Of a DNA stretch of 64,000 bases, positions 1-64,000 are shown piece by piece. The notes under the pieces were generated by a model. That model made no database searches, had not been told where the DNA came from, and worked only from the letters and a program-made list of their open reading frames with translations. Made by a program: the position numbers and the translations under genes. The stretch covers positions 9,176,001-9,240,000 of the forward strand of contig NZ_CP114283.1 of NCBI RefSeq assembly GCF_027107535.1. Reading direction: 5' to 3'. Positions within the stretch are counted from its first letter, which is position 1. Each line of letters starts with the position of its first letter. This stretch comes from Streptomyces aurantiacus (lineage in GTDB: Bacteria; Actinomycetota; Actinomycetes; Streptomycetales; Streptomycetaceae).

Positions 1-507
1 GTCGACGGACCACTCATCCCGTTCGGGGCGGCGCCACACCAGTACCGGACGTATCCGACCGGTCCCGAGCGGTGGGAAAGCGGCTCGAATCCGCTGCTGG
101 CCAGGATCGATCCCGAGCTCGGGCCCCGGCTGGCAGCGCCGCCGTGCGAGCTGGTCTGGGCCACGACATGGATGGCCGACGCGAACGAGTGCGTCGCGCC
201 ACGCCTGGGCCTCCCCCAACTGCCCGTGGTGACCTGGCCGGATCCGTCCGACATGGACGAACGGGACGAGCGGGACGAGCGGAACGGCTTGCACTGGAAG
301 ACCCGGGCCCTCGTCGACCTGGCAGCCGGCCGCTCGTTCGCCTGGGTCGACGACGAGATCACCGAAACGGACCGGGCCTGGGTCTCCGCCCACCACGAAG
401 GGCACGCGCTGCTCCACCGCGTCGATCCGCGCCAGGGCCTCGGCGATCCGGACTTCGTCGCCCTCGACACGTGGCTGCGGCGGGCGGCCGGCCGGGGCGA
501 CATGTGA
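1..507 (+). CDS. HAD-like protein, 5' end outside window
   Basis: The frame is open from the first base and begins at V-D-G-P-L. This looks like the tail of the HAD motif I (DxDGPL) whose first residues lie left of the window. Further motifs are NPLLARIDP, LVWATTWMADAN and a WKTRALVDLAAGRSFAWVDDEI stretch (shown here in pieces), a pattern I associate with small Streptomyces HAD-domain proteins annotated only as 'HAD domain-containing'. About 168 residues are visible. A tandem of the residues DER lies near residue 85. The first in-frame ATG (172) would remove the motif region, so the open left end is preferred. Substrate is unknown. Confidence 0.7.
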   Translation, partial: VDGPLIPFGAAPHQYRTYPTGPERWESGSNPLLARIDPELGPRLAAPPCELVWATTWMADANECVAPRLGLPQLPVVTWPDPSDMDERDERDERNGLHWKTRALVDLAAGRSFAWVDDEITETDRAWVSAHHEGHALLHRVDPRQGLGDPDFVALDTWLRRAAGRGDM

Positions 508-540
508 CGAAAGCTTGTGGGCCGCGGGTTCAGAGTGGTT

Positions 541-607
541 GTGGGCGTGGGCTTGGGCGTGGGCGTGGCTGTTGTCGGTATCGGTATCGGTATCGGTATC
601 GGTGTCG
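541..607. repeat. Hexamer microsatellites GTGGGC and TCGGTA
   Basis: The gap between two convergent genes holds imperfect GTGGGC units (541-571), followed by four perfect TCGGTA units (575-598) and a variant TCGGTG. No terminator-like dyad is obvious here. The repeats probably arose by slippage. Confidence 0.8.
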
Positions 608-627
608 TTGCCTTTGCCGGCCTCGGA

Positions 628-1209
628 TCACAGGCCGTCCGGTGTGGAACGTCGGCGGCCTGCCCAGAGGGGGAGCCACCTGCGCCAGGTGCGCCGGGTA
701 CGCCGGGTGTCGAGAATGCGGTCGTGGATGTACGTGTGGGGCAGCGCGGCCGACCGATGGGCGAGTTCCTCGAACGCCGAGAGATAGGAACTGTCACTTC
801 CTCGCAGCTCGCGTTCTCGTTCCACGTACGGCTGGGCGGCCCTCCAGACGTCACGGATCCGGTGACGCAGGACCGGAAGGAACAAGTCCTCGTCCACGAG
901 ATGGAAGATGGTCAGGGTGGCGAAGGACTGGTAGTAGTACACGACGTTGCAGAAGGCCGCCTTCGCCTCACCGGGAAGCCCGCGCACCCCCTCGGCGGGG
1001 TCGTGTTCCTGCCGAAGCTGGTTGCACACGTAGTCGTGCTGGTCGTGAAACGTGGCCGCCCGGAACTCGTCCAGCAGGTTGATCATCGCCTGGATGTTGT
1101 TCACGTGCCGGCTGATCCGCGTCTGCCGGACACTGATCCAGGTGGGAACAGCGATGGCGACCACGGCGATGACGACCGGCAACACGTTGATGAGGAACGC
1201 CTTGAGCAT
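628..1209 (-). CDS. Hypothetical protein with N-terminal membrane anchor
   Basis: 193 residues. A single hydrophobic segment spans about residues 3-24, followed by WISVRQTRISRHVNNIQAMINL and a mostly helical cytoplasmic part. The pattern (one N-terminal transmembrane helix, then a conserved helical region with YYYQSFATL) resembles DUF4760-type proteins, but I cannot confirm the family. The C-terminus is rich in Arg and Trp. It is convergent with the HAD-like gene and isolated from other genes. Function is unknown. Confidence 0.6.
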   Translation of the reverse strand: MLKAFLINVLPVVIAVVAIAVPTWISVRQTRISRHVNNIQAMINLLDEFRAATFHDQHDYVCNQLRQEHDPAEGVRGLPGEAKAAFCNVVYYYQSFATLTIFHLVDEDLFLPVLRHRIRDVWRAAQPYVERERELRGSDSSYLSAFEELAHRSAALPHTYIHDRILDTRRTRRTWRRWLPLWAGRRRSTPDGL

Positions 1210-1304
1210 CCGCTCAAGCTAGGCAGGAGCCGCATCCGACAAGCCGGATGCGCACAACTGGCCCCTTCCTGTCCGCTTTTGCAGGGAGTGCGTCGCTACT
1301 GAGC

Positions 1305-1367
1305 CGAGGCACGAACAAGCCCCCTACCAGCGGACAACCCGCAGGTAGGGGGCTTGTTCGTGCCTCG
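1305..1367. terminator. Perfect 24-bp inverted repeat
   Basis: Arms 1305-1328 and 1344-1367 are perfectly complementary over 24 bp around a 15-nt loop. The right arm ends 1 nt before the 18-bp repeat shared with the 3' end of gpmA. It is a strong intrinsic or bidirectional terminator candidate, although no gene ends immediately before it on the plus strand. Confidence 0.7.
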
Positions 1368-1368
1368 T

Positions 1369-1386
1369 TACTTCTTCTTGCCCTGG
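1369..1386. other. attL-like copy of gpmA 3' end
   Basis: Eighteen bases (TACTTCTTCTTGCCCTGG) are identical to 3346-3363, where they encode the last residues and part of the stop of gpmA. Read on the minus strand they end a short frame, RARQTQGKKK-stop at 1368. That frame is closed by another stop about 30 codons upstream, so it is a fragment and not a gene. The two copies flank a MerR gene and an integrase remnant, as attL and attR would. The length is modest, so chance similarity of two Lys-rich C-termini is possible. Confidence 0.45.
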
Positions 1387-1581
1387 GTCTGGCGGGCCCG
1401 TTTTTCGCCCCTGGTCAGCGAACCGCGCACCCCAACTGACCTGCGGTTGGATGGTCATTGCCGGTCGTTGAAACTCGCAGGTCAGAGCCGGCTGCAGGGG
1501 GTCAACAGGCGCTATCGACGCAACCGACGGCATCAACCGTCGCAAATCGGGCGGAGTGGCGGCCGGCCGGGCTGCCGACCG

Positions 1582-1687
1582 GGCTACTGGCCACTGGCCA
1601 CCTTGCCACTAGCCAGTTGAAGCGGCTCATCAGCCAGTAGCGAGCCTGCGAGACGTCTGGCTTGCCAGTAGCCAGTAGGCAGTAGCC
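1582..1687. repeat. Cluster of CCAGTAGC-like repeats
   Basis: The octamer CCAGTAGC and close variants (CCACTAGCC, CCAGTTG, CCAGTAGGC) occur at least five times, and the inverse GGCTACTGG occurs at 1582. This lies in the 460-base stretch 1460-1919, in which I find no gene. The rest of that stretch shows only degenerate coding-like sequence (a PPVVTLRSRMARRS-like frame near 1757) that could be an old transposase or other remnant. The repeats may be an operator array or slippage products. Confidence 0.5.
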
Positions 1688-1855
1688 CTCAAAGATCCGC
1701 TGTGTCGGCGGTCAGTGGGAATTCCCCAGCGGCGGCCCCTTGGCGGGGAGCGAACTGGCCGCCGGTGGTCACTCTGCGTTCCCGGATGGCTCGTCGTTCT
1801 TGATCGGTCCCGGCGGCAGCCAGGGCCTGGCTCCGGTGGCACCTGGATGGGGTTG

Positions 1856-1886
1856 TTGCACATGCCGTAGCGGCATGTGGTGGGGT
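1856..1886 (+). promoter_or_regulatory. Candidate MerR-type promoter and operator
   Basis: A perfect dyad ACATGCCG-TAG-CGGCATGT lies at 1860-1878, about 40 bp before the MerR start at 1920. TTGCAC (1856-1861) and TGGGGT (1881-1886) could serve as -35 and -10 boxes with a 19-bp spacer, the long spacing typical of MerR-controlled promoters. The -10 match is weak. Autoregulation is inferred from position. Confidence 0.5.
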
Positions 1887-1919
1887 CGGGGCATCACAGC
1901 ACGAAAGGCTCTGTCTGCG

Positions 1920-2810
1920 ATGTATCCCTCCCTCACGCCTCCCCGGCAGGTCAAGATCGGTGATGCCGCTGCGTTCGCCGGGATCACCCCACGCGCCATC
2001 CGCCACTACCACGAGATCGGTCTGCTGCCGGAACCCGAGCGCGGTGGGGACGGCCGCCGCCGCTACGGCTATGACGACATGACCCGCCTGCTGTGGATCC
2101 GCAAGATGGCTGATGCCGGTATCAGCCTGGACGACATGCGGGCCGCCTTCGGCGAAGCCCGGGACGAAGCTGGAGACGAAGCCCTGGACCAAGCCCCGGA
2201 TATCGAGTCGGTCCTGAGCAGGCTGGAGGAAACCTTGGCGGCGCAGGAGGCCGCCATCAAACGTCGGCGCGCGGCTGTCCAGCGCCTGCAGGCGGTGGGC
2301 AGCCCGCTGGGGCTGCTCTCCGAACTGGTCACGGACCGGCTCAGCCACCTGCCCCCGGGAGCGTTGCGCCCCTCCGATCTGGACGCCCTGCTGGTCACGG
2401 AACGGATCTTCGGGCCGCTGGGCGCCGCCATCCAGGCCGGCACGTTCATCGTGCTGGCCACCCACCCCGACCTGCGGGCCGAGGAGGACCGTCTTGAGGC
2501 GGCCGAGGCCGCTCTCGACGACGGCGTCGATCCCGACGACCCGCGCGTCGACAATCTCGCCGTACAGCGATGCGCTCACCTAATGTCCCTGAATCAGGCC
2601 ATCGAGGCAGCTGGCCTCGACGCGGCCGAGGAGAAGCTCTTCGAGATCTACGACGCCGACCTGAAAGGGGAGGAGGGCACAGAGATGACTGCCGCCACAG
2701 CGATCACCAAGATGCCTTACGACTTCTCTCCTGCCCGGATGCGCTGCGTGGAACTCGCCGGACGGCTCTTCGGCGAGGCCCTTGCCGACGCCCACTCCGC
2801 GGACAGCTGA
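1920..2810 (+). CDS. MerR-family transcriptional regulator
   Basis: 296 residues from ATG 1920. An N-terminal winged helix (VKIGDAAAFAGITPRAIRHYHEIGLLPEP, shown whole in the protein at about residues 9-38) and the RRRYGYDDMTRLLWIRKMADAG segment are typical of MerR. A coiled-coil dimerisation region follows (about 75-130), then a longer C-terminal effector region of unassigned fold. The frame is open upstream, but the HTH starts only a few residues after ATG 1920, so this start is chosen. It sits between the two att-like repeats beside an integrase fragment, so it is probably cargo of that element. The ligand is unknown. Confidence 0.85.
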   Translation: MYPSLTPPRQVKIGDAAAFAGITPRAIRHYHEIGLLPEPERGGDGRRRYGYDDMTRLLWIRKMADAGISLDDMRAAFGEARDEAGDEALDQAPDIESVLSRLEETLAAQEAAIKRRRAAVQRLQAVGSPLGLLSELVTDRLSHLPPGALRPSDLDALLVTERIFGPLGAAIQAGTFIVLATHPDLRAEEDRLEAAEAALDDGVDPDDPRVDNLAVQRCAHLMSLNQAIEAAGLDAAEEKLFEIYDADLKGEEGTEMTAATAITKMPYDFSPARMRCVELAGRLFGEALADAHSADS

Positions 2811-2909
2811 TCGCCTGTGCCTGGCACTGACGTGGTGGCCCGACAACCGGTCGCGTCCATCCGCATGTGACCGGTCGGGTCAGACGTCGAACCCGGGCCG
2901 TAACCAAGA

Positions 2910-3266
2910 GTGACATCACAACTGGCCGTACGTGGGGATCCCGAACTGGCCGCTGACACCGCTGCGCCCTGTACGTCGCTGAACGAGGACCACTGGAAGC
3001 CCGCACTCGCCAAGGTCGGCGTCATCCCCAAGGCGAAGAGCCGCGAGCATGCCGCCGCTCGGGAGCACGGCATGCACGCGCTCAGGCACTTCTACGCGTC
3101 CGTTCTCCTGGATGCCGGAGAGAGCATCAAGGCCGTCAGTGAGTACCTCGGACACTCCGATCCGGGACTCACGCTGAAGGTGTACGCCCACCTCATGCCC
3201 AGTAGTAGCGACCGGGCGAGGAAGGCTCTCGGCAAGGCTCTGCGGCCGGACGATCCTCCGCCCTGA
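2910..3266 (+). pseudogene. Tyrosine recombinase C-terminal remnant
   Basis: Only the C-terminal catalytic part of a phage/plasmid-type integrase is present. From about 2976 the protein reads HWKPAL, then SREHGMHALRHFYASVLL (HxxR), EYLGHSDPGLTLKVY (LGH and the catalytic Tyr). The N-terminal DNA-binding domain and the first catalytic Arg are absent, and the DNA before 2976 does not continue the family. The stop is about 80 bp from the att-like end at 3346, the usual place for an int gene. It is interpreted as the scar of a deleted integrative element. Confidence 0.8.
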
Positions 3267-3297
3267 GGGCCCACAGTGGGCCCAGTGCAAACGACAG

Positions 3298-3330
3298 CCC
3301 CTGATCTGCACCACGTGCGCAGGTCAGGGG
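3298..3330. terminator. Stem-loop between int remnant and gpmA
   Basis: Arms CCCCTGATCTGC (3298-3309) and GCAGGTCAGGGG (3319-3330) pair with one G-T wobble around a 9-nt loop. It lies just past the stop of gpmA on the minus strand, and also past the integrase remnant on the plus strand, so it could act for both. Confidence 0.65.
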
Positions 3331-3344
3331 CGTGATCGCTATTC

Positions 3345-4106
3345 CTACTTCTTCTTGCCCTGGTTCTTCACGGCCTCGATGGCGGCCGCCGCCGCCGACG
3401 GGTCCAGGTAAGTTCCGCCCGGGTTCAGGGGCTTGAACGCGGCGTCGAGTTCGTACGCGAGCGGGATGCCCGTCGGGATGTTCAGGCCCGCGATGTCCTC
3501 GTCCGAGACGCCGTCGAGGTGCTTGACGAGGGCGCGCAGGGAGTTGCCGTGGGCGGCGACCAGAACCGTGCGGCCCGCGAGGAGGTCCGGGACGATGCCG
3601 TCGTACCAGTACGGGAGCATGCGGACGACGACGTCCTTCAGGCACTCCGTGCGGGGGCGGAGCTCCGGCGGGATCGTCGCGTAGCGCGGGTCGTCCGACT
3701 GGGAGAACTCCGTGCCGTCCTCGAGCGGGGGCGGCGGGGTGTCGTACGAGCGGCGCCACAGCATGAACTGCTCCTCGCCGAACTCCGCGAGGGTCTGCGC
3801 CTTGTCCTTGCCCTGGAGGGCGCCGTAGTGGCGCTCGTTCAGGCGCCAGGAGCGGTGGACCGGGATCCAGTGGCGGTCCGCGGAGTCCAGCGCGAGCTGC
3901 GCCGTGCGGATGGCGCGCCTCTGGAGCGAGGTGTGCAGCACGTCGGGGAGCAGGCCGGCGTCCTTCAGCAGCTCACCGCCGCGGACTGCCTCCTTCTCGC
4001 CCTTCTCCGTCAGGTTGACGTCCACCCAGCCGGTGAACAGGTTCTTCGCGTTCCAGTCGCTCTCGCCGTGGCGGAGGAGGATCAGCTTGTACGGTGCGTC
4101 GGCCAT
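3345..4106 (-). CDS. gpmA: 2,3-BPG-dependent phosphoglycerate mutase
   Basis: 253 residues, the usual length of the dPGM family. It interconverts 3- and 2-phosphoglycerate in glycolysis and gluconeogenesis in the cytosol. [10 protein letters not shown] carries the phospho-accepting His of the RHG motif; [21 protein letters not shown] and [13 protein letters not shown] (second catalytic His) follow in order. The C-terminus ends NQGKKK. The start is ATG 4106. The last codons double as one copy of the 18-bp repeat seen at 1369, so the gene's 3' end may have served as an integration site while the product stayed intact. Confidence 0.95.
3346..3363. other. attR-like repeat at gpmA 3' end
   Basis: This is the second copy of the 18-bp repeat at 1369-1386. 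It overlaps the stop and last five codons of gpmA. See the entry at 1369. Confidence 0.45.
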
Positions 4107-4360
4107 GGCCCCGAGCGTAATCGAAGCCTCAGATCGCCCGCGCGCCTGCCCGGGAGTCGGACAGACGACGGAAGCCGACCGGCACCGCTACCGGCACGGC
4201 CGCCACCGCCGACCACCACCCACCGCCCACCACCCGCCGTCAGTTGACAGGTTCTGTTAATTGAGTGGCCCCTGCCGAAGCCGTACTCGTAAGTTGTGCT
4301 CACCGCCCGAGCCACTTACACGGCTTGCGTCGCTCCGCTCACCTGTACCTGGGGGTCCCG

Positions 4361-5614
4361 ATGTCACTCACGTCCTTGAGACGTGCTGCCCGTGAGACCG
4401 TCTCCGGGCTCCCCCGCGAGTTCTGGTGGCTGTGGACCAGCACCCTCGTGAACCGGCTCGGCGCGTTCGTCGCCACCTTCATGGCCCTCTATCTCACGCT
4501 GGAGCGCGGCTACTCCGCCTCGTACGCCGGACTCGTCGCCTCGCTGCACGGGCTCGGCGGAGTCGTGTCCTCCCTCGGTGCGGGCGTGATGACGGACCGG
4601 CTCGGACGGCGGCCGACCCTGCTCATCGCCCAGTCCTCCACCGCGGTCTCCGTCGCACTGCTCGGCTTCATGCACCACCCGGTCGCCATCGCCGCCGTCG
4701 CCTTCCTGGTGGGGATGACGAGCAACGCCTCCCGGCCCGCCGTGCAGGCGATGATGGCCGACATCGTCCGGCCCGAGGACCGCGTCCGGGCCTTCTCCCT
4801 CAACTACTGGGCGATCAACCTGGGGTTCGCCGTCTCCTCCATGGCGGCCGGGTTCATCGCGCAGTCCAGTTACCTCGCCGGGTTCCTCATCGAGGCCGGG
4901 ATGACGATGGCCTGCGCGATCGTCATCTTCGCGAAGCTGCCCGAGTCGCGGCCCGAGCGGGTTCCGAAGGCGGCCGACGAACCCGATGTCGGCCTCGGCA
5001 CAGTCCTGCGTGACGGGCGCTTCATGGGCGTCGTCGGGCTGTCCTTCCTCGTCGCGCTGATCTTCCAGCAGGGGTTCGTCGGGCTGCCGGTGGCGATGGG
5101 CGAGGCCGGGTTCACGCCCGCCGACTACGGCATGGCGATCGCGGTCAACGGCGTCCTGATCGTCGTCCTGCAGATCCCGGTCACCCGTTTCATAGAGCAC
5201 CGGGATCCACGGCGTCTCCTCGTCGTGTCGTCCCTCCTCGCCGGGTACGGGTTCGGGCTCACCGCCTTCGCGGGCTCGGTCGGCGTCTTCGCGCTGACGA
5301 TCTGCGTGTGGACCCTCGCCGAGATCGTCAACGCGCCCACCCAGACCGGCCTCGTCGTCCGGCTCTCCCCCACGCACGGCCGCGGCCGCTACCAGGGCAT
5401 GTACACGATGTCCTGGTCCGTCGCCGCTCTCGTCGCGCCCGTGATGTCCGGTGTCGTCATCGACCGGTACGGGGCGCAGTGGCTGTGGGGCATGTGCGCG
5501 GTCGTCGGTACGGTGGCCGGAGTGGGGTACGGGATGCTGATGCGGCGACTGCCGGACGAGGAGCCCTTCGCCGAGGTGCCCCTGGCCGCGAAGCCCGAGG
5601 TCAGCCCGGCGTAG
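4361..5614 (+). CDS. MFS transporter (drug efflux type)
   Basis: 417 residues from ATG 4361, with about 12 transmembrane helices. The loop between helices 2 and 3 has GVMTDRLGRRPTL, the MFS signature DRxGRR. The protein opens with FWWLWTSTLVNRLGAF and resembles MdtH-like proton-driven exporters. The frame is open further upstream, but the residues before 4361 are not membrane-protein-like. It is divergent from gpmA, and the two share the 254-base gap 4107-4360. The substrate cannot be told from sequence. Confidence 0.85.
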   Translation: MSLTSLRRAARETVSGLPREFWWLWTSTLVNRLGAFVATFMALYLTLERGYSASYAGLVASLHGLGGVVSSLGAGVMTDRLGRRPTLLIAQSSTAVSVALLGFMHHPVAIAAVAFLVGMTSNASRPAVQAMMADIVRPEDRVRAFSLNYWAINLGFAVSSMAAGFIAQSSYLAGFLIEAGMTMACAIVIFAKLPESRPERVPKAADEPDVGLGTVLRDGRFMGVVGLSFLVALIFQQGFVGLPVAMGEAGFTPADYGMAIAVNGVLIVVLQIPVTRFIEHRDPRRLLVVSSLLAGYGFGLTAFAGSVGVFALTICVWTLAEIVNAPTQTGLVVRLSPTHGRGRYQGMYTMSWSVAALVAPVMSGVVIDRYGAQWLWGMCAVVGTVAGVGYGMLMRRLPDEEPFAEVPLAAKPEVSPA

Positions 5615-5664
5615 ACCGGTCCCCACCGCTCGTAGGTCTCGGCCCCGCAGGCCGTCCTCGCGTC

Positions 5665-6186
5665 TCAGTGGTGCATCCGTGCACCTTTCACCACCTTGTC
5701 CACCGCGTTGCGGGGGCCGTACACCGCGAGGCCGACCAGGTCCAGGTCGGCGGTCGGTACGGCCCGTACCGCCGCGCGGTTGTCGCGGTCGTTGCCCGTG
5801 GTGAACAGGTCGGAGGTGAAGAGCGCTCTGGGGAGCGCCCGGGACAGCACGCGCGTGTGGGCCGCCGTCAGCGTCTCCTTCGTGCCCTCGAAGACCAGGA
5901 CCGGCTGGCGGAACATCGACAGGTAGCCGACACCGTCGGCGTCCTCGTACGGCTCTCCGACCACCTCGGGCACCGCCGTGCCGAGCCCGCTCACGAGGAA
6001 CGCGGTCACGTTCAGCCGCTGCCACGGCTCCAGGTCCTCCCGCAGCAGGACGGCGATCTTGGTGTCGAAACGGACGGGTCCGGGAGCGGTGGTTTCGGGG
6101 CCGGCGGATTCGAGGGCTGCGGATTCGGAGGCGGTGGGCGCGGGGGCGGAGGCGGCGGGTTCGGTGCGCGAGGCGTCGGCGTTCAT
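5665..6186 (-). CDS. DUF2000 family protein
   Basis: 173 residues from ATG 6186. After a low-complexity Ala/Ser/Pro N-terminus of about 40 residues comes KIAVLLREDLEPWQRLNVTA, then FLVSGLGTAVPEVVGEPY, the signature start of DUF2000. No catalytic motif is known for the family. It is divergent from an AraC regulator with only 49 bp between the starts, so co-regulation is likely. Function is unknown. Confidence 0.75.
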   Translation of the reverse strand: MNADASRTEPAASAPAPTASESAALESAGPETTAPGPVRFDTKIAVLLREDLEPWQRLNVTAFLVSGLGTAVPEVVGEPYEDADGVGYLSMFRQPVLVFEGTKETLTAAHTRVLSRALPRALFTSDLFTTGNDRDNRAAVRAVPTADLDLVGLAVYGPRNAVDKVVKGARMHH

Positions 6187-6235
6187 GCTTCGAGACTGCC
6201 GACCCCCGTACGACCTCGTCTTGTACGTTCTTTGC

Positions 6236-7033
6236 ATGGTGGCCCAGCGAGAAGTCTCCGCCTGGCGCCCGCGCGTGCCGGGTGTCGTGGAGGTCTTCCA
6301 CGCCCACTTCACGGAGTACGCGTATCCGATGCACGTGCACGACGCGTGGACGCTGCTGATCGTCGACGCCGGAGCCGTGCGGTACGACCTCGACCGGCAC
6401 GAGCACGGCACCCCCGACGGCACGGTCTCGCTGCTCCCGCCGCACGTTCCGCACAACGGCTCGCCGGTCACCCCGTACGGCTTCCGCAAACGCGTCCTGT
6501 ACCTGGACCTCAGCAGGCTCGACGAGACGTACATCGGCGCGGCCGTGGACACGCCGGAGCTCCTCGATCCGGTGTTGCGCCGGCGCGTCGGGCAGCTGCA
6601 CACCGCCCTCGCCCAGCCCGGTGACGAGCTGGAGGCGGAGAGCAGGCTGACCCTGATCGGCGAGCGGCTGCGCGGGCATCTGAGGCCCGGGCCCGCCCCG
6701 GACACCCTGGCGGCCGACCACCCGCTCGCCCACCGCCTGCGCGAGCTCCTCGACGAACGCCTCCTGCGGGGCGTGACCCTCCAGGAGGCCGCCGCTCTCG
6801 TGCACGCGCACCCCGCCCACCTGGTCAGGGCGTTCAGCGGCGCCTTCGGCATACCGCCGCACCAGTACCTGATGTCGCGTCGGGTGGAGCACGCCCGGCG
6901 GCTGCTGCTGGAGGGCCGCGCGCCGGGCGAGGTGGCGGCCGAGACCGGCTTCTACGACCAGTCGCACCTGAACCGGCACTTCAAGCGGCTGGTCGGGGTG
7001 GCTCCCGGGCGTTACCGCGTCAGCTCGCGCTGA
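6236..7033 (+). CDS. AraC-family transcriptional regulator
   Basis: 265 residues from ATG 6236. The N-terminal cupin (about 10-150) has AYPMHVHDAWTLLIVDAGAV and LPPHVPHNG, the histidine-rich pattern of AraC sensor domains. The C-terminal double HTH (about 165-262) has LQEAAALVHAHPAHLVRAFS and AAETGFYDQSHLNRHFKRLV. It is divergent from the DUF2000 gene and its 3' end overlaps the convergent beta-helix gene by 22 bp. The adjacent DUF2000 gene is a plausible target. Confidence 0.88.
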   Translation: MVAQREVSAWRPRVPGVVEVFHAHFTEYAYPMHVHDAWTLLIVDAGAVRYDLDRHEHGTPDGTVSLLPPHVPHNGSPVTPYGFRKRVLYLDLSRLDETYIGAAVDTPELLDPVLRRRVGQLHTALAQPGDELEAESRLTLIGERLRGHLRPGPAPDTLAADHPLAHRLRELLDERLLRGVTLQEAAALVHAHPAHLVRAFSGAFGIPPHQYLMSRRVEHARRLLLEGRAPGEVAAETGFYDQSHLNRHFKRLVGVAPGRYRVSSR

Positions 7034-8745
7034 GCGTCGTACAGGTTCCGGGGGCGTACGACGTCCGTCGTCCCGTACAGCTCCAGGCGGGAGTGCAGCG
7101 GCCCGGAGAAGTCGGGCACGTCGATCTGGTCGAACTCCGTCACCTCGTTGATGCCGACCGTGGCGCTGTACGGGGCGAGGCCGTCGATCTTCATCAGGCC
7201 GGCGCGGGCGTTGGTGACGCGGATGTTCCAGTGGGCGAAGCGGCCGCCGAAGAGGGGCCCCGCGACGGCGTCGCCGCCGTGGCGGCCGTTGTTGGTGACG
7301 GTGATGTCGGTGCGGACGTTCGCGAAGGGCATGCCGCGGTGGGAGTCGAAGGTGCCCATGCGCATGTCGCCGCGCGACCAGACGTTGTACGAGGACAGCC
7401 CCTCGACGTTGATGCCGTGGAGCTGGGTGCCCGCGGGGGCGGGTGTCGTGCGCTCCTCGATCGTGAAGCGGTCGACGAGGTTGTCGTGGGAACCCTCGCG
7501 GCAGAAGTACGGGTGGTGGGAGCCGCGTCCCGCGACCCGGGTGTCGCGCAGGGTGCAGGCCGAGGCGGCCACCAGGCCGAAGCCGTTGTCCATGTGCCGC
7601 ACGACTACGTCGTCGGCCCAGCAGTCGTACGCGCACTGGAAGGTGACGCCGTTGAAGCCGCGGTCCAGGAGGTGCGGCGACTGCGGGGTCTCGACGGCCT
7701 CCAGCGTGAGGCCTTCCACGCCGGACCCCGTCAGGGCCCGTACGTGTGTGGTCAGGCGCGGCTCCCACTCCGGGCGTACGTCGAGCGGGAGCGGGCGCTC
7801 CAGGGTGACCTTCCTGCCCCGCACGCGCGCGATGCGCACGGGCCACTCGTACGGGACGTAGCTGGTCAACTTTGTCTTGTCGTCCCATTGGTATGCCTCC
7901 GGGCCCGGCCCGCCGCCCGCCATGTGCTCCAGGAGGGTGTGCGCGGAGTCGTCGGCGAGGCGCAGGAGGACGAGTCTGCCGGGCGTGAGTCCGGCCGGGT
8001 CCGCCACCGTCACCGACCAGGAGCCCCGGCGGGCGGGCTCGACCGTGGTCAGGGTCCGCCACTCGTCACGCTTGTTGCCCGTCCAGCCCTCGAAGGGCCA
8101 CTCCTTCGCCCTGATGGCGGCGGTCAGGCCGGTGAAGCGGTCGGTGGGGCAGAGCCAGACGAGGCCGCCCGCCCAGGACCAGGAGGACTTGTCGCCGCCG
8201 TAGCGCGAGCCGTAGACGCCGATCAGTTCGGTGAGGCTCCTGGTGGCCCGCAGTTTCGTACGGGTGCTGCCGGCGCCGCGCAGGACGACGTCCGAGTGGC
8301 CGATGTGGATCAGTCCGTCGAGGCGGTACGTGCCGGGCGGGATGAGTACCGTGCCACCGCCGGCCCTTCCGGCGGCGGCGATGGCACGGTTGATCGCGGG
8401 TGCGGAGTCGGCCGAGCCGTCCGCCCTGGCGCCGTACGCGCGGACGTCGGCCACGACGGGGCGGCGGGGGAAGTGCGCCGCCCCGGCGCGGTGGCCGGCT
8501 CTGCCGACGTACGGGATCTGCGGGTGGGTGAAGGGGGTGCGGGTGAACTCCCGCCAGAGGCCGGGCACCTGGCCGGGTCCCGCGTCGGACCCCGTACGGG
8601 CCCGGGGGCCGTTGTCCCACACCGTGGCCGTGTCCGGCCGGGAGGTGGCTGCCCTCGCGGGTGAGCCGGTCGCGGCGACCGCCGCCACGGCTGTCGCGCT
8701 GCCGAGCAGGGCCCGTCGGGTGATGCCCGCGCAACGGTCACTCAT
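7012..8745 (-). CDS. Secreted right-handed beta-helix protein
   Basis: 577 residues from ATG 8745. The N-terminus ITRRALLGSATAVAAVAATG with an AxA end is a Tat-type signal peptide (twin Arg), so the protein should be exported folded. A pectate-lyase-3/polygalacturonase-like entry follows: VVADVRAYGARADGSADSAP, then AAGRAGGGTVLIPPGTYRLDG. The rest is beta-helix, without an obvious GH28 catalytic triad. A polysaccharide lyase or glycosidase role is likely but unproven. An in-frame start at 8829 would put extra residues before the signal, so 8745 is preferred. Confidence 0.75.
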   Translation of the reverse strand: MSDRCAGITRRALLGSATAVAAVAATGSPARAATSRPDTATVWDNGPRARTGSDAGPGQVPGLWREFTRTPFTHPQIPYVGRAGHRAGAAHFPRRPVVADVRAYGARADGSADSAPAINRAIAAAGRAGGGTVLIPPGTYRLDGLIHIGHSDVVLRGAGSTRTKLRATRSLTELIGVYGSRYGGDKSSWSWAGGLVWLCPTDRFTGLTAAIRAKEWPFEGWTGNKRDEWRTLTTVEPARRGSWSVTVADPAGLTPGRLVLLRLADDSAHTLLEHMAGGGPGPEAYQWDDKTKLTSYVPYEWPVRIARVRGRKVTLERPLPLDVRPEWEPRLTTHVRALTGSGVEGLTLEAVETPQSPHLLDRGFNGVTFQCAYDCWADDVVVRHMDNGFGLVAASACTLRDTRVAGRGSHHPYFCREGSHDNLVDRFTIEERTTPAPAGTQLHGINVEGLSSYNVWSRGDMRMGTFDSHRGMPFANVRTDITVTNNGRHGGDAVAGPLFGGRFAHWNIRVTNARAGLMKIDGLAPYSATVGINEVTEFDQIDVPDFSGPLHSRLELYGTTDVVRPRNLYDAQRELTR

Positions 8746-8880
8746 GTCCGAACCGCCTTCCAAGGAGGGGGACTTCCATGGATATGAACGAAGTTCAGAT
8801 GTGCGTCGGCGGTGAGCATGGCACGACACCCTTGCACCGGGAAGGGGTCGTGCAACGGTTAGTTAGTACGGACCACTGGA

Positions 8881-9390
8881 TCAGTCGGTCGAACGCCGAG
8901 TCAGGTGACTGAACGCGTCCAGGTTGCGCGTGGACTCGCCGCGCGACACCCGCCAGGCGTACTCCTTGCGGATCGCGGAGGCGAATCCGAGCTCCAGGAG
9001 GGTGTTGAAGCCGCCGTCGGCGGCCTCCAGGACCGAGCCGAGCAGCTGGTCGATCCCCTCGGCGGTGACGGCGGCCAGCGGAAGCCTGCCCGCCACGTAG
9101 ATGTCGCCGAGCGGGTCCACGGCATACCCCACGCCGTAGAGTTTGAGGTTGCGCTCCAGGAGCCAGCGGTGCACTCCGGCCTCGTTCTCGTCCGGGTGCC
9201 GGATCACGAAGGCGTTGAGCGACAGGGAGTGTCTGCCGACGATCAGCGAGACGGTCGTGGAGAGCTTCCGGGTGCCGGGGAGCTTCACCACGAAGTGACC
9301 GGGCTCGGGGCTCTCCCACTCCAGTTCGGCGTCCTTGAGGACCTCTTCGACGGTCCCCGCCGCCTGCTCCACGTCCGCCGTCTCAGCCAT
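8881..9390 (-). CDS. YbjN domain-containing protein
   Basis: 169 residues from ATG 9390, matching the YbjN/T3SS-chaperone-like fold: an N-terminal alpha/beta part with HSLSLNAFVIRHPDENEAGVHRWLLERN and a C-terminal helical part with GIDQLLGSVLEAADGGFNTLLELGF. Its start overlaps the end of mshA by 8 bp on the same strand, so translation is probably coupled. In other actinobacteria the gene also follows mshA (established synteny, recalled). The biochemical role is unknown. Confidence 0.8.
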   Translation of the reverse strand: MAETADVEQAAGTVEEVLKDAELEWESPEPGHFVVKLPGTRKLSTTVSLIVGRHSLSLNAFVIRHPDENEAGVHRWLLERNLKLYGVGYAVDPLGDIYVAGRLPLAAVTAEGIDQLLGSVLEAADGGFNTLLELGFASAIRKEYAWRVSRGESTRNLDAFSHLTRRSTD

Positions 9391-10720
9391 GGTGGGAGCG
9401 TACGTGACGACGGTGCTCGTGCATCGCCGCCGTGTAGACGTCGGCCGTGGCCGTGGCGGCCGTGTCCCAGCCGAAGGACTTGGCGTGCCAGGCGGCGGCC
9501 GCGCCCATCCGGTCCGGAAGGGCGCGGTTGTCGGCGAAGTCACGCAGCACGCGCGCGTAGTCGACGGGATTGTGGCCGGGGACCAGAAAGCCCGTCTCCT
9601 TGTGGCGGACCGCGACCGGCAGGCCGCCCACCGCGGCGGCGAGCACCGGCGTACCGGCCGCCTGCGCCTCTATGGCGACGAGCCCGAAGGACTCGCTGTA
9701 GGACGGCATCACAAGGACGGACGCGGCCCGGAACCAGTCCGCGAGCTGGTCCTGGTCGACCGGAGGCCGGAAGCACACGACGTCGGCGATACCCAGCCTC
9801 GCGGCGAGCTTCTGCAGGCCCTCGGGCTTGGCGAGGCCGCTGCCGCTCGGGCCGCCCACCACGGGCACCACGATGTTCGAACGGAGCTCGGGACGCTCCT
9901 CCAGGAGGACGGCGACCGCGCGCAGCAACACGTCCGGGGCCTTCAGCGGCTGGATGCGGCCCGCGAAGAGCGGTATCAGGGCGTCCTGCGGGAGGCCGAG
10001 CCGCGCGCGGGCGGCAGCGCGGCCGTCGGCGGGGCGGAAGCGGTCGAGGTTCACTCCCGGGTGGACGACCGCGACCTTGTCCTGCTCGGCCTCGTAGTGC
10101 CGGACGAGCTCGTCGGCCTCCTCCGCGGTGTTGGCGATGAGACGGTCGGCGGCGCGGACGATCTGGGTCTCGCCGATGACACGGGCAGCGGGTTCCGGGG
10201 TGTCGCCGGTGGCCAGGGCGGCGTTCTTGACCTTCGCCATGGTGTGCATCGCGTGGACGAGAGGAGCGCCCCAGCGTTCGGCGGCCAGCCAGCCCACGTG
10301 GCCGGAGAGCCAGTAGTGCGAGTGCACCAGGTCGTAGTAGCCGGGACGGTGTCCGGCCCAGGCCTGCATCACGCCGTGCGTGAAGGCGCACAGCTGGGCG
10401 GGCAGGTCCTCCTTGGCGAGCCCCTCGTAGGGGCCCGCGTCGACGTGCCGGACCAGGACGCCGGGCGCGAGCTCCACCTTGGGCGGCAGGGCCCCGGTCG
10501 TCGCGCGCGTGAAGATCTCGACCTCGATGTTGATCGCGGCGAGGCGCTGGGCCAGTTCCACGATGTAGACGTTCATGCCGCCCGCGTCACCCGTGCCCGG
10601 CTGGTGCAGCGGCGAGGTGTGCACGGAGAGCATCGCCACGCGGCGCGGCCTGCGGTGCAGCCGGAGCCTCGACGGGGCCGCCGGCGAGCGGCGCCCGAGC
10701 CTGCTCACGTACTGGCTCAC
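9383..10720 (-). CDS. mshA: D-inositol-3-phosphate glycosyltransferase
   Basis: 445 residues from GTG 10720, which has AAGGAGG 8 nt upstream. GT-B fold, family GT4. It adds GlcNAc from UDP-GlcNAc to inositol 3-phosphate, the first step of mycothiol synthesis. Visible signatures are LSVHTSPLHQPGTGDAGGMN, NVYIVELAQRLA, VHSHYWLSGHVG, FAGRIQPLKAPDVLL and MPSYSESFGLVAIEAQAAGTP (E-x7-E region). The frame is open to 10915, but the RBS decides the start. The last mycothiol enzyme, mshD, is also in this window at 60.6 kb. Confidence 0.93.
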   Translation of the reverse strand: MSQYVSRLGRRSPAAPSRLRLHRRPRRVAMLSVHTSPLHQPGTGDAGGMNVYIVELAQRLAAINIEVEIFTRATTGALPPKVELAPGVLVRHVDAGPYEGLAKEDLPAQLCAFTHGVMQAWAGHRPGYYDLVHSHYWLSGHVGWLAAERWGAPLVHAMHTMAKVKNAALATGDTPEPAARVIGETQIVRAADRLIANTAEEADELVRHYEAEQDKVAVVHPGVNLDRFRPADGRAAARARLGLPQDALIPLFAGRIQPLKAPDVLLRAVAVLLEERPELRSNIVVPVVGGPSGSGLAKPEGLQKLAARLGIADVVCFRPPVDQDQLADWFRAASVLVMPSYSESFGLVAIEAQAAGTPVLAAAVGGLPVAVRHKETGFLVPGHNPVDYARVLRDFADNRALPDRMGAAAAWHAKSFGWDTAATATADVYTAAMHEHRRHVRSHHG

Positions 10721-11039
10721 GTGGCGTTCCTCCTTGCTGCGGACTTGCTGCGAATTTGCCGCGCTTGCACGGACCGTGTTGCGGGCACGCCTGACGGAGG
10801 ACGTGGAGCGCCCTCCAGCTGCTTGAACGCCGACGCACTCTGCTCCATTTCCTCTTTGCCGAATCATTGCCGGAAGTCGCTCAACCGTTCGACCCTCGGC
10901 TGCGTGGGCCCGCATCCCGGCAGGCCGTCCGGCTCAGGAGGACGGGGCCGTCCGGCCGATGAGCGGGGCCTGGGCACCACCAGCAGCGGGCCCCACCTGC
11001 GCGCGGCTCCGTCCGGAGGCACCGCCTACCCTTGTCCCC
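10721..11039. promoter_or_regulatory. mshA/methyltransferase divergent region with 11-bp repeats
   Basis: This is the 319-bp gap between two divergent genes. TTGCTGC, TTGCTGC and TTGCCGC start at 10734, 10745 and 10756, exactly 11 bp apart, directly upstream of the mshA ribosome-binding site. On the mshA strand this reads as repeated GCAGCAA or GCGGCAA. An 11-bp period suits OmpR-family or similar side-by-side binding. I see no clear -10/-35 pair elsewhere in the gap. Confidence 0.45.
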
Positions 11040-11849
11040 ATGAGAGCCCGCGCAGCGACCCCCGTGGGGACGGTGACGCGCGGGACCACCAACCCGAACC
11101 GCCTGCGCCGCATGGACCGCTGGATCGCGGCCACCCACGGCGCCGAACTGCGCCGGTCCGGCGACCCCGTGGCGGTCGACCTCGGATACGGCGCGGCTCC
11201 CTGGACCGCGCTGGAACTGCTCCAGCGCCTGCGCACCGCCGCTCCACGCGCGCGCGTGGTGGGCGTCGAGATCGACCCGGCCCGGGTCGCGGCGGCGAAG
11301 CCGTACGAGCGGGACGGCCTGGAGTTCCGGCACGGCGGCTTCGAGATCCCGCTGCCGGAGCGGCCGTCCCTGATCCGCGCGGCGAACGTCCTGCGCCAGT
11401 ACGAGGAGGCCGAGGTCGCCGCGGTGTGGGCCCGGCTGTGCGCCCGCCTGGCACCGGCGGACGCCGTCTCGCGCGGCGGGCTCCTCGTCGAGGGCACGTG
11501 CGACGAGATCGGCCGTCGGCACGTGTGGGTCGCGCTCGGCCCCGAAGGCCCGCGGACCGTCACGTTCGCCACCCGCCTCGGCTCCCTGGACCGCCCGTCC
11601 GACCTGGCCGAACGCCTCCCCAAGGCCCTCATCCACCGCAACGTCCCGGGCGAGCCGGTGCACGCCTTCCTGCGCGACTTCGACCGCGCGTGGGCCAGTG
11701 CCGCGCCGTACGCCTCGTACGGCGCCCGGCAGCGCTGGACCCGGTCGGTCCGCGACCTGTCGGCCGACTGGCCGGTCACGGACGGGGTCTCGCGCTGGCG
11801 GCAGGGTGAAGTGACCGTGCGGTGGGAGGCGTTGGCTCCGACCGCGTAG
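11040..11849 (+). CDS. Class I SAM-dependent methyltransferase
   Basis: 269 residues from ATG 11040. VAVDLGYGAAPWTALELLQRL is the motif I glycine-rich loop, and RVVGVEIDPARVAAAKPY gives the acidic end of beta-2 that binds the ribose. NVLRQYEEAEVAAVW follows at the motif IV position. The C-terminal half is family-specific, with no assignable substrate. The gene sits between mshA and the NlpC/P60 gene in the conserved actinobacterial order. Confidence 0.8.
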   Translation: MRARAATPVGTVTRGTTNPNRLRRMDRWIAATHGAELRRSGDPVAVDLGYGAAPWTALELLQRLRTAAPRARVVGVEIDPARVAAAKPYERDGLEFRHGGFEIPLPERPSLIRAANVLRQYEEAEVAAVWARLCARLAPADAVSRGGLLVEGTCDEIGRRHVWVALGPEGPRTVTFATRLGSLDRPSDLAERLPKALIHRNVPGEPVHAFLRDFDRAWASAAPYASYGARQRWTRSVRDLSADWPVTDGVSRWRQGEVTVRWEALAPTA

Positions 11850-12130
11850 ACCCGCCATCGCGGCCAGGGGCGGGACGGAACCCGGCGCGACGGGACTCGG
11901 CCCGGCGGGGCGGGACCCGATGGGGCGGGACGGGAACGATCTCGCTGAGTCGTTCGTCACATCGACGGGGAGCGCGAGGAAGATCACCGCCCGGTGGGCA
12001 GTGAGGGGGAGGGAACGGGCGGTACGGGGGAGGGAGTTCTTGCCCGCCTCTGTCGTAATGCGCGCCGACATGGCACGATCCCCGAGGCGTTCGTAAGTTA
12101 CTGACGGTAAATCAGTTTGGGGGTCGGTCC
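11850..12130. other. Intergenic region with GGGGCGGGAC repeats
   Basis: Three near copies of GGGGCGGGAC lie between 11870 and 11935. The end (12100-12130) is less GC-rich and probably holds the promoter of the downstream hydrolase gene; GGGGG lies 9 nt before its ATG. I looked for a c-di-AMP (ydaO) riboswitch, known before some Streptomyces cell-wall hydrolases, and saw no convincing match. Confidence 0.4.
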
Positions 12131-13207
12131 ATGGGATCCGGCGTGCGGAGCCTGACCACTACGGCCATGGCCCTGGCCTGCGCGGCTACCATCCTGGCCG
12201 CGCCAGGTGTGGCGTACGCGGCCCCGACACCCACGCCGACACCCACCCCGGCTCCGGCCTCAACGCCCGCGAGCAACGCGGACCTTGAAGCGGTCCGCAA
12301 GAAGCTGGAGACGCTCTACCACGACGCGGCGGTCGCCACGGACGCGTACAACCTCGCCGAGGAGCGCACCGAGGAACAGTCCACGCAGATCGTCGGCCTC
12401 GCCCGCGAGATCGTCGAGGGCAAGGCCCGGCTGGACGAGCTGAAGCACCGCGCGGGCGCCGCGGCCCGCGCCCAGTACCGCGGCGGCGGCCTGCCGGACG
12501 AGGCCAAGCTGGTGCTCAGCGACGACCCGCGGCAATTCCTGGACGGTGCGGGCCGGGTCCGCCAGGGCCAGCAGGCGACCAAGGGCCTGCTCGCCGAAAT
12601 GCGCCGCACCCAGGACGACTTGGAGCAGTACGCGCGCGACGCGGCGGCCCAGTGGAAGAAGCTGGAGGCCAACCGCGAGGCGAAGGCCAAGGCCAAGAAG
12701 AAGGTCAAGAAGCAGATCGCCGCCGCCGAGAAGGTCGAGTCGGCACTGGAGAAGGAAGAGAAGCAGCGCCTGGCGAAGCTGGAGCAGCAGGCCGCGTACG
12801 AGGCGCAGACGGACTGGCTGAGCTCCGGCGTCATGGACGACATCAGCGGCAAGGCCACCACCCAGGGCAAGAAGGCCGTGGAGTACGCGACGGCACAGAT
12901 CGGCAAGCCCTACCAGTGGGGCGCCGAGGGACCGAACACGTTCGACTGCTCCGGTCTCACCTCCCAGGCGTGGGCGGCCGCCGGGCAGGGCATCCCCCGC
13001 ACCTCGCAGGAGCAGTGGAAGCAGCTCGACCGCGTCGCCGTCGAGGCCATGCGCCCGGGCGACCTCATCATCTACAACTCCGACGCCAGCCATGTCGCGC
13101 TGTACATAGGCGACGGCGCGATGATCCACGCACCCCGGCCGGGTCGTACGGTGACGATCGCGGGAGCGGGCTCGATGCCGATACTCGGAGTGGTGCGCCC
13201 CGACTAG
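12131..13207 (+). CDS. Secreted NlpC/P60 peptidoglycan endopeptidase
   Basis: 358 residues. A signal peptide ends near AAPGVAYA (about residue 32), followed by a Pro/Thr linker. A long coiled coil (about 50-235) is rich in Lys and Glu. The C-terminal NlpC/P60 domain (about 245-358) has FDCSGLTSQAW with the catalytic Cys, DASHVALYIGDG with the catalytic His and MIHAPRPG with the third polar residue. By family it cleaves D-Glu-mDAP type stem-peptide bonds; the coiled coil is like that of autoinhibited RipA/PcsB-type enzymes. Confidence 0.9.
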   Translation: MGSGVRSLTTTAMALACAATILAAPGVAYAAPTPTPTPTPAPASTPASNADLEAVRKKLETLYHDAAVATDAYNLAEERTEEQSTQIVGLAREIVEGKARLDELKHRAGAAARAQYRGGGLPDEAKLVLSDDPRQFLDGAGRVRQGQQATKGLLAEMRRTQDDLEQYARDAAAQWKKLEANREAKAKAKKKVKKQIAAAEKVESALEKEEKQRLAKLEQQAAYEAQTDWLSSGVMDDISGKATTQGKKAVEYATAQIGKPYQWGAEGPNTFDCSGLTSQAWAAAGQGIPRTSQEQWKQLDRVAVEAMRPGDLIIYNSDASHVALYIGDGAMIHAPRPGRTVTIAGAGSMPILGVVRPD

Positions 13208-13669
13208 TGGGGCCCGCCCGCTCCGGCGGGAGCGCACTCGCGCCAGGCGCACCGACCGGCCCCGAAGTCGCTGTGCGCCACACCGGTACGGCCACTCGGC
13301 CGACCCGGCTCCATCGGGCTCCACGCCGGGCGGCCGACCGTGCGAGGGGATACGTCCCGTCGGGCGAGGCTTGTCGCATTCGTGCCGTGCCGGGCCCGTC
13401 CGTGTGTCGCGCCCGCGTGACCTGCCGCACGTGATGCGCGGCACGTTCCGGGCCGCCGCTCAACCACGGGGGCGTGATGTACGTCATCCCGTACAAGCGC
13501 ACATCCTGCCCAATTGCGGTACAGGATGCGGCATATGACGGTGGCTGCATTCGACACGTGCAGCCTTACGCCATTCCTATGTGGCGGCGCCTGACGCTAT
13601 GGTCCCCGTCGGTGGGTCGAGGTCCCTCGGCCCGCCATGCCCTCGGGGGGAGGGAAGGAACCCAAGACG
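13208..13669. other. 462-bp intergenic region
   Basis: A short stem (13219-13224 with 13229-13234) follows the NlpC/P60 stop and may terminate it. A 7-bp inverted repeat GGCTGCA/TGCAGCC lies near 13544-13566. A purine-rich stretch GGGGGGAGGGAAGGAA ends 10 nt before the next ATG and includes its RBS. I recognise no further genes here. Confidence 0.4.
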
Positions 13670-15118
13670 ATGCCCGTACCCGTACCGCGGCAGAGAGCGA
13701 TCCCCGCCGTGGAAGGTGGTCAGGCTCGCGCCGCGTCTTCTTCCGGCGGACCGGCGCAGGCCGCGCCCGCACCCGTACCCGCGCTCGGCGAGCGGTCCGG
13801 CCAGGCGCCGCCCTCGACGAGGCGCGGCACCGACACCGACACCGGCCACGGCGAGACCGGCCACGGCGGTGCCGTCACCGGCACCGCCCCGCTGACGTTG
13901 CTCGTGATCGAGGACGACCCGGCCGGCGCGCTGACCGTGCCCGAGCTGCGGGACGCGGCCGGCAAGCAGATCCGCGTCCGAACCGCACGCAACCTCACCG
14001 AGGCCGAGCGGCTGCTCACCGACGACGTCCAGTGCATCCTGCTCGACCTCGCGCTGCGGACCCCCGGCCCGGCGGCCACGGCGGAGGAGGCGGACGACGA
14101 GCTGGCCACGCTCAAGCACGTGCTGCGGCTCGCGCCCCGGCACGCCGTCCTCGCGCTCACCGCGTCCGAGGACACCGAGCGCGGCGCCGAAGCCGTGCGC
14201 GTCGGCGCCCAGGACTATCTCTTCCGCGACGAGCTGGACGGCCGGCTGCTGAGCCGCGCGATCCGCTACGCGGTCGAACGCAAGCGTTCCGACCGGGCCG
14301 AGCGGCGGCTGACCGAGTCCAGGCTGCACGCGCAGGAGAACGCGCGGCTGGAGCGCGGTCTGCTGCCCACCCCACTCCTGGAGGGCTCCTCGCTGCGGTT
14401 CGCCGCGCGCTACCGGCCCGGCCGCTCACGCGCGCTGCTCGGCGGCGACTTCTACGACACCGTCCGCACCCCCGACGGCACCGTGCACGCCATGATCGGT
14501 GACGTTTGCGGGCACGGCCCCGACGAGGCCGCGCTCGGCGTGGAGCTGCGGATCGCGTGGCGCGCGCTGACGCTGGCGGGCCTGTGCGGCGACCGGCTGC
14601 TGTCGACGCTCCAGCAGGTACTTGAGCACGAGCGCGACAGCGAGGAGATCTTCGCGACGCTCTGCACGGTGGACATCGCACCCGACGGCCGCCGCGCGGG
14701 TCTGTGCCTGGCGGGCCACCCCGCTCCGCTGATCTCGCGCCCGGCCCGCTCCCGGGCTCTGGCGGGCGCCGACGGGACGGGCGTGACCGATGCACCCCCC
14801 GTCGCCGAGCTGCTGCCGTACGAGAACGGCGGCCCGGCGCTCGGTCTCCTGCCGAACGCCCGGTGGCCGCGCCAGCAGGTGGAGCTGGGCGGCGAGTGGA
14901 GTCTGATGCTCTACACGGACGGCCTGATCGAGGGCCGGACGGGCGAGGGCAGGGAGCGGCTCGGCCAGGACGGGATGGTGGACATGGTCCGCCGCCAGCT
15001 GGCCCAGGGCCTGCGCGGCGAGGACCTGCTGCGCGCCGCCGTGAACGAGGTGCGCGACCTCAACGGCGGGGAGCTGACGGACGACGTGGCGGTACTGCTG
15101 CTGGACCGTATGGCGTAG
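13670..15118 (+). CDS. Receiver-PP2C serine phosphatase (RsbU type)
   Basis: 482 residues from ATG 13670, with a strong RBS. After a low-complexity N-terminus (about 1-80) there is a receiver-like domain (about 83-205) with LLVIEDDP and CILLDLAL; the acceptor Asp is present, but the usual conserved Lys near the end reads DYLFRDELDG, without Lys. The PP2C/SpoIIE domain (about 235-480) has GGDFYDTV, IGDVCGHGPDEAALG, GHPAPLI, LYTDGLIE and DDVAVLLLD. Such proteins dephosphorylate anti-anti-sigma factors. The partner is not nearby. Confidence 0.88.
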   Translation: MPVPVPRQRAIPAVEGGQARAASSSGGPAQAAPAPVPALGERSGQAPPSTRRGTDTDTGHGETGHGGAVTGTAPLTLLVIEDDPAGALTVPELRDAAGKQIRVRTARNLTEAERLLTDDVQCILLDLALRTPGPAATAEEADDELATLKHVLRLAPRHAVLALTASEDTERGAEAVRVGAQDYLFRDELDGRLLSRAIRYAVERKRSDRAERRLTESRLHAQENARLERGLLPTPLLEGSSLRFAARYRPGRSRALLGGDFYDTVRTPDGTVHAMIGDVCGHGPDEAALGVELRIAWRALTLAGLCGDRLLSTLQQVLEHERDSEEIFATLCTVDIAPDGRRAGLCLAGHPAPLISRPARSRALAGADGTGVTDAPPVAELLPYENGGPALGLLPNARWPRQQVELGGEWSLMLYTDGLIEGRTGEGRERLGQDGMVDMVRRQLAQGLRGEDLLRAAVNEVRDLNGGELTDDVAVLLLDRMA

Positions 15119-15366
15119 GCGCAGGGCGCGGCGTCCGGTACGTCCGGTCCGGGGCCGTCACCGCCCGGGCAAGGGGCGTGGCGCGAGGACTCGCTGCCGA
15201 GTGTCCGGGGCCGAGAGCCTGATGCCAGGCGTCGGCCTCCGGGCTTCCGGCCTCCGGGCCCGTCCTTCCGGTGCCGAGCGTCCGGCGCCCAAATGCTTGA
15301 TGCCGTCCGTCTGCCCCCGGGGCTTCCGGAACGCCCGGCTTCCGACATTCGGCTTCCGGGGCGGGC

Positions 15367-15717
15367 TCAGCGCCCGCCGTTGTAGGGACCGTACGGACCG
15401 TCGCTGCTGCTGCCGCCGCCGCGACGGCCGCCGCCACCCGAGACCTGCCTGAGGGCGGGCCGGACGTCGACGAAGAAGACGATCGTGGCGATGAGGCCCG
15501 CGATCTGCAGGAAGACCATCGGGACCAGCAGGTTCACGGCCACCGTGACACCGAGGATGACCAGCCAGAACATCTTGCTCTGCTTGTTCGCGGCACGGTA
15601 GGCGTCGTCGCGGGCCAGACCGGCCATGACCAGCGCCACCACCGCCAGCACCAGCATGGCGGTGAAGAGCAGCCACATGAGGCCGCCGAATGCCGTCAAG
15701 AGCACTTTGCCCACCAC
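15367..15717 (-). CDS. DUF2516 family membrane protein
   Basis: 116 residues starting at one of two adjacent GTG codons (15717 or 15714). Three hydrophobic segments are seen (about 5-35, 48-68 and 70-88), with ARDDAYRAANKQSKMFWLVILG between them, the recognisable core of DUF2516. The tail is Gly/Arg/Ser-rich. It follows the HbhA-like gene on the same strand but is separated from it by a strong hairpin. Function is unknown. Confidence 0.75.
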   Translation of the reverse strand: MVGKVLLTAFGGLMWLLFTAMLVLAVVALVMAGLARDDAYRAANKQSKMFWLVILGVTVAVNLLVPMVFLQIAGLIATIVFFVDVRPALRQVSGGGGRRGGGSSSDGPYGPYNGGR

Positions 15718-15759
15718 CCGAGTCGAGTCGTCGTCCCTACGCGGTCACCGTACCCGCAG

Positions 15760-15803
15760 AACGGGCCGGGGACTCCGATAGTGCCCGGAGTCCCCGGCCC
15801 GTT
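15760..15803 (-). terminator. Perfect 18-bp stem-loop
   Basis: Arms 15760-15777 and 15786-15803 pair perfectly over 18 bp around an 8-nt loop. It lies downstream of the HbhA-like gene and upstream of DUF2516 on the minus strand. It is a strong intrinsic terminator. Confidence 0.85.
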
Positions 15804-15868
15804 CGCGTGACACGGGTCCACTGTTACGGCTTGTGTCCCCTGCCGCTCACTTCAGTCCGAGCTCGCGC

Positions 15869-16486
15869 CTACTTCGCGGGCGGCGTCGTCTTCTTGGCCG
15901 TGGCGTTGGTGGCGGCGGTGGTCTTGCGGGCCGGGGCCTTCTTGGCCACGGGCTTGGCCACGGGCTTCTTGGCCGGGGCGGGCGCGGCCTTGACCTCGGC
16001 GGGCTTCTCGTCCTTGACCTCGACCGGCGCCGTGTTCGGCTCGACGGCGATGGCCAGCTCCTCGATCTCCTCGGCCGCCTCGCCGCGCCAGGTCTTCACG
16101 GTCTGCTCGCCGTGCTCGGCGACCTTCTCGTACGTCTCGCGCGCCTTGACGGCGTACTCGGCGGCGACGCCGACGCTGCGCAGGGCGAGGTCCTGAGCGG
16201 ACTCACCGATCTTCTTCAGGTCGGTGTCCAGGTTGGTGATGAAGCCGCTCACCCGGGTCTGGATGGTCTCCTGCGCCTCCTTGGCACGGGCGGAGGCCTT
16301 CTCCTGGACGGCGTTCGGGTCGATGCCGCGGACGGCGTCGATACGGGACGGCGCCTCGGCACGCAGCTGCTCGACGATGCCGGGCACCTTCTTGGCCTGC
16401 TGGATGGCCAGGTCGGCCGTGCCTGCGGCGAAGTAGAGCGGGGTCGGGTCGCTGAGGGTCTTGCGCAGGTCGTCGGTGATGGCCAT
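15869..16486 (-). CDS. HbhA-like helical protein with Lys/Ala/Pro tail
   Basis: 205 residues. Residues 1-150 are a continuous amphipathic helix (DLRKTLSDPTPLYFAAGTAD start, then heptad-like segments), and about 150-205 is a basic tail of repeated AKKPVAK and KKAPARK. The architecture matches mycobacterial heparin-binding haemagglutinin, in which the Lys tail binds polyanions. Streptomyces homologues lack a defined role. The gene is probably cotranscribed with, and controlled by, the XRE regulator upstream, whose stop is 134 bp away. Confidence 0.7.
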   Translation of the reverse strand: MAITDDLRKTLSDPTPLYFAAGTADLAIQQAKKVPGIVEQLRAEAPSRIDAVRGIDPNAVQEKASARAKEAQETIQTRVSGFITNLDTDLKKIGESAQDLALRSVGVAAEYAVKARETYEKVAEHGEQTVKTWRGEAAEEIEELAIAVEPNTAPVEVKDEKPAEVKAAPAPAKKPVAKPVAKKAPARKTTAATNATAKKTTPPAK

Positions 16487-16620
16487 GGTGGCGGTCCTCC
16501 CGGAATCGCTAAGGCGTGGAGCGTGAGGGTTTGTCTGTCGGTACTCCGCGGCCGACCGGGCAGATCGGGCCGGTCCGAACCGGACTCGGCCGTGCCGCGC
16601 CCGGTCGCGCCGGAACTCGG

Positions 16621-17160
16621 TCAGCTCGCGGAGGAATGCTTGTCATGCGGGCTATGCGGGTCATGCGGGTCATTCTGTGCGGCATCGCTGCCGTCGGCCG
16701 TGCGGGACCTGTCAACGACGGTGCCCCCACCATCCGTTACGCCTGTTACGTCCGTTACGCCTGTCGTGTCGGCGCCTGTGACGTCCAGAGCGTCCTCGAC
16801 GGTCTTGATCTCGAACCCGTTCTCCTTGCGGAAGGACTCGTAGATCTGGAGCAGCACCTGCTTCTGCCGCTCGGTGAGCGTCGGGTCCGCGATGATGACC
16901 GCACGCGTCTCCACCTCGTCCCGGTCGCGCTCCGCGTCGAGGATCCCGGCACGGACGTACAGCGTCTCGGCGGAGATCCGCAGGGCCTTGGCGACCTGCT
17001 GCAACACCTCCGCGCTCGGCTTGCGCAGCCCGCGCTCGATCTGGCTCAGATACGGATTGGACACCCCGGCGGCCTCGGCGAGCTGCCGCAGGCTCAACTG
17101 CGCGCTGCGCCGCTGGTCCCGCAGGTACTCACCAAGATTGCCGACGTTGAGCGATGCCAT
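16621..17160 (-). CDS. XRE-family transcriptional regulator
   Basis: 179 residues from ATG 17160. The N-terminal HTH_3 domain (about 8-65) reads LGEYLRDQRRSAQLSLRQLA, EAAGVSNPYLSQIERGLRKPS, then SAEVLQQVAKALRIS. A linker with DPTLTERQKQVLLQIYESFRKENG follows, and the tail is low complexity (repeated DVTGVTD, then DPHDPHSPHDKH). The tail is encoded by short tandem repeats at 16635-16790. A perfect 20-bp palindrome 31 bp upstream is the likely autoregulatory operator. It precedes the HbhA-like gene on the same strand. Confidence 0.88.
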   Translation of the reverse strand: MASLNVGNLGEYLRDQRRSAQLSLRQLAEAAGVSNPYLSQIERGLRKPSAEVLQQVAKALRISAETLYVRAGILDAERDRDEVETRAVIIADPTLTERQKQVLLQIYESFRKENGFEIKTVEDALDVTGADTTGVTDVTGVTDGGGTVVDRSRTADGSDAAQNDPHDPHSPHDKHSSAS

Positions 17161-17190
17161 GCCCCCACCCTGCACCACCCTTGCTAACTA

Positions 17191-17210
17191 TTGCAAGCAC
17201 GTGCTTGCAA
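17191..17210. promoter_or_regulatory. Perfect 20-bp palindromic operator
   Basis: TTGCAAGCACGTGCTTGCAA is a perfect palindrome ending 31 bp before the XRE start codon. Downstream of it, on the minus strand, lie TAGTTA (possible -10) and a GGTGGGGG-type RBS, so a bound protein would block the promoter. The TTGCA/TGCAA half-sites fit HTH-type dimer binding. Confidence 0.65.
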
Positions 17211-17424
17211 AAGTGCGCTACGCCACTCCGGGACACCGAGCCGAGGCGCGACAGTTGCCGCACAGGCATGCCTGTTGTCACCGGGGCCGGATGGGGGGCG
17301 TGGCCGCACTGCGAGGACGCGCACCTGCACGTGGACACAGGATTCCGCCAGGCACCGACCGAAGTGCGGCTCAAGAGACGCTTGCAGTCCCGGTGGCGGC
17401 CCTGTCCGGCGGTCGCGGCCCCGG

Positions 17425-17820
17425 CTACCAGATGATGACCCCGCCGCCGATGTCCAGCGCCCGCCGGGCCGCGTCCACGATGTTGTCCAGGCGGCGGCCC
17501 ACGTCGTCGGCGTGCTCGGAGGGGGATCTCGGCGGGCCTGTTTCCTGTTCCGGGCCCAGGTGCTCGGCGATCCGCGTCAGGTGCGCACGGACGAGGTCGC
17601 ACTCGGCGAGGAACGCGGGCATCTCGTCCGGCGCCACGGTGAGGTCCTCAGTGGCCAGCCGCGGAAGGAACCGCGCGCCCAGCGAACGGACCGGCTCCGA
17701 CCCCCACACCTCGGTGCGCCAGTGCTCCCCGCCCGCCGCGTCGGAGCATCCGGGCGGCACGTCCAGCACCTCGATGCCGCCCTCAGCACGGGGCACGTAC
17801 ACATCGACCGACAGACTCAT
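17425..17820 (-). CDS. Hypothetical protein
   Basis: 131 residues from ATG 17820, soluble, with no signal or membrane segment. The N-terminus SVDVYVPRAEGGIEVLDVPPG looks like a beta strand pair; the C-terminal half is helical, with LVRAHLTRIAEHLG and RRLDNIVDAARRALDIGGGVII. I do not recognise a family. It lies directly downstream of the two tRNA-like genes on the same strand, so read-through from them is possible. Confidence 0.6.
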   Translation of the reverse strand: MSLSVDVYVPRAEGGIEVLDVPPGCSDAAGGEHWRTEVWGSEPVRSLGARFLPRLATEDLTVAPDEMPAFLAECDLVRAHLTRIAEHLGPEQETGPPRSPSEHADDVGRRLDNIVDAARRALDIGGGVIIW

Positions 17821-17896
17821 GGCAGGGAGTCGACCACGGACAGGTGCCGACGGTCCACCGTGCACCGGTCATGGCACGGGGTCCGGCCGTCCCACA

Positions 17897-17971
17897 GGCA
17901 CCGGAGCAGGATTCGAACCTGCGTCCACCCGGTCTCGAGCCGGGCGCTCCGCCGCAGAGCTTCCCGGTGCC
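17897..17971 (-). tRNA. tRNA-like gene, anticodon-loop triplet CGA
   Basis: A 75-nt cloverleaf on the minus strand. It has a 4-bp D stem with a 7-nt loop containing GG, a 5-bp anticodon stem with loop CTCGAGA (triplet CGA after T33), a 5-nt variable region and a 5-bp T stem with loop TTCGAAT. The outer stem pairs over 9 bp, not 7, and pairing continues outwards for five more pairs (17972-17976 with 17892-17896). Position 8 is A, not T, and there is no encoded CCA. CGA would read Ser UCG, but the long Ser variable arm is absent. It could be a pseudo-tRNA, an orphan tRNA or a structured RNA. Confidence 0.55.
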
Positions 17972-17981
17972 CGTGGCACGA

Positions 17982-18056
17982 ACGACGGAGGCAGGGCTCG
18001 AACCCGCGTCCAACCGGATTTCAGCCGGCCGCTCCACCGCTGAGCTTCCCCGTCGC
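17982..18056 (-). tRNA. tRNA-like gene, anticodon-loop triplet GAA
   Basis: A 75-nt cloverleaf, 10 nt from its neighbour, with exactly the same element lengths: 9-bp outer stem (one extra A-T pair outside), AA linker, GCTC/GAGC D stem with 7-nt loop, 5-bp anticodon stem with loop CTGAAAT (triplet GAA, Phe), TGGAC variable region and 5-bp T stem with TTCGAGC. Outer-stem bases differ from the neighbour's but keep pairing, so the structure is conserved. It differs from the usual tRNA-Phe in its short D loop and A at position 8. No CCA is encoded. Confidence 0.55.
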
Positions 18057-18703
18057 TGTCCCGATCCGAGCCACTGACTCCCTTACGGGTCAAAGGGTTT
18101 CCGATGCGGTTCACGGACATGCGCACCAGGCTGACATCCGACGCCCGACGGTTCCACCGGATTGATTTCGCCGAGCGCTGCCGATATCACGCACCAGGAA
18201 AGCCAAGGCATTGCCCGCACGTGCTCATTCCCCTAATATCTTCTCCGTGACTGCCGGGTCGGCCATGTGCCAAGAATCAGTAGGGTTCCCGGCCTCCGAG
18301 TGAGGCCCGGGCGGGCCAGAGGGCCGCCCTTTCCCCCGCGCGTGCCGAGCACGCGTAGCGAGCGCCGCACCGCGACACGCCAAGGCGCGCCAGGCTGGCC
18401 GAGCGCACTGTATCCGCGTACCCACGTGCCCCGTTGCCACGTACGCGCATCCACGTGTCGCCCCCTGGGCACACCGACGCGACCACGCCTGCGTACAGCG
18501 TGCGTCCACGTGTCCGCACGGTCCGCTCGCGCGTATTCGTACGGCCCGTTTCCGCGCGCCCGCGCGTCTCGCCACCGTCGGCATCCACGCCGCTCCCCAC
18601 TCCAGCGCTCACCGTTCCATCACCCCGACACGGGCGGGGTCAAATTCGCCGCGTGGCGATTCCCCATGCCCTGATCCGGAATCCACCGAGAAGAAAGAAG
18701 AGA
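18057..18703. other. 647-bp region without a convincing gene
   Basis: Near 18287-18312 there is an imperfect stem (CCCGGCCTC/GAGGCCCGGG). From 18420 to 18515 the sequence is rich in CACGT-centred hexamers, with CCACGTG written four times or nearly so. The last 60 bases are relatively AT-rich, with AAGAAAGAAGAG as the RBS region of the next gene. Short frames here have no RBS or Streptomyces codon pattern. Confidence 0.5.
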
Positions 18704-19564
18704 ATGCCCAACGACTTCAACCAGCAGGTCATCGAAGAATTCCGCGCCAACGCCGGGGAGGTCGGCGGCTATTTCGAGGGCGCCCGGCTGATCCTGCTCA
18801 CCACCACGGGGGCCCATTCCGGCGAGCGCCGCACCACCCCTCTCGGCTACTACCCCGACGGCGGCGGCAGCGTGCTGGTCATCGCCTCGGCCGGCGGCGG
18901 GCCGAAGCACCCGGACTGGTACCACAATCTCGTCGCGCGACCCCAAGTCACCGTGGAGACAGGGGTGTTCACGTACGAGGCCAAGGCCGAGGTGCTGACG
19001 GGCGCCGCACGCGACGAGGCCTTCGCCCGCGCGGTCGAGGCCGACTCCGGCTGGGCGGAATACCAGGCCGGTACCCGTCGCGTGATCCCGGTCGTCGCCC
19101 TCCACGAGATCGCCGGCGACGGCCCGCCGAACGTGAACGCCTCCTCGATGGGGCAGGCGGTCAAGGCGATCCATGACGCGTTCCGCCGCGAACTCACCCT
19201 GATCCGCAAGGAGATCGGTGAGGCGGGTCCCACGCTCGGCGCCCAGCTCCGCATCAACTGCCTGACCTTGTGCCAGGGCCTGCACAACCACCACACCGGC
19301 GAGGACCTCGCCATGTTCCCCTTCCTGGCCGACCACCACCCGGAGCTCTCCCCCGCCCTGGACCGCCTGCGCGAGGAACACGTACAGATCGCCGCCCTGA
19401 CCGCGGAGTTGAAGCAGGTCATCGGTACGGCTCAGGCGGACCCCGCACACGTACGCGAGGAGGTCGAGCGCCTCACCGCCGCACTGGAGGCGCATCTGAC
19501 CTACGAGGAGGAGCAGTTGATCCCCGTGCTCGACGCTCCGGCAGGGTCCGGCGACGCCCCCTAG
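18704..19564 (+). CDS. Deazaflavin-dependent nitroreductase-hemerythrin fusion
   Basis: 286 residues from ATG 18704. Residues 1-135 match the Ddn/F420 split-barrel family: GGYFEGARLILLTTTGAHSG, RTTPLGYYPDGGG and GGPKHPDWYHNLVARPQVTVE. Residues about 150-275 are a hemerythrin-like four-helix bundle with GLHNHHTGEDLAMFPFL (HxxxE), REEHVQIA and EAHLTYEEEQLIPVL, giving the His/Glu set for a di-iron site. An F420-linked oxidoreductase tethered to an O2- or NO-binding iron centre suggests a redox or nitrosative role (inference). No signal peptide is seen. Confidence 0.85.
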   Translation: MPNDFNQQVIEEFRANAGEVGGYFEGARLILLTTTGAHSGERRTTPLGYYPDGGGSVLVIASAGGGPKHPDWYHNLVARPQVTVETGVFTYEAKAEVLTGAARDEAFARAVEADSGWAEYQAGTRRVIPVVALHEIAGDGPPNVNASSMGQAVKAIHDAFRRELTLIRKEIGEAGPTLGAQLRINCLTLCQGLHNHHTGEDLAMFPFLADHHPELSPALDRLREEHVQIAALTAELKQVIGTAQADPAHVREEVERLTAALEAHLTYEEEQLIPVLDAPAGSGDAP

Positions 19565-19619
19565 CCCGGTCGGCGGGGAATGCCGTTCACCGAAGGCGAC
19601 CCACGCGCGGCCACGGCCC

Positions 19620-21860
19620 TCACTCGAACGGCAACGACCGCGCGTGGACGACGTCCAGCCTGGACACGGCCCGTGTCAGGACGACGTACAGCTGGTTCAG
19701 CCCCCGCCCCCACCCCGGTCCCGTCACCTGCCCCTGCCCGTCTCCCTGCTGTCCCGGCGTCCACCCCTGCTCGCTGTCTCGGCCCGGCCCCCGGCCTCCT
19801 TCACTTACCGGCCCGTCCGCGATCGTCGCCGGCTCCACGGCGACGACGTGGTCGTACTCGAGTCCCTTCGCGGCTCCGGCCGGCAACACGGTGGTTCGAG
19901 CCCTGAGTTGGTCCACATCGGCCACTTCGATCCCGGCGGCGGCGAGCGCCTCCCGCACCCGTTCGACGTCCGGGCCGGCCGCGATGACCCCCACGGACCC
20001 TTCGTGGGCGAGCGCCCGGCGGACGGCGTCGACCGTCTCGCGCAGCACGTCGTCCGTGGGGAGGATCCTCAACTCGCCGTCCTTGCGCAGGGACTGCCCC
20101 GGAGGCACCTGCACGTCCAGCCGGGCCAGTACCCGGTTGGCCAGCCCGACCACCGCCTCGGGCACCCGGAACCCGATGGTCAACGGCACGACCGACGCCT
20201 CGGGCTTTCCCAGGTGCGCGAGCAGCTCGCCCCACTCCCGCGCGGCCCACGGTGTGGTCCCCTGGGCGAGGTCGCCGAGGACCGTGACCGACCCGAAGGT
20301 GGCGCGCCGGCCGATCGCACGGCATTCCATCGGCGACAGGTCCTGCGCCTCGTCGATGACCAAGTGTCCGTATCCGACGGGGTGTTCGACCAGTCCGGCC
20401 ACCTCGTCGAGCAGCACCAGATCGGCGGTGGACCAGCGGGCCGACTTCCACGACCGGGGCGGCCGCGCCCACAGGACCGCCTTCTGCTCGTCCGCGTCCA
20501 GTACCCCGTCCGCCGCCGCGGCCAGTGCGTCCGGGTCGGTGAGCAGCTCCGCGACGACCTCCTCCGGCCGCACCCTGGGCCACACGGCGTCGACGTACGC
20601 GCTCACGGGCCGTGCCCGCGAGACCTTCTGCAGCCAGGCGTTCGCCGGGGGCCCGGCCCGCAGTTCCGCCTGAGCCTGCAGTTGCCGCACGACCCGGGTC
20701 CGTACGCGCTCCCGTCCGACGGCGTACGGCGGCTCCTCCGCCCGTACGTCCGCCACGATCCGCGCGAGCGCTCCGGCGGGCACCCGCCAGCGGTACGAAC
20801 CGTCGGGCACGGCCAGGTCGTCGGCGACGGCCGGGTTCACCCGGGCGTACAGGGCGCGCCGCAGCACCTCCGCCATGCGGGCGTCGTGCTTGACGACGGC
20901 GGCCGTCTCGTCGTCCTCGCCCCTGATCGGGTGCCGGCCGATCTCGTCGGCGATCGTGGACTGCCGCACGCCGGTCTCGCCGAGCGCGGGGAGCACCTCC
21001 GAGATGTAGGAGAGGAAGGTGGGGTTCGGCCCGAGGATCAGCAGTCCCCCGCGCCGGATGCGCTGCGGATACGTGTAGAGCAGGTACGCGGCCCGGTGCA
21101 GCCCGACGGCCGTCTTGCCAGTGCCGGGCGCGCCCTGGACGCACACGGACACGGCGAGGTCCGCCCGTACGAGGTCGTCCTGGTCCGGCTGGATGGTCGC
21201 GGCGATGTCGCGCATCGGGCCGACACGGGGGCGCTCGATCTCGCTCGCGAGAATGCGGCTCCCCTTCCGGGGGCTCCTCGGGCGCTCGTTGCCGCCGAGG
21301 TGCTCGTCCCCGCCGAGGCGCTCGTCCTCCAGCCCGGTGAGGTCGGCGGAGTCCCCTCGGCTGCCCGGCGCCCAGCCGAACCGCCGCCGCACGTCCACAC
21401 CCTGTGGATCGCGGGCGCTCGCCTGGTAGAAGGCGCGGGAGACGGGCGCACGCCAGTCGACGACGAGGGGCGGGGCCGCGGGGTGCTCGCTGATCCTCCG
21501 CCGTCCGATGTGATAGCTCTGCCCGGCATGGTCACCGGCGGCCGGGCGGTCCCTCCCGTGGTCCAGCCGCCCGAAGAACAGCGGGCCTTCGGGCAGCTCG
21601 CGCATCTCCTTCGCCCGGCTGCGGAGCCGGTACCCGAGGACTTCGGCGTCGGCACCGGACGCCGACACGTCCTCCCCCGAGACGACGTGTTCCTGCGCTC
21701 CTTCGACCATCGCGGCGAGGGCGGCACGGCAGACGTCGTGGTAGTCGCGTTCGCGTCGGAGGACCGCGTCAAGTGAGCGGTCGGGCGAGCGGTCCCGGGA
21801 GGCCGCGGCGGAAGGGGCCGGGGGCGGGGAGGAGCCGCGGGAGGGGTCGGCTGACGTCAT
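19620..21860 (-). CDS. HelD/HelR-like UvrD-family helicase
   Basis: 746 residues from ATG 21860. The N-terminal arm (about 35-90) is helical. PPLVVDWRAPVSRAFYQA is a signature of the HelD family. Walker A is QGAPGTGKTAVGLHRAAYLLY, Walker B region is LVIDEAQDLSP, and GFRVPEAVVGLANRVL and KGLEYDHVVAVEPA are later helicase motifs. HelD proteins bind and recycle RNA polymerase; the Streptomyces HelR form gives rifamycin tolerance (established for the family). A Gly/Gln-rich insert lies near residues 690-715. The TetR gene 40 bp upstream on the same strand may be cotranscribed. Confidence 0.85.
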   Translation of the reverse strand: MTSADPSRGSSPPPAPSAAASRDRSPDRSLDAVLRRERDYHDVCRAALAAMVEGAQEHVVSGEDVSASGADAEVLGYRLRSRAKEMRELPEGPLFFGRLDHGRDRPAAGDHAGQSYHIGRRRISEHPAAPPLVVDWRAPVSRAFYQASARDPQGVDVRRRFGWAPGSRGDSADLTGLEDERLGGDEHLGGNERPRSPRKGSRILASEIERPRVGPMRDIAATIQPDQDDLVRADLAVSVCVQGAPGTGKTAVGLHRAAYLLYTYPQRIRRGGLLILGPNPTFLSYISEVLPALGETGVRQSTIADEIGRHPIRGEDDETAAVVKHDARMAEVLRRALYARVNPAVADDLAVPDGSYRWRVPAGALARIVADVRAEEPPYAVGRERVRTRVVRQLQAQAELRAGPPANAWLQKVSRARPVSAYVDAVWPRVRPEEVVAELLTDPDALAAAADGVLDADEQKAVLWARPPRSWKSARWSTADLVLLDEVAGLVEHPVGYGHLVIDEAQDLSPMECRAIGRRATFGSVTVLGDLAQGTTPWAAREWGELLAHLGKPEASVVPLTIGFRVPEAVVGLANRVLARLDVQVPPGQSLRKDGELRILPTDDVLRETVDAVRRALAHEGSVGVIAAGPDVERVREALAAAGIEVADVDQLRARTTVLPAGAAKGLEYDHVVAVEPATIADGPVSEGGRGPGRDSEQGWTPGQQGDGQGQVTGPGWGRGLNQLYVVLTRAVSRLDVVHARSLPFE

Positions 21861-21900
21861 TCGGCCGAGAATACCCGAAAATGCAACCGAGTTAAATTTC

Positions 21901-22593
21901 TTACTTTGTCGCGTACTCCGGGAGGCCTTCCCCCAGCCTCGCGAACGCGCCCTCCGCCGCCTCGACGGCATCCTCCCGCACCTTGGCGACGTCCTCGCCC
22001 CGGGCGATCCGCCGCCAGTTCTCCATCGCGAGGATCCGCTGCACCGCGACGACCTGCCCGGCGGCGAGCCGCGCTCCGAGACTCCCGCCGAGCGCCGCGG
22101 CGAGCGCTGCCTCGGACCGCTCCAGATACTCGTACAGCCGCGCCACCAGGGACGGGGTCCCGTACAGCAGCTCGTGGAAGGCAAGGATGTGGGGGTCGCC
22201 GTTGACGCCGGTCACGGGGTCGCTCCGCTCGATCCCGGCCAGGAAGTGGAGCCGCAGCGCGTCGATCGCGGACTGCCCGGGTGCCCGCCCCCCGACCACC
22301 CGCGCGGCCTCGGTCTCGTGATCGGCGAACCGGTGCAGGACGAGGTCCTCCTTCGCGGGGAAGTACCGGAAGAGGGTCGGCTTGGAGATCTCGGCCGCGG
22401 CGGCGACCTCGGCCACGGAGACCCTCTCGAACCCTTTCGCGAGGAAGAGCTGGATGGCGACGTCGGAGACGTCCTGGTACATCCGCAGCTTCTTGCGCTC
22501 CCGCAGCCCCATGGCGTTCGCGGCGCCCACCACGGCTCTCACCTCACCCGCGCGGCTCGCACCAGCCGCGCCTCTCGCACCCGTCTCGCCCAT
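21901..22593 (-). CDS. TetR-family transcriptional regulator
   Basis: 230 residues if started at ATG 22593; ATG 22512 (MGLRERKKLRMYQDV) is an alternative that begins exactly where TetR family members usually do. The HTH is DVAIQLFLAKGFERVSVAEV, then AAAAEISKPTLFRYFPAKEDLV. The C-terminal ligand domain is helical and unassigned. It is followed after 40 bp by the helicase gene. A 14-bp palindrome (22658-22671) lies 65 bp before ATG 22593 and could be its operator. Confidence 0.85.
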   Translation of the reverse strand: MGETGARGAAGASRAGEVRAVVGAANAMGLRERKKLRMYQDVSDVAIQLFLAKGFERVSVAEVAAAAEISKPTLFRYFPAKEDLVLHRFADHETEAARVVGGRAPGQSAIDALRLHFLAGIERSDPVTGVNGDPHILAFHELLYGTPSLVARLYEYLERSEAALAAALGGSLGARLAAGQVVAVQRILAMENWRRIARGEDVAKVREDAVEAAEGAFARLGEGLPEYATK

Positions 22594-22657
22594 GCCCCGA
22601 GCCTACGCAGTTTCCGGACTCCCGCCCTCCCCTTGGACCCGGCCAGGTTGGCGGACG

Positions 22658-22671
22658 GGGACCGCGGTCCC
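22658..22671. promoter_or_regulatory. Palindrome GGGACCGCGGTCCC upstream of tetR
   Basis: A perfect 14-bp palindrome in the gap between the phosphotransferase stop and the TetR start. The same 14-mer recurs at 22799-22812 inside a longer palindrome. It is a candidate TetR operator or half of a terminator. Confidence 0.4.
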
Positions 22672-22708
22672 GGGGCCCACGACGGCACCGCGGCGATCAG
22701 CGCGGAAC

Positions 22709-25015
22709 TCACCGCGGTGACGGGGAACGGCCGGCCGGCGGAAGGGGCGCCACCGAGGACGCGGGCACGGCCTCGACCGGCCGCCCGCCCCCTGAGGCGG
22801 GACCGCGGTCCCGCCTCTCCGGCCCCGGGCCGCCCCCGGCCCTGGGCGACGGACGCAGCGGAAGGCCGAGCGAGGCTGTGGCGGCTCGGAGAGTCATCGC
22901 GTACGAGTCCACCGCCCGGCGGACGTTGGGGGCGTCGAGGCCGGCCCCGGTGACCATGCGGTCGAGATCCACGTAGGCGGAGCGGACCAGCTCGATCCAG
23001 CGGTAGACCCGCCAGTCCTTGCGCCAGTCGCGCGTATGCGTGGCGGGCAGTAGCTTCTCCCACGCCCGGAAGAGGCGGTCCCGGATCTCCGGCCGCGTGG
23101 GGGTCAGATGCAGATGCCGGACCAGGTCGTACAGGGGGTCACCGACCATCGCCATCTCCCAGTCGATGATGGTGAGCGCGAAGCCGTCGTCCCGGCGGAC
23201 GAGGTTCCATGGATTCAGGTCGCCGTGCAGCAGTGTCGGTTCCCGGAACGTCAACTCGTGCCTGGCGAGGATCTCCTTAAGCCGGGCCGCGTCGGGCAGA
23301 CCCATCGTCCGGGCGAGTTGCTGCGACTCGCTCGGCAACTGTGCGACGAACAGGACCAGTTGGTCACTGAGCCAGTGGTGGAAGTCCGCCTCGCGGGCCG
23401 TCGGATCCAGCTCGCTGAAATCGACGTCCGTCAGCGCGGCGAGCTGGCCCACGAGACCGTCCGCCTCGTGCGGGAGGAGGCCGAGGACCGGATGGTTGGG
23501 GGGCTGGTCGCTGTTCAGCGGCCCCACGTAGGTGTGGATGGCGAACAGGTCCTCGGGATGGCTCTCGCCCAGCGCGAGTACGCGCGGAGCCGTCACCGCC
23601 ACCCGGGACCGCTCGATCGCCCGGAGCACCGCGTGCTCACTGAGGAAGCGCGGCTCACGGCGTGCCGGGGACACGATCTTGCGGCGCACCACGACCGGGA
23701 AGTCGACGTCCGGGACTCGGACCACCGTGTTGAGGTGGGCCGTGCCCTTGAACACCCGGCCCGTGGGTGCGGCGCCCTCCGCGACCAGGGCGTCGTGCAC
23801 CGCGGCCGGAGGGAACCCGGGGTGCCTCTCGACGCGCCTGTCCCGCTTCCAGCGGACGACCGGCTGCCCCCCGCGCTGACGCCATGACGTCTGCCACCGG
23901 TGGAGCACCCGCTCAACCTCGAGCTCCTCCGGCACGGCCGACAGCCCGAGCGGCTCCGCCGCGGACGCCAGCGCCCGGCGCACCGTGGCCACCGCCTCGG
24001 TCAGCCGCTCGTCGTCGTGCGCGTCCTGCAGCGACCTCGCGGCCCGTATCACGTCCGGAAAGACCGACTGCGCGTGCTCGAAGGCGATGTAGTGACGCAG
24101 GTCCCTGGTGAGGCCGTTGGTCGCCGTCGGCTTGATCGTCTGCATGGCCTGCGCCCAGGCGCTGATCGCCTCGTCCCGCTCCCAGTCCGAGTACCGCATC
24201 CGCACCAGGTGCGTGGCGAGGTCGTGCAACGGGTCGCCGTAGGTGGCCAGTTCCCAGTCGACACAGACCAGATGGGGGTCTCCGTGGGTCGTCACCACCA
24301 CGTTGTCCCGGTGCAGGTCGGCGTGGAGCAGGCTGTACGGCCTGCGGGCCATGGCGGGAACCCGCGCGGCCAACCTGGTCAGGGCGTCCTCCGGGACACC
24401 CAGGGCGGCGAAGAGCCCACCATAAGCAGCCCAATTGGGCTGACGGATCTGGCGGTCGGCAAGCTGCGTCAGCATGCGCAGAAAGCCCTGGCTGTCCTTG
24501 TCGTTGCGCGGCCAGTCGGCAGGCAGCGGCGGGAGTGCCTCCCTGCGCACCTGCGACATCCGGGCCAGGACCTCGGCCAGGGCGCCCATCGTGATGCCGT
24601 CGACCGGTTTGCCGCTGGGACACAGCCGGGAGAGCGGGATGCCTTCCACGTGACTGTGGACGGCCGAGTCCCTCCGCGTGGCGAGACAGCGCGGTACCTG
24701 CGGCAGGATGCCGCGCGCGGCGTCGAGGATCCGCGCCTCGTGCCGCCAGGTCCTGACCACGACCGGCAGGGCTTCGGGCCTGCGGATCCGTACGACGACC
24801 GGCGTGCCCGCCTCGGCGTCGACGTACCGCGCCATGGCCTCCGTCAGGGGCAGCACGTAATTGCGGTGGTGATGGCCGTGGCTCATCACTCCGAACTGTT
24901 TCGCCCGCCGTACGAACTCGTCGTAGGCGTCATCGGCGGCACGTCGCTCCCGTGAGACTGGCCCGGAAGCAGGATGTGCGCCCACGGGCCACTCCTGGAG
25001 CTGGAAGGTGTGCAC
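22709..25015 (-). CDS. Tandem double APH-type phosphotransferase
   Basis: 768 residues from GTG 25015. Two complete aminoglycoside-phosphotransferase/choline-kinase folds lie in one chain. Domain 1 (about 50-300) has LLHADLHRDNVVV and LVCVDWELATYGDPLHDLATHL. Domain 2 (about 420-690) has LLHGDLNPWNLV and LTIIDWEMAMVGDPLYDLVRHL. Both keep the catalytic Asp/Asn loop and the DW(E) metal motif, so both could be active. The last about 55 residues are Pro/Gly/Arg-rich. It lies downstream of a GntR-type regulator on the same strand, with a palindrome over its start. The phosphorylated substrate is unknown. Confidence 0.85.
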   Translation of the reverse strand: MHTFQLQEWPVGAHPASGPVSRERRAADDAYDEFVRRAKQFGVMSHGHHHRNYVLPLTEAMARYVDAEAGTPVVVRIRRPEALPVVVRTWRHEARILDAARGILPQVPRCLATRRDSAVHSHVEGIPLSRLCPSGKPVDGITMGALAEVLARMSQVRREALPPLPADWPRNDKDSQGFLRMLTQLADRQIRQPNWAAYGGLFAALGVPEDALTRLAARVPAMARRPYSLLHADLHRDNVVVTTHGDPHLVCVDWELATYGDPLHDLATHLVRMRYSDWERDEAISAWAQAMQTIKPTATNGLTRDLRHYIAFEHAQSVFPDVIRAARSLQDAHDDERLTEAVATVRRALASAAEPLGLSAVPEELEVERVLHRWQTSWRQRGGQPVVRWKRDRRVERHPGFPPAAVHDALVAEGAAPTGRVFKGTAHLNTVVRVPDVDFPVVVRRKIVSPARREPRFLSEHAVLRAIERSRVAVTAPRVLALGESHPEDLFAIHTYVGPLNSDQPPNHPVLGLLPHEADGLVGQLAALTDVDFSELDPTAREADFHHWLSDQLVLFVAQLPSESQQLARTMGLPDAARLKEILARHELTFREPTLLHGDLNPWNLVRRDDGFALTIIDWEMAMVGDPLYDLVRHLHLTPTRPEIRDRLFRAWEKLLPATHTRDWRKDWRVYRWIELVRSAYVDLDRMVTGAGLDAPNVRRAVDSYAMTLRAATASLGLPLRPSPRAGGGPGPERRDRGPASGGGRPVEAVPASSVAPLPPAGRSPSPR
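22794..22817. repeat. Perfect 24-bp palindrome in phosphotransferase 3' end
   Basis: GAGGCGGGACCG followed by its exact complement (22794-22817). It contains the 14-mer also found at 22658. It lies inside the low-complexity tail of the phosphotransferase gene. Confidence 0.6.
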
Positions 25016-25020
25016 ACCTT
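25005..25020. promoter_or_regulatory. Palindrome over phosphotransferase start
   Basis: AAGGTGTGCACACCTT is a perfect 16-bp palindrome. It contains the GTG start codon of the phosphotransferase. A protein bound here would cover the start and, if the mRNA is leaderless, the transcription start. Confidence 0.6.
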
Positions 25021-25072
25021 AGTGCGCGCACGAACCCCTCACGACCGGAGTCGGAGGATCCCAGGTCTCAAT

Positions 25073-25089
25073 GAGGTGTAGGACACCTC
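25073..25089. promoter_or_regulatory. Second AGGTGT/ACACCT dyad
   Basis: GAGGTGT-AGG-ACACCTC shares the arms AGGTGT and ACACCT with the palindrome at 25005, 53 bp upstream of it, between the GntR-type stop and the phosphotransferase start. Two such sites suggest one regulator binding both. Confidence 0.55.
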
Positions 25090-25117
25090 GCGGGACGCGC
25101 GTGGCGTACGGCGTCGG

Positions 25118-26056
25118 TCACTCGGAGAGGTGCGTCCAGACGGACTCGAACCACGCCTTCATGCCGGCCACGTAGACGGAGTGGTGGGAGCCCGGGTCGT
25201 CGTCCACGTCGAAGCGCGACAAGGTGGCGCCGAGTCCGAGGACGTCGAGGGCGTCGATCCGCTCGCCGTCCTCGAACTCGATGGGCCGTGGCATCACCTG
25301 GTAGACGCCGTGAAGCGCCTGGACACCGTTGAGCAGGTAGAGCTTGAACGCGGGCGCCAGGGGCGCGCGCCGTATCCGGATGTCGCAGGACGGGACGAGG
25401 CCGTCCACTCGCAGGTCGCGGAAGACGGCGTTCAGTGAGGCGGTCTGCCGGCCGGTGATCTCGCGAAGGCGCTCGCGCGGTCGTGGATCGCTCGGGTCGT
25501 CGGCGTTCCGCGGGTACGGGAGGTCCACGTCGTCGGAGGGGAGCAGCAGGCGCAGGGTGATGCTCTGAGGGGTGATCGCCCCCCGCCTGATCCGCTCCTC
25601 CTGCAGCCTTATGTGGGCGTCCAGGGACTCCGAGGTCAGGGTGTAGACGTCCAGGGTGACGTCGGGCCGCTCGAAGGCCTCGCTGATGAGGGGGCGCAGG
25701 GTCACTTCCTCATGCGGCCGGCCACCGCGCTCCCCAGGCGCCTGCGTCTCCGTCTCGGCCTGCGCCTGCGCGGGCAAAGACGCAGGCGCGGACACGGACG
25801 CCGCCGCGGACACGGGCGGGACCTTGACCACCCGGGATCCGCTGCCCTGCCGCGAGGCGATCAACCCGTTGTTCCGCAGCTCCCTCAGCACGCGCTGCAC
25901 GGTGTCACGGGAGACGTCGAAGTCCTCGGCGAGCTGACGTTGGGGAGGCAGCAGGGACCCGAGCGGATGGGAGCCGTCGGCGATACGAGCCCGCAGCGCC
26001 TCCAGAACACGCTCGAACTCCCTGCCACCGCCGTCGACCGCCCGCCCTTCAGTCAC
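25118..26056 (-). CDS. GntR-type regulator A, unassigned C-domain
   Basis: 312 residues from GTG 26056, with no clear RBS. The N-terminal GntR winged helix (about 12-80) reads LEALRARIADGSHPLGSLLP, PQRQLAEDFDVSRDTVQRVL, then NNGLIASRQGSGSRVV. A low-complexity linker follows (about 85-120). The C-domain (about 125-312) contains LDVYTLTSESLDAHI, ITLRLLLPSDDVDLPYP, KLYLLNGVQALHGVY and MKAWFESVW, which recur in regulators B and C but are not the usual FCD or UTRA domains. It is divergent from a 66-residue membrane protein and upstream of the double phosphotransferase. Confidence 0.85.
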   Translation of the reverse strand: MTEGRAVDGGGREFERVLEALRARIADGSHPLGSLLPPQRQLAEDFDVSRDTVQRVLRELRNNGLIASRQGSGSRVVKVPPVSAAASVSAPASLPAQAQAETETQAPGERGGRPHEEVTLRPLISEAFERPDVTLDVYTLTSESLDAHIRLQEERIRRGAITPQSITLRLLLPSDDVDLPYPRNADDPSDPRPRERLREITGRQTASLNAVFRDLRVDGLVPSCDIRIRRAPLAPAFKLYLLNGVQALHGVYQVMPRPIEFEDGERIDALDVLGLGATLSRFDVDDDPGSHHSVYVAGMKAWFESVWTHLSE

Positions 26057-26243
26057 AGGGCGACCGTACCGCTTTCAGTCCACGAACAAACCCCTTCCGG
26101 TCAAGTGGCCGGCCCAACTGGACTGCCAGTTAAGGGATCAGACCGGGTGGGCATAACCAATAGGAGTCAACCAGCCCAATTGGATGGCTAGTTGGCCGGT
26201 TGGTCGGTTGGTCGGTTGGCCGGAAGCTGACAGGGGTGGGCGA
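26057..26243. promoter_or_regulatory. Divergent control region A
   Basis: It carries AACTGG-ACTG-CCAGTT (26116-26131), a CAACCAGCC/GGCTAGTTG dyad with one mismatch centred on CCAATTGG (26169-26194), and three tandem 8-bp units of GGTTGGTC type (about 26198-26222). All share CCAAY or GTTGG half-sites with regions B and C. The last unit ends about 20 bp before the start of the small protein. Confidence 0.6.
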
Positions 26244-26444
26244 ATGGTTTTCTACGAACTGATCGGGATGGCGGTCCGTTTCATCCTCACGGAGCTGGTG
26301 CACCAGAGACTGGGCCTGCTGGGCCTGTTGCTCGTGGCGCTCGCCGTGGTGGCCGTACGAGCGGGACAGCTGCGCCAGGCGTGGTGGGCGCCACTGCTCC
26401 TCTTCGTGATGCTGATGCTTCAAGGGTGCGCCCTGAGCAGGTGA
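26244..26444 (+). CDS. Small hydrophobic membrane protein A
   Basis: 66 residues from ATG 26244, with AGGGGTGGG as RBS. Two or three hydrophobic segments (about 4-20, 24-40, 46-62). It aligns by eye with the 62- and 61-residue proteins at 28323 and 29778: a Glu about 15-18 residues in, then Q/W-R/K-L/Y-G-x-x-G, then LAV or LTV. Its 3' end overlaps the convergent HAD gene by 25 bp. It is divergent from GntR-type regulator A. Function is unknown. Confidence 0.65.
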   Translation: MVFYELIGMAVRFILTELVHQRLGLLGLLLVALAVVAVRAGQLRQAWWAPLLLFVMLMLQGCALSR

Positions 26445-27163
26445 AGCACCGGCTCCAGCGAGGTGACGATGTGGGCGGGCTCCACCTCGGCCTTCCGAAG
26501 CGCCTCGTACTTGCGCTCGTTACGCGCGTAGCCCAGGAAGTGGGTGCCCGCGGCCTGCGCGGCCACGTAGTCCGACGGGGCGTCGCCGATCATCAGCGAG
26601 GACGAAGGTGCGGCCCCCATGGCGCTCAGCGCCTGGTTGAGCCGGTACGGATCCGGCTTCATCAGGTGGAGCTCCTGCGTACGGCCGTAGACATGCGGGT
26701 CGAAGCACGAGGTGAGCCCTCGGCCGGCGAGATACGCGTACGCCGTCCGCGCGGAGTTGTTGGTGACGATGGCGAGCCGGGCTCCCACGGCGGTCCAGGT
26801 CCGTATCAGCGGATCGGCGAAGGCCGTGGGCATGGCGGAAGCCGCGGCCCTCAGCTCGTGCTGGGTGAGTCTCTCCTCCAGCTCGGCCGCCAGGTCGCTG
26901 CCCGGGTGACGCTCGTTCACCGCGCGGAGAACGACATGCGGATCGGGATCAACCCGCTCGGCCGGGGTGAGCAGGCCGTACAGCCCCCGGTCCCCGAGCC
27001 ACCGCACCTGCTCGTCGGCGATCAGCTCCGCCCTGTGCCCCGCGAACAGCCGACAGATCGGCCCGTCGAAGTCGAAGGCCACGTAACGAGCGAGCTTGAT
27101 CAGTTCTCGTAGTTTCTCTGTCTCCGCTGTCACCTGTTCAGTCTGCGCCGTATCACTAGTCAC
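26420..27163 (-). CDS. HAD-family hydrolase
   Basis: 247 residues from GTG 27163. VAFDFDGPICRLFAG is motif I (DxD), LAIVTNNSARTAYAYL motif II, LMKPDPYRLNQAL motif III Lys and LMIGDAPSDYVAAQAAG motif IV. A helical cap lies at about residues 30-110. The fold matches phosphoglycolate-phosphatase-like phosphatases. Its GTG shares one base with the TAG stop of GntR-type regulator B (TAGTG), so the two are translationally coupled. As a likely phosphatase beside a double kinase, it may act on the same metabolite (inference). Confidence 0.87.
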   Translation of the reverse strand: MTSDTAQTEQVTAETEKLRELIKLARYVAFDFDGPICRLFAGHRAELIADEQVRWLGDRGLYGLLTPAERVDPDPHVVLRAVNERHPGSDLAAELEERLTQHELRAAASAMPTAFADPLIRTWTAVGARLAIVTNNSARTAYAYLAGRGLTSCFDPHVYGRTQELHLMKPDPYRLNQALSAMGAAPSSSLMIGDAPSDYVAAQAAGTHFLGYARNERKYEALRKAEVEPAHIVTSLEPVLHLLRAHP

Positions 27164-28044
27164 TAGGAGAGTGTCAGGTCCGTCGTGATGGTTTCCCAGA
27201 GGGCGTCGAACCACTTCTGGGACTGCTCGACGAAGGCGGCGTCGCGCTGGCCGGCCCGCTCCTCGAAGGAGAACAGGAGGGACTTGGAGCCGAGCGCGTC
27301 GTACATGTCGAGCATGCCGCTGTCTCCGGCCTCCTCCCGCCTGGCGATCATGTAGTACGCCATCAGCGCCTCGATGCCGTTGAGCAGGTACAGCTTCACC
27401 GGCGGGGTGAACGGAAGCGCCCGGAACGTCACCCGGACGTCGATGCCGTGGGAGGAGCGCAGGGACCTGAGGTTGTGGCGCAGGACGTGGCCCTGGGCGT
27501 TGCGCATCTCCAGCCACCGCTGGTGGACGGGGTCCTCGCCGCCCTCCTGCACCTCCACCGAGACGGGGAAGGCGAGGTTGATGTCCCGGGAGGGGAGCAG
27601 GATGCGGACGTCGATCGACTCCGGACGGAGCTTGCCCTCGTGGATCAGCCGGACCGGTTCGCCGAGGGCCAGCATCAGGGTCTCGGCCGTGAGGCACGCG
27701 GCGTCCACCCGGACGTGCGGCGCGGCGAACGCCTCCACCAGCCGCGGCGCCAGCCCCACCATCGTCGGCTGGGGTTCGTCCCGGGTCGGGGTGACCTCCG
27801 CGATCCGGGGCGGGCTTCCCTTGCTGACGTTGCTGAGCAGTCCGTCGTCCTGAAGCGCGCGCAGGGCCTGGCGGACCGTGCCCCGCTCCACCTCGAACTC
27901 CTCGGCGAGCTCGGCCTGCGTGGGCAGGCGGTCGCCGGCGCGCAGGTCGCCCGCGCGGATGCGGTCCCGCAGGATGTCGGCGATCTCCTGCGGCGAGAGC
28001 CTTCTGCTGCCGTTCACTGCCACGTTCTCCTGGGTCACGACCAA
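27163..28044 (-). CDS. GntR-type regulator B, unassigned C-domain
   Basis: 293 residues if started at TTG 28044 (GTG 28038 is the alternative). The winged helix is PQEIADILRDRIRAGDLRAG, DRLPTQAELAEEFEVERGTV, RQALRALQDDGLLSN. The C-domain (about 95-293) has VRVDAACLTAETLMLAL, IDVRILLPSRDINLAFPV, HGIDVRVTFRALPFTPPVKL, YLLNGIEALMAYYMIARRE, MLDMYDALGSKSLLFSFEE and FVEQSQKWFDALWETI. It is about half identical by eye to regulator C. It is cotranscribed with the HAD gene and divergent from a 62-residue membrane protein. Confidence 0.88.
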   Translation of the reverse strand: MVVTQENVAVNGSRRLSPQEIADILRDRIRAGDLRAGDRLPTQAELAEEFEVERGTVRQALRALQDDGLLSNVSKGSPPRIAEVTPTRDEPQPTMVGLAPRLVEAFAAPHVRVDAACLTAETLMLALGEPVRLIHEGKLRPESIDVRILLPSRDINLAFPVSVEVQEGGEDPVHQRWLEMRNAQGHVLRHNLRSLRSSHGIDVRVTFRALPFTPPVKLYLLNGIEALMAYYMIARREEAGDSGMLDMYDALGSKSLLFSFEERAGQRDAAFVEQSQKWFDALWETITTDLTLS

Positions 28045-28322
28045 ACGCTACAACTTTGGCCCATCTAAGGGGAGTTGTTTGGAAGTTGTTTATAGCTAGG
28101 GACCAACTGGGGATAACTTAACCATAGTTGGTTGCCAACTTGGTGGAGATGGCGGAAGGTTTACCTCCTCTCGCCTGTAGTTGGCAGCTGGGAAGGCTTC
28201 GCACCTCCCCAGCACCAGGACTTCACTCCCGCACTACGGCGCCGCACCACGGCTCCGCACCGCACCACAGCACCATCGCACTCCTCCCGCCCGCCCCCGC
28301 AAGACCCGAAGGAGGATCCACC
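28045..28322. promoter_or_regulatory. Divergent control region B
   Basis: AGTTGG-TTG-CCAACT (28126-28140) is the main dyad, 82 bp from the regulator start. AGTTGTTT occurs at 28073 and 28084, 11 bp apart, and CCAACT again at 28103. The segment around the regulator start (28036-28056, CACGACCAAAC-CTACAACTT) is repeated almost exactly before regulator C. The rest, to the AGGAGG RBS of the small protein, shows no gene. Confidence 0.65.
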
Positions 28323-28511
28323 ATGCCCGCCCTAGCCCTTCTCTCCGCCCTCTTCGTCGTCGGTTTCGAGCAGTTCGTCGAGTGGCGGTACGGCCCGAGC
28401 GGCGTCCTCGGACTGCTGCTGCTCACTGTGGGTCTCAAGACGAAGAGCCCCACGTGCAGCTCGGTCGGAGCCGTCGTCCTCGCCCTGATGTTCGCGGGGC
28501 CGGCCCTGTGA
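28323..28511 (+). CDS. Small hydrophobic membrane protein B
   Basis: 62 residues from ATG 28323, with GAAGGAGG as a strong RBS. Two hydrophobic stretches (about 2-17 and 26-38, then 47-60) are separated by FEQFVEWRYGPSGVLG and VGLKTKSPTCS. It is clearly related to protein C at 29778 (shared E-Q, YGxxGV, VGxKxK, GAVxL) and more distantly to A. It is divergent from GntR-type regulator B. It could be a membrane effector, a signalling peptide or a small toxin; nothing in the sequence decides. Confidence 0.7.
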   Translation: MPALALLSALFVVGFEQFVEWRYGPSGVLGLLLLTVGLKTKSPTCSSVGAVVLALMFAGPAL

Positions 28512-28661
28512 CCTGCGAGAACCGCCCGATCCGCAGGACCGGCACCATCCGCACGACCCGCGCAGGCCGCTCGGGCGGCACCGCCCGCACCAGCGGCGTG
28601 ATCTGCGAGGACGATCCACCGGAGGATCCGGAGAAGCTCCGGACCGGACATGTGGGAGACC

Positions 28662-29573
28662 TCAGCGCGTGAGCACCAGCTCCGAGCTGATGGTCTCCCA
28701 CAGCGCGTTGAACCACAGATGCGACTGCTCCACGAACGTCATGGCCCGCAGGCCCTCACCCTGCTCGAAGGGGAACAGCATCGACTGCGTCCCCTCCGCG
28801 TCGTACATCTCCAGGTACTCGTGGTCGATCTCCTCGCCGCGCCGCGACAGCGTGTAGTAGGCGAAGAGCGCCTCCGCCCCGTTGAGCAGGTACAACTTCA
28901 CCGGCGGCGTGAACGGCAGAGCCCGGAACGTGACGTGTACGTCGATGCCGTGCGTCGCCCGTAACGCCAGCAGGTTGTGCCTGAGGACCTGGCCTTGGGC
29001 GTTGCGCTGGGCCAGCCAGCGCCGCTGGATCCGGTCACCGTCCTCCGCCGCGTCCACCGCCGCCGGGAAGGCGAGGTCGATGTCGCGGGACGGCAGCAGC
29101 ACCCGGACGTCGATCCTGGCTGGTTTTGTTCGCCCCTCGTGGATGAGACGCAACGGCTCGCCCATCGCGAGCGTGAGGGAGACGGCCGTCAGGCACAGCG
29201 CGTCGATCTCCACGTGAGGCGCCGAGAAGGCGTCCGTGATGCGTGAGGCCAGTGCCACCATGGTGGGCTGCGGCGGAGCCTCCGGCCCGGTCAGGGCCCT
29301 GTCCGCGTCCTGCGCGACGGTCGCCGGGCTCCCCTTGGACACGTTGGACAGCAGGTGCTCCGTCTGCAGGATGCGCAGCGCCTGGCGGACGGTCCCGCGC
29401 TCGACACCGAACTCGTCGGCCAGCCTGGCCTGCGTGGGCATGCGCTCTCCAGCCCGCAGTTCACCGGACCTGATCCGGCTGCGCAGCTCGTCGGCCACCT
29501 CTCGGTGTGACCTCTGTGGCCGTTGTGACCTCTTCCGCCCATTGACGGCGACGTGTTCCGGGTCCACGACCAA
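28662..29573 (-). CDS. GntR-type regulator C, unassigned C-domain
   Basis: 303 residues if started at TTG 29573; GTG 29567 is in frame and equally possible. The winged helix reads HREVADELRSRIRSGELRAG, ERMPTQARLADEFGVERGTV, RQALRILQTEHLLSN. The C-domain repeats the elements of B: VEIDALCLTAVSLTLAMGEP, IDVRVLLPSRDIDLAFP, VTFRALPFTPPVKLYLLNGA, EALFAYYTLSRRGEEIDHEY, MYDAEGTQSMLFPFE and FVEQSHLWFNALWETIS. It has no downstream partner on its strand before small protein B. It is divergent from small protein C. Probably a duplicate of unit B. Confidence 0.88.
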   Translation of the reverse strand: MVVDPEHVAVNGRKRSQRPQRSHREVADELRSRIRSGELRAGERMPTQARLADEFGVERGTVRQALRILQTEHLLSNVSKGSPATVAQDADRALTGPEAPPQPTMVALASRITDAFSAPHVEIDALCLTAVSLTLAMGEPLRLIHEGRTKPARIDVRVLLPSRDIDLAFPAAVDAAEDGDRIQRRWLAQRNAQGQVLRHNLLALRATHGIDVHVTFRALPFTPPVKLYLLNGAEALFAYYTLSRRGEEIDHEYLEMYDAEGTQSMLFPFEQGEGLRAMTFVEQSHLWFNALWETISSELVLTR

Positions 29574-29653
29574 ACACTACAACTTCGCGCCATCTTTGGG
29601 CAGTTACAGAGAAGGTGGTTATGAGACGCATCCAAGCGGAGATAACTTCATTG

Positions 29654-29670
29654 AAGTTGGTCACCAACTT
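29654..29670. promoter_or_regulatory. 17-bp palindromic operator in region C
   Basis: AAGTTGGT-C-ACCAACTT, 8-bp perfect arms around one base, 81 bp from the regulator C start. Region B has the matching AGTTGG/CCAACT dyad at the same distance (82 bp), within flanks that are also similar (ATAACTT before, AACATGG or AGATGG after). Confidence 0.7.
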
Positions 29671-29777
29671 GAGCAACATGGTCAAACTTCCCAGGGGTTG
29701 GCCGCCAGAGTCGCAAGCGTCGACCAGGTGGATCGGTCCCAGCGGGGGTCCGTCTCCCGTCCCCAAGGAGGGACCGC

Positions 29778-29963
29778 ATGCCGCTCATCGCCATCGTCGT
29801 CGCCGCCCTCGTCATCGCCCTCGAGCAACTGCTCCAGGTGAAGTACGGAGTGATGGGCGTCATCGCCTTCGTCGCCCTCGCCGTCGGCATCAAGGCCAAG
29901 AACTCAATGATCGGCGGCATCGGGGCAGTGATCCTCGTGGTGCTGCTCGCCCAGTCCGGCTGA
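29778..29963 (+). CDS. Small hydrophobic membrane protein C
   Basis: 61 residues from ATG 29778, with AAGGAGG as RBS. Hydrophobic segments at about 2-17, 25-38 and 45-58, with ALEQLLQVKYGVMGVIAF and VGIKAKNSMIGGIGAVIL between them. It is related to proteins A and B. It is divergent from GntR-type regulator C and followed by a strong terminator, so it is a single-gene unit. Function is unknown. Confidence 0.7.
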   Translation: MPLIAIVVAALVIALEQLLQVKYGVMGVIAFVALAVGIKAKNSMIGGIGAVILVVLLAQSG

Positions 29964-29989
29964 TCGGGCGCCACCGTCCGGCAGTCCGG

Positions 29990-30032
29990 CCGACCGGGCT
30001 CCCTTCCGGAGGGGAGCCGGGAGCCCGGTCGG
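29990..30032 (+). terminator. 14-bp perfect stem-loop
   Basis: CCGACCGGGCTCCC (29990-30003) and GGGAGCCCGGTCGG (30019-30032) pair perfectly around a 15-nt loop, 27 bp past the stop of small protein C. Confidence 0.85.
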
Positions 30033-30204
30033 TCCGCACCACCGCGGACAGGTTCCACGTCCGCGGAAGTACGGCAGAACAGAACGACCGGCCGTACGGC
30101 AGTACCGGAACACAACTGAATCGCTACGGATCGACGCATCACAAGATCAACCCACCACTGGATCAACCGAAACGGAACGGAGGAAGCCCCGGCCACAGGC
30201 CGGC

Positions 30205-30258
30205 GTCAGAAGCAGAGGTCAGAAGCAGAGGTAAGAAGTCAGAAGCAGGACTCAGAAG
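30205..30258. repeat. 13-bp tandem repeat
   Basis: GTCAGAAGCAGAG occurs twice head to tail (30205-30230) and again with changes to 30258. It reaches the last codons of the acetyltransferase gene on the minus strand. Probably a slippage repeat. Confidence 0.6.
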
Positions 30259-31508
30259 ATGTCCGGGCACCACGGCCGCCTGGACGTGCGCAGCAGGGCG
30301 TCGGCCACCTCGGCGGCGCCCGCTCGTTCTTCCCGGACCCGCCCCAGCGCCGCGAGCCGGACCACGGACTGGTCCCCGAGCCACAGCGCCCCCAACTCTG
30401 CTGCGGGCAGCGTGAGTTCGGCACTCTCGCCGGTCCGGGTGCAGCTCGCGCCCTCGGGTGAGGCGTCCAGCCGGTACCGCCCCGCCGCCGGCCCGTTCCC
30501 GTCGACCACCTCCAGGACGAGGGCGCCCGTCGCCGCGTACGCACGCGCCTCGAGTGCCGCGACGACGTCCAGGATCCGCACCCACAGCCAGTCCGCCTGC
30601 GAGGTGATGGCGGCCGCGCGCGGGTCCGGCAGCAGATGCGGCAGCAGGTCGTCCGGAGCCCGCCAACCCGTCCTGACCGCCGTGACCCAGTCGACCGAGC
30701 AGACGTACTGCCACAGCGCGCGTTCCGCGGCCGGCGAGACGGCGATCAGATCCCTGACCTTCGCCGTTTCGAGCGGCTGCTTCGCATCCCCCCAGCGGTC
30801 GTCCACCGTGTACGTGAGCAGGCCCTCGGCCTCCCCCCGCGCATCGCGGTACACCGCGTGGAAGGGCTCGGTCCACGGGGCCCGGTCCAGGACCACGGCG
30901 CCGGTGGCGACCTGCCACCACCGCTCGTTCCGGTCGATCGCGCCCGGCTGCGCCCGCCTGAGCCGCTCATGCAGCTCGGGTCCGGTCTTCCGTACGTCGT
31001 CGGCGTCGACGAGGTCGATACGGCCGCCGTCGTCAGGGCCGGCCCAGCGGGGGTCGAGCCCCGCCCGCGGGACGTCGATCGTCCACTCGGCGGCCGAGGT
31101 GGCCGCCCCGAACCCGTACCGCCCGTAGATCGGGTACTCGGCGGCGATCAGCGTCGCCACGACGTCGCCGCGTTCCTTCGCGGCCGCGAGGTCCCGGGCC
31201 ATCATCCGTGTGAGGATCCCGCGTCGGCGGTGGGTCGAGGTGACGGTGACGTTCGAGATCGCGTCCGCCCGCACGGTCGCACCGCCCACCGCCGTGATCT
31301 CCTGCGGGAACGACCGGAAGGTCCCCACGCACCGCTCCCCGTCGAACGCTCCCAGCGTCCGCTCCGGCTCGATGTAGGTCCGGCGGTCCGCGACCTCCGA
31401 CTCCGACACGCTCGGCGGCCGCAGGAACCCGGTGTTCAGCGCGCGGATCCACTCCGGGATCTCGCCGTCACGGACGGGGCGTACGTCGATGTCCTCGCGC
31501 GAACTCAT
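30252..31508 (-). CDS. Eis-type GNAT acetyltransferase
   Basis: 418 residues, the usual length of Eis-family proteins (two GNAT folds plus an SCP2-like C-domain). The first GNAT has [17 protein letters not shown] (acetyl-CoA R-x-x-G-x-L loop) and [16 protein letters not shown]. The central part has [15 protein letters not shown], and the C-terminal domain ends in PDIF, so the terminal carboxylate typical of the family's catalysis is present. Eis proteins acetylate amines, including aminoglycosides. Start ATG 31508. Single-gene unit. Confidence 0.87.
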
Positions 31509-31672
31509 GCGCCCACGCTAGGCATACGGCCCGGCAGGTGTCGTGCGGATTTTCGTGCGCCGCCGACCGGAGCGCCGCCGACCGGACGGGGCGCCCGCGC
31601 GGGGACCGGGCGGCCGGCCCCCACACACGCCCGCGCCGCGCCGAACCCGTGGAAGCACCCTGACCGGGCGCT

Positions 31673-32338
31673 CTACACGAGCAGGTCGTCGACCTGGGCC
31701 TCGCCCTCGCGATACCTGCGGGCGATCTCCGCGCTGCAGTCGTCGGCCGTGCGCTGCAAGTGCTGCCGCCGCCGCGAAACCTGCTGCTCGTACCGCACGA
31801 GCCGCCCCATCGCGGCGTTCAGCTCCGGATCCGTACGCGCCTCCAGGTCGGACAGTTCGACCTCGGCGAGCATGTCGGCGGCCAGCCGCCGGTACTCCTC
31901 GCTGTGCGGCGTCCCCACGGTCAGGTGCCGCGCCGACGAACGGTGCCTGGCGGGCGCGTCCGTGAGGATCTCCGACAGCCGGTCGACGACGGACGCCTCC
32001 TCGGCGGCCGGGGTCTCACGGTCGCCCGCCCGGCCCCTCGGAGGTTCCGTGCGCCGCCCCAGCTCGGCCCGCAGGATGTCGATCCGCCCCTGCAACAGGC
32101 GCCGTACGTAACTGAGATCGGCTTCGTCCCGCTGCGCGTCCCGCCGCAGGGTGCGCAGTTCGGGCAGCCGCAGGAGGCCCAGATCGGGCGCCGGCTCCGG
32201 CATCGGACTGTCCGTTCGCTGGGTGGGCGGACGCGTCGTGACCGGACGCCCCGCTGTCGGTGACGGCTGCGGTGACGGAGGCTCCCCCCGGCTCAGTGAA
32301 ACGAACCCGGGTGACTGCCCCGTACTCGGTGTGCTCAT
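31673..32338 (-). CDS. rsiG: RsiG, c-di-GMP-binding anti-sigma factor
   Basis: 221 residues. Two copies of the c-di-GMP motif E(X)3S(X)2R(X)3Q(X)3D are legible: EADLSYVRRLLQGRID (about residues 73-88) and EQQVSRRRQHLQRTAD (about 180-195), each in a long helix. This is the established RsiG signature: an antiparallel coiled-coil hairpin that, with c-di-GMP, holds the sporulation sigma factor WhiG. The N-terminal about 45 residues are disordered. Neighbours dtd, ygfZ and nur fit the known core location. whiG is not in the window. Confidence 0.92.
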   Translation of the reverse strand: MSTPSTGQSPGFVSLSRGEPPSPQPSPTAGRPVTTRPPTQRTDSPMPEPAPDLGLLRLPELRTLRRDAQRDEADLSYVRRLLQGRIDILRAELGRRTEPPRGRAGDRETPAAEEASVVDRLSEILTDAPARHRSSARHLTVGTPHSEEYRRLAADMLAEVELSDLEARTDPELNAAMGRLVRYEQQVSRRRQHLQRTADDCSAEIARRYREGEAQVDDLLV

Positions 32339-32498
32339 GTGCCTCAACCGTCCCCTCGACCGGCGCGTGTGAGCATCGTGCCACCCCAAGTGGCCGCTAT
32401 GTGACCGAGTGCCCCCGATCGGCCCCAGATGGACGGTTAAGGATCAATAAGAAAGGCCCCGTACGGAGGCCGGTCCGGCGCACGGCATGATGGTCCGT

Positions 32499-32924
32499 AT
32501 GCGTGCGGTGGTGCAGAGGGTGGACGGCGCGAGCGTCGTCGTGAACGGCGAGACGGTCGGGGAGATCAACGGCGAGGGACTGTGCGTCCTCGTCGGGGTG
32601 ACCCACGAGGACACGAAGGAGAAAGCGGCCCAACTGGCCCGCAAACTCTGGTCCGTCCGGATGCTGGCCGACGAGAAGTCGTGCTCCGACATCGACGCGC
32701 CGCTCCTCGTCATCAGCCAGTTCACCCTCTACGGGGACGCCCGCAAGGGCCGGCGCCCCACCTGGAACGCGGCGGCCCCCGGCGATGTCGCCGAGCCCCT
32801 CGTGGACGAGGTCGTGGCCCAACTCCGTTCGCTGGGGGCGACCGTGGCCACGGGCCGGTTCGGCGCGCAGATGCGCGTCTCCCTGACGAACGACGGCCCG
32901 TTCACCGTGCTGCTCGACGTGTGA
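32499..32924 (+). CDS. dtd: D-aminoacyl-tRNA deacylase
   Basis: 141 residues from ATG 32499 (MRAVVQRV is the canonical start; two earlier ATGs lack support). It hydrolyses D-aminoacyl-tRNA and Gly-tRNA-Ala. SQFTLYGD carries the active-site SQFTL motif and [12 protein letters not shown] the Gly-cisPro motif, with Phe where Val is more common. There is no clear Shine-Dalgarno sequence, so the mRNA may be leaderless. It is divergent from rsiG. Confidence 0.92.
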
Positions 32925-32978
32925 GCCCCGGGGCCGCCGCTCACGACGAGGCGCCCCGGGACCAGCCGCCCCACGGCC

Positions 32979-33953
32979 CTACGGCTCGACCACGACCTCC
33001 TGCGCCGCGGCCGTCGTGTCGGCCAGCAGCCGGGCCTCCAAGGGCACGTTCCGCTTGACGAGGCCCAGCGCGATCGGGCCGAGCTCGTGATGCCGTACGG
33101 ACGTCGTGATGAAGCCGATCTTCCGTCCTTCGGGCCCGTCGTCCGCGAGACGCAGCTCGGTGCCGTGCGGCGGCAGGTGGACCTCGCTGCCGTCCAGGTG
33201 CAGGAAGACGAGCCTGCGCGGCGGCTTGCCCAGGTTCTGGACCCGGGCCACGGTCTCCTGGCCGCGGTAGCAGCCCTTCTGCAGGTGCACCGCGCTGCCG
33301 ATCCAGCCCAGCTCGTGCGGGATGGTGCGGTGGTCGGTCTCGAAGCCGAGCCGCGGCTGGTGGTGCTCGACGCGCAGGGCCTCGTACGCCAGCAGCCCGA
33401 CCGCCGGACCGTGCTTGTCGACGTCGGCGGCGTACGACTCCAGGTCCGCCCGCGGAAGAAGGAGATCTCGCCCGTACGGGGTCTCGCGGACGACCGCGCC
33501 GTCCGGGATCTCGGCGATGGAGCCGGCCGGCAGGTGCACGACCGCGAAGTCGGCACTCCGGTCGGTGACCTCGACGCGGTAGAAGAACTTCATCGACTCC
33601 AGGTACGCGATCAGCGCGTCCTGGCTGCCGGGCTCCACGTGGGCCCAGGTCGTCGTCCCGTCGTCGACGAGGTACAGCGCGTGCTCGACGTGACCGTGCG
33701 CGGAGAGGATCAGCGCCTCGGTGGCCTGCCCCGCCGGAAGATCGCTGACGTGCTGGGTGAGCAGCAGGTGCAGCCAGCTGAGCCGGTCGTCGCCGGTGAC
33801 GGCGACCACCCCGCGGTGCGAGAGGTCCACGAAACCGGTGCCCTCGGCGAGGGCACGCTGCTCACGGAACAGGTCGCCGTAGTGGGCGGCGACACCTTCG
33901 TCGACGCCCTCGGCGGGCACGGCACCGGGCAGGGACAGCAGAGGGCTTTTCAT
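32979..33953 (-). CDS. ygfZ: Folate-binding YgfZ/GcvT-like protein
   Basis: 324 residues from ATG 33953. KGCYRGQETVARVQN is the YgfZ signature (K-G-C-Y-x-G-Q-E). The N-terminal GcvT-like fold shows SHRGVVAVTGDDRLSWLH and TGFVDL. The family binds folate and assists maintenance of Fe-S enzymes. It is upstream of, and convergent with, dtd; nur follows the opposite side with 34 bp between, on the same strand. Confidence 0.88.
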   Translation of the reverse strand: MKSPLLSLPGAVPAEGVDEGVAAHYGDLFREQRALAEGTGFVDLSHRGVVAVTGDDRLSWLHLLLTQHVSDLPAGQATEALILSAHGHVEHALYLVDDGTTTWAHVEPGSQDALIAYLESMKFFYRVEVTDRSADFAVVHLPAGSIAEIPDGAVVRETPYGRDLLLPRADLESYAADVDKHGPAVGLLAYEALRVEHHQPRLGFETDHRTIPHELGWIGSAVHLQKGCYRGQETVARVQNLGKPPRRLVFLHLDGSEVHLPPHGTELRLADDGPEGRKIGFITTSVRHHELGPIALGLVKRNVPLEARLLADTTAAAQEVVVEP

Positions 33954-33987
33954 ATCCACACAGCCTACGACCGAGTGGTTGCCGTTT

Positions 33988-34452
33988 TTATTTCCCGGCA
34001 CCGCCGGTGCCGGCCTTGGCCGCACAGTCCTCGCAGCGCCCGAAGATCGCGAAGTGCTTCATGTCGGTGACGAAGCCGAAGGTCTCGCGCAGCTTGGCGG
34101 TGAAGTCGGCGGCGACCTCGATGTCCGCTTCGATGACGTTCGTGCAGTCGCGGCAGACCAGATGGATGTGATGGTGCCGGTCCGCGAGGTGGTACGTGGG
34201 CGCGCCGTGCCCGAGGTGCGCGTGGGAGACCAGCCCGAGCTCCTCCAGGAGCTCCAGGGTCCGGTAGACCGTGGAGATGTTGACCCCCGACGCCGTCTTC
34301 CTCACTTCCACGAGGATGTCGTCGGGAGTCGCGTGCTCCAGGGTGTCCACGGCTTCGAGCACGAGCTGCCGCTGCGGGGTCAGGCGGTAGCCGCGCTGCC
34401 GCAGATCGCTCTTCCAGTCCGTGCCTTCGGTGCTGCTTCCGGTGCTCACCAC
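33988..34452 (-). CDS. nur: Fur-family regulator, Nur type
   Basis: 154 residues from GTG 34452. The winged helix (about 12-85) has RQRGYRLTPQRQLVLEAVDT and SGVNISTVYRTLELLEELGL. The metal-binding half has HHHIHLVCRDCTNVIEAD and FGRCEDCA, with two CxxC-like pairs. By core synteny and length this is the nickel-responsive regulator of Streptomyces that controls sodF/sodN and nickel uptake. Assignment as Nur and not Fur or Zur rests on position and recalled similarity. Confidence 0.82.
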   Translation of the reverse strand: MVSTGSSTEGTDWKSDLRQRGYRLTPQRQLVLEAVDTLEHATPDDILVEVRKTASGVNISTVYRTLELLEELGLVSHAHLGHGAPTYHLADRHHHIHLVCRDCTNVIEADIEVAADFTAKLRETFGFVTDMKHFAIFGRCEDCAAKAGTGGAGK

Positions 34453-34467
34453 ACCGAAAGTCTAGAA

Positions 34468-35043
34468 CTACTTGAAGAAAGCGATCCCGTCGTCCGGCAT
34501 GTCGTCCGGCAGAGCCTTCGCCCAGCGCTCGACATCCTCCGGGCTGACGACCTTCTTGAGCTGCGCCGACATGTACGGGCGCAGCGGGATCTCGGGGGTC
34601 TGCTTCTCGCCGACCCACATGAGGTCGCTCTTCACGTAGCCGTACAGCCGCTTGCCGCCGTTGTACGGGCCCGAGGCGGCCGTGCGCGCCACCGCGTCCG
34701 TGACCAGGTCGATCTGCGGCTTCTTGGCGGCCAGCTCGCCGTACCAGACCTCGACGACGCCGTCGTCGCGAACCATCACGACCTCGACCTTGCGGTCCTT
34801 GTCGATGCGCCAGAAGCCCGACTCGGACTCCAGCGGCCGCACCTTGTTGCCCTCGGAGTCGAGGACCCAGGTGTGCGAGTGGTACTCGAGGAAGTCGCGC
34901 CCGTCATGGGTGAAGCTGACTTCCTGGCCGAAGTTGCACTTCTCGTCGCCGGGGAAGTCGTGGACGCCCGCGCCGGTCCAGTCGCCGAGCAGGAAGACGA
35001 GGGGGACGAGGTCCGGGTGCAGGTCGGACGGGATCTCGATCAT
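34468..35043 (-). CDS. Nitrobindin-like FABP-family protein
   Basis: 191 residues from ATG 35043. FLLGDWTGAGVHDFPG has the GxWxGxG motif, a conserved His lies in YHSHTWVLDSEGNKVRPLE and GFWRI follows: a 10-stranded barrel that in nitrobindins binds heme through His. The family isomerises peroxynitrite. The canonical barrel is about 160 residues; the extra C-terminal part (SPEDVERWAKALPDDMPD) is common in actinobacteria. It is immediately upstream of nur (15 bp). Confidence 0.85.
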   Translation of the reverse strand: MIEIPSDLHPDLVPLVFLLGDWTGAGVHDFPGDEKCNFGQEVSFTHDGRDFLEYHSHTWVLDSEGNKVRPLESESGFWRIDKDRKVEVVMVRDDGVVEVWYGELAAKKPQIDLVTDAVARTAASGPYNGGKRLYGYVKSDLMWVGEKQTPEIPLRPYMSAQLKKVVSPEDVERWAKALPDDMPDDGIAFFK

Positions 35044-35068
35044 GAGGTCGGCAGTTCCTTGGTGGGGG

Positions 35069-35170
35069 TCAGCGCTGGCCCTGGTACAGCTTCTTCACGG
35101 CGAGCCCGGTGAAGGCGAGAACGCCGACACAGACCAGGATCAGCAGAGCTTCGAAGAAGTACTCAAGCAC
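35069..35170 (-). CDS. 33-residue single-span membrane protein
   Basis: GTG 35170 with GAGGAG 9 nt upstream. The product MLEYFFEALLILVCVGVLAF, then TGLAVKKLYQGQR has one transmembrane helix (about 6-25) and a basic C-terminus. Its stop is 25 bp from the start of the nitrobindin-like gene on the same strand, so it is probably cotranscribed with nur. Function is unknown. Confidence 0.7.
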   Translation of the reverse strand: MLEYFFEALLILVCVGVLAFTGLAVKKLYQGQR

Positions 35171-35274
35171 GGGGTGCTCCTCGGGTGACGCGGTGGTGGG
35201 CAGTACAGAGCCGCTTCCACTCTAGTCGGGCCGGAACCCGAGCTCTTCATGAGGTAGGCCCTACGATGCGCTGC

Positions 35275-35637
35275 ATGGCGAAGAAGCTAGTGATCAAAGT
35301 GACGGCGGGGGCCGACTCTCCCGAGCGCTGTTCGCAGGCCTTCACGGTGGCGGCGGTCGCCGTGGCCAGTGGTGTGGACGTCTCGCTGTGGCTGACCGGC
35401 GAGTCGGCGTGGTTCGCGCTGCCGGGCCGCGCCGCCGAGTTCGAGCTCCCGCACGCGGCCCCGCTTCCCGGCCTGCTCGCCTCGGTCCTGGCCGGTGGCC
35501 GTGTCACCCTCTGCACGCAGTGCGCCGCCCGGCGTGACATCTCGGAGAAGGACGTCCTTCAGGGCGTACGGATCGCGGGCGCGCAGGTCTTCGTCCAGGA
35601 GGCACTGGCGGACGACACGCAGGCGCTCGTCTACTGA
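35275..35637 (+). CDS. DsrE-family sulfur-relay-like protein
   Basis: 120 residues from ATG 35275. KLVIKVTAGADSPERCSQAF, ASGVDVSLWLTGESAWFALP and VTLCTQCAARRDISEKDVLQ fit a DsrE/DsrF alpha/beta fold, with a CxxC pair where the active Cys would be. TACGAT at 35262-35267 would be a good -10 placing the transcription start at about 35274, so the mRNA may start at the ATG; there is no RBS. It is divergent from the nur cluster. Confidence 0.75.
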   Translation: MAKKLVIKVTAGADSPERCSQAFTVAAVAVASGVDVSLWLTGESAWFALPGRAAEFELPHAAPLPGLLASVLAGGRVTLCTQCAARRDISEKDVLQGVRIAGAQVFVQEALADDTQALVY

Positions 35638-35659
35638 GCCGGCGGTCGCCCGGCGGCCT

Positions 35660-35917
35660 CTAGGGCCGCTTCTTGCCGTCCAGCTCGTCCCACCACTCGT
35701 CGGACCCGGCGTCGCCCGAGGGGTCGTCCCACCAGCGGTCGTCGGGGCCGCGCCGGTTGGCCGTCATCGCCGCTACCGGCGGGATCAGCATGGCCACCAC
35801 GCACATGCCGACGGCCACGGGGACCGACCAGAGCCGTACGACGCCCCAGGCCAGCACGAACAACCCGATGCACGTCCCCATCATGGCGAAGTAGACGTGA
35901 CGCCTTCGCGCATACAT
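35660..35917 (-). CDS. DUF3099 family membrane protein
   Basis: 85 residues from ATG 35917. Two transmembrane helices (about 9-26 and 31-49) sit between a basic N-terminus (YARRRHVYFAM) and an acidic, Trp-rich tail (DDRWWDDPSGDAGSDEWWDEL). This is the DUF3099 layout. Earlier in-frame starts give a low-complexity extension without an RBS. Function is unknown. Confidence 0.72.
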   Translation of the reverse strand: MYARRRHVYFAMMGTCIGLFVLAWGVVRLWSVPVAVGMCVVAMLIPPVAAMTANRRGPDDRWWDDPSGDAGSDEWWDELDGKKRP

Positions 35918-35982
35918 ACGTCCAGCGTAGAGCGCCCTCGGCGCGAAAGCTCGCCCCGCGGGCCCCGGAGCGCCGCGGGCGA

Positions 35983-36042
35983 GCCGAAGGGCCGCACCCC
36001 GTACCGGAAAGCGTCCAACCCCCGGGGGTGCGGCCCTTCGGC
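35983..36042. terminator. 18-bp perfect stem-loop
   Basis: Arms 35983-36000 and 36025-36042 pair perfectly over 18 bp around a 24-nt loop. It lies past the stop of the DUF1416 gene on the minus strand and upstream of DUF3099. Confidence 0.85.
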
Positions 36043-36071
36043 CGTTCATACGGTGCGAACCGTCAGACGGT

Positions 36072-36359
36072 TCAGACGGCGATGGCCACCTCGGCCAGGC
36101 CACCGGTCTGGGCGACGACCGTACGGTCGGCCGTGCCGCCGGGAACGAGGGCGCGGACGGTCCAGGTGCCCTCGGCCGCGTAGAAGCGGAACTGTCCGGT
36201 CGCCGAGGTGGGGACCTCGGCGGTGAACTCGCCGGTCGAGTCCAGGAGGCGGACGTAGCCCACCACCGGCTCGCCGTCCTTGGTCACCTGACCCTGGATG
36301 GTGGTCTCACCGGGCTTGATCGTCGAGGCGTCGGGGCCGCCTGCCTTCGCTCCACACAT
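36072..36359 (-). CDS. DUF1416 family protein
   Basis: 95 residues. MCGAKAGGPDASTIKPGETT, IQGQVTKDGEPVVGYVRLLD and TGQFRFYAAEGTWTVRALVP form a small beta-sandwich (CNA-B-like fold). The gene follows sseA on the same strand after 37 bp, a pairing conserved in actinobacteria and shared with the Cys-containing leader upstream. A sulfur-related role is inferred from that operon only. Cys2 is the single cysteine. Confidence 0.85.
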   Translation of the reverse strand: MCGAKAGGPDASTIKPGETTIQGQVTKDGEPVVGYVRLLDSTGEFTAEVPTSATGQFRFYAAEGTWTVRALVPGGTADRTVVAQTGGLAEVAIAV

Positions 36360-36396
36360 GTTTCGATTCCGTCCTTCAGTACTGCGGGCCTAAGGG

Positions 36397-37236
36397 TTAC
36401 TTGTTGGCGCCGAGCTCGATCGGCACGCCGACGAGGGAGCCGTACTCGGTCCACGAGCCGTCGTAGTTCTTGACGTTCTCGACACCGAGGAGCTCGTGCA
36501 GCACGAACCAGGTGAGCGCGGAACGCTCACCGATGCGGCAGTACGCGATGGTGTCCTTGGCGAGGTCGACCTGCTCGTCGGCGTAGAGCTCCTTGAGCTC
36601 GTCGTCCGACTTGAAGGTGCCGTCGTCGTTGGCGTTCTTCGACCACGGGATGTTGCGCGCGGACGGGACGTGGCCCGGGCGCTGCGACTGCTCCTGCGGC
36701 AGGTGGGCCGGCGCGAGCAGCTTGCCGCTGAACTCGTCGGGCGACCGGACGTCGACCAGGTTCTGCGAACCGATGGCCGCCACGACGTCGTCGCGGAAGG
36801 CGCGGATCGCGGTGTTCTGGGCCTTGGCCTTGTAGTCCGTCTTCGCGCGGGTGGGCACCTCGGCGACCAGGTCGCGGGAGTCGAGCTCCCACTTCTTGCG
36901 GCCGCCGTCGAGGAGCTTCACGTTCTCGTGGCCGTAGAGCTTGAAGTACCAGTAGGCGTAGGACGCGAACCAGTTGTTGTTGCCGCCGTAGAGGACGACC
37001 AGGGTGTCGTTCGCGATGCCCTTCTCCGACAGGAGCTTCTCGAAGCCCTCCTGGTCGACGAAGTCACGGCGGACCGGGTCCTGGAGGTCCTTGGTCCAGT
37101 CGATCCGGATCGCGTTCCTGATGTGGTTCTTCTCGTACGCGGACGTGTCCTCGTCGACCTCGACGACGGCCACGTTCGGGTCGTCCAGGTGGTCCTGGAC
37201 CCAGTCGGCGTCTACCAGGACGTCGCTGCGGCTCAT
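36397..37236 (-). CDS. sseA: Thiosulfate sulfurtransferase (rhodanese)
   Basis: 279 residues from ATG 37236. Two rhodanese domains: an inactive first one (about 5-125) with VVEVDEDTSAYEKNHIRNAI and a catalytic second (about 150-275) with LVDVRSPDEFSGK and the active loop CRIGERS, where Cys carries the persulfide. It transfers sulfane sulfur from thiosulfate or 3-mercaptopyruvate. A frame extension to 37296 exists but the MSRSDVLVDADWV start has GGAGGAGAACGAG just upstream. It is transcribed with DUF1416, and a Cys-containing leader peptide lies 162 bp upstream. Confidence 0.88.
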   Translation of the reverse strand: MSRSDVLVDADWVQDHLDDPNVAVVEVDEDTSAYEKNHIRNAIRIDWTKDLQDPVRRDFVDQEGFEKLLSEKGIANDTLVVLYGGNNNWFASYAYWYFKLYGHENVKLLDGGRKKWELDSRDLVAEVPTRAKTDYKAKAQNTAIRAFRDDVVAAIGSQNLVDVRSPDEFSGKLLAPAHLPQEQSQRPGHVPSARNIPWSKNANDDGTFKSDDELKELYADEQVDLAKDTIAYCRIGERSALTWFVLHELLGVENVKNYDGSWTEYGSLVGVPIELGANK

Positions 37237-37398
37237 GCTCGTTCTCCTCCGGGGCAGTTGCGGCGGGGCGTTGCGTAAGTGAGGGGTGCGGGGCACGTAC
37301 GGGCTCGGCGGCCATGGCTGCGAGGTGTACGCGGCGCGGGGACGGCCCCGACAAGAGAGGTCGAAGGGCCCGGCTCGCGGAAGTACGGACGCTTCCGC

Positions 37399-37479
37399 TC
37401 AGAAGGTGCGACAGAGCATGGCGGCGACGCGGCACAGGTCTACTGCCCGCCGCTTCGTGAGGTCCGCCTGTTGCGTCAT
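37399..37479 (-). CDS. Cysteine-containing leader peptide (VDLCRVA type)
   Basis: 26 residues from ATG 37479: MTQQADLTKRRAVDLCRVAA, then MLCRTF. Two Cys codons (16 and 23) lie near the end. VDLCRVA is the signature of actinobacterial 'putative leader peptides' placed before sulfur-metabolism genes, where ribosome stalling on Cys codons is thought to control the downstream gene. A -10 box only 8 bp before the ATG implies a leaderless start. The controlled genes would be sseA and DUF1416. Confidence 0.8.
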   Translation of the reverse strand: MTQQADLTKRRAVDLCRVAAMLCRTF

Positions 37480-37486
37480 GCCGTCG

Positions 37487-37516
37487 ATCGTAGGGACGGA
37501 AAGCCGGACATGTCAC
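37487..37516 (-). promoter_or_regulatory. Promoter of the leader peptide-sseA unit
   Basis: On the minus strand GTGACA (37511-37516) is followed after 18 bp by TACGAT (37487-37492). This is a good housekeeping-type pair. The expected transcription start is at about 37480, i.e. at the leader ATG. Confidence 0.65.
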
Positions 37517-37756
37517 CGGCGTGTCGCATGCTGAGACGCGATCGTCCGCGATGTGGGATGCGGAGGGCGCGGAACCAACTCCCGCACGCCCCGCGGGCCT
37601 CCGTAGCCCTCGTCACATCACTCGTGCATCTGCTGTACGGACTGGTCCGTCTCGCCTTTCGGACGGCGCGGGTGATCCGCACGCCGCCCGGACGGTGGTC
37701 GGAGGCCGCCGCCGGCTCGGCGGTCCGTCATCCGGCCGTCCCGGCCGCCCTGTGTC

Positions 37757-38515
37757 CTACCCGACGAGGCTGACGTCGGAACCCTTCACCCCGATGTCGA
37801 CACCCTTGTCGGCCGCCTCGACCTTGTCGATCCTGATGCCGCCCGGCAGGCCGTCGATCTTCTGCCGGAAGTCGGTGATCAGGCGCACCCGGTCCTCCGC
37901 GAGCTGGACGCCCAGGTTGGGCAGGGAGTCCGCGTGCACCTCGACGGTGTCGCCCTTGACGCTCACCGAGCTGAGCACGGAGACCGGGCGGGGCAGCTTC
38001 GTGCCGAGCACGGTGGCCTCCACCTCGACCTTGATCTTTCCGTTGCCGCCGTCGGAGAGACCGACCACCTTGGCGGTGACCCCGGTCGCGACGTCCACGG
38101 GCTCGGCCTTCGCGGCCTTGAGGAGCTCGTCGTACGAGACCGTGGCCGTGCCGGTGGCGGAGGCGGCCTTCGCGGAGCTGTAGTCGCCGGAGAACGCGAC
38201 GCCCCGCATCCGGGCGTTGAGGTTGTCGATGCGGATCTTGGCGGGCGCGCCGCCGCTGGTGCCGCCCGTCGCGCCGCTCGTGTCGGCCTCGTAGTCCTTG
38301 ATCCCGACCTCGACCTCGTCCAGCTCGCCGCCGACCACCTGGGTGAGGAAGGGGAAGCCCTTGATCGACACGTCAGGGGTGGTGGCCAGGCCCTCGTTGG
38401 TCTTCAGCCGGTCCGCGGCCTCGTCCTCGGCGAAGCCCACGGCGACGCGGTCGGCGATGACGAAGAGGCCGCCCAGGATGACGGTCACGATCAGAAGTAT
38501 TCGCAGTGCTCGCAT
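37757..38515 (-). CDS. DUF2993 family protein
   Basis: 252 residues from ATG 38515. One N-terminal membrane anchor (about 4-22) precedes an extracytoplasmic LmeA-like domain: SIKGFPFLTQVVGGELDEVE, AKIRIDNLNARMRGVAFSG and LITDFRQKIDGLPGGIRIDK. DUF2993/LmeA proteins belong to the lipid-binding TULIP-like group, and the mycobacterial member acts in lipomannan elongation. A second DUF2993 protein is encoded at 57.3 kb. Confidence 0.82.
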   Translation of the reverse strand: MRALRILLIVTVILGGLFVIADRVAVGFAEDEAADRLKTNEGLATTPDVSIKGFPFLTQVVGGELDEVEVGIKDYEADTSGATGGTSGGAPAKIRIDNLNARMRGVAFSGDYSSAKAASATGTATVSYDELLKAAKAEPVDVATGVTAKVVGLSDGGNGKIKVEVEATVLGTKLPRPVSVLSSVSVKGDTVEVHADSLPNLGVQLAEDRVRLITDFRQKIDGLPGGIRIDKVEAADKGVDIGVKGSDVSLVG

Positions 38516-38641
38516 GTTTTCCGTGTTCCCCCACCTAGGCGGTCTCCTGAGCGCGAGGGTAACCCTGACGGTCCCTCCGGCCGGGGGGACGGGGTGGGTT
38601 GTCGATCAGCTGTGACAGGGGGGCGCCCCGGTTCCGGGGCC

Positions 38642-40030
38642 TCAGGCCAGGGCTCGGCCCAGCAGGTAGACGGCCGGGGCCGCCGCCGCGAGGGGCAGGG
38701 CCACTCCCGCGGTGAAGTGGACGAACCGCGACGGATAGTCGTAACTGGCGACCCGGTGTCCGATCAGGGCGCAGACGCCGGCCCCGGCCCCGAGAACCGC
38801 CCCGGCCTCGCCGAGATCGGTGAGCCCGCCGACGGCGATTCCGGCCCCCGCCGCGGCCAGCAGCGCCACGACCACCGAGGCGATCGTCGGCAGGGGAAGC
38901 GCCCGCGCCAGAACCGCCGCCGCGACCGCCACCCCGCCCACCGTCACCGCGTCCGCGTCCGCCGCCAGGTGGCCCGTCGCGACGATCGCGAGGGCCGCCG
39001 AGACGACCGTGGCCATCAGGCCGTACATCCGCTCGTCGGGTCCGGCGTGGCTGCGCAGCTGGAGGACCAGGGTCAGCAGGACCCAGACACCGAGCGTGCC
39101 GAGAATCGCGGCGGGGGCGTTGTCCCGCCCGGCCGCGAGCAGCGCCACGTCAGCGGTGAGGGCACCCGCGAAGGCCAGTGCGATGCCCTGCCGGGCGGGC
39201 CACATCCCGTTCAGCCGGAACCAGCCCGCCGCGGTCACCGCCTGAAGGATCACCAGCGGTACGACCAGCGCGTACTGCCCGACCGCGGCGGCCCCGGCGA
39301 GCAGCAGTCCGAGGACCGCCGTCAGCACGGCAGGCTGCGCGCCGGGCTCGATGACCGGCGAACGGCCCTCGGCGCGGGCCCGCTGGGCGTCGGTCACACG
39401 GGTGTTGCCGGTGACCGTGGCGGGGCCGTAGCCCGAGGCGGACGCGGGGTCGGAGGCGAAGGCGCCGGGGGCGGGCGTGGGGACGGGCCCGGCCGCCGGC
39501 GCGGGTACGGGGTTACCGCCGCCCTCGGCCTGCTGCCCGCCCTGGGAGTAGTGGGCGGCCTGGGCGTACGGGCCGTCCTGGGCCCGATGAGCGCCCTGGG
39601 CGTGCTGCGGGCCCTGTCCTGGCCGGCCCTGGCCCGGCTGACCCTGGCCCGGCTGGCCCTGCGGCTGCGAGGCCTGGTTCCAGCCCGCCCCGGTCTCCGC
39701 GGGCATCGGCTGTCCCACGACGCCGTACCGGGCCGCGTGCGGCGGCTGAACCCCGTACGCGCCCTCTCCCGGGCCCTGCTGGGGCAGATACGCCGTGTCC
39801 GCGGCGGGCGCGACCGGCGGCTGGACCTGTGTCTCCCAGGTCCGGCCCTCCCACTGCTGGGTGTACTGCTGCTGCGCCGCGGCCTCGTCGTACTGCTGCT
39901 GCCCGGTCCACCCGGACGGCTGCTGCGGGGCCTGCTGGTGCTGGTGGTCCTGCTGCTGTGGCTGGGGTTGCTGCTGGTACGGGTCGTACCCCTCGTACGG
40001 CCCGTTCCCCTCGTACGGCTGGTTGCTCAT
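38642..40030 (-). CDS. Membrane protein with Gln/Gly/Pro-rich N-terminus
   Basis: 462 residues from ATG 40030. Residues 1-230 are low complexity, rich in Gln, Gly, Pro and Tyr (QGQPGQGQPGQGRPGQG near 125). The C-terminal half (about 240-462) has about eight hydrophobic segments of the small, Ala/Val-rich type. No catalytic motif. It precedes a MoaD-like gene on the other side by 7 bp (same strand), so they are cotranscribed. Function is unknown. Confidence 0.75.
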   Translation of the reverse strand: MSNQPYEGNGPYEGYDPYQQQPQPQQQDHQHQQAPQQPSGWTGQQQYDEAAAQQQYTQQWEGRTWETQVQPPVAPAADTAYLPQQGPGEGAYGVQPPHAARYGVVGQPMPAETGAGWNQASQPQGQPGQGQPGQGRPGQGPQHAQGAHRAQDGPYAQAAHYSQGGQQAEGGGNPVPAPAAGPVPTPAPGAFASDPASASGYGPATVTGNTRVTDAQRARAEGRSPVIEPGAQPAVLTAVLGLLLAGAAAVGQYALVVPLVILQAVTAAGWFRLNGMWPARQGIALAFAGALTADVALLAAGRDNAPAAILGTLGVWVLLTLVLQLRSHAGPDERMYGLMATVVSAALAIVATGHLAADADAVTVGGVAVAAAVLARALPLPTIASVVVALLAAAGAGIAVGGLTDLGEAGAVLGAGAGVCALIGHRVASYDYPSRFVHFTAGVALPLAAAAPAVYLLGRALA

Positions 40031-40037
40031 GGTCCCG

Positions 40038-40292
40038 TCACCCTCCTGCGAACGGCGGGAGCACCTCGACCGTGCCGCCCTCGGCCAGCCGTACCGTCTC
40101 ATGTCCGCGGGTACCCACGGGGTCGCCGTCGATGAGGAACGAGCATCGCCGCAGGACGCGGACGAGTTCGCCGGGGTGTCGCTCGCGGGCCGCGTCGAGC
40201 GCCTGGGCGAGGGTCTGCGCCTCGTACGGCTCCTCGGCGACTCCCGCGGCGGCCTTGGCGGCGGCCCAGTAACGCACCGTGCCCTTTGCCAT
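40038..40292 (-). CDS. MoaD/ThiS-family sulfur carrier
   Basis: 84 residues from ATG 40292. A beta-grasp fold ending in the required C-terminal Gly-Gly (VEVLPPFAGG). VRYWAAAKAAAGVAEEPYEA is typical of MoaD. Such proteins carry sulfur as a thiocarboxylate, for molybdopterin in the MoaD case. No moaE or E1-like gene is nearby, so the pathway is not fixed. The next gene downstream starts 7 bp away. Confidence 0.83.
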   Translation of the reverse strand: MAKGTVRYWAAAKAAAGVAEEPYEAQTLAQALDAARERHPGELVRVLRRCSFLIDGDPVGTRGHETVRLAEGGTVEVLPPFAGG

Positions 40293-40342
40293 CTGATGTC
40301 CTCGATCAACGGTGGAAGAAACGGGTGACGGACACCGCCAGG

Positions 40343-41248
40343 CTAGCCCGCGTGGGCGGCGGCCCATTCCCCGATACGGGCCAGGAGTTCGTCGTCCGCC
40401 GCGTTCTCGGCGTGGCCCATCCCCCGCTCCAGCCACAGTTCCGCGTGGTCCCCGGAAGCGGCGGCCAGCATGCGCGGGTGGTCCACCGGGAAATAGCCGT
40501 CGCTGTCGCCGTGGACGATCAGCAGCGGTGTGGGCGCGATCAGGGGAACCGACTCCACCGGGGAGGAGGGCACGGGGTCCCACTCGCGGTGATGGATCCG
40601 GGTACGCAGTCCGTAGCGGCCGACCACGCGGCCGACCGGCCGGGTTACCAGCCAGTGCAGGCGCCGCATAGGGGCCGTGCCCCGGTAGTACCAGCGGGCG
40701 GGTGCACTGACCGAAACCACCGCGTCCGTATGCGCTCCCGTGCGCCCCTCGTGCTCCTCGCCGCTCTTGGCGTGCAGGGCCGCGTGCCGGAGCACCACCG
40801 AGCCGCCCATGGAGAATCCGACGGTGGCCACGCGGGTGTGACCGAGCTCTCGCGCCCACTCCACCACCGCCGCCAGATCGAGGACCTCACGGTCGCCGAC
40901 CGTGGAGTGCCCGCCGGAGGCGCCGTGTCCGCGGAAGGAGAAGGTGATGACCGCCGCGTACCGCGCGAAGGCGGTGGCCGCCCGCCGGACGTGGGGTCGT
41001 TCCAGGTCGCCCGTGAAGCCGTGCGCGACAACGATGACGAGGTCACCGGAGGTGTCGGACGCGTTGGTTCCGGGCCGGTACGCGGCGTCGATCGTGACAC
41101 CGTCGGCGGTGCGCAGAAACCTTCGCGTCGCCCCTCGCGGAGATCGTTCCGGAGTTCGTTCCGGAGAACTCTCCGTACATCTCTCCGCCGTCTCAGGTTC
41201 TGGACGAATGAAAGATCGCGTCACATGACCTGCCGGACCTTGGCTCAT
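40343..41248 (-). CDS. Alpha/beta hydrolase
   Basis: 301 residues if started at ATG 41248; the first about 45 residues are low complexity. VIVVAHGFTGDLERPH gives the oxyanion HG, VATVGFSMGGSVVL the nucleophile elbow (Ser), LLIVHGDSDGYFPVDHP the acid, and RGMGHAENAADDELL the catalytic His. It is probably a serine esterase or lipase; the substrate is unknown. It sits upstream of the MoaD gene and divergent from glnR. Confidence 0.83.
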   Translation of the reverse strand: MSQGPAGHVTRSFIRPEPETAERCTESSPERTPERSPRGATRRFLRTADGVTIDAAYRPGTNASDTSGDLVIVVAHGFTGDLERPHVRRAATAFARYAAVITFSFRGHGASGGHSTVGDREVLDLAAVVEWARELGHTRVATVGFSMGGSVVLRHAALHAKSGEEHEGRTGAHTDAVVSVSAPARWYYRGTAPMRRLHWLVTRPVGRVVGRYGLRTRIHHREWDPVPSSPVESVPLIAPTPLLIVHGDSDGYFPVDHPRMLAAASGDHAELWLERGMGHAENAADDELLARIGEWAAAHAG

Positions 41249-41318
41249 GTGGGCTATTCTGCTGGGCAGAGGACTCGGGCAGCGTAGCCCCCGGGTCCTT
41301 TTGCGCTTTCTGGAGCGT

Positions 41319-41340
41319 TGTATACGAATGCTGTATACGA
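41319..41340 (+). promoter_or_regulatory. Repeated TGTATACGA before glnR
   Basis: TGTATACGA occurs at 41319-41327 and 41332-41340, 13 bp apart, in the 278-bp gap before glnR. The core GTATAC is itself a palindrome. The copies may be two tandem -10-like elements or an operator. Confidence 0.4.
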
Positions 41341-41526
41341 GGTTCCGGTTCGAGAACGGCATGAGAAATGCGCCGTGAACGCGCAGTTGCGGCGCCCGGG
41401 GGCGCGGGAGCCGCAAGCACTACGAAGCAGTGCCGCAAACGTCCTCGCAGGGACCGAGGAGGAACCAGACGTTATGGGCGAGCGAACCATGCGTGACCGT
41501 ATGACGACCCAGGCAGGTGGGGCGCG

Positions 41527-42345
41527 ATGAGCTCTCTGCTGCTCCTTACCAATGCCCTCCAGCCGTCGACGGAGGTGCTTCCCGCCCTCGGCCTCCTGCT
41601 GCACAACGTGCGCGTGGCTCCGGCGGAGGGCCCCGCTCTCGTCGACACCCCCGGTGCCGACGTCATCCTCATCGACGGCCGCCGTGACCTCCCGCAGGTC
41701 CGCAGCCTGTGTCAGCTGCTGCGCTCCACCGGGCCCGGCTGTCCACTCGTCCTCGTCGTGACGGAGGGCGGCCTCGCGGCCGTCACCGCCGACTGGGGCA
41801 TCGACGACGTACTCCTCGACACCGCCGGCCCGGCCGAGGTCGAGGCGCGGCTGCGGCTGGCCATGGGCCGCCAGCAGATCGTCAACGACGACTCCCCCAT
41901 GGAGATCCGCAACGGCGACCTGTCGGTCGACGAGGCGACGTACTCCGCCAAGCTCAAGGGGCGGGTCCTCGACCTCACCTTCAAGGAGTTCGAGCTCCTG
42001 AAGTACCTGGCGCAGCACCCCGGCCGCGTCTTCACCCGCGCCCAGCTCCTCCAGGAGGTCTGGGGCTACGACTACTTCGGTGGCACCCGGACCGTCGACG
42101 TCCACGTACGGCGGCTGCGCGCGAAGCTCGGCCCCGAGCACGAGTCGCTGATCGGGACCGTCCGGAACGTCGGTTATCGATTCGTTACGCCGGAGAAGGC
42201 GGACCGGGCGGCGGACGAGACGAAGGCCAAGGCGGCCCAGCCAAAGCCGGAGGATGCGGACGAGACGGCCCACCCGGACGCGGCGGCCGCCGTGGAGACG
42301 ACCGCGAAGGCGCAGGAAGAAGCAGTACGGCCTGCCCGGCGATAG
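41527..42345 (+). CDS. glnR: Nitrogen regulator GlnR
   Basis: 272 residues. An atypical, orphan OmpR-type regulator: receiver-like domain (about 1-115) beginning [20 protein letters not shown], with [13 protein letters not shown] where the acceptor Asp would be; DNA-binding winged helix (about 130-225) with [20 protein letters not shown] and [19 protein letters not shown] recognise the sequence as Streptomyces GlnR, the activator/repressor of nitrogen-assimilation genes. No kinase is adjacent, as is typical. The C-terminal 45 residues are Ala/Lys/Glu-rich. Confidence 0.93.
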
Positions 42346-42368
42346 GTCCATCCGCGTAGACTCCGCGC

Positions 42369-43391
42369 GTGGCCAAGGTGACTCGGGATGACGTGGCGCG
42401 ACTGGCGGGTACTTCCACCGCCGTCGTCAGCTATGTCATCAACAACGGACCCCGGCCGGTCGCCCCGGCCACGCGCGAGCGTGTCCTCGCCGCGATCAAG
42501 GAGCTGTCCTACCGGCCGGACCGGGTCGCCCAGGCCATGGCGTCCCGGCGTACGGACCTCATAGGCCTGATCGTGCCGGACGCGCGCCAGCCCTTCTTCG
42601 GGGAGATGGCGCATGCGGTCGAACAGGCCGCGTCCGAGCGCGGAAAGATGGTGCTCGTCGGCAACTCCGACTACGTCGGTGAGCGCGAGGTCCACTATCT
42701 GCGGGCCTTCCTGGGCATGCGGGTCTCGGGGCTGATCCTCGTCAGCCACGCGCTGAACGACCTGGCCGCCGCCGAGATCGACGCGTGGGACGCCCGGGTG
42801 GTGCTGCTGCACGAGCGGCCCGAGGCCATCGACGACGTCGCGGTCGTCACGGACGACGTCGGCGGCGCGCAGCTCGCCACCAGCCACCTTCTCGAGCACG
42901 GCTACGAATACGTCGCCTGCCTCGGCGGTGTCGCGGAGACCCCCACCGTCGGTGACCCGGTCTCCGACCACGTGGAGGGCTGGCGGCGCGCGATGCACGA
43001 GGCGGGGCGCTCCACGGAGGGCCGCCTCTTCGAGGCGCTCTACAACCGTTACGACGCCTACAAGGTGGGCCTCGAACTGCTGGCCGGGCCCGATCGGCCG
43101 CCGGCGATCTTCTGTTCCACCGACGACCAGGCGGTCGGCCTGCTGCGGGCGGCCCGTGAGCTGCGGATCGATGTGCCGGGTGAGCTGGCGGTCGCCGGGT
43201 TCGACGACATCAAGGAAGCGGCGCTGACCGATCCGCCGCTGACCACGATCTCGTCCGACCGGTCCGCGATGGCCCGGGCCGCGGTGGATCTGGTGCTCGA
43301 TGACGGGCTGCGGGTCGCGGGGGCCCGGCGGGAGCGGCTGAAGCTGTTCCCGTCCCAGCTGGTCGTGCGGCGCTCCTGTGGCTGCGGGTAG
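42369..43391 (+). CDS. LacI-family transcriptional regulator
   Basis: 340 residues from GTG 42369. The HTH is [20 protein letters not shown], then [17 protein letters not shown] with the hinge helix, followed by a periplasmic-binding-protein-like sugar domain (about 60-335) with [17 protein letters not shown] and the family signature [20 protein letters not shown]. It follows glnR by 23 bp on the same strand. The effector and targets are unknown. Confidence 0.88.
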
Positions 43392-43444
43392 CTCCACCGG
43401 GTGGTCGGTTCACCGGCTGCGGCGCCCCTGAAAGCACAAAACGC

Positions 43445-43470
43445 CGGCCCTCGCTCGGTGGCGAGGGCCG
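43445..43470. terminator. 10-bp stem-loop between convergent genes
   Basis: CGGCCCTCGC (43445-43454) and GCGAGGGCCG (43461-43470) pair perfectly around a 6-nt loop. It lies between the LacI stop and the protease stop, and can serve both. Confidence 0.8.
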
Positions 43471-43488
43471 ACGCGTGCTCCTGATGTT

Positions 43489-45249
43489 CTAGAACAGCAG
43501 GTTGTACTGGTTGAAGCCCGTGCCCAGGCTGGTGCGGGTGGCGAAGAGGTCGCCGGACGCCTTGTTCGTGCCGCGGTAGAGCCACAGGGTGCCGGCCGAG
43601 TCGCGGGCCATGACGTCGGCCACTCCGTCGCCCGTCACGTCGCCGTTGGAGACGTACGAGGTGAAGTTCCAGCCGGTACGGGCCTTGATGCGGGCCGACC
43701 AGGGGGTCTTCTCCTTGCCGGTGCCGCGGTAGAGCCACAGCGTGCCGTCCGTGGAGCGGACCAGGAGGTCGGGCCTGCCGTCGCCGGAGAGGTCGCCGCG
43801 GCCGAAGACCTTCACGCCCTTCCAGGCGCCGCTGACGACCTTGACCTTGCCGTAGAACTGGCCGTTGCCCCGGCCCGGGTAGAGGTAGACCGAACCGTCG
43901 GCGTCCACCGCGACCAGGTCCGGGCGGGCGTCACCCGTCAGGTCGCCGGGGATCGCGTAGGACTTGTAGCCGCCCCAGACCGAGCTGACCTGCATCCAGG
44001 TCCAGTCGCCGAGGGAGTGGTCCATGTAGCTGCGGTACAGCTTGCCGTCGCTCTTGTCGCGGATGATCAGGTCCTGGTGGAAGTCCCGGTCCAGGTCGGC
44101 CTGCAGGGCCCAGGTGGCACTCTGCCAGCCGCTGCCCTGGTAGGCGCGCTGCGCGAGCGAGGTGCCCTTGCTGTTCTGCTGGAAGAGCCCGCCCGAGGGC
44201 GTGCGGGCGAGCAGGTCGGCGCGGCCGTCGTACGACAGGTCGGCGTCGTCGATGCGCGGCTGGGCCGCCCAGGTGTAGGAGCTGACCTTGGTGAACACCG
44301 GGTAGGCGCCCTTGGCGGTGCAGCCCGCGACGCCCCAGGAGACGATGCCGACGATCTTGCCGCCGACGACCAGCGGGCCGCCCGAGTCGCCGTTGCAGGG
44401 GCTGTTCGTGCCCTCGTCGGCGCCGCTCGCGGGAGTGCCCGCGCAGGCCATCGAACCGGCGACGAAGTAGTCGCCGTCGAGGACCGACGCCATCGCGCTC
44501 TTGCAGGTCGCGTCGGCGACCAGCGGCAGGTTCGCCTTCTTCAGCTTCGTCGAGAGGGTGGCGTCCTCGGCCCCGGAGGTCAGGCCCCAGCCGTAGACGG
44601 TGCCGGTGGTGCCGGGCCGGTAGAGGGTGCTGTCGTCGGAGGCGGCCAGGCGCAGCGTCGGCCGGTCGAGCAGCGGGCGGTCCAGGGTGAGGACCGCGAT
44701 GTCGTTCTGCGTGGTGTCGGCGTTGTAGCGCGGGTGGGTCCACTGGCGGAACACGCCCGCGGCCGTGCCGGTCGTGTAGTCGTCGAGGTCGGTGGTGCCC
44801 GCGAGGACGGCACCGTTGCCCACCCAGTCGAGGCCGGCCACGCAGTGGGCGGCGGTGAGGACCTTGTTCGGGGCGACGAGGGTGCCGCCGCAGAAGTAGC
44901 CGTCGCCGGTGGCCGGGTCGGAGTAGCCGAGCTGGACCATCCACGGGGCACTCGCGATGGTGGTCTCGCCGCCGCCGATGATGAACGGGGACTTGCCGGG
45001 CGAGGCCTTCTCCGGGGTCTCGCCCGTCGCCTTCGCGGCCTCGACGATCCGGTCGCGCAGCTCCTCGGCGGAGGCGGCCGGCTTCGCGGGCTGTGCGAGG
45101 CCCGCGTCGGGCAGACCCCCGGTGGGGCCGTCCGCCGCGGTCGCGGGCTGGGCCGCGACGGCACCGGCGCAACTCAGCGCCAGCGCGAGAGCGGCCGCGG
45201 GAAACGCCGTGCCGGGGCGTCTCAGGCGGCTGCGCAGGGCACGTATCAC
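43489..45249 (-). CDS. Secreted trypsin-like protease with FG-GAP repeats
   Basis: 586 residues from GTG 45249. Signal peptide to about AAQPATA (residue 38), propeptide-like stretch, then an S1 domain (about 88-335) with all three catalytic sites: VLTAAHC, NDIAVLTLDRPLL and PCNGDSGGPLVVGG. The C-terminal half (about 340-586) is a VCBS/FG-GAP-type repeat domain with DLSYDGRADLLART, GDLTGDARPDLVAVD, GDLSGDGRPDLLVRS and GDVTGDGVADVMARD. It is likely an extracellular protease whose repeat domain binds substrate or wall polymers. Single-gene unit. Confidence 0.9.
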   Translation of the reverse strand: MIRALRSRLRRPGTAFPAAALALALSCAGAVAAQPATAADGPTGGLPDAGLAQPAKPAASAEELRDRIVEAAKATGETPEKASPGKSPFIIGGGETTIASAPWMVQLGYSDPATGDGYFCGGTLVAPNKVLTAAHCVAGLDWVGNGAVLAGTTDLDDYTTGTAAGVFRQWTHPRYNADTTQNDIAVLTLDRPLLDRPTLRLAASDDSTLYRPGTTGTVYGWGLTSGAEDATLSTKLKKANLPLVADATCKSAMASVLDGDYFVAGSMACAGTPASGADEGTNSPCNGDSGGPLVVGGKIVGIVSWGVAGCTAKGAYPVFTKVSSYTWAAQPRIDDADLSYDGRADLLARTPSGGLFQQNSKGTSLAQRAYQGSGWQSATWALQADLDRDFHQDLIIRDKSDGKLYRSYMDHSLGDWTWMQVSSVWGGYKSYAIPGDLTGDARPDLVAVDADGSVYLYPGRGNGQFYGKVKVVSGAWKGVKVFGRGDLSGDGRPDLLVRSTDGTLWLYRGTGKEKTPWSARIKARTGWNFTSYVSNGDVTGDGVADVMARDSAGTLWLYRGTNKASGDLFATRTSLGTGFNQYNLLF

Positions 45250-45438
45250 TCAGGGCTCCTGAGGTGGGTGAGGTTCGTGAACCCGCCAAGCCTGCCGCCC
45301 GCAAACCTCCCCGTACACGCACTTCACAGCGGCCCGACAAGTATTCGTCCGCCGCTTCCGTGACATCACCGTGCCGCAACCCCCTGTTTCACCGGCCCCG
45401 ACGGCTTTATATCGGGCATACGCGGTTCTGTCGGGCTT

Positions 45439-45471
45439 CTCAGGGAGCACTCAGGGAGCTCTCATGGTGGG
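45439..45471 (+). promoter_or_regulatory. Three 11-bp direct repeats upstream of HtrA gene
   Basis: CTCAGGGAGCA, CTCAGGGAGCT and CTCATGGTGGG follow one another (45439-45449, 45450-45460, 45461-45471), ending 18 bp before the protease start. An 11-bp period is the spacing of OmpR-family response-regulator sites, and such a regulator is encoded just downstream at 46925. Confidence 0.65.
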
Positions 45472-45488
45472 GCTGCAGAGTCTGATCC

Positions 45489-46595
45489 ATGACCGAGAGC
45501 TTCCGCCGCAGCGGCGAGTACCCCCAGGGCGACCACCAGCAGTCCGCGTACTCCGAGCAGCCGTACGCGCAGCCGTACGCCTCTCCCGAGAACCCCACGA
45601 CCTCCTCCGTGAACCCGGAGTGGCCGCCCCCGCCGGCGTACGAGCCGACGCAGCCGGGCGCCGCTCCCACGGCTCTCCTCACCGAGCCCGTCTCCCCCGC
45701 CGCTCCCCGACAGCGTGCCAAGGGGCCGCTGGCGCTGCTGGCCGCGGTGGCGATAGCCGCGGCGGCCGTGGGCGGCGGAACCGCGTACGCCTTCCAGCAG
45801 CTGACCGGCAGCGACACCGTGGCGAGCAGCAGCACCAGCACCAGCGTCGTGCCGGCCAGCAAGAAGGGCACGGTCGCCGGGGTCGCCGAGTCGGTCAGCC
45901 CGAGCATCGTCGAGATCAGCGCGGCCTCGAACGCGGGCTCCTCGACCGGGTCCGGCGTGATCATCACGACCGGCGGCGAGATCGTCACCAACAACCACGT
46001 GGTCTCCGGCGCCTCCCAGATCAAGGTGCAGCTGAGCAACGGCAAGTCGTACACCGCGACCGTCGTCGGCACCGACAGCAAGAAGGACCTCGCGCTGATC
46101 AAACTGGACGACGCCCCGTCCGGCCTGACGGCCGCGACGCTCGGCGACTCCGACGCCGTCAAGGTCGGTGACCAGGTCGTGGCGATCGGCTCCCCGGAGG
46201 GCCTGACGGGCACGGTCACCAGCGGCATCGTCTCCGCGCTCGACCGAGACGTCACCGTCTCCACGGACGAGAGCCAGGGCCAGCAGCAACAGCAGCAGGG
46301 CGGTGGCGGCGGTCAGTGGCCGTTCGAGTTCGGCGGTCAGCAGTTCAACGGCGACACCGGCTCGTCCACGACGACGTACAAGGCCCTCCAGACCGACGCG
46401 TCCCTCAACCCGGGCAACTCCGGCGGCGCGCTGATCGACATGAACGGCAACATCATCGGCATCAACTCCGCCATGTACTCGGCCGCGGACGCCACCTCGT
46501 CGACCGCCGGCAGCGTCGGTCTCGGCTTCGCCATCCCGATCAACACCGTCAAGGCCGACCTGGACACGCTCCGGGCCGGTGGTTCCGACAGCTGA
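45489..46595 (+). CDS. HtrA/DegP-like membrane-anchored protease
   Basis: 368 residues. A Pro/Tyr/Gln-rich cytoplasmic part (about 1-78), one transmembrane helix (about 80-100) and a trypsin-like domain outside, with TNNHVVSG (His), SKKDLALIKLD (Asp) and DASLNPGNSGGALID (Ser). A Q/G-rich loop lies near 260-280. No PDZ domain follows, unlike classical HtrA. It stands upstream of a two-component system, as the HtrA secretion-stress protease does beside CssRS-type pairs in Streptomyces. Confidence 0.88.
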   Translation: MTESFRRSGEYPQGDHQQSAYSEQPYAQPYASPENPTTSSVNPEWPPPPAYEPTQPGAAPTALLTEPVSPAAPRQRAKGPLALLAAVAIAAAAVGGGTAYAFQQLTGSDTVASSSTSTSVVPASKKGTVAGVAESVSPSIVEISAASNAGSSTGSGVIITTGGEIVTNNHVVSGASQIKVQLSNGKSYTATVVGTDSKKDLALIKLDDAPSGLTAATLGDSDAVKVGDQVVAIGSPEGLTGTVTSGIVSALDRDVTVSTDESQGQQQQQQGGGGGQWPFEFGGQQFNGDTGSSTTTYKALQTDASLNPGNSGGALIDMNGNIIGINSAMYSAADATSSTAGSVGLGFAIPINTVKADLDTLRAGGSDS

Positions 46596-46630
46596 CCCGA
46601 GCTCACCCCGAGCCGACCCCGGAGGTCGTC

Positions 46631-46819
46631 ATGAAGATCAGGAACGTCTCCCGCACCGTCGCGGACACCGACCCGGCCGCGTTCGCCCTGGCTCTCGAAG
46701 TGGCGTACGAGCTGCACGCCCCGGCGCCGCGCGCGCCCGAGGTGGCAGCCGCCGCGTCGCAGCGCGGCGCCGCCCGCCGGGGCTCCGCGGCCCGCACCCG
46801 CCGTGCCGCACGAGGCTGA
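46631..46819 (+). CDS. 62-residue small protein
   Basis: ATG 46631 with GGAGG 7 nt upstream, 35 bp after the HtrA stop. MKIRNVSRTVADTDPAAFAL, ALEVAYELHAPAPRAPEVAA, then a tail of Arg/Ala/Gly with SQRGAARRGSAARTRRAARG. It has no membrane segment. The N-terminal half looks like a short amphipathic helix. It is probably cotranscribed with HtrA. No family recognised. Confidence 0.5.
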   Translation: MKIRNVSRTVADTDPAAFALALEVAYELHAPAPRAPEVAAAASQRGAARRGSAARTRRAARG

Positions 46820-46924
46820 TCCCTCCCGGATCACGGGCCCGGCAGCTCTACGAGAACAGCCCTGAAACGTGCGAGGCTGAAAACGCCCTGAGCACGTCCC
46901 ACCGCACCCGAGGAACTGACCGCG

Positions 46925-47656
46925 ATGAGCCCCGCCGAAGGCGACCGTGAACCCCAGCGCATCCTGATCGTCGACGACGAGCCGGCCGTGCGCGAAGCAC
47001 TCCAGCGAAGCCTCGCCTTCGAGGGGTACGGCACGGAGGTCGCCGTCGACGGCGCGGACGCGCTGGAGAAGACCATCGCGTACCAGCCCGACCTGGTCGT
47101 CCTCGACATCCAGATGCCGCGGATGGACGGGCTGACCGCCGCCCGCCGGATGCGGGGCGCGGGCACGACGACGCCCATCCTGATGCTCACCGCCCGCGAC
47201 ACGGTCGGCGACCGGGTCACCGGACTCGACGCGGGCGCCGACGACTACCTGGTCAAGCCCTTCGAACTGGACGAGCTGTTCGCCCGGGTACGGGCACTGC
47301 TGCGGCGCAGCTCGTACGCCGCCGCGGCGGTCGGTGTCCCGGCGGACGACGCGCTCACCTTCGGCGACCTGCGGATGGACCTCGCGACCCGGGAGGTCAC
47401 CCGGGCCGGACGTCCCGTCGAGCTGACCCGCACCGAGTTCACCCTGCTGGAGATGTTCCTGGCCCATCCGCGCCAGGTCCTCACGCGGGAGCAGATCCTG
47501 AAGGCGGTCTGGGGCTTCGACTTCGAGCCGAGCTCCAACTCGCTGGACGTGTACGTGATGTACCTGCGCCGCAAGACGGAGGCGGGCGGCGAGCCGCGCC
47601 TCGTGCACACGGTGCGGGGCGTGGGGTATGTGCTGCGGTCGGGCGGGGCGGAGTGA
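46925..47656 (+). CDS. OmpR-family response regulator
   Basis: 243 residues from ATG 46925. Receiver (about 13-125) with [27 protein letters not shown] (acceptor Asp), LTARD and [13 protein letters not shown] (Lys). DNA-binding winged helix (about 145-240) with [20 protein letters not shown] and [20 protein letters not shown]. Its stop overlaps the GTG of the kinase gene, so the two are coupled. The 11-bp repeats at 45439 are its likely site, making the HtrA gene its target (inference). Confidence 0.9.
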
Positions 47657-49092
47657 GGAAGGTCGCCCGGCTGGTGCGTGCTCTGCCGCTCCGGTCACGA
47701 CTGTCACTGCTGACCGCCGCGGCGGTCGCGTTCGCCGTGGCTGCGGTCTCCGTGACGTGCTGGTTCATCGTCAGGGACCAGTTGTACAAGCAGGTCGACG
47801 AACAGCTGCAGAGTGCGCAGGTCTCACCGCCGCTGCTCCAGAGCATGTTGCGCAACTGTCAGCTGTCAGATCCCCAGGATCTCCAGCAACCGCCGAGTTC
47901 CCCCATCGTCACGATCTTCTATTCGGACGGGTCCACCTGCACGAATCCGATCAACCCCACCGTCCCGGTGCAGGACGCGGACCTGGAGGTGGCCAAGGGC
48001 ACGGCTCGTAGTGCCACGCACTCCGCCACGGCCGACGACGGTACAGACGTACGCGTCTTCAGCCAGCAGGTCCTCGACGGCAAGACCGGGCAGGTGCAGA
48101 GGGGCATTGCGGTCTCCATCGCCAAGCCCTTGAAGGACGTCACGAAACCTCTGTCCTCGTTGGCCTGGATTTTGCTCGTCGTCTCCGGCATCGGGGTGGT
48201 GGGAGCCGGGGCCGCGGGCCTCTGGGTCGCCCGCGCGGGCCTCCGTCCCGTCGACAAGCTCACCGAGGCCGTCGAGAACGTGGCTCGCACCGAGGACTTG
48301 ACCACCCGCATCCCCGTGGAGGAGGACAGCGAGGACGAGATCGCCCGGCTCTCCCGGTCCTTCAACTCGATGACCGCCTCGCTCGCGAGCTCCCGTGAGC
48401 TGCAGCAGCAGCTCATCGCCGACGCCGGTCACGAACTGCGTACCCCCCTCACCTCCCTGCGTACGAACATCGAGCTGCTCACCCGCAGCGAGGAGACGGG
48501 GCGGCCCATCCCCGAGGCGGACCGCAGGGCGCTGCTCGCCTCGGTCAAGGCGCAGATGACCGAACTGGCCGCGCTGATCGGCGACCTGCAGACGCTGTCG
48601 CGGTCGGACGCGGGCACGCCGGCCGACCGTGTGCAGGTGGTCGCGTTGCAGGACACCGTGGAGGCGGCCCTGCGCCGGGCCCGGCTGCGCGGCCCGGAGC
48701 TGACGATCACGGCCGCCGTGGACCCCTGGTTCGTGCGGGCGGAACCCACCGCCCTGGAGCGGGCCATCGTGAACATCCTCGACAACGCGGTGAAGTTCAG
48801 TCCCCGGGGCGGCGCGATCGACGTGACCCTCAAGGGCGGCGAACTGACCGTGCGGGACCACGGCCCGGGCATCCCCGCCGACGAGCTCCCGCACGTCTTC
48901 GACCGCTTCTGGCGCTCGCCGAGCGCACGGGCGCTGCCCGGTTCGGGCCTCGGTCTGTCCATCGTCGCGCGTACGGTCCAGCAGGCGGGCGGCGAGGTGA
49001 CGCTCCACCCGGCGGAGGGTGGCGGCACGGAGGCGACGGTACGGCTGCCGGGGGCTCCCACACCGCCTCCGGACCTGCCCGGCCAGGAGTGA
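47653..49092 (+). CDS. Sensor histidine kinase
   Basis: 479 residues from GTG 47653, 4-bp overlap with the regulator. TM1 (about 18-40), extracytoplasmic domain (about 41-165) containing two Cys (NCQLSDPQ and GSTCTNPI) that could form a disulfide, TM2 (about 168-190), HAMP (about 192-245), dimerisation helix with [20 protein letters not shown] (His), then ATPase with [14 protein letters not shown] (N box), [20 protein letters not shown] (G1/F) and GSGLGLSIV (G2). Together with the upstream regulator it resembles CssRS of Streptomyces secretion stress. Confidence 0.9.
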
Positions 49093-49203
49093 CGCCGAGC
49101 GGGAACAGGGGCGGGACCGACGCCGCCGCGACATACCCGCCGATATGCCGCCACACTGGTGAGGAGGGGGGTGCCCTTCGGGGGGTCCCCCAAGGAGGCC
49201 ACG

Positions 49204-49842
49204 ATGACGGCTCCCACACCGAAGGCCGGAGTCGGCGTGCTCTGGCCGGGCATCGCCGGAGCGCTCTCCGGCGGCCTGCTGATCGCCGGCCAGCTGCTGT
49301 TCTGGCGCACACCGGAGACGGATTCCCGCGGCGCGGTCGTCGACCTGGTCCGGTACTACCGCGACGACGGCAACCAGACCCTCTCCGAGGTCACCGTCCT
49401 GTTCCTGCTGGCCGCGGGCCTGCTCTTCCTGTGGTTCCTCGCCGACCTGGCCCGGCGCTCGAACACCCGGTCCACGCTGGTGCTGGTCGGCGGCACGGTC
49501 TTCACGATCGGCATCATGCTCGCGGGTCTGGCCGGCAACGTCTTCGCGATCACCGCGAACCACTCGGACGACTTCGTGGTGGTCCCGAGCACGGCCCTGC
49601 TGTCGATGGTCCTCATCGACGTGGCGTACGGGGCCATGATCGCCGCCATGCTCGGCGCGGCCGTCCTGCTGTTCGCGGTCTGGCGCGCCGGTGTCCTGCC
49701 CGCCTGGCTGACCTGGACGGGCTTCGCGATCGCCGTCATCAGCCTGGGCGGCCCCTTCACCGCCTGGGGCACGCCCCTGCTCCTGGGGGTCTGGCTGATC
49801 CTCGCGGGTGTTCTGCTGATCATGGACACGGACCGGACCTGA
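49204..49842 (+). CDS. Hypothetical membrane protein
   Basis: 212 residues with about five or six transmembrane helices (about 12-32, 62-80, 90-115, 128-155, 160-178, 183-205). RTPETDSRGAVVDLVRYYRD lies in the first extracytoplasmic loop. A GGAGG-rich RBS precedes ATG 49204. It resembles DUF4386-type membrane proteins of actinobacteria, but I cannot confirm. It follows the kinase gene by 111 bp on the same strand. Confidence 0.7.
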   Translation: MTAPTPKAGVGVLWPGIAGALSGGLLIAGQLLFWRTPETDSRGAVVDLVRYYRDDGNQTLSEVTVLFLLAAGLLFLWFLADLARRSNTRSTLVLVGGTVFTIGIMLAGLAGNVFAITANHSDDFVVVPSTALLSMVLIDVAYGAMIAAMLGAAVLLFAVWRAGVLPAWLTWTGFAIAVISLGGPFTAWGTPLLLGVWLILAGVLLIMDTDRT

Positions 49843-49884
49843 CCGGCACCGCCGGCCTCGCGTCCTGCCCGCGTCTCCTCACCT

Positions 49885-49913
49885 ATGCCCCGCCGGTTCT
49901 TCCGGCGGGGCAT
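49885..49913. terminator. 12-bp perfect stem-loop
   Basis: ATGCCCCGCCGG (49885-49896) and CCGGCGGGGCAT (49902-49913) pair perfectly around TTCTT, between two convergent genes. Confidence 0.85.
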
Positions 49914-49923
49914 GCGTGCCGTG

Positions 49924-51030
49924 TCAGCCGGCCTGCGAAGGTGTCTGCTTGATGCCGTCGACGACGGCCCGGTTCAGGACGGCGCTGGTATGGACCACCG
50001 TGCCGGGCTTCATGAGAGCGTCCACGCCGGTGTTCTTCTTCACCTGGACGATGCGCCCCCCCAGGAAGACATGGGTCTTCTTGTCGAAGATCCACTCCTC
50101 GCGCTGCCCGCTGGTCTCGTCCAGCCGGGCCACCGCGACTCCGTGTCGGCCCGCGGCGTCCACCGCGTCCTCCACGACGCCGACACCCGGGATCTTCGCG
50201 GCGGTCCTGAACAGGGCCGAGTACAGCTCCGCCGGCGGATAGCTCTCACCGAGCAGGTCCCCGATGGTCGCGAAGGCCTGCTGGTCGGGCGAGTTGCCCT
50301 GCCCCTCGGTCTCCTTGTAGATCGTGGACAGGAGCTTGTCGGGGTCGGTGGTGAGCTTGGCCAGGTAGTCGTAGCTGGGGTGGTTCAGGCTCTGCTCGGG
50401 GATGTTGCCCTGCTCGTCGGGGAGGCTCAGGGTCTCCCCCTCGGGGCTGTCGTTGACGGCGGGGTCGATGAGCCAGCCCTTGGTGCCGTCGGGGGAGTTC
50501 CAGACCTGGCGGCGGTGCAGCTCCTCGCTGGCCAGGGTGGTCTTGTCGTCGACGGTCTTCAGGAAGGTCCCGGCGGTCTTGGACTCGACGTAGATGTACT
50601 GGCCCGGCTTGACGGTCGGGTGGCCCCCCTCCGCCGCCGCCAGTGAGATCCGGTCGAGCAGCTGGGGCGCGCCCTTGGTGGTCACCGCACCGATGTCCGT
50701 GGTCAGGGCGGGTCCGGTGGCGACGCCGGTGTCCCCGACCCCGCCGCCGTCGTTCATCACCACTCCGGCGACGACCGCGGCGGCCACGGCGGCGGCCAGC
50801 GCGGGCAGCGCGAAGGCGGGGCGCGTAAGCCGGAGGCGGCGCGTACGCGCCGTGGCCGTCCCCGTCGTGCGCTCGTCCTGCTGGGACTCCTGAAGCTGCT
50901 GGATCTGGGCCATCATGCGCTCCCTGTGGAACTGGTGACGGCCCGTCGGCAGGTCACGAGCGGTCTGGGACAGGAGCTGGGCGTCCTGCTCCCACTCGGC
51001 AGAGTCCTGCCGGGACGTGTTCGTGTTCAT
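49924..51030 (-). CDS. CU044_5270 family protein (sigma-factor partner)
   Basis: 368 residues. A cytoplasmic N-terminal part (about 1-75), one transmembrane helix (about 78-98) with PALAAAVAAAVVAGVV, then an extracytoplasmic domain with GQYIYVESKTAGTF, QVWNSPDGTKGWLIDP and REEWIFDKKTHVFLGGRIVQ. This layout and its ATG overlapping the sigma-factor stop (ATGA) match the CU044_5270 proteins paired with ECF sigma factors. It may hold the sigma factor at the membrane, but an anti-sigma function is inferred. Confidence 0.8.
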   Translation of the reverse strand: MNTNTSRQDSAEWEQDAQLLSQTARDLPTGRHQFHRERMMAQIQQLQESQQDERTTGTATARTRRLRLTRPAFALPALAAAVAAAVVAGVVMNDGGGVGDTGVATGPALTTDIGAVTTKGAPQLLDRISLAAAEGGHPTVKPGQYIYVESKTAGTFLKTVDDKTTLASEELHRRQVWNSPDGTKGWLIDPAVNDSPEGETLSLPDEQGNIPEQSLNHPSYDYLAKLTTDPDKLLSTIYKETEGQGNSPDQQAFATIGDLLGESYPPAELYSALFRTAAKIPGVGVVEDAVDAAGRHGVAVARLDETSGQREEWIFDKKTHVFLGGRIVQVKKNTGVDALMKPGTVVHTSAVLNRAVVDGIKQTPSQAG

Positions 51031-51716
51031 CGGTTTCCTTCCTGCGCGGGCCGGATCGCGTTTGCGTGATCGCCTCTTGTCTGTCGCACGAGGCGGGGTC
51101 CTTCCCGATTTCCGTGAACTTTTCTGAGCGCGACTTCCGGAGCGGGACGGATCAACTGCCTTGTGTTGAGCCTCAGTTGGGCTTCAGCCGCGGTACGCAG
51201 CTTCTTACGGGCCCGGGAGAGGCGGGAGGCGACCGTGCCCACCGCGATGCCCAGCGCCCCGGCCGCGGACTCGTAGTCCAGGCCCTCGCCCAGACAGAGC
51301 GCGATGACCTCGCGCTCGGGTCGGCGCAGGGCAGCCAGCGCGGTGAGCGCGGTGGCGAGGCGCTGCCGGTCGTCGACGCGGTCGGCGACCTCCTCGGCGT
51401 GGTCGGGCACCGAGAGCTCGGCCGCGGCGGCGGCGTTCGCGGCCCGGCGGTAACGCCGGTTGCTGCGGTACTGGTTGCGGGCCGTGTTCGTGGCGATGCC
51501 CAGCAGCCAGGGCCGCAGGGAACCACCCTCCGGGTCGACCCGGTCCCGCAGCCGCCAAGCCTCCATGAAGGTCGCGGCCATCACGTCCTCGGCCGTCGAC
51601 CAGTCCGCGGTCAGCCGGAACGCGTGGTTGTAGACCGCACGGGAGTACGTGTCGAAGAGCTCGGCGAAAGCGCTCGAATCCCCGGCCCGTACCCGGGTTC
51701 GCATATGAGTGGTCAC
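51027..51716 (-). CDS. ECF RNA polymerase sigma factor
   Basis: 229 residues from GTG 51716. Region 2 (about 12-85) has DSSAFAELFDTYSRAVYNHA, STAEDVMAATFMEAW and LRPWLLGIATNTARN; region 4 (about 110-165) has LRRPEREVIALCLGEGLDYE and AGALGIAVGTVASRLSRARK. A C-terminal extension of about 55 residues follows region 4. It is coupled by a 4-bp overlap to the CU044_5270 gene. Targets are unknown. Confidence 0.9.
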   Translation of the reverse strand: MTTHMRTRVRAGDSSAFAELFDTYSRAVYNHAFRLTADWSTAEDVMAATFMEAWRLRDRVDPEGGSLRPWLLGIATNTARNQYRSNRRYRRAANAAAAAELSVPDHAEEVADRVDDRQRLATALTALAALRRPEREVIALCLGEGLDYESAAGALGIAVGTVASRLSRARKKLRTAAEAQLRLNTRQLIRPAPEVALRKVHGNREGPRLVRQTRGDHANAIRPAQEGNR

Positions 51717-51945
51717 TCCTAGGAGCTGTACGGCACCGGGGGCCGCCTTCCCATGACCTACGTCACAGGACAGGGGAGTCGGGTGCGGGCCGGAGGGTTC
51801 GCCCGCAAGGAGCGGGCCGGTCCGTCCCCTCAGCCGGTGAACAGTCTTCCCATGGATGACCCACAGGCAATGCGCCTACTGTCACTTTCAAGCAGCGGGC
51901 GGGCGGACGCGGACGCGGCCACCGACAGGCATCAGGAGAGCGGCC

Positions 51946-52770
51946 ATGAGCGAAGAACTGCACGACCACGACAGAGGTCTCTCCTTCGACCTGCCGACAC
52001 TCCACCGGCGGAAGATGATCCGGCTGCTGGCCGGCGTCGGCCTGGTGCCGCTGGTGGGATGCAGCAGCGACGACTCGGACGGCGCGACCTCCTCGGCCTC
52101 CTCGTCGTCCGGCTCCTCCTCGGCCTCCGCCGGGGGCGCCGAGTGCGAGACCATCCCCGGCGAGACCGCGGGCCCCTACCCCGGTGACGGCTCCAACGGC
52201 GTGAACGTACTCAAGGAGAGCGGTGTCGTCCGCAAGGACATCACCTCCAGCTTCGGGTCGGCGAGCGGCAAGGCGGAAGGCGTACCGCTGACCGTGACCC
52301 TCACCGTCGTCGACGCCGACTCGGGCTGCGGCACGCCGAAGGAGGGCGCCGCCGTGTACCTCTGGCACTGCGACCGGGAGGGCAACTACTCGCTCTACTC
52401 GGACGGCGTCACCGAGGAGAACTACCTGCGTGGCGTCCAGGAGACCGACGCGAAGGGCCAGGTCACGTTCACCAGCATCTTCCCGGGCTGCTACACCGGC
52501 CGCTGGCCCCACATCCACTTCGAGGTGTACGGCAGCCTGGAGGACGCCACCGGCGCCACGTCCATCACGGCCACCTCGCAGCTCGCCTTCCCGAAGGACG
52601 TCTGCGACACCGTGTACGCGACGGACGGCTACGAGAGCAGCGTCCAGAACATGGGCCGGCTCTCCCTGGAGACCGACATGATCTTCAGCGACGGCTACGA
52701 CCAGCAGCTGGCGACGACGGAAGGCAGCGTCGAGAAGGGCTACACGGCCACCCTCACGGTGCCGGTGTAG
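51946..52770 (+). CDS. Exported intradiol ring-cleavage dioxygenase-like protein
   Basis: 274 residues from ATG 51946. HRRKMIRLLAGVGLVPLVGC is a signal with an RR pair and a lipobox-like LVGC, so export as a lipoprotein, possibly by Tat, is likely. A Ser/Ala linker follows. The dioxygenase fold (about 72-274) has ETAGPYPGDG, a first Tyr in AAVYLWHCDREGNYSLYS, and FPGCYTGRWPHIHFEVYG with the second Tyr and two His, the complete 2-Tyr/2-His Fe(III) set. Extracellular members are of unclear substrate. Confidence 0.87.
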   Translation: MSEELHDHDRGLSFDLPTLHRRKMIRLLAGVGLVPLVGCSSDDSDGATSSASSSSGSSSASAGGAECETIPGETAGPYPGDGSNGVNVLKESGVVRKDITSSFGSASGKAEGVPLTVTLTVVDADSGCGTPKEGAAVYLWHCDREGNYSLYSDGVTEENYLRGVQETDAKGQVTFTSIFPGCYTGRWPHIHFEVYGSLEDATGATSITATSQLAFPKDVCDTVYATDGYESSVQNMGRLSLETDMIFSDGYDQQLATTEGSVEKGYTATLTVPV

Positions 52771-52926
52771 CAACCGGCCCCCGGGCACTCCCCCCACTCC
52801 CACCCCGGCACGCGCCTCCGTCCCCCTCCCCCGGGACGGAGGCGCTCCGGTGTCACGGCAACCTTTCCTCCGCGGGCGGCGACCAGCAACCGACTCCCCC
52901 CTCCCCGGACTTGAACGGAAGCCGCC

Positions 52927-55011
52927 GTGAGTGTGAATCGCAGCAAGGCCCGCCACCGCAGGCGCAGGACCGCCGTGGCCGCCGGTGTCCCGCTCGCCCT
53001 GGGCGCCGCCGGTGTCATGGCCTACGGCACGGCGTTCGGTGTCTTCGGCGAGGACGCGTCGCCGAAGGCCTCCGCGGCCACCGTGGCGAACGCGTCGGCC
53101 GCCGCTCCCGCCTGGGCCGCCGACGTCGCCGACGGTTTCGCCTCGGTCGACGCGAAGGGCCAGAAGGGCACGTACGGCGGCCGGGACGGCCGGACCGTCA
53201 CCGTGAAGACACTCGCCGACCTGGAGAAGTACGCGACCGCCGAGGAGCCGTACGTCATCGTCGTGGCCGCGACGATCGACATGAACCCGGTCGGCAAGGA
53301 GATCAAGGTCAAGTCCGACAAGACGATCGTGGGCCGGGGCACGTCCGGGCAGATCGTCGGCGGCGGCTTCTTCCTCGGCACCGGCGTCCACAACGTCATC
53401 ATCCGGAACCTGACGATCCGCGACTCCTACCAGGGCGTCTGGAACGACAAGGACCACGACTTCGACGCGGTCCAGATGGACGGCGCCCACCACGTGTGGA
53501 TCGACCACAACGACCTGCGCCACATGGCCGACGGACTCATCGACGTCCGCAAGGACAGCACCAACGTCACGGTGTCCTGGAACAGGCTGAGCGACAACAA
53601 CAAGACCTTCGGCATCGGCTGGACCGAGAACGTCCTCACCGACATCACGATCCACCACAACTGGATCCGCGAGACCGAACAGCGCAACCCGTCCACGGAC
53701 AACGCGGCCCACGCGCACCTCTACAACAACTACCTGGAGGACGTCGCGGGCACGGCCGTCAAGTCGTCCTACGGCAACTACTCGCGCGGCAGGACCAAGA
53801 TGGTCCTGGAGAACAGCTACTTCCAGGGCATGAACAACCCGGTCACCAAGGACGCCACGGCCGCGGTCGTCCAGCGCGGCAACACCTTCTCCGGCACCAG
53901 CGGCCGCAACGAGAGCGGCGGCACGGCCTTCGACCCCAAGTCGTTCTACGGGTACACGCTCGACAGGACGGCGGACGTGCCCGCGCTGCTCAAGGCCGGC
54001 ACCGGCCCGCGCACGTCGATCGGCACGGCGAACGCGGTGAGCACCGCGAGCACCAGGGCCGCCACGCTCACCGTGGCCAAGGACGGCTCGGGGCAGTACA
54101 GGACCGTCCAGGCAGCCGTCGACGCCGTCCCCGCGAACAACCCCTCGCGCGTGGTGATCCAGGTCAAGCCGGGCACGTACCGCGAGACGGTCAAGGTCCC
54201 CTCGAACAAGCCGCACGTGACCATCCAGGGCACGGGCGGCAGCCGCAAGGACACCGTCATCGTCTTCAACAACGCGTCCGGTACGCCGAAGCCCGGCGGC
54301 GGCACGTACGGCACCGGCGGCAGCGCGACCGTCGCCGTCGAGGCCGACGACTTCCAGGCCCGCAACCTGTCGATCAACAACGACTTCGACGAGGGCAGGA
54401 ACCAGAGCCTGAACGGCCACCAGGCCGTGGCGCTGCGCACCGCCGCCGACAAGGTGTTCCTCGACGGCATCATCACCGACGGCGACCAGGACACCCTGCT
54501 GCTGGACACCGCGGCCAAGGACAAACTCGGCCGGGTCTACGTCACCAACTCCTACATCAGCGGGAACGTCGACTTCGTCTTCGGCCGCGCGACCGCCGTG
54601 ATCGACCAGTCCGTGATCACCCTGAAGAAGCGCTGGGACGGCAGCTCGGCGGGCTACATCGTGGCCCCCAGCACCACGGCCGACCGCAAGGGCATCCTCA
54701 TCAACCGCACGGTCGTGAACGGTGACGTCTCCGCCGGAAGCTTCTTCCTCGGGCGCAACTGGCACGCGGGCGGCGACGCGGCCCTGCGTCCGCAGGCCAC
54801 GGTCCGCAACTCCACGCTCAGCGCCGCGATCAAGTCGACCCCGTGGTCGGACATGGGCGGCTTCTCCTGGAAGAACGACCGCTTCGCGGAGTACAAGAAC
54901 ACCGGGCCCGGCTCGGGTGCCGCGAGTGGCAACCGACCGCAGCTGACCGACGCCCAGGCCGGCGGCCAGGAGGTCGCCGACTGGCTGGGCACCTGGAACC
55001 CGACCGCCTGA
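52927..55011 (+). CDS. Pectate lyase-pectin methylesterase fusion
   Basis: 694 residues from GTG 52927. Signal/anchor with RHRRRRTAVAAGVPLALGAA (about 9-40). A family PL1 pectate lyase (about 68-355) with DFDAVQMDGAHHVWIDHNDL and DGLIDVRKDSTNVTVSWNRL. A short linker, then a CE8 pectinesterase (about 380-690) with LTVAKDGSGQYRTVQAAVDA, GHQAVAL, DGDQDTLLLDT, GNVDFVFGRA (catalytic Asp) and FFLGRNWHAGG, where most CE8 enzymes have GRPW. The enzyme could de-esterify and cleave pectin. Strong plant-biomass signature. Confidence 0.9.
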   Translation: MSVNRSKARHRRRRTAVAAGVPLALGAAGVMAYGTAFGVFGEDASPKASAATVANASAAAPAWAADVADGFASVDAKGQKGTYGGRDGRTVTVKTLADLEKYATAEEPYVIVVAATIDMNPVGKEIKVKSDKTIVGRGTSGQIVGGGFFLGTGVHNVIIRNLTIRDSYQGVWNDKDHDFDAVQMDGAHHVWIDHNDLRHMADGLIDVRKDSTNVTVSWNRLSDNNKTFGIGWTENVLTDITIHHNWIRETEQRNPSTDNAAHAHLYNNYLEDVAGTAVKSSYGNYSRGRTKMVLENSYFQGMNNPVTKDATAAVVQRGNTFSGTSGRNESGGTAFDPKSFYGYTLDRTADVPALLKAGTGPRTSIGTANAVSTASTRAATLTVAKDGSGQYRTVQAAVDAVPANNPSRVVIQVKPGTYRETVKVPSNKPHVTIQGTGGSRKDTVIVFNNASGTPKPGGGTYGTGGSATVAVEADDFQARNLSINNDFDEGRNQSLNGHQAVALRTAADKVFLDGIITDGDQDTLLLDTAAKDKLGRVYVTNSYISGNVDFVFGRATAVIDQSVITLKKRWDGSSAGYIVAPSTTADRKGILINRTVVNGDVSAGSFFLGRNWHAGGDAALRPQATVRNSTLSAAIKSTPWSDMGGFSWKNDRFAEYKNTGPGSGAASGNRPQLTDAQAGGQEVADWLGTWNPTA

Positions 55012-55013
55012 CG

Positions 55014-56810
55014 TCAGGCCGGTCGCATCCGTCCGGCTGGGGAGCGCGAGCCGAGGGCCGCTCCCCAGCCGGGCACGTCCGCCGGCAACGGGCCCGCGAG
55101 CTGCGCGTACGTCCCTCCGCGTGCCGTCAGTTCCTCGTGCGTGCCCTGTTCCACCAGGCGTCCGCCGTCCACGACCAGGATCCGGTCGGCGTCCGGGGCG
55201 AGGGTCAGATCGTGGGTGATCATGACGGTCGTACGGCCGGACACGAGGCGCCGCAGCGGCTGTACGACCCTGCGTGCGGCGAGCGCGTCGAGCCCGGCGG
55301 TCGGTTCGTCGAGAACGAGGACGCGGGCGGGCCGGAGCATCGCGCGGGCGATGGCCACCCGCTGGAGCTGCCCGCCGGAGAGCACAGCCGTGCCGGGTGA
55401 GATCAGCGTCCCGTACCCCTCGGGCAGCGCCCGGACGAAGTCGTGCGCGTCCGCGTCGCGTGCGGCCCGCTCGATCTCCTCGTCCGTCGCGCCCGGCCGC
55501 CCGCACGCGATGTTCTCGCGGATCGTGCCGTGCAGGACGAGGGTCTCCTGGGGCAGCAGGGTGACGTTCTCGCGCAGGAACTCCAGCGGCATGTCCGGGA
55601 GCGGGACGCCGTCCAGGCGGACCGAGCCCGCACAGGGGTCGTAGAAGCGGGTGAGAAGTCTGGAAAGGGTCGATTTTCCGGCGCCGCTCGGGCCGGTGAC
55701 GAGGACGAACTCGCCCGGCTGCGCGGTGAAGGTCACCTCGCGCAGACTGTCGCGCTCCGCGCCCGGGTAGCGGAAGGACGTGCCGTGGAAGGAGATCCGG
55801 CCGCGTACGGGCCACTTCCGGACCGGTTCGGCGGGGTCGGTGACGGCGGGCTCGGCGTCGAGGATCTCCTGGAGCCGCCGGGCTCCGGCCGTAGCGGCGG
55901 TCAGGGTCAGGCCCAGCTGTCCGAGGTCGCGGACCGGCGGATAGAGGTAGCCGAGGAAGGCGGCGAAGGCCAGGAGCTGCCCCAGGGACATACGGCCCTG
56001 TGAGATCTCCCAGGCGCCGAGCCCGATGACCGCGAGGACGCAGAGTGTCTCGACGACCTCGACGAACTGCTCGTACATCTCGCTCGCGCGGGCTCCCCGC
56101 ACGCTCGCCCGCAGCCAGGCGCGTGCCTCGCGGTCGAGCCGCTTCTCCTCCGCCCGGCGCCGGTTGTACGCCTGGGTGAGCACGATGTTGCCGAGGGACT
56201 CCTCGACGACCGAGGTGATCGCGCCGTCGGCGGTCCGCTCGTCCTGGGCGGCCGTCCTGATGCGGCCGGCGAAGCGGCGGGCCGCGACGAGGAAGAGCGG
56301 CGCGAGGAGGAAGGTGACCAGGGCGAGGTCCCAGCGGAGCCACAGGGCCGCGGCGGAGTAGAAGAGCGCCGAGAAGACGGCGGACACCGCTCCGACGACA
56401 CCCGACACCACCATCTGCTCGATGGCCTCGACGTCACCCGTGAGCCGCTCGACCAGGTCGCCCCGGCGGTGCTTCTGGAAGAAGTGCGGGGGCAGGTCCT
56501 GGACGTGGCGGAACACGCTCGCGCGCAGCCGCAGCACGAATCTCTCGGCCGTCCGGACGGCCAGGGAGTTGCCGAGATACCCGACGACCGCGCCGAGTAC
56601 GGCCGCGGCCAGCCAGGCGCCCGCCGGGCCCCAGAAGGCGGCGAGCGAACCGGCCTTCAGCGCGTGGTCGGTGAGCTCCGCGAAGAGCAGGATCGAGGCC
56701 GTCTCCGTCAGCGCGGCCCCGATCACGCAGGCGACGACCAGCAGCAGCCATCTGCGGTCGCCGTGTGTCAGCGGCCAGAAGCGGGCGAACGCCTCCCGTA
56801 CTTCCCGCAT
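55014..56810 (-). CDS. ABC transporter, fused permease-ATPase
   Basis: 598 residues from ATG 56810 (TTG 56819 is the alternative). Six transmembrane helices (about 22-300), with DLVERLTGDVEAIEQMVVSG in the coupling region. The ATPase (about 335-585) has TGPSGAGKSTLSRLL (Walker A), LLPQETLVLHG (Q loop), LSGGQLQRVAIARAM (signature) and VLVLDEPTAGLDALAA (Walker B; Ala-Gly in place of the usual Ser at that loop), and ITHDLT (H loop). It is an exporter half-transporter that should homodimerise. A 43-residue basic peptide is encoded directly upstream. Confidence 0.88.
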   Translation of the reverse strand: MREVREAFARFWPLTHGDRRWLLLVVACVIGAALTETASILLFAELTDHALKAGSLAAFWGPAGAWLAAAVLGAVVGYLGNSLAVRTAERFVLRLRASVFRHVQDLPPHFFQKHRRGDLVERLTGDVEAIEQMVVSGVVGAVSAVFSALFYSAAALWLRWDLALVTFLLAPLFLVAARRFAGRIRTAAQDERTADGAITSVVEESLGNIVLTQAYNRRRAEEKRLDREARAWLRASVRGARASEMYEQFVEVVETLCVLAVIGLGAWEISQGRMSLGQLLAFAAFLGYLYPPVRDLGQLGLTLTAATAGARRLQEILDAEPAVTDPAEPVRKWPVRGRISFHGTSFRYPGAERDSLREVTFTAQPGEFVLVTGPSGAGKSTLSRLLTRFYDPCAGSVRLDGVPLPDMPLEFLRENVTLLPQETLVLHGTIRENIACGRPGATDEEIERAARDADAHDFVRALPEGYGTLISPGTAVLSGGQLQRVAIARAMLRPARVLVLDEPTAGLDALAARRVVQPLRRLVSGRTTVMITHDLTLAPDADRILVVDGGRLVEQGTHEELTARGGTYAQLAGPLPADVPGWGAALGSRSPAGRMRPA

Positions 56811-56880
56811 TCCGTTCAACTCCCTTTTTCCGCCCGTATTCCGTCCCGTGCTTTCCCCGTCTCCCGGGCCGGGAAATGGC

Positions 56881-56920
56881 CGAGGCGGGGCCGCCGGAAC
56901 GAATCCGGGGCCCCGCCTCG
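56881..56920 (-). terminator. 12-bp stem-loop after the basic peptide gene
   Basis: CGAGGCGGGGCC (56881-56892) and GGCCCCGCCTCG (56909-56920) pair perfectly; the loop can pair further. It lies 10 bp past the stop of the 43-residue peptide and before the ABC gene. Confidence 0.8.
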
Positions 56921-56929
56921 TGGCATCGC

Positions 56930-57061
56930 CTACTTCTTGCCGACCGGACGGCGGCGCTGCTTCTTCGCACCGTGCTTCGGAGCGGGCGCCGGCGACTGCT
57001 TCCTGGCGGCCGGGGCGGCCTTGCGGGTCTTCTTGACCGGGGCGACCTTGTGGAAGCTCAT
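56930..57061 (-). CDS. 43-residue Lys/Ala/Pro-rich peptide
   Basis: ATG 57061 with GAGGGAA as RBS. MSFHKVAPVKKTRKAAPAAR, then KQSPAPAPKHGAKKQRRRPV and GKK: about 16 Lys/Arg in 43, no acidic residue, no Cys. It has its own terminator. It could be a nucleic-acid-binding or ribosome-associated small protein, or a cationic peptide exported by the neighbouring ABC transporter; neither is shown. The upstream 200 bp are unusually AT-rich for this genome. Confidence 0.65.
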   Translation of the reverse strand: MSFHKVAPVKKTRKAAPAARKQSPAPAPKHGAKKQRRRPVGKK

Positions 57062-57278
57062 GGGATTCCCTCTTTCCTCTGCGGTTGATTCCCTTTCGCC
57101 GTAAGCCCTGTTCGGCTTCGACATGGAAAACACTACGGGAGCGCAGAAGTGGAATTCGCCAATTTCCCTGAGACCTCGATTAATTGAAGCTGAGACTGTT
57201 TTTCAGTCGGAATGGGGAACTGGATCCCTGTTCACACAGGATTTATTACGCCGCTCACCCGGAACTTATACCCGGGGC

Positions 57279-58523
57279 TTATTTGCCGACGGCGAGGTCC
57301 CGGCCCGTCACGCGCACCCGGATCCCGTCCTTCTGGACGCGTACGTCCCGCAGCCGCAGGTCGCCGCTCGGCGGCTCGGGAAGCCGGAAGCCGATGGAGA
57401 GGCGGTCGACGAGGGCCGGGCGCGTGAGGCGGGAGAGGCCGTCGAGGAGGGCGAGGTCGAAGCCGAGTCGCTTGAGGATCTCGGGGTTGTCCACGGCGAG
57501 GTCGATGAGGTTGACCTTCATGAGCTGGCGGACGAACTCCGGCGAGCCGGTGAACTCGGCGAAGTCGTTGTCGTCACGCAGCGCGGCCCGTACCGCGGAG
57601 TCGGGCACGCCGAGCCGCTTGGCGATGGCAGGCACCGACAGCAGTTCCTTGGCCTTCTTCTTCTCCTTCGCGAGGCGGGCGGCGGACTTGCGGGTCAGGT
57701 GCAGGCCCTCGGACTCGCGGGTGCCGGGCCGGAAGGTGGCCAGGTCGCCGATGTCCAGGCGCATGCCGCCGACTTCCGTCGAGATGCCTCGGTCGCCGTC
57801 CCGCCGGATCCGCGCGTCGGCCCGCAGCTTCAGGTCGTGCCCGGCGACGGGCAGGGTGCCGCGCGCCCGTACCTCGTCGCCGCCGTGGCCGCTGAACGTG
57901 ACCTGGGAGGCGCCGAGTTCACGGTTCAGGTCGTCGAAGGACAGCAGTACCTCCCCGTCCAGCCGCGGAATGCTCGCGCCACGTATGGAGGTGAGGCCGC
58001 CGTCGATGCGTATGCCCGTGGCCGTGGCCGAGACCTTGGCGAGGGAGACACGGTCCGCCGCCACGTCGGGGACGGTGACCGACACGGAGTCGATCCGCTT
58101 GTCGAGGACCTGGGTGACGAAGGGGAAGCCGTCGATCTCGACCTCGGGCGCCGCGCTCAGCTTCAGCTGGTCCCTGACCTTCTCGGCGGCCGTGCGCTCG
58201 GCGTACAGGAGCGCCCAGCGGTCACCGAGGGCGAGGAAGGCGGCGAGGACGAGCACCGCGATGACGGCCTTGACGGCAAGGGACAGCCCCAGGAAGGGAC
58301 TTCGCCGGCGCCGGCGGGTCCGGCCGCGAGGAGTCCGGCGGCGCGTGCGCGCTGCGGAACCCCTGCGGTGGTTGGGCGGTGCCCACTCCTCCTCCTTCGC
58401 GGCGTCGGCGACCGCGGGCTCCTCGTCGTGAAGGAAGTCCTCAAGGGGTCCGTCGTCGAGGGCGGCGAGATCCTCGTACGGGTTCGGAGGGGCATGCGCC
58501 GCGATGGGATGGGGGGTACGCAT
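57279..58523 (-). CDS. DUF2993 family protein with cytoplasmic N-terminus
   Basis: 414 residues from ATG 58523. An acidic, then Arg-rich N-terminal region (about 1-75, ending TRRRTPRGRTRRRRR), a transmembrane helix (about 78-97), then an LmeA-like domain with VEIDGFPFVTQVLDKRIDSV, IRIDGGLTSIRGASIPRLDG and LRDVRVQKDGIRVRVTGRDL. It is longer than the DUF2993 protein at 37.8 kb (252 residues) and contains an extra helical insert (about 270-370). Lipid binding is inferred from the family. Confidence 0.8.
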   Translation of the reverse strand: MRTPHPIAAHAPPNPYEDLAALDDGPLEDFLHDEEPAVADAAKEEEWAPPNHRRGSAARTRRRTPRGRTRRRRRSPFLGLSLAVKAVIAVLVLAAFLALGDRWALLYAERTAAEKVRDQLKLSAAPEVEIDGFPFVTQVLDKRIDSVSVTVPDVAADRVSLAKVSATATGIRIDGGLTSIRGASIPRLDGEVLLSFDDLNRELGASQVTFSGHGGDEVRARGTLPVAGHDLKLRADARIRRDGDRGISTEVGGMRLDIGDLATFRPGTRESEGLHLTRKSAARLAKEKKKAKELLSVPAIAKRLGVPDSAVRAALRDDNDFAEFTGSPEFVRQLMKVNLIDLAVDNPEILKRLGFDLALLDGLSRLTRPALVDRLSIGFRLPEPPSGDLRLRDVRVQKDGIRVRVTGRDLAVGK

Positions 58524-58614
58524 CGTGTGATTCGACCATGCGTACCAACCCCACCCGCAACTCGAAATAGCGGTTTGCGATCTACCTCACGGACAGTTCG
58601 CCGTTACCGGGCGG

Positions 58615-60426
58615 CTACTTGATGACGGTGATCCGGTCGGCCGCGGGCGGCGCGATCGGCTTCGTGGCCGACGAGTTGGCCAGAAGGTACTTCTCCAGGG
58701 CCGCGAGGTCGTCGTCGCCCACCAGGTCGCCGGTGCCCTGGCCGAGGGTGGTGAAACCGTCGCCGCCGCCCGCGAGGAAGCTGTTCGTCGCGACACGGTA
58801 GGTGGCGGCCGGGTCGATCGCGGCGCCGTTCAGCCTGATCGAGTCGGTGACGACACGGTCGGCGCCGGTCTTCGTCAGGTCGAGCGTGTAGGTGAGGCCC
58901 GAGGAGACCTGGAGCACCTTGGGCACGGTCGCGTTGACTCCGGTGACCTGCTCCTTGAGCACCTGGACGAGCTGGGCGCCGGTGAAGTTCTGCAGGTTCA
59001 CCGTGTTGGCGAACGGCTGGACCGTGAAGCCCTCGGCGTAGGTCACCACGCCGTCGCCCTCGGTGCCCTTGGCCGCGTAGGTGAGGGGTGCCCGGATACC
59101 GCCCGGGTTCATCAGCGCGAGGTCGGTCTCCGCGTCGAGCTCCTTGCCGTACGCGAGCTGCGCGTCGGCGATCAGGTCGCCGATCGGGGACTCGGTGCCG
59201 ACGTTGGAGATGTCACCGGAGATGTACCCGATGGCCTTGTTGCCGATCGGCGCCGCGAGGGTGTTCCACTTGGTGATCAGCTCGGTCATGTCCGGCGCCT
59301 TGGGCACCGTGCGCGTGACCACGTGGTTCGCGGAGGCGACGGCGGTCCGGGCGATGTCGCCGGTCCAGCGGTCGTACGTCAGCGTCGTGTCGGTGTAGAG
59401 CCGGCCGAAGGACGCTGCCGAGGTGACCGTGCGGGGCTTGCCCGACGGGTCGGCGATCGTGCACGCGTACGCGGCGTGGGTGTGGCCGGTGACCAGCGCG
59501 TCGACCTTCGGCGTGATGTTCTTGGCGATGTCCACGATGGGGCCGGATATGCCGTCGCCGCCACCGGGCGAGTCACAGTCGTAGTTGTACGCGGCCGAGG
59601 CCGGCAGTCCGCCCTCGTGGATCAGCGCGACGACCGACTTGACGCCCTGCTTCTCCAGCTCCTTGGCGTACTTGTTGATCGTCTCGACCTCGTCCTTGAA
59701 CTTGAGGCCCTTCACTCCCTCGGCGGAGACGACACCCGGGGTGTCCTCCAGGGTCACGCCGATGAAGCCGACCTTCACGCCGTTCCTCTTCCACACCCAG
59801 TAGGGCTTGAGGACCGGCTTCTTGGTCTTCTCGTCGAGGACGTTCGCCGCGAGGTACGGGAAGTCGGCGCCCTTGAACTTCTCGCCCTTCACATAGCAGC
59901 CGTCCGTGGGGTGGCAGCCACCCTTCTGGAGGCGGCCGAGCTCCTTGGCGCCCTCGTCGAACTCGTGGTTGCCGACGCTCGTCACGTCGAGGTCGAGCTT
60001 GTTCAGCGCCTCGATGGTGGGCTCGTCGTGGAACAGGCCCGAGATCAGCGGGGAGGCGCCGACCATGTCGCCGCCCGCCGCGGTGACCGAGTACTTGTTG
60101 GCCGTGCGGGCCTGGCGCAGGTGCGTCGCCAGGTACTCGACACCGCCCGCGTCGATCGTCTTGGTGGTGCCGTCGTGCTGGATCTCGGTGACCCGGCCGG
60201 AGGAGCCGGCCGGCGGCTCCAGGTTGCCGTGCAGGTCGTTGAAGGAGAGCAGCTGGACGTCCTGGTAGCGGCCCGGCTTCTGGTGGCCGGGCTTCCCCTT
60301 GCCCGTCTCGCCCGCGGACGCCGGCATCGCGGCGACGAGGGCACCGACGGTGGCGACGCCCGCGGTCACCGCGAGGAAGCGGGTCGTACGGCGTCTGCGG
60401 CGGTACGGATGAGGTGTGGCTGACAT
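58615..60426 (-). CDS. Secreted 5'-nucleotidase
   Basis: 603 residues from ATG 60426. Signal peptide (about 1-37, RRRRRTTRFLAVTAGVATVG, AxA end), metallophosphoesterase domain (about 52-340) with VQLLSFNDLHGNLEP (DxH), SVGNHEFDEGAKEL (GNHE) and LVTGHTHAAYAC (GHxH), then a 5'-nucleotidase C-terminal domain (about 365-600) with AYGKELDAETDLALMNPGGI and FLAGGGDGFTTLGQG. It releases phosphate and nucleosides from extracellular nucleotides. In Streptomyces the homologue is under phosphate control (recalled), but I see no convincing PHO box here. Confidence 0.92.
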   Translation of the reverse strand: MSATPHPYRRRRRTTRFLAVTAGVATVGALVAAMPASAGETGKGKPGHQKPGRYQDVQLLSFNDLHGNLEPPAGSSGRVTEIQHDGTTKTIDAGGVEYLATHLRQARTANKYSVTAAGGDMVGASPLISGLFHDEPTIEALNKLDLDVTSVGNHEFDEGAKELGRLQKGGCHPTDGCYVKGEKFKGADFPYLAANVLDEKTKKPVLKPYWVWKRNGVKVGFIGVTLEDTPGVVSAEGVKGLKFKDEVETINKYAKELEKQGVKSVVALIHEGGLPASAAYNYDCDSPGGGDGISGPIVDIAKNITPKVDALVTGHTHAAYACTIADPSGKPRTVTSAASFGRLYTDTTLTYDRWTGDIARTAVASANHVVTRTVPKAPDMTELITKWNTLAAPIGNKAIGYISGDISNVGTESPIGDLIADAQLAYGKELDAETDLALMNPGGIRAPLTYAAKGTEGDGVVTYAEGFTVQPFANTVNLQNFTGAQLVQVLKEQVTGVNATVPKVLQVSSGLTYTLDLTKTGADRVVTDSIRLNGAAIDPAATYRVATNSFLAGGGDGFTTLGQGTGDLVGDDDLAALEKYLLANSSATKPIAPPAADRITVIK

Positions 60427-60640
60427 GTGCCCCCCTGTGGGTCGGCTGAAATGTGGGCCCCGTCCGGGCGCAGCCTAAGGTCAACGCGCGTAGCGCGACA
60501 GGGGGTTCGTGGTTACGGACTGGTTGCCGTCCGGGGCACTTCGGCGCGAACCGGACAGGCCGCGCAACGTCACGCCCCGGTCGCACACTCACCTGTCGGG
60601 CCACTTCGCCATGAACCGGACGCGCCGTACTCTCGTATCC

Positions 60641-61618
60641 ATGACCAGCGACGACACCGCACCGGCCGCCCCCGGCCTCCCGGGCCCGCTCGACCAGGGC
60701 GGCAGCCCCCCGGCCCGTTCCCTCGACACCCTCGCCGCGCTGCGCCCCGAGCAGACCGAGGCCGTGCTCGCGCTCCTCGCGGCGGCCGCGCGGGCGGACG
60801 GACAGCAGGCGGTGTCCGAGCAGGGCCGGCTGCAGCTGCGCGGAGGCGCGCGGGACGGAGTCCGGCATCTGCTGCTCAACGTCCAGGACCGGCTCGTCGG
60901 GTACGCGCAGCTGGAGGACACGGACCCCGTCGAGGCGCCGGCCGCCGAACTGGTCGTCCACCCGGAGCACCGCGGCCACGGTCACGGGCGGGCGCTGGGC
61001 AACGCGCTCCTCGCCGAGTCCGGCAAGCGGCTGCGCGTGTGGGCCCACGGCGGCCATTCGGCGGCCCGCCATCTGGCCCAGGTGCTCGGTCTCACGCTCT
61101 TCCGTGAACTGCGGCAGATGCGGCGGCCGTTGACCGACCTGGAGCTGCCCCGGCCGAAGCTGCCCGACGGCGTCTCGGTACGGGCCTTCGTGCCGGGCGA
61201 GGACGACGCCGCCTGGCTCGCCGCGAACGCCGCCGCCTTCGCCCACCACCCCGAGCAGGGCTCCCTCACCCAGCGCGACCTCGACGACCGCAAGGCCGAG
61301 CCGTGGTTCGACCCGGCCGGCTTCTTCCTCGCCTTCCGCGGCGGCGAACTGGTCGGCTTCCACTGGACGAAGGTCCACGAGGCGGAGGCCGGGGCCGACG
61401 CCCTCGGTGAGGTGTACGTCGTCGGGGTGCGGCCCGGTGCGCAGGGGGGCGGCCTCGGCAGGGCCCTCACCACGGTCGGCCTTCGGCATCTGGCGGAGCG
61501 GGGGGTGCCGACCGCGATGCTGTACGTCGATGCCGACAACAAGGCGGCGGTGGCCGTCTACGAGCGGCTCGGGTTCGTCACGCACGAGACGGATCTGATG
61601 TACCGGACGGAGTCCTGA
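60641..61618 (+). CDS. mshD: Mycothiol acetyltransferase
   Basis: 325 residues from ATG 60641. Two GNAT domains: the first degenerate (about 40-150) with AELVVHPEHRGHGHGRALGN, the second active (about 170-325) with GEVYVVGVRPGAQGGGLGRA (acetyl-CoA loop) and VDADNKAAVAVYERLGFVTH. It acetylates Cys-GlcN-Ins to mycothiol. The frame runs open upstream to 60509, but the conserved region begins well after 60641. It is divergent from the nucleotidase gene. Confidence 0.93.
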   Translation: MTSDDTAPAAPGLPGPLDQGGSPPARSLDTLAALRPEQTEAVLALLAAAARADGQQAVSEQGRLQLRGGARDGVRHLLLNVQDRLVGYAQLEDTDPVEAPAAELVVHPEHRGHGHGRALGNALLAESGKRLRVWAHGGHSAARHLAQVLGLTLFRELRQMRRPLTDLELPRPKLPDGVSVRAFVPGEDDAAWLAANAAAFAHHPEQGSLTQRDLDDRKAEPWFDPAGFFLAFRGGELVGFHWTKVHEAEAGADALGEVYVVGVRPGAQGGGLGRALTTVGLRHLAERGVPTAMLYVDADNKAAVAVYERLGFVTHETDLMYRTES

Positions 61619-61691
61619 ACGAGGGCCTGAACGAGGGCCTCGCCGGGCGGGCGACGGGATGCGGCGGACCGTCCCGAAGGTGCGGGGCGGT

Positions 61692-61721
61692 GGGGCTGGT
61701 CGCGCAGTTCCCCGCGCCCCT
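61692..61721. repeat. Dispersed Streptomyces repeat
   Basis: GGGGCTGGTCGCGCAGTT followed by CCCCGCGCCCCT, a motif I recall as scattered in many Streptomyces genomes downstream of genes. GGGGC and GCCCC ends can pair, so it may act as a terminator between convergent genes. A TGAACGAGGGCC dodecamer is also tandemly repeated just before, at 61617-61640. Confidence 0.55.
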
Positions 61722-61739
61722 CAGCAGCGGGCTGCGCCC

Positions 61740-62411
61740 CTACTGAGGGGCCGCCGGGGCCTGGCGCTTGAGGAGCGGTGGTCGCCACCCCGCCCTCAGC
61801 GGCTCGACGCACGCCCGCGCGCCCAGCGCCGTCGCCAGGGCCAGCAGCACCGCCCAGCGTTCGTGGCTGCTGTCCCAGCGCGGATCGTCCGGGACCACCA
61901 GAAGTGCCCAGTCGCCGTGCGGCAGCAGGGCCGCGGCGACCGCGGTGGACAGCAGCCAGGCCGACACCGCGACACCCGGCTCGGTCACCTGCGGGCGCCG
62001 TACGGCCAGGGCGGCCGCGGTGAGGGCGAACACCGCGGTGACGGCCGCCTCCAGGGTGACGGCACCCACCGGCGGCCGCGCCTCCCTCGGTACGAGGAGC
62101 AGCGCGGCCGTCCAGCAGAGCGCGGCCCACGGGGCGACGAGCGCCACGCGCAGGCCGATCCGCACCGGGCGCCGGGCCGGCACCGCCGAGGTGACGTGCC
62201 GGGCCGGATCGTCCAGCAGGAACGCGAGACCGAGGGCGAGGGCGAGGGCGGCGCCCCGCAGCGCGTAGAGGCCGAGCACCGGGTCGGCCGCCCCGGACTG
62301 CATGCGCGGGACACCGGCCAGCAGCAGCCCGGTGGCGGCGGCGGCCGCGAGCGCGCGCCGGGGCAGCGTGCGCCACACGGGCCGGACGAGAGCACGGGTC
62401 ACGGCCGTCAC
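61740..62411 (-). CDS. Membrane protein, end of ABC-2-like cluster
   Basis: 223 residues from GTG 62411. About five or six hydrophobic segments of Ala/Leu-rich type and an Arg/Pro-rich C-terminus. No enzymatic motif. The GTG overlaps the TGA of the preceding gene (GTGA), so it is translationally coupled. It is probably a third, poorly conserved permease component of the transporter encoded to the right. Function is unknown. Confidence 0.65.
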   Translation of the reverse strand: MTAVTRALVRPVWRTLPRRALAAAAATGLLLAGVPRMQSGAADPVLGLYALRGAALALALGLAFLLDDPARHVTSAVPARRPVRIGLRVALVAPWAALCWTAALLLVPREARPPVGAVTLEAAVTAVFALTAAALAVRRPQVTEPGVAVSAWLLSTAVAAALLPHGDWALLVVPDDPRWDSSHERWAVLLALATALGARACVEPLRAGWRPPLLKRQAPAAPQ

Positions 62412-63949
62412 TCCTTGCACGGGCCACCGCCCGTGCCCGTCTCCGCCCCGGACGCGGCGGGCACGCCCAGCAGCCGTGCCGCCTCGGCCGTCGTCGTCCC
62501 GGCAGAGGTGAGCTCCGTCCACCCGGCCTTGACCTTGGGGATGACGCTGTAGCGGGGCTTTTGGAGCAACTCCCGTACGATTCTGGTCTGTTCGGCGCTC
62601 ATGGAGAACGGCTCGGTGGGGCTGAGGACGATCGCGGAGCCCGAGACGCTGTCGTCGACCCGGACATCGCGCAGTGCGGCCATCGGGTCGGGGTCCGCGC
62701 CCAGCGCCAGCCACATGATCGTCACCACGCGGGCGTCGCAGATCGGTTCGAGGGCGGCCTTCTCGTTCCCCAGCACCAGCACCGAGGCCACGGCGGTCGC
62801 GAACTCGGGGACGCGGTTGCCGCCCCAGGTCGTGCCGACGCTCACCCGGCCGGGCTCGCCGAACGGGGAGAGCACGGCCTGGGACCCCAGCCCGTGGCGG
62901 GCGTCGATGCGCTGCTGCACGGTCAGCCGCTCGCCGCCGGCCCGGCCGCCCGCGAGGTTCTGGACCCGGTCGACGACCGCGGCCCAGTCGGCGGTGCGGC
63001 CCGTCCACTCGGGATAGGCGCAGTACGTGGACCGGTCGTGCGTGAGACACGACTGGACCTTGTCCGGAGTGAGGGTCGCCCGGTCGCGGGCCGGCGTCGA
63101 CCCGGGCGGAGTCCCCCCGGACTGGCCGGCCACTCCCACCAGGGTCAGCGCGAGCGACCCCGCGACGACGGCCTTGACGACTGTCGTCCGCCCACCGCTG
63201 ACCAGCACCGCGACGGCGGCCACGAACAGGCAGAGCCCGCCGAGGTAGAGGGCGTGCCAGGCGGCGGGGCGCTCCAGCAGGTCGGAGGGGAGCGGTGTGG
63301 AGCCGCTCTCGGTGACGACGGGGCCCAGCCAGCTCGCCCAGGCGGTGCCGGACGGGCTCGCCACGAAGAGCAGGGCGAAGAGCAGGAGGACCAGGAGGAG
63401 CGGCGCGGCGAACACCGAGCGGACCAGGCGGGCGACGAGGACACCGAACACGCCGAACAGCAGGACCGTCAGCGGGCCCACGGCGAGTTCGGCGGGCGAA
63501 CCGTGCCCGACCGCGCCGGACTTGAGCGCGGCCCAGGTGAACTGGACGCCGGCACACACCGCCGTGAACAGCACCGCCGGGACGACGGACAGTACGTGGG
63601 CGACCGTACGCCGCCACGGCTCGACGACCAGCACGCCGAAGTGGCGGTCCGTGTCGCGCCGGTGGGAGCGCAGGACCGCACGGTTGACGCCCAGCATGAC
63701 GGCCAGCCCGACGAGCACCGGCATGCCCTGCGTGTCCCGGTCGACGTCCTGGAGAACCGGGTAGTCGCCCTGGCGCTGCGTCGTCTGCCACACGATCCAC
63801 GCGACGTACAGGACGGCGAAGGCGAGGAAGGACACGGTCATGCGCAGTTCGCGCGCCTCGAAGCGGGCGAGGGCGAACACGGCCGCCCAGGGGCGTGGCG
63901 GCCGCGTCGGCTCCACGGTCCGGGCGGGTGTCTCAAGGACGGTGCTCAT
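62408..63949 (-). CDS. ABC-2-type membrane protein
   Basis: 513 residues from ATG 63949. N-terminal cytoplasmic part with PWAAVFALARFEARELRMTV, the usual opening of ABC-2 permeases, then about six transmembrane helices (about 40-285), and an extracytoplasmic or soluble C-terminal domain (about 290-513) with three Cys (SCLTHDRSTYCAYPEW, PICDARVV and a final GPCKE). The start overlaps the preceding stop by 4 bp (ATGA), and the stop overlaps the next start. The substrate is unknown. Confidence 0.7.
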   Translation of the reverse strand: MSTVLETPARTVEPTRPPRPWAAVFALARFEARELRMTVSFLAFAVLYVAWIVWQTTQRQGDYPVLQDVDRDTQGMPVLVGLAVMLGVNRAVLRSHRRDTDRHFGVLVVEPWRRTVAHVLSVVPAVLFTAVCAGVQFTWAALKSGAVGHGSPAELAVGPLTVLLFGVFGVLVARLVRSVFAAPLLLVLLLFALLFVASPSGTAWASWLGPVVTESGSTPLPSDLLERPAAWHALYLGGLCLFVAAVAVLVSGGRTTVVKAVVAGSLALTLVGVAGQSGGTPPGSTPARDRATLTPDKVQSCLTHDRSTYCAYPEWTGRTADWAAVVDRVQNLAGGRAGGERLTVQQRIDARHGLGSQAVLSPFGEPGRVSVGTTWGGNRVPEFATAVASVLVLGNEKAALEPICDARVVTIMWLALGADPDPMAALRDVRVDDSVSGSAIVLSPTEPFSMSAEQTRIVRELLQKPRYSVIPKVKAGWTELTSAGTTTAEAARLLGVPAASGAETGTGGGPCKE

Positions 63950-64000
63950 ACGGCCGTCACCTCCGAGGACTCTCCGTCGAGGGTGAGCAGGTAGCCGTCC
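63946..64000 (-). CDS. C-terminal end of gene entering from the right
   Basis: The last 17 codons of a minus-strand gene: DGYLLTLDGESSEVTAV and a TGA that overlaps the next ATG. The position directly before an ABC-2-like permease suggests the ATP-binding subunit, but too little is visible to say. Confidence 0.55.
   Translation of the reverse strand, partial: DGYLLTLDGESSEVTAV

Follow-up and report, generated by a model that had tools for sequence, protein, structure and literature searches.

The window, that is, the whole stretch of 64,000 nucleotides of Streptomyces aurantiacus DNA that was analysed, carries three regulator genes on the minus strand, R1 (25118-26056, of the R1 clade), R2 (27163-28044) and R3 (28662-29573), each read from its open frame and from Pfam, and R3 from an AlphaFold2 model as well. 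Opposite them on the plus strand, and divergent from them, lie three short genes for hydrophobic proteins: S1 (66 residues, 26244-26444) and S2 (62 residues, 28323-28511), recognised as open reading frames and by an S-family HMM, and S3 (61 residues with three predicted helices, 29778-29963), recognised as an open reading frame. This is the arrangement that an earlier, sequence-only reading had described, in which each regulator diverges from a hydrophobic protein of 61-66 residues and the duplicated pair, with its control region, occurs three times; the layout stands, and the pairing is kept in many Streptomyces genomes.

Genes and proteins of the locus

The three regulators belong to the GntR superfamily by their N-terminal winged helix, PF00392 being matched above the curated Pfam cut-off in R1, R2 and R3 (E 1.7e-15, 5.8e-18 and 5.1e-17), while no Pfam match at E<=1 is confined to the C-terminal two thirds, in keeping with the earlier description of a GntR head on an uncommon C-domain. 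The effector domains of the HutC, FadR, MocR and YtrA subfamilies were likewise absent at E<=1 (Pfam), which places R1-R3 outside these subfamilies, and the NCBIfam stretches seen (the best 25 of 38, 31 and 27 for the three proteins) fall below cut-off and end by residue 122. R2 and R3 are 64% identical and R1 and R3 33%.

The small proteins had also been called alike, which holds for S2 and S3 (34% identity) and less well for S1, whose kinship with the other two rests on layout, hydropathy and an E...G..G pattern, because it is only 20-23% identical to either. With S3 as the query 91 protein clusters were obtained, including that of the window, and wherever a name was shown it was hypothetical or uncharacterized. 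The family carries a conserved Glu in the first helix and evolves as protein-coding sequence by dN/dS, with S1 giving the highest value of the S proteins, from 8 sequences. A phage origin was rejected, as R3 matched none of 50,697 phage records (threshold 1e-10) and S1-S3 gave nothing in PHROG, and so was a defence system, PADLOC returning no match for S1-S3 or for the HAD and APH proteins described below and a single weak one for R3, in the HTH region (E 0.0057).

Two further minus-strand genes, a HAD overlapping R2 and an APH after R1, were not mentioned in the sequence-only reading. A HAD-IA phosphatase (26420-27163; PF00702/PF13419, E 1.2e-14 and 2.8e-13) begins with a GTG that overlaps the TAG stop codon of R2 by one base, an arrangement suggestive of translational coupling, and an APH-family kinase with two APH stretches (PF01636) in one frame lies downstream of R1 (22709-25015).

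C-terminal domain and control regions

The R3 model (mean pLDDT 83.7) predicts a PLD/TrmB-like fold for the C-domain, that of the PLD superfamily. The enzyme motif of that superfamily, HxK(x4)D, reads xxK(x4)N in the regulators, with His in none of the 154 readable among 158, and with the HKD motif broken they are not counted among the PLD superfamily enzymes. Because the predicted fold comes with a broken motif, the C-domain probably has a sensor-like role, and the sensing role suggested earlier for the pairs becomes plausible for it. A second list of fold matches for R3 consists mostly of HTH matches. Against PDB sequences the C-domain gave no match as a single-sequence query and one chance row as a profile, with TrmB chains absent from the profile search at E<=10. 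The TrmB HTH model scored 24.3 bits on R1 and 14.4 bits on R2, both below its cut-off of 25.6, and did not match R3 at E<=1; lacking both a TrmB-type HTH and a sequence match to the sugar-binding domain, R1-R3 fall outside the TrmB family and have only the fold in common with it.

Each control region contains a palindrome. Between R1 and S1 lies CCAATTGG (26176-26183), which 23 of the 31 control regions of the R1 clade contain, against a mean of 0.11 after shuffling, and none of the 92 from R2 and R3 loci. The operator candidates between R2 and S2, AGTTGGTTGCCAACT (28126-28140), and between R3 and S3, AGTTGGTCACCAACT (29655-29669, extending to AAGTTGGTCACCAACTT), are perfect AGTTGGNNNCCAACT sites, the only two in the 9.9-Mb genome, and since both fall in these control regions the circuit looks local to them, with weaker targets possible. 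The expected count of the 12-base pattern in a genome of this size is about one or fewer, so its absence elsewhere says little. AGTTGG-N1-3-CCAACT occurs in 44/44 R3-clade control regions. The strict pattern is missing from 12 of 48 R2 regions, which suggests that altered sites may be bound as well and that there may be further targets. With one mismatch allowed there are 19 sites per strand, as against 14 for the reversed control; one of 13 examined lies outside a coding frame. A scan for sigma-70-like promoters across 28000-30100 found none, which leaves no promoter to which repression could be assigned, and activation is conceivable too. An RNA element was rejected, Rfam giving no match at E<=0.1 across 25000-30300.

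Distribution of the regulators and their neighbours

Of the 121 genomes of the genus, 78 have the regulator C-domain and 65 have S. From the listed matches, loci were fetched for 72 of 73 match clusters and yielded 173 regulator frames; the 158 in which an HTH was detected in frame were kept and the other 15 dropped. The sequence-only reading had staked the pairing on co-occurrence of the two genes, to be doubted if many regulators had no small hydrophobic gene divergent from them, and this doubt is borne out in part. An S-family reading frame lies divergently upstream of 108 of the 158 regulators (79 loci), scored with an HMM seeded from the same control regions, and 50 are without S by that HMM, including three plasmid copies and the five element-branch copies described below. 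In the other direction, 80 loci were collected from S2, and a divergent regulator is present at all but one of them (79), the exception being at a contig edge; the queries were S2 proteins taken from loci with R, the 80 best of 183 relatives were used, and the collection overlaps the 121 genomes (e.g. L146 and L058, on contigs of the same length at overlapping positions), making this a reverse test and not an independent sample. Together with the clusters obtained from S3, these counts exceed a chance pairing. As a control, fifteen further GntR-type matches in this genome, with flanks of about 1.5 kb and two of them overlapping, showed neither an S match at E<=0.1 nor a C-domain match at E<=0.01. 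This genome holds five full-length family members, one of which (L005/L022) is without S, and opposite another (L003/L021, located on the smaller contig) stands a hydrophobic reading frame of greater length, 78-81 residues, in which the S HMM finds no match. No description of such pairs was found in open-access papers at the level of titles and abstracts, nor in the available portions of PMC13118837 and PMC11237479.

The sequence-only reading had also raised a toxin-like system. S would in that case be a membrane-active toxic peptide silenced by R. A small hydrophobic peptide gene sharing a palindrome with a regulator fits this, as do R relatives on elements of a kind that has Kor-type repressors (the KorSA/SCO3932 logic, in the available text of PMC8584621). 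Such a toxin is nonetheless not favoured, because half of the R3 loci (22/44) lack S3 while R3 and an intact palindrome are kept, and one genome (G080, the only one of 65 S-bearing genomes without a detected R) has an intact S reading frame with no adjacent regulator, the C-domain being unmatched throughout that genome at E<=1e-8. As S also has no PADLOC or PHROG match and most carriers hold the module at the same chromosomal place (64 of 78 loci adjoin rsiG, a developmental regulator gene), we regard this suggestion as highly improbable.

At simple loci the order is S | R-HAD-APH. Within 2.5 kb of the regulators HAD is found in 149/158 cases and APH in 101/158, which could speak for a metabolic or resistance operon in which R senses a compound phosphorylated by APH and dephosphorylated by HAD, with S as a transport or envelope accessory; a Streptomyces plasmid on which R-HAD-APH has an annotated RiPP acetyltransferase gene nearby points the same way. 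Such an operon seems quite improbable, however, as there is no substrate link, the element branch described below has no APH match, and none lies directly behind R2 or R3. HAD directly behind the regulator (under 150 bp) accounts for only 64/158, and in the R2 clade for 44/48 (within 150 bp), the median distance being -6 over genes with HAD.

Element genes stand beside only one branch of R relatives. This branch has no S, and its neighbours are genes for transfer or replication, on integrative elements and on Nocardia plasmids. L120 and L128 have FtsK/TraSA-like genes close to R, L123 has a pSAM2-type RepSA, and in L120, L126 and L128 R faces a gene of 110 residues that has no Pfam match and that we take to be pra-like. 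Eight plasmid records gave a match, and in the copies from four of them L054, L055 and L057 are without S and L056 has it. Across these lineages (plasmid, element, other genera) HAD persists more often than S. It is conceivable, if unlikely, that R-HAD is the real unit, as on integrative elements, and S a loosely held Streptomyces addition with a common control region. All five copies of the element branch have HAD behind R, and so do four of four genomes of other genera, the latter without an S match below 1e-3. The phylum search scored 9 candidates per genome, which makes absence outside Streptomyces soft. The loss of S3 from R3 loci that keep the palindrome, and the one genome keeping S alone, also agree. 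Against it, 45 of the 48 R2 loci hold S, which evolves as protein, nearly all loci found from S2 carry R, both Nocardia plasmid copies are without HAD as well, and at L232, one of the four loci from other genera, the place of S is occupied by a hydrophobic frame of some 60 residues that has no match.

Proposed circuit and known systems

With moderate confidence, we favour a locally autoregulated Streptomyces sensor module at one chromosomal place, R repressing R-HAD(-APH) and S until a ligand binds. Each R would be a dimeric GntR-type repressor whose C-domain, with its dead HKD motif, most likely has a small molecule, perhaps a phosphorylated one, as its ligand. From the position of the palindrome between the divergent genes, R would hold down both its own operon (R-HAD, or R-HAD-APH at simple loci) and S, and ligand binding would turn both on. 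The HAD/APH phosphatase/kinase pair may produce the ligand, clear it or respond to it, and S, as a three-helix membrane peptide, would be the membrane output. The unit was duplicated, R2 and R3 having a palindrome class in common, with cross-regulation between them probable, and R1 one of its own; S3, missing from R3 loci that retain R3 and palindrome, would not be essential to the circuit. A wider reading, to which we give little credence, is a new GntR class, a dead PLD-fold sensor with a coupled phosphatase, that would act in transfer as a Kor-like switch when on elements and would drive S when on the chromosome, the chromosomal module being a domesticated element-control or conjugal-immunity circuit with S acting at the membrane; the chromosomal circuit would then connect to regulators of integrative elements. 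The module joins an unusual sensor-like domain to a small uncharacterized membrane protein family widespread in Streptomyces, and operator and gene pair are compact and suited to direct tests.

The canonical GntR subfamilies FadR, HutC, MocR, YtrA and AraR recognise palindromes of the GT-N-AC type, and effector domains differ by subfamily, the HutC, FadR, MocR and YtrA groups having UTRA, FCD/FadR-C, aminotransferase-like or short C-domains. R1-R3 have the PF00392 head and the GT-N-AC type palindrome in common with them, but these effector domains are not seen in their C-terminal part. Archaeal TrmB/TrmBL2 are alike by the predicted C-domain fold, whereas the head of R is of GntR type instead. 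The Pif/Nudix clusters of regulator and phosphohydrolase on integrative elements, as far as they are set out in the available text of PMC3218068, resemble R-HAD in that a regulator adjoins a small-molecule phosphohydrolase; they carry a Nudix protein where HAD stands here, and most R copies sit at a fixed chromosomal place. In the corresponding part of PMC8584621, KorSA/SCO3932 is a GntR-headed regulator divergent from its neighbour that binds the common intergenic region and controls Pra on pSAM2-type elements, and R would be like it in head, divergent neighbour and intergenic control region, binding by R being presumed. SCO3932 is there described as HutC-type with a UTRA domain and was for this reason rejected as a member of the R family, whereas R1-R3, with a PLD-like C-domain in place of UTRA, face S at a fixed chromosomal place and stand apart from the kil-kor systems.

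Gene layout and distribution

The three GntR-headed regulators R1 (25118-26056), R2 (27163-28044) and R3 (28662-29573), all on the minus strand, combine a GntR winged helix with roughly 200 C-terminal residues in which Pfam and NCBIfam scans show no separate domain. Each is divergent from its own hydrophobic protein of 61-66 aa: S1 (26244-26444), S2 (28323-28511) and S3 (29778-29963), respectively. R2 and R3 are 64% identical and R1 and R3 33%, while identity among the small proteins is 34% for S2/S3 and only 20-23% for S1 against the other two. The HAD-IA phosphatase gene (HAD; 26420-27163) lies between R2 and S1, its GTG start overlapping the R2 stop, and R1 is followed by an APH-type kinase gene (APH; 22709-25015, minus strand) whose single frame contains two APH stretches. 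APH matches fall within one open frame of at least 650 aa in 25 of 64 loci and within shorter ones in the remainder. Elsewhere in the window (18434-19564, plus strand), F420H2-dependent quinone reductase and hemerythrin domains share a single frame.

A profile of the C-domain, the regulator part after the GntR head, matches 78 of 121 Streptomyces genomes (E<=1e-8), 139 of 197 genomes at order level, of which 136 are Streptomyces, and 17 of 346 at phylum level, of which 16 are Streptomyces, the last with few candidates scored per genome. Across 73 match clusters, three regulators occur in 21, two in 18, four in 4 and one in 30; the three-fold layout is therefore common to several species and not a recent local event. 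Five full-length family members are encoded in the window's genome itself; one of them lies on C1, the smaller contig, and one (L022) lacks S. The triplicate pairs described in the sequence-only reading are borne out more widely than it had claimed, the gene arrangement being conserved and the palindromes specific to the clade; literature searches of open PMC papers found no published description of such pairs.

Pairing of regulator and small protein

The survey of the small-protein family (S) comprised 79 loci—72 match clusters from the 121 genomes, the window, two more loci of its genome and four plasmid stretches—with 158 regulators, all carrying an HTH. An S-family ORF lies divergent upstream of 108 of them: 45/48 in the R2 clade of relatives, 22/44 in the R3 clade, 21/31 in the R1 clade and 20/35 among the others. 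When these 121 genomes were searched with a profile of the S2/S3 type, which can miss genomes carrying S1 alone, S was detected in 65. Co-occurrence as judged from both profiles held in 64 genomes and failed in 14 with R only and one with S only, neither being present in 42 (compared by hand). An S2-seeded search yielded 183 relatives; of the best 80, 79 face a divergent regulator and the other lies at a contig edge, and 154 of 156 S matches in their loci are divergent from a regulator. The genome with S only (G080) has an intact S ORF preceded by a purine-rich stretch; a search of the surrounding 12 kb found no R, HAD or APH and neither palindrome. Because S is lost while R is retained, and one S stands without R, the earlier suggestion of a toxin-like system is weakened.

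In the S1, S2 and S3 sets, codon position 2 is the least substituted, and each set has a median pairwise dN/dS below 1; these values are rough because the comparisons are GC-rich and saturated. M1, E16, G24, G37, G49 and L53 are invariant in 16 diverse S2/S3-type sequences. A structure model of S3 has helices at 2-23, 25-39 and 43-59, with mean pLDDT of 90.7 in the best and 64.7 in the worst of five models.

Palindromes in the control regions

The palindrome AGTTGG-N1-3-CCAACT occurs in 44/44 R3 regions, 22 of which lack S3, and in 36/48 R2 regions, against a shuffled mean of 0; of the 12 R2 regions without the strict form, 11 have an altered version (by eye) and L063 has none. CCAATTGG is present in 23/31 R1 regions and in no R2 or R3 region; divergence of palindrome class and of regulator clade went together. 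Perfect AGTTGGNNNCCAACT is found at two places only in the window's 9.9-Mb genome (28126-28140 and 29655-29669), and the location of both in the R2/S2 and R3/S3 control regions is telling; the absence of further perfect sites is not, since the pattern has only 12 bases. Allowing one mismatch gives 19 sites per strand versus 14 for the reversed control, and 13 of the 17 imperfect sites were fetched, 12 of these lying within long coding frames. We lean modestly towards a locally autoregulated sensor module, in which R would bind the palindrome and control R-HAD and the divergent S, a leaning slightly reduced by the limited weight of the genome-wide site count. Its components would be repression by R, ligand sensing, a local regulon and a membrane role of S.

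Neighbouring genes and relatives on mobile elements

Within 2.5 kb of the regulator, HAD matches accompany 149/158 and APH matches 101/158. HAD lies less than 150 bp behind R in 44/48 R2-clade and 20/35 other regulators, and no R1- or R3-clade regulator has it that close. S divergent from R-HAD-APH, probably the ancestral unit, is the order in several single-regulator loci (L101, L105, L107, L112, L113, L115, L116, L122, L124). A gene for RsiG, an anti-sigma factor of WhiG, occurs in 64/78 module loci (43/44 R3 loci and 21 others), and an Eis-like acetyltransferase gene in 39 R3 loci and 20 others among the 78. The window's RsiG-like gene (31673-32389, minus strand; PF22802, E 1e-32) is 1.7 kb from S3. 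The lone S gene, in locus L229 (4355-4543), has no R, HAD, APH or palindrome with it and lies between a zinc-alcohol-dehydrogenase-like gene (named by reading sequence) and eis.

One regulator branch (FastTree local support 1.0) unites two Nocardia plasmid regulators, which adjoin transfer genes, with five Streptomyces copies (L120, L123, L126-L128). L120 and L128 have FtsK/TraSA-like element genes nearby, L123 has a pSAM2-type RepSA, and none is shown in the L127 locus; a 110-aa gene, presumably pra-like, lies opposite the regulator in L120, L126 and L128. HAD follows R in 5/5 Streptomyces copies, and S is present in 0/7 branch members. Behind each of the Nocardia regulators (L054 4836-5807, L057 4823-5791) a glycosyltransferase family 2 gene takes the place of HAD. 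The remaining plasmid copies are unlike, L055 having R-HAD-APH without S and L056 having S. In L055 (Streptomyces sp. NBC_01724 plasmid), R-HAD-APH (3956-6984) stands beside genes annotated as a radical SAM protein and the cyclophane RiPP acetyltransferase HaaN, the module perhaps having been taken into a biosynthetic cluster there.

R-HAD is also present, with no S match, in four genomes from other genera. In one of these, L232, an APH gene accompanies the regulator frame (5309-6214); about 240-260 bp upstream of that frame, a divergent hydrophobic one, some 57-64 aa long, gives no match to the S HMM and is possibly an S analogue. Among known systems, SCO3932 of Streptomyces coelicolor, for which PMC8584621 describes failed deletion attempts and a UTRA C-domain, has a comparable role.
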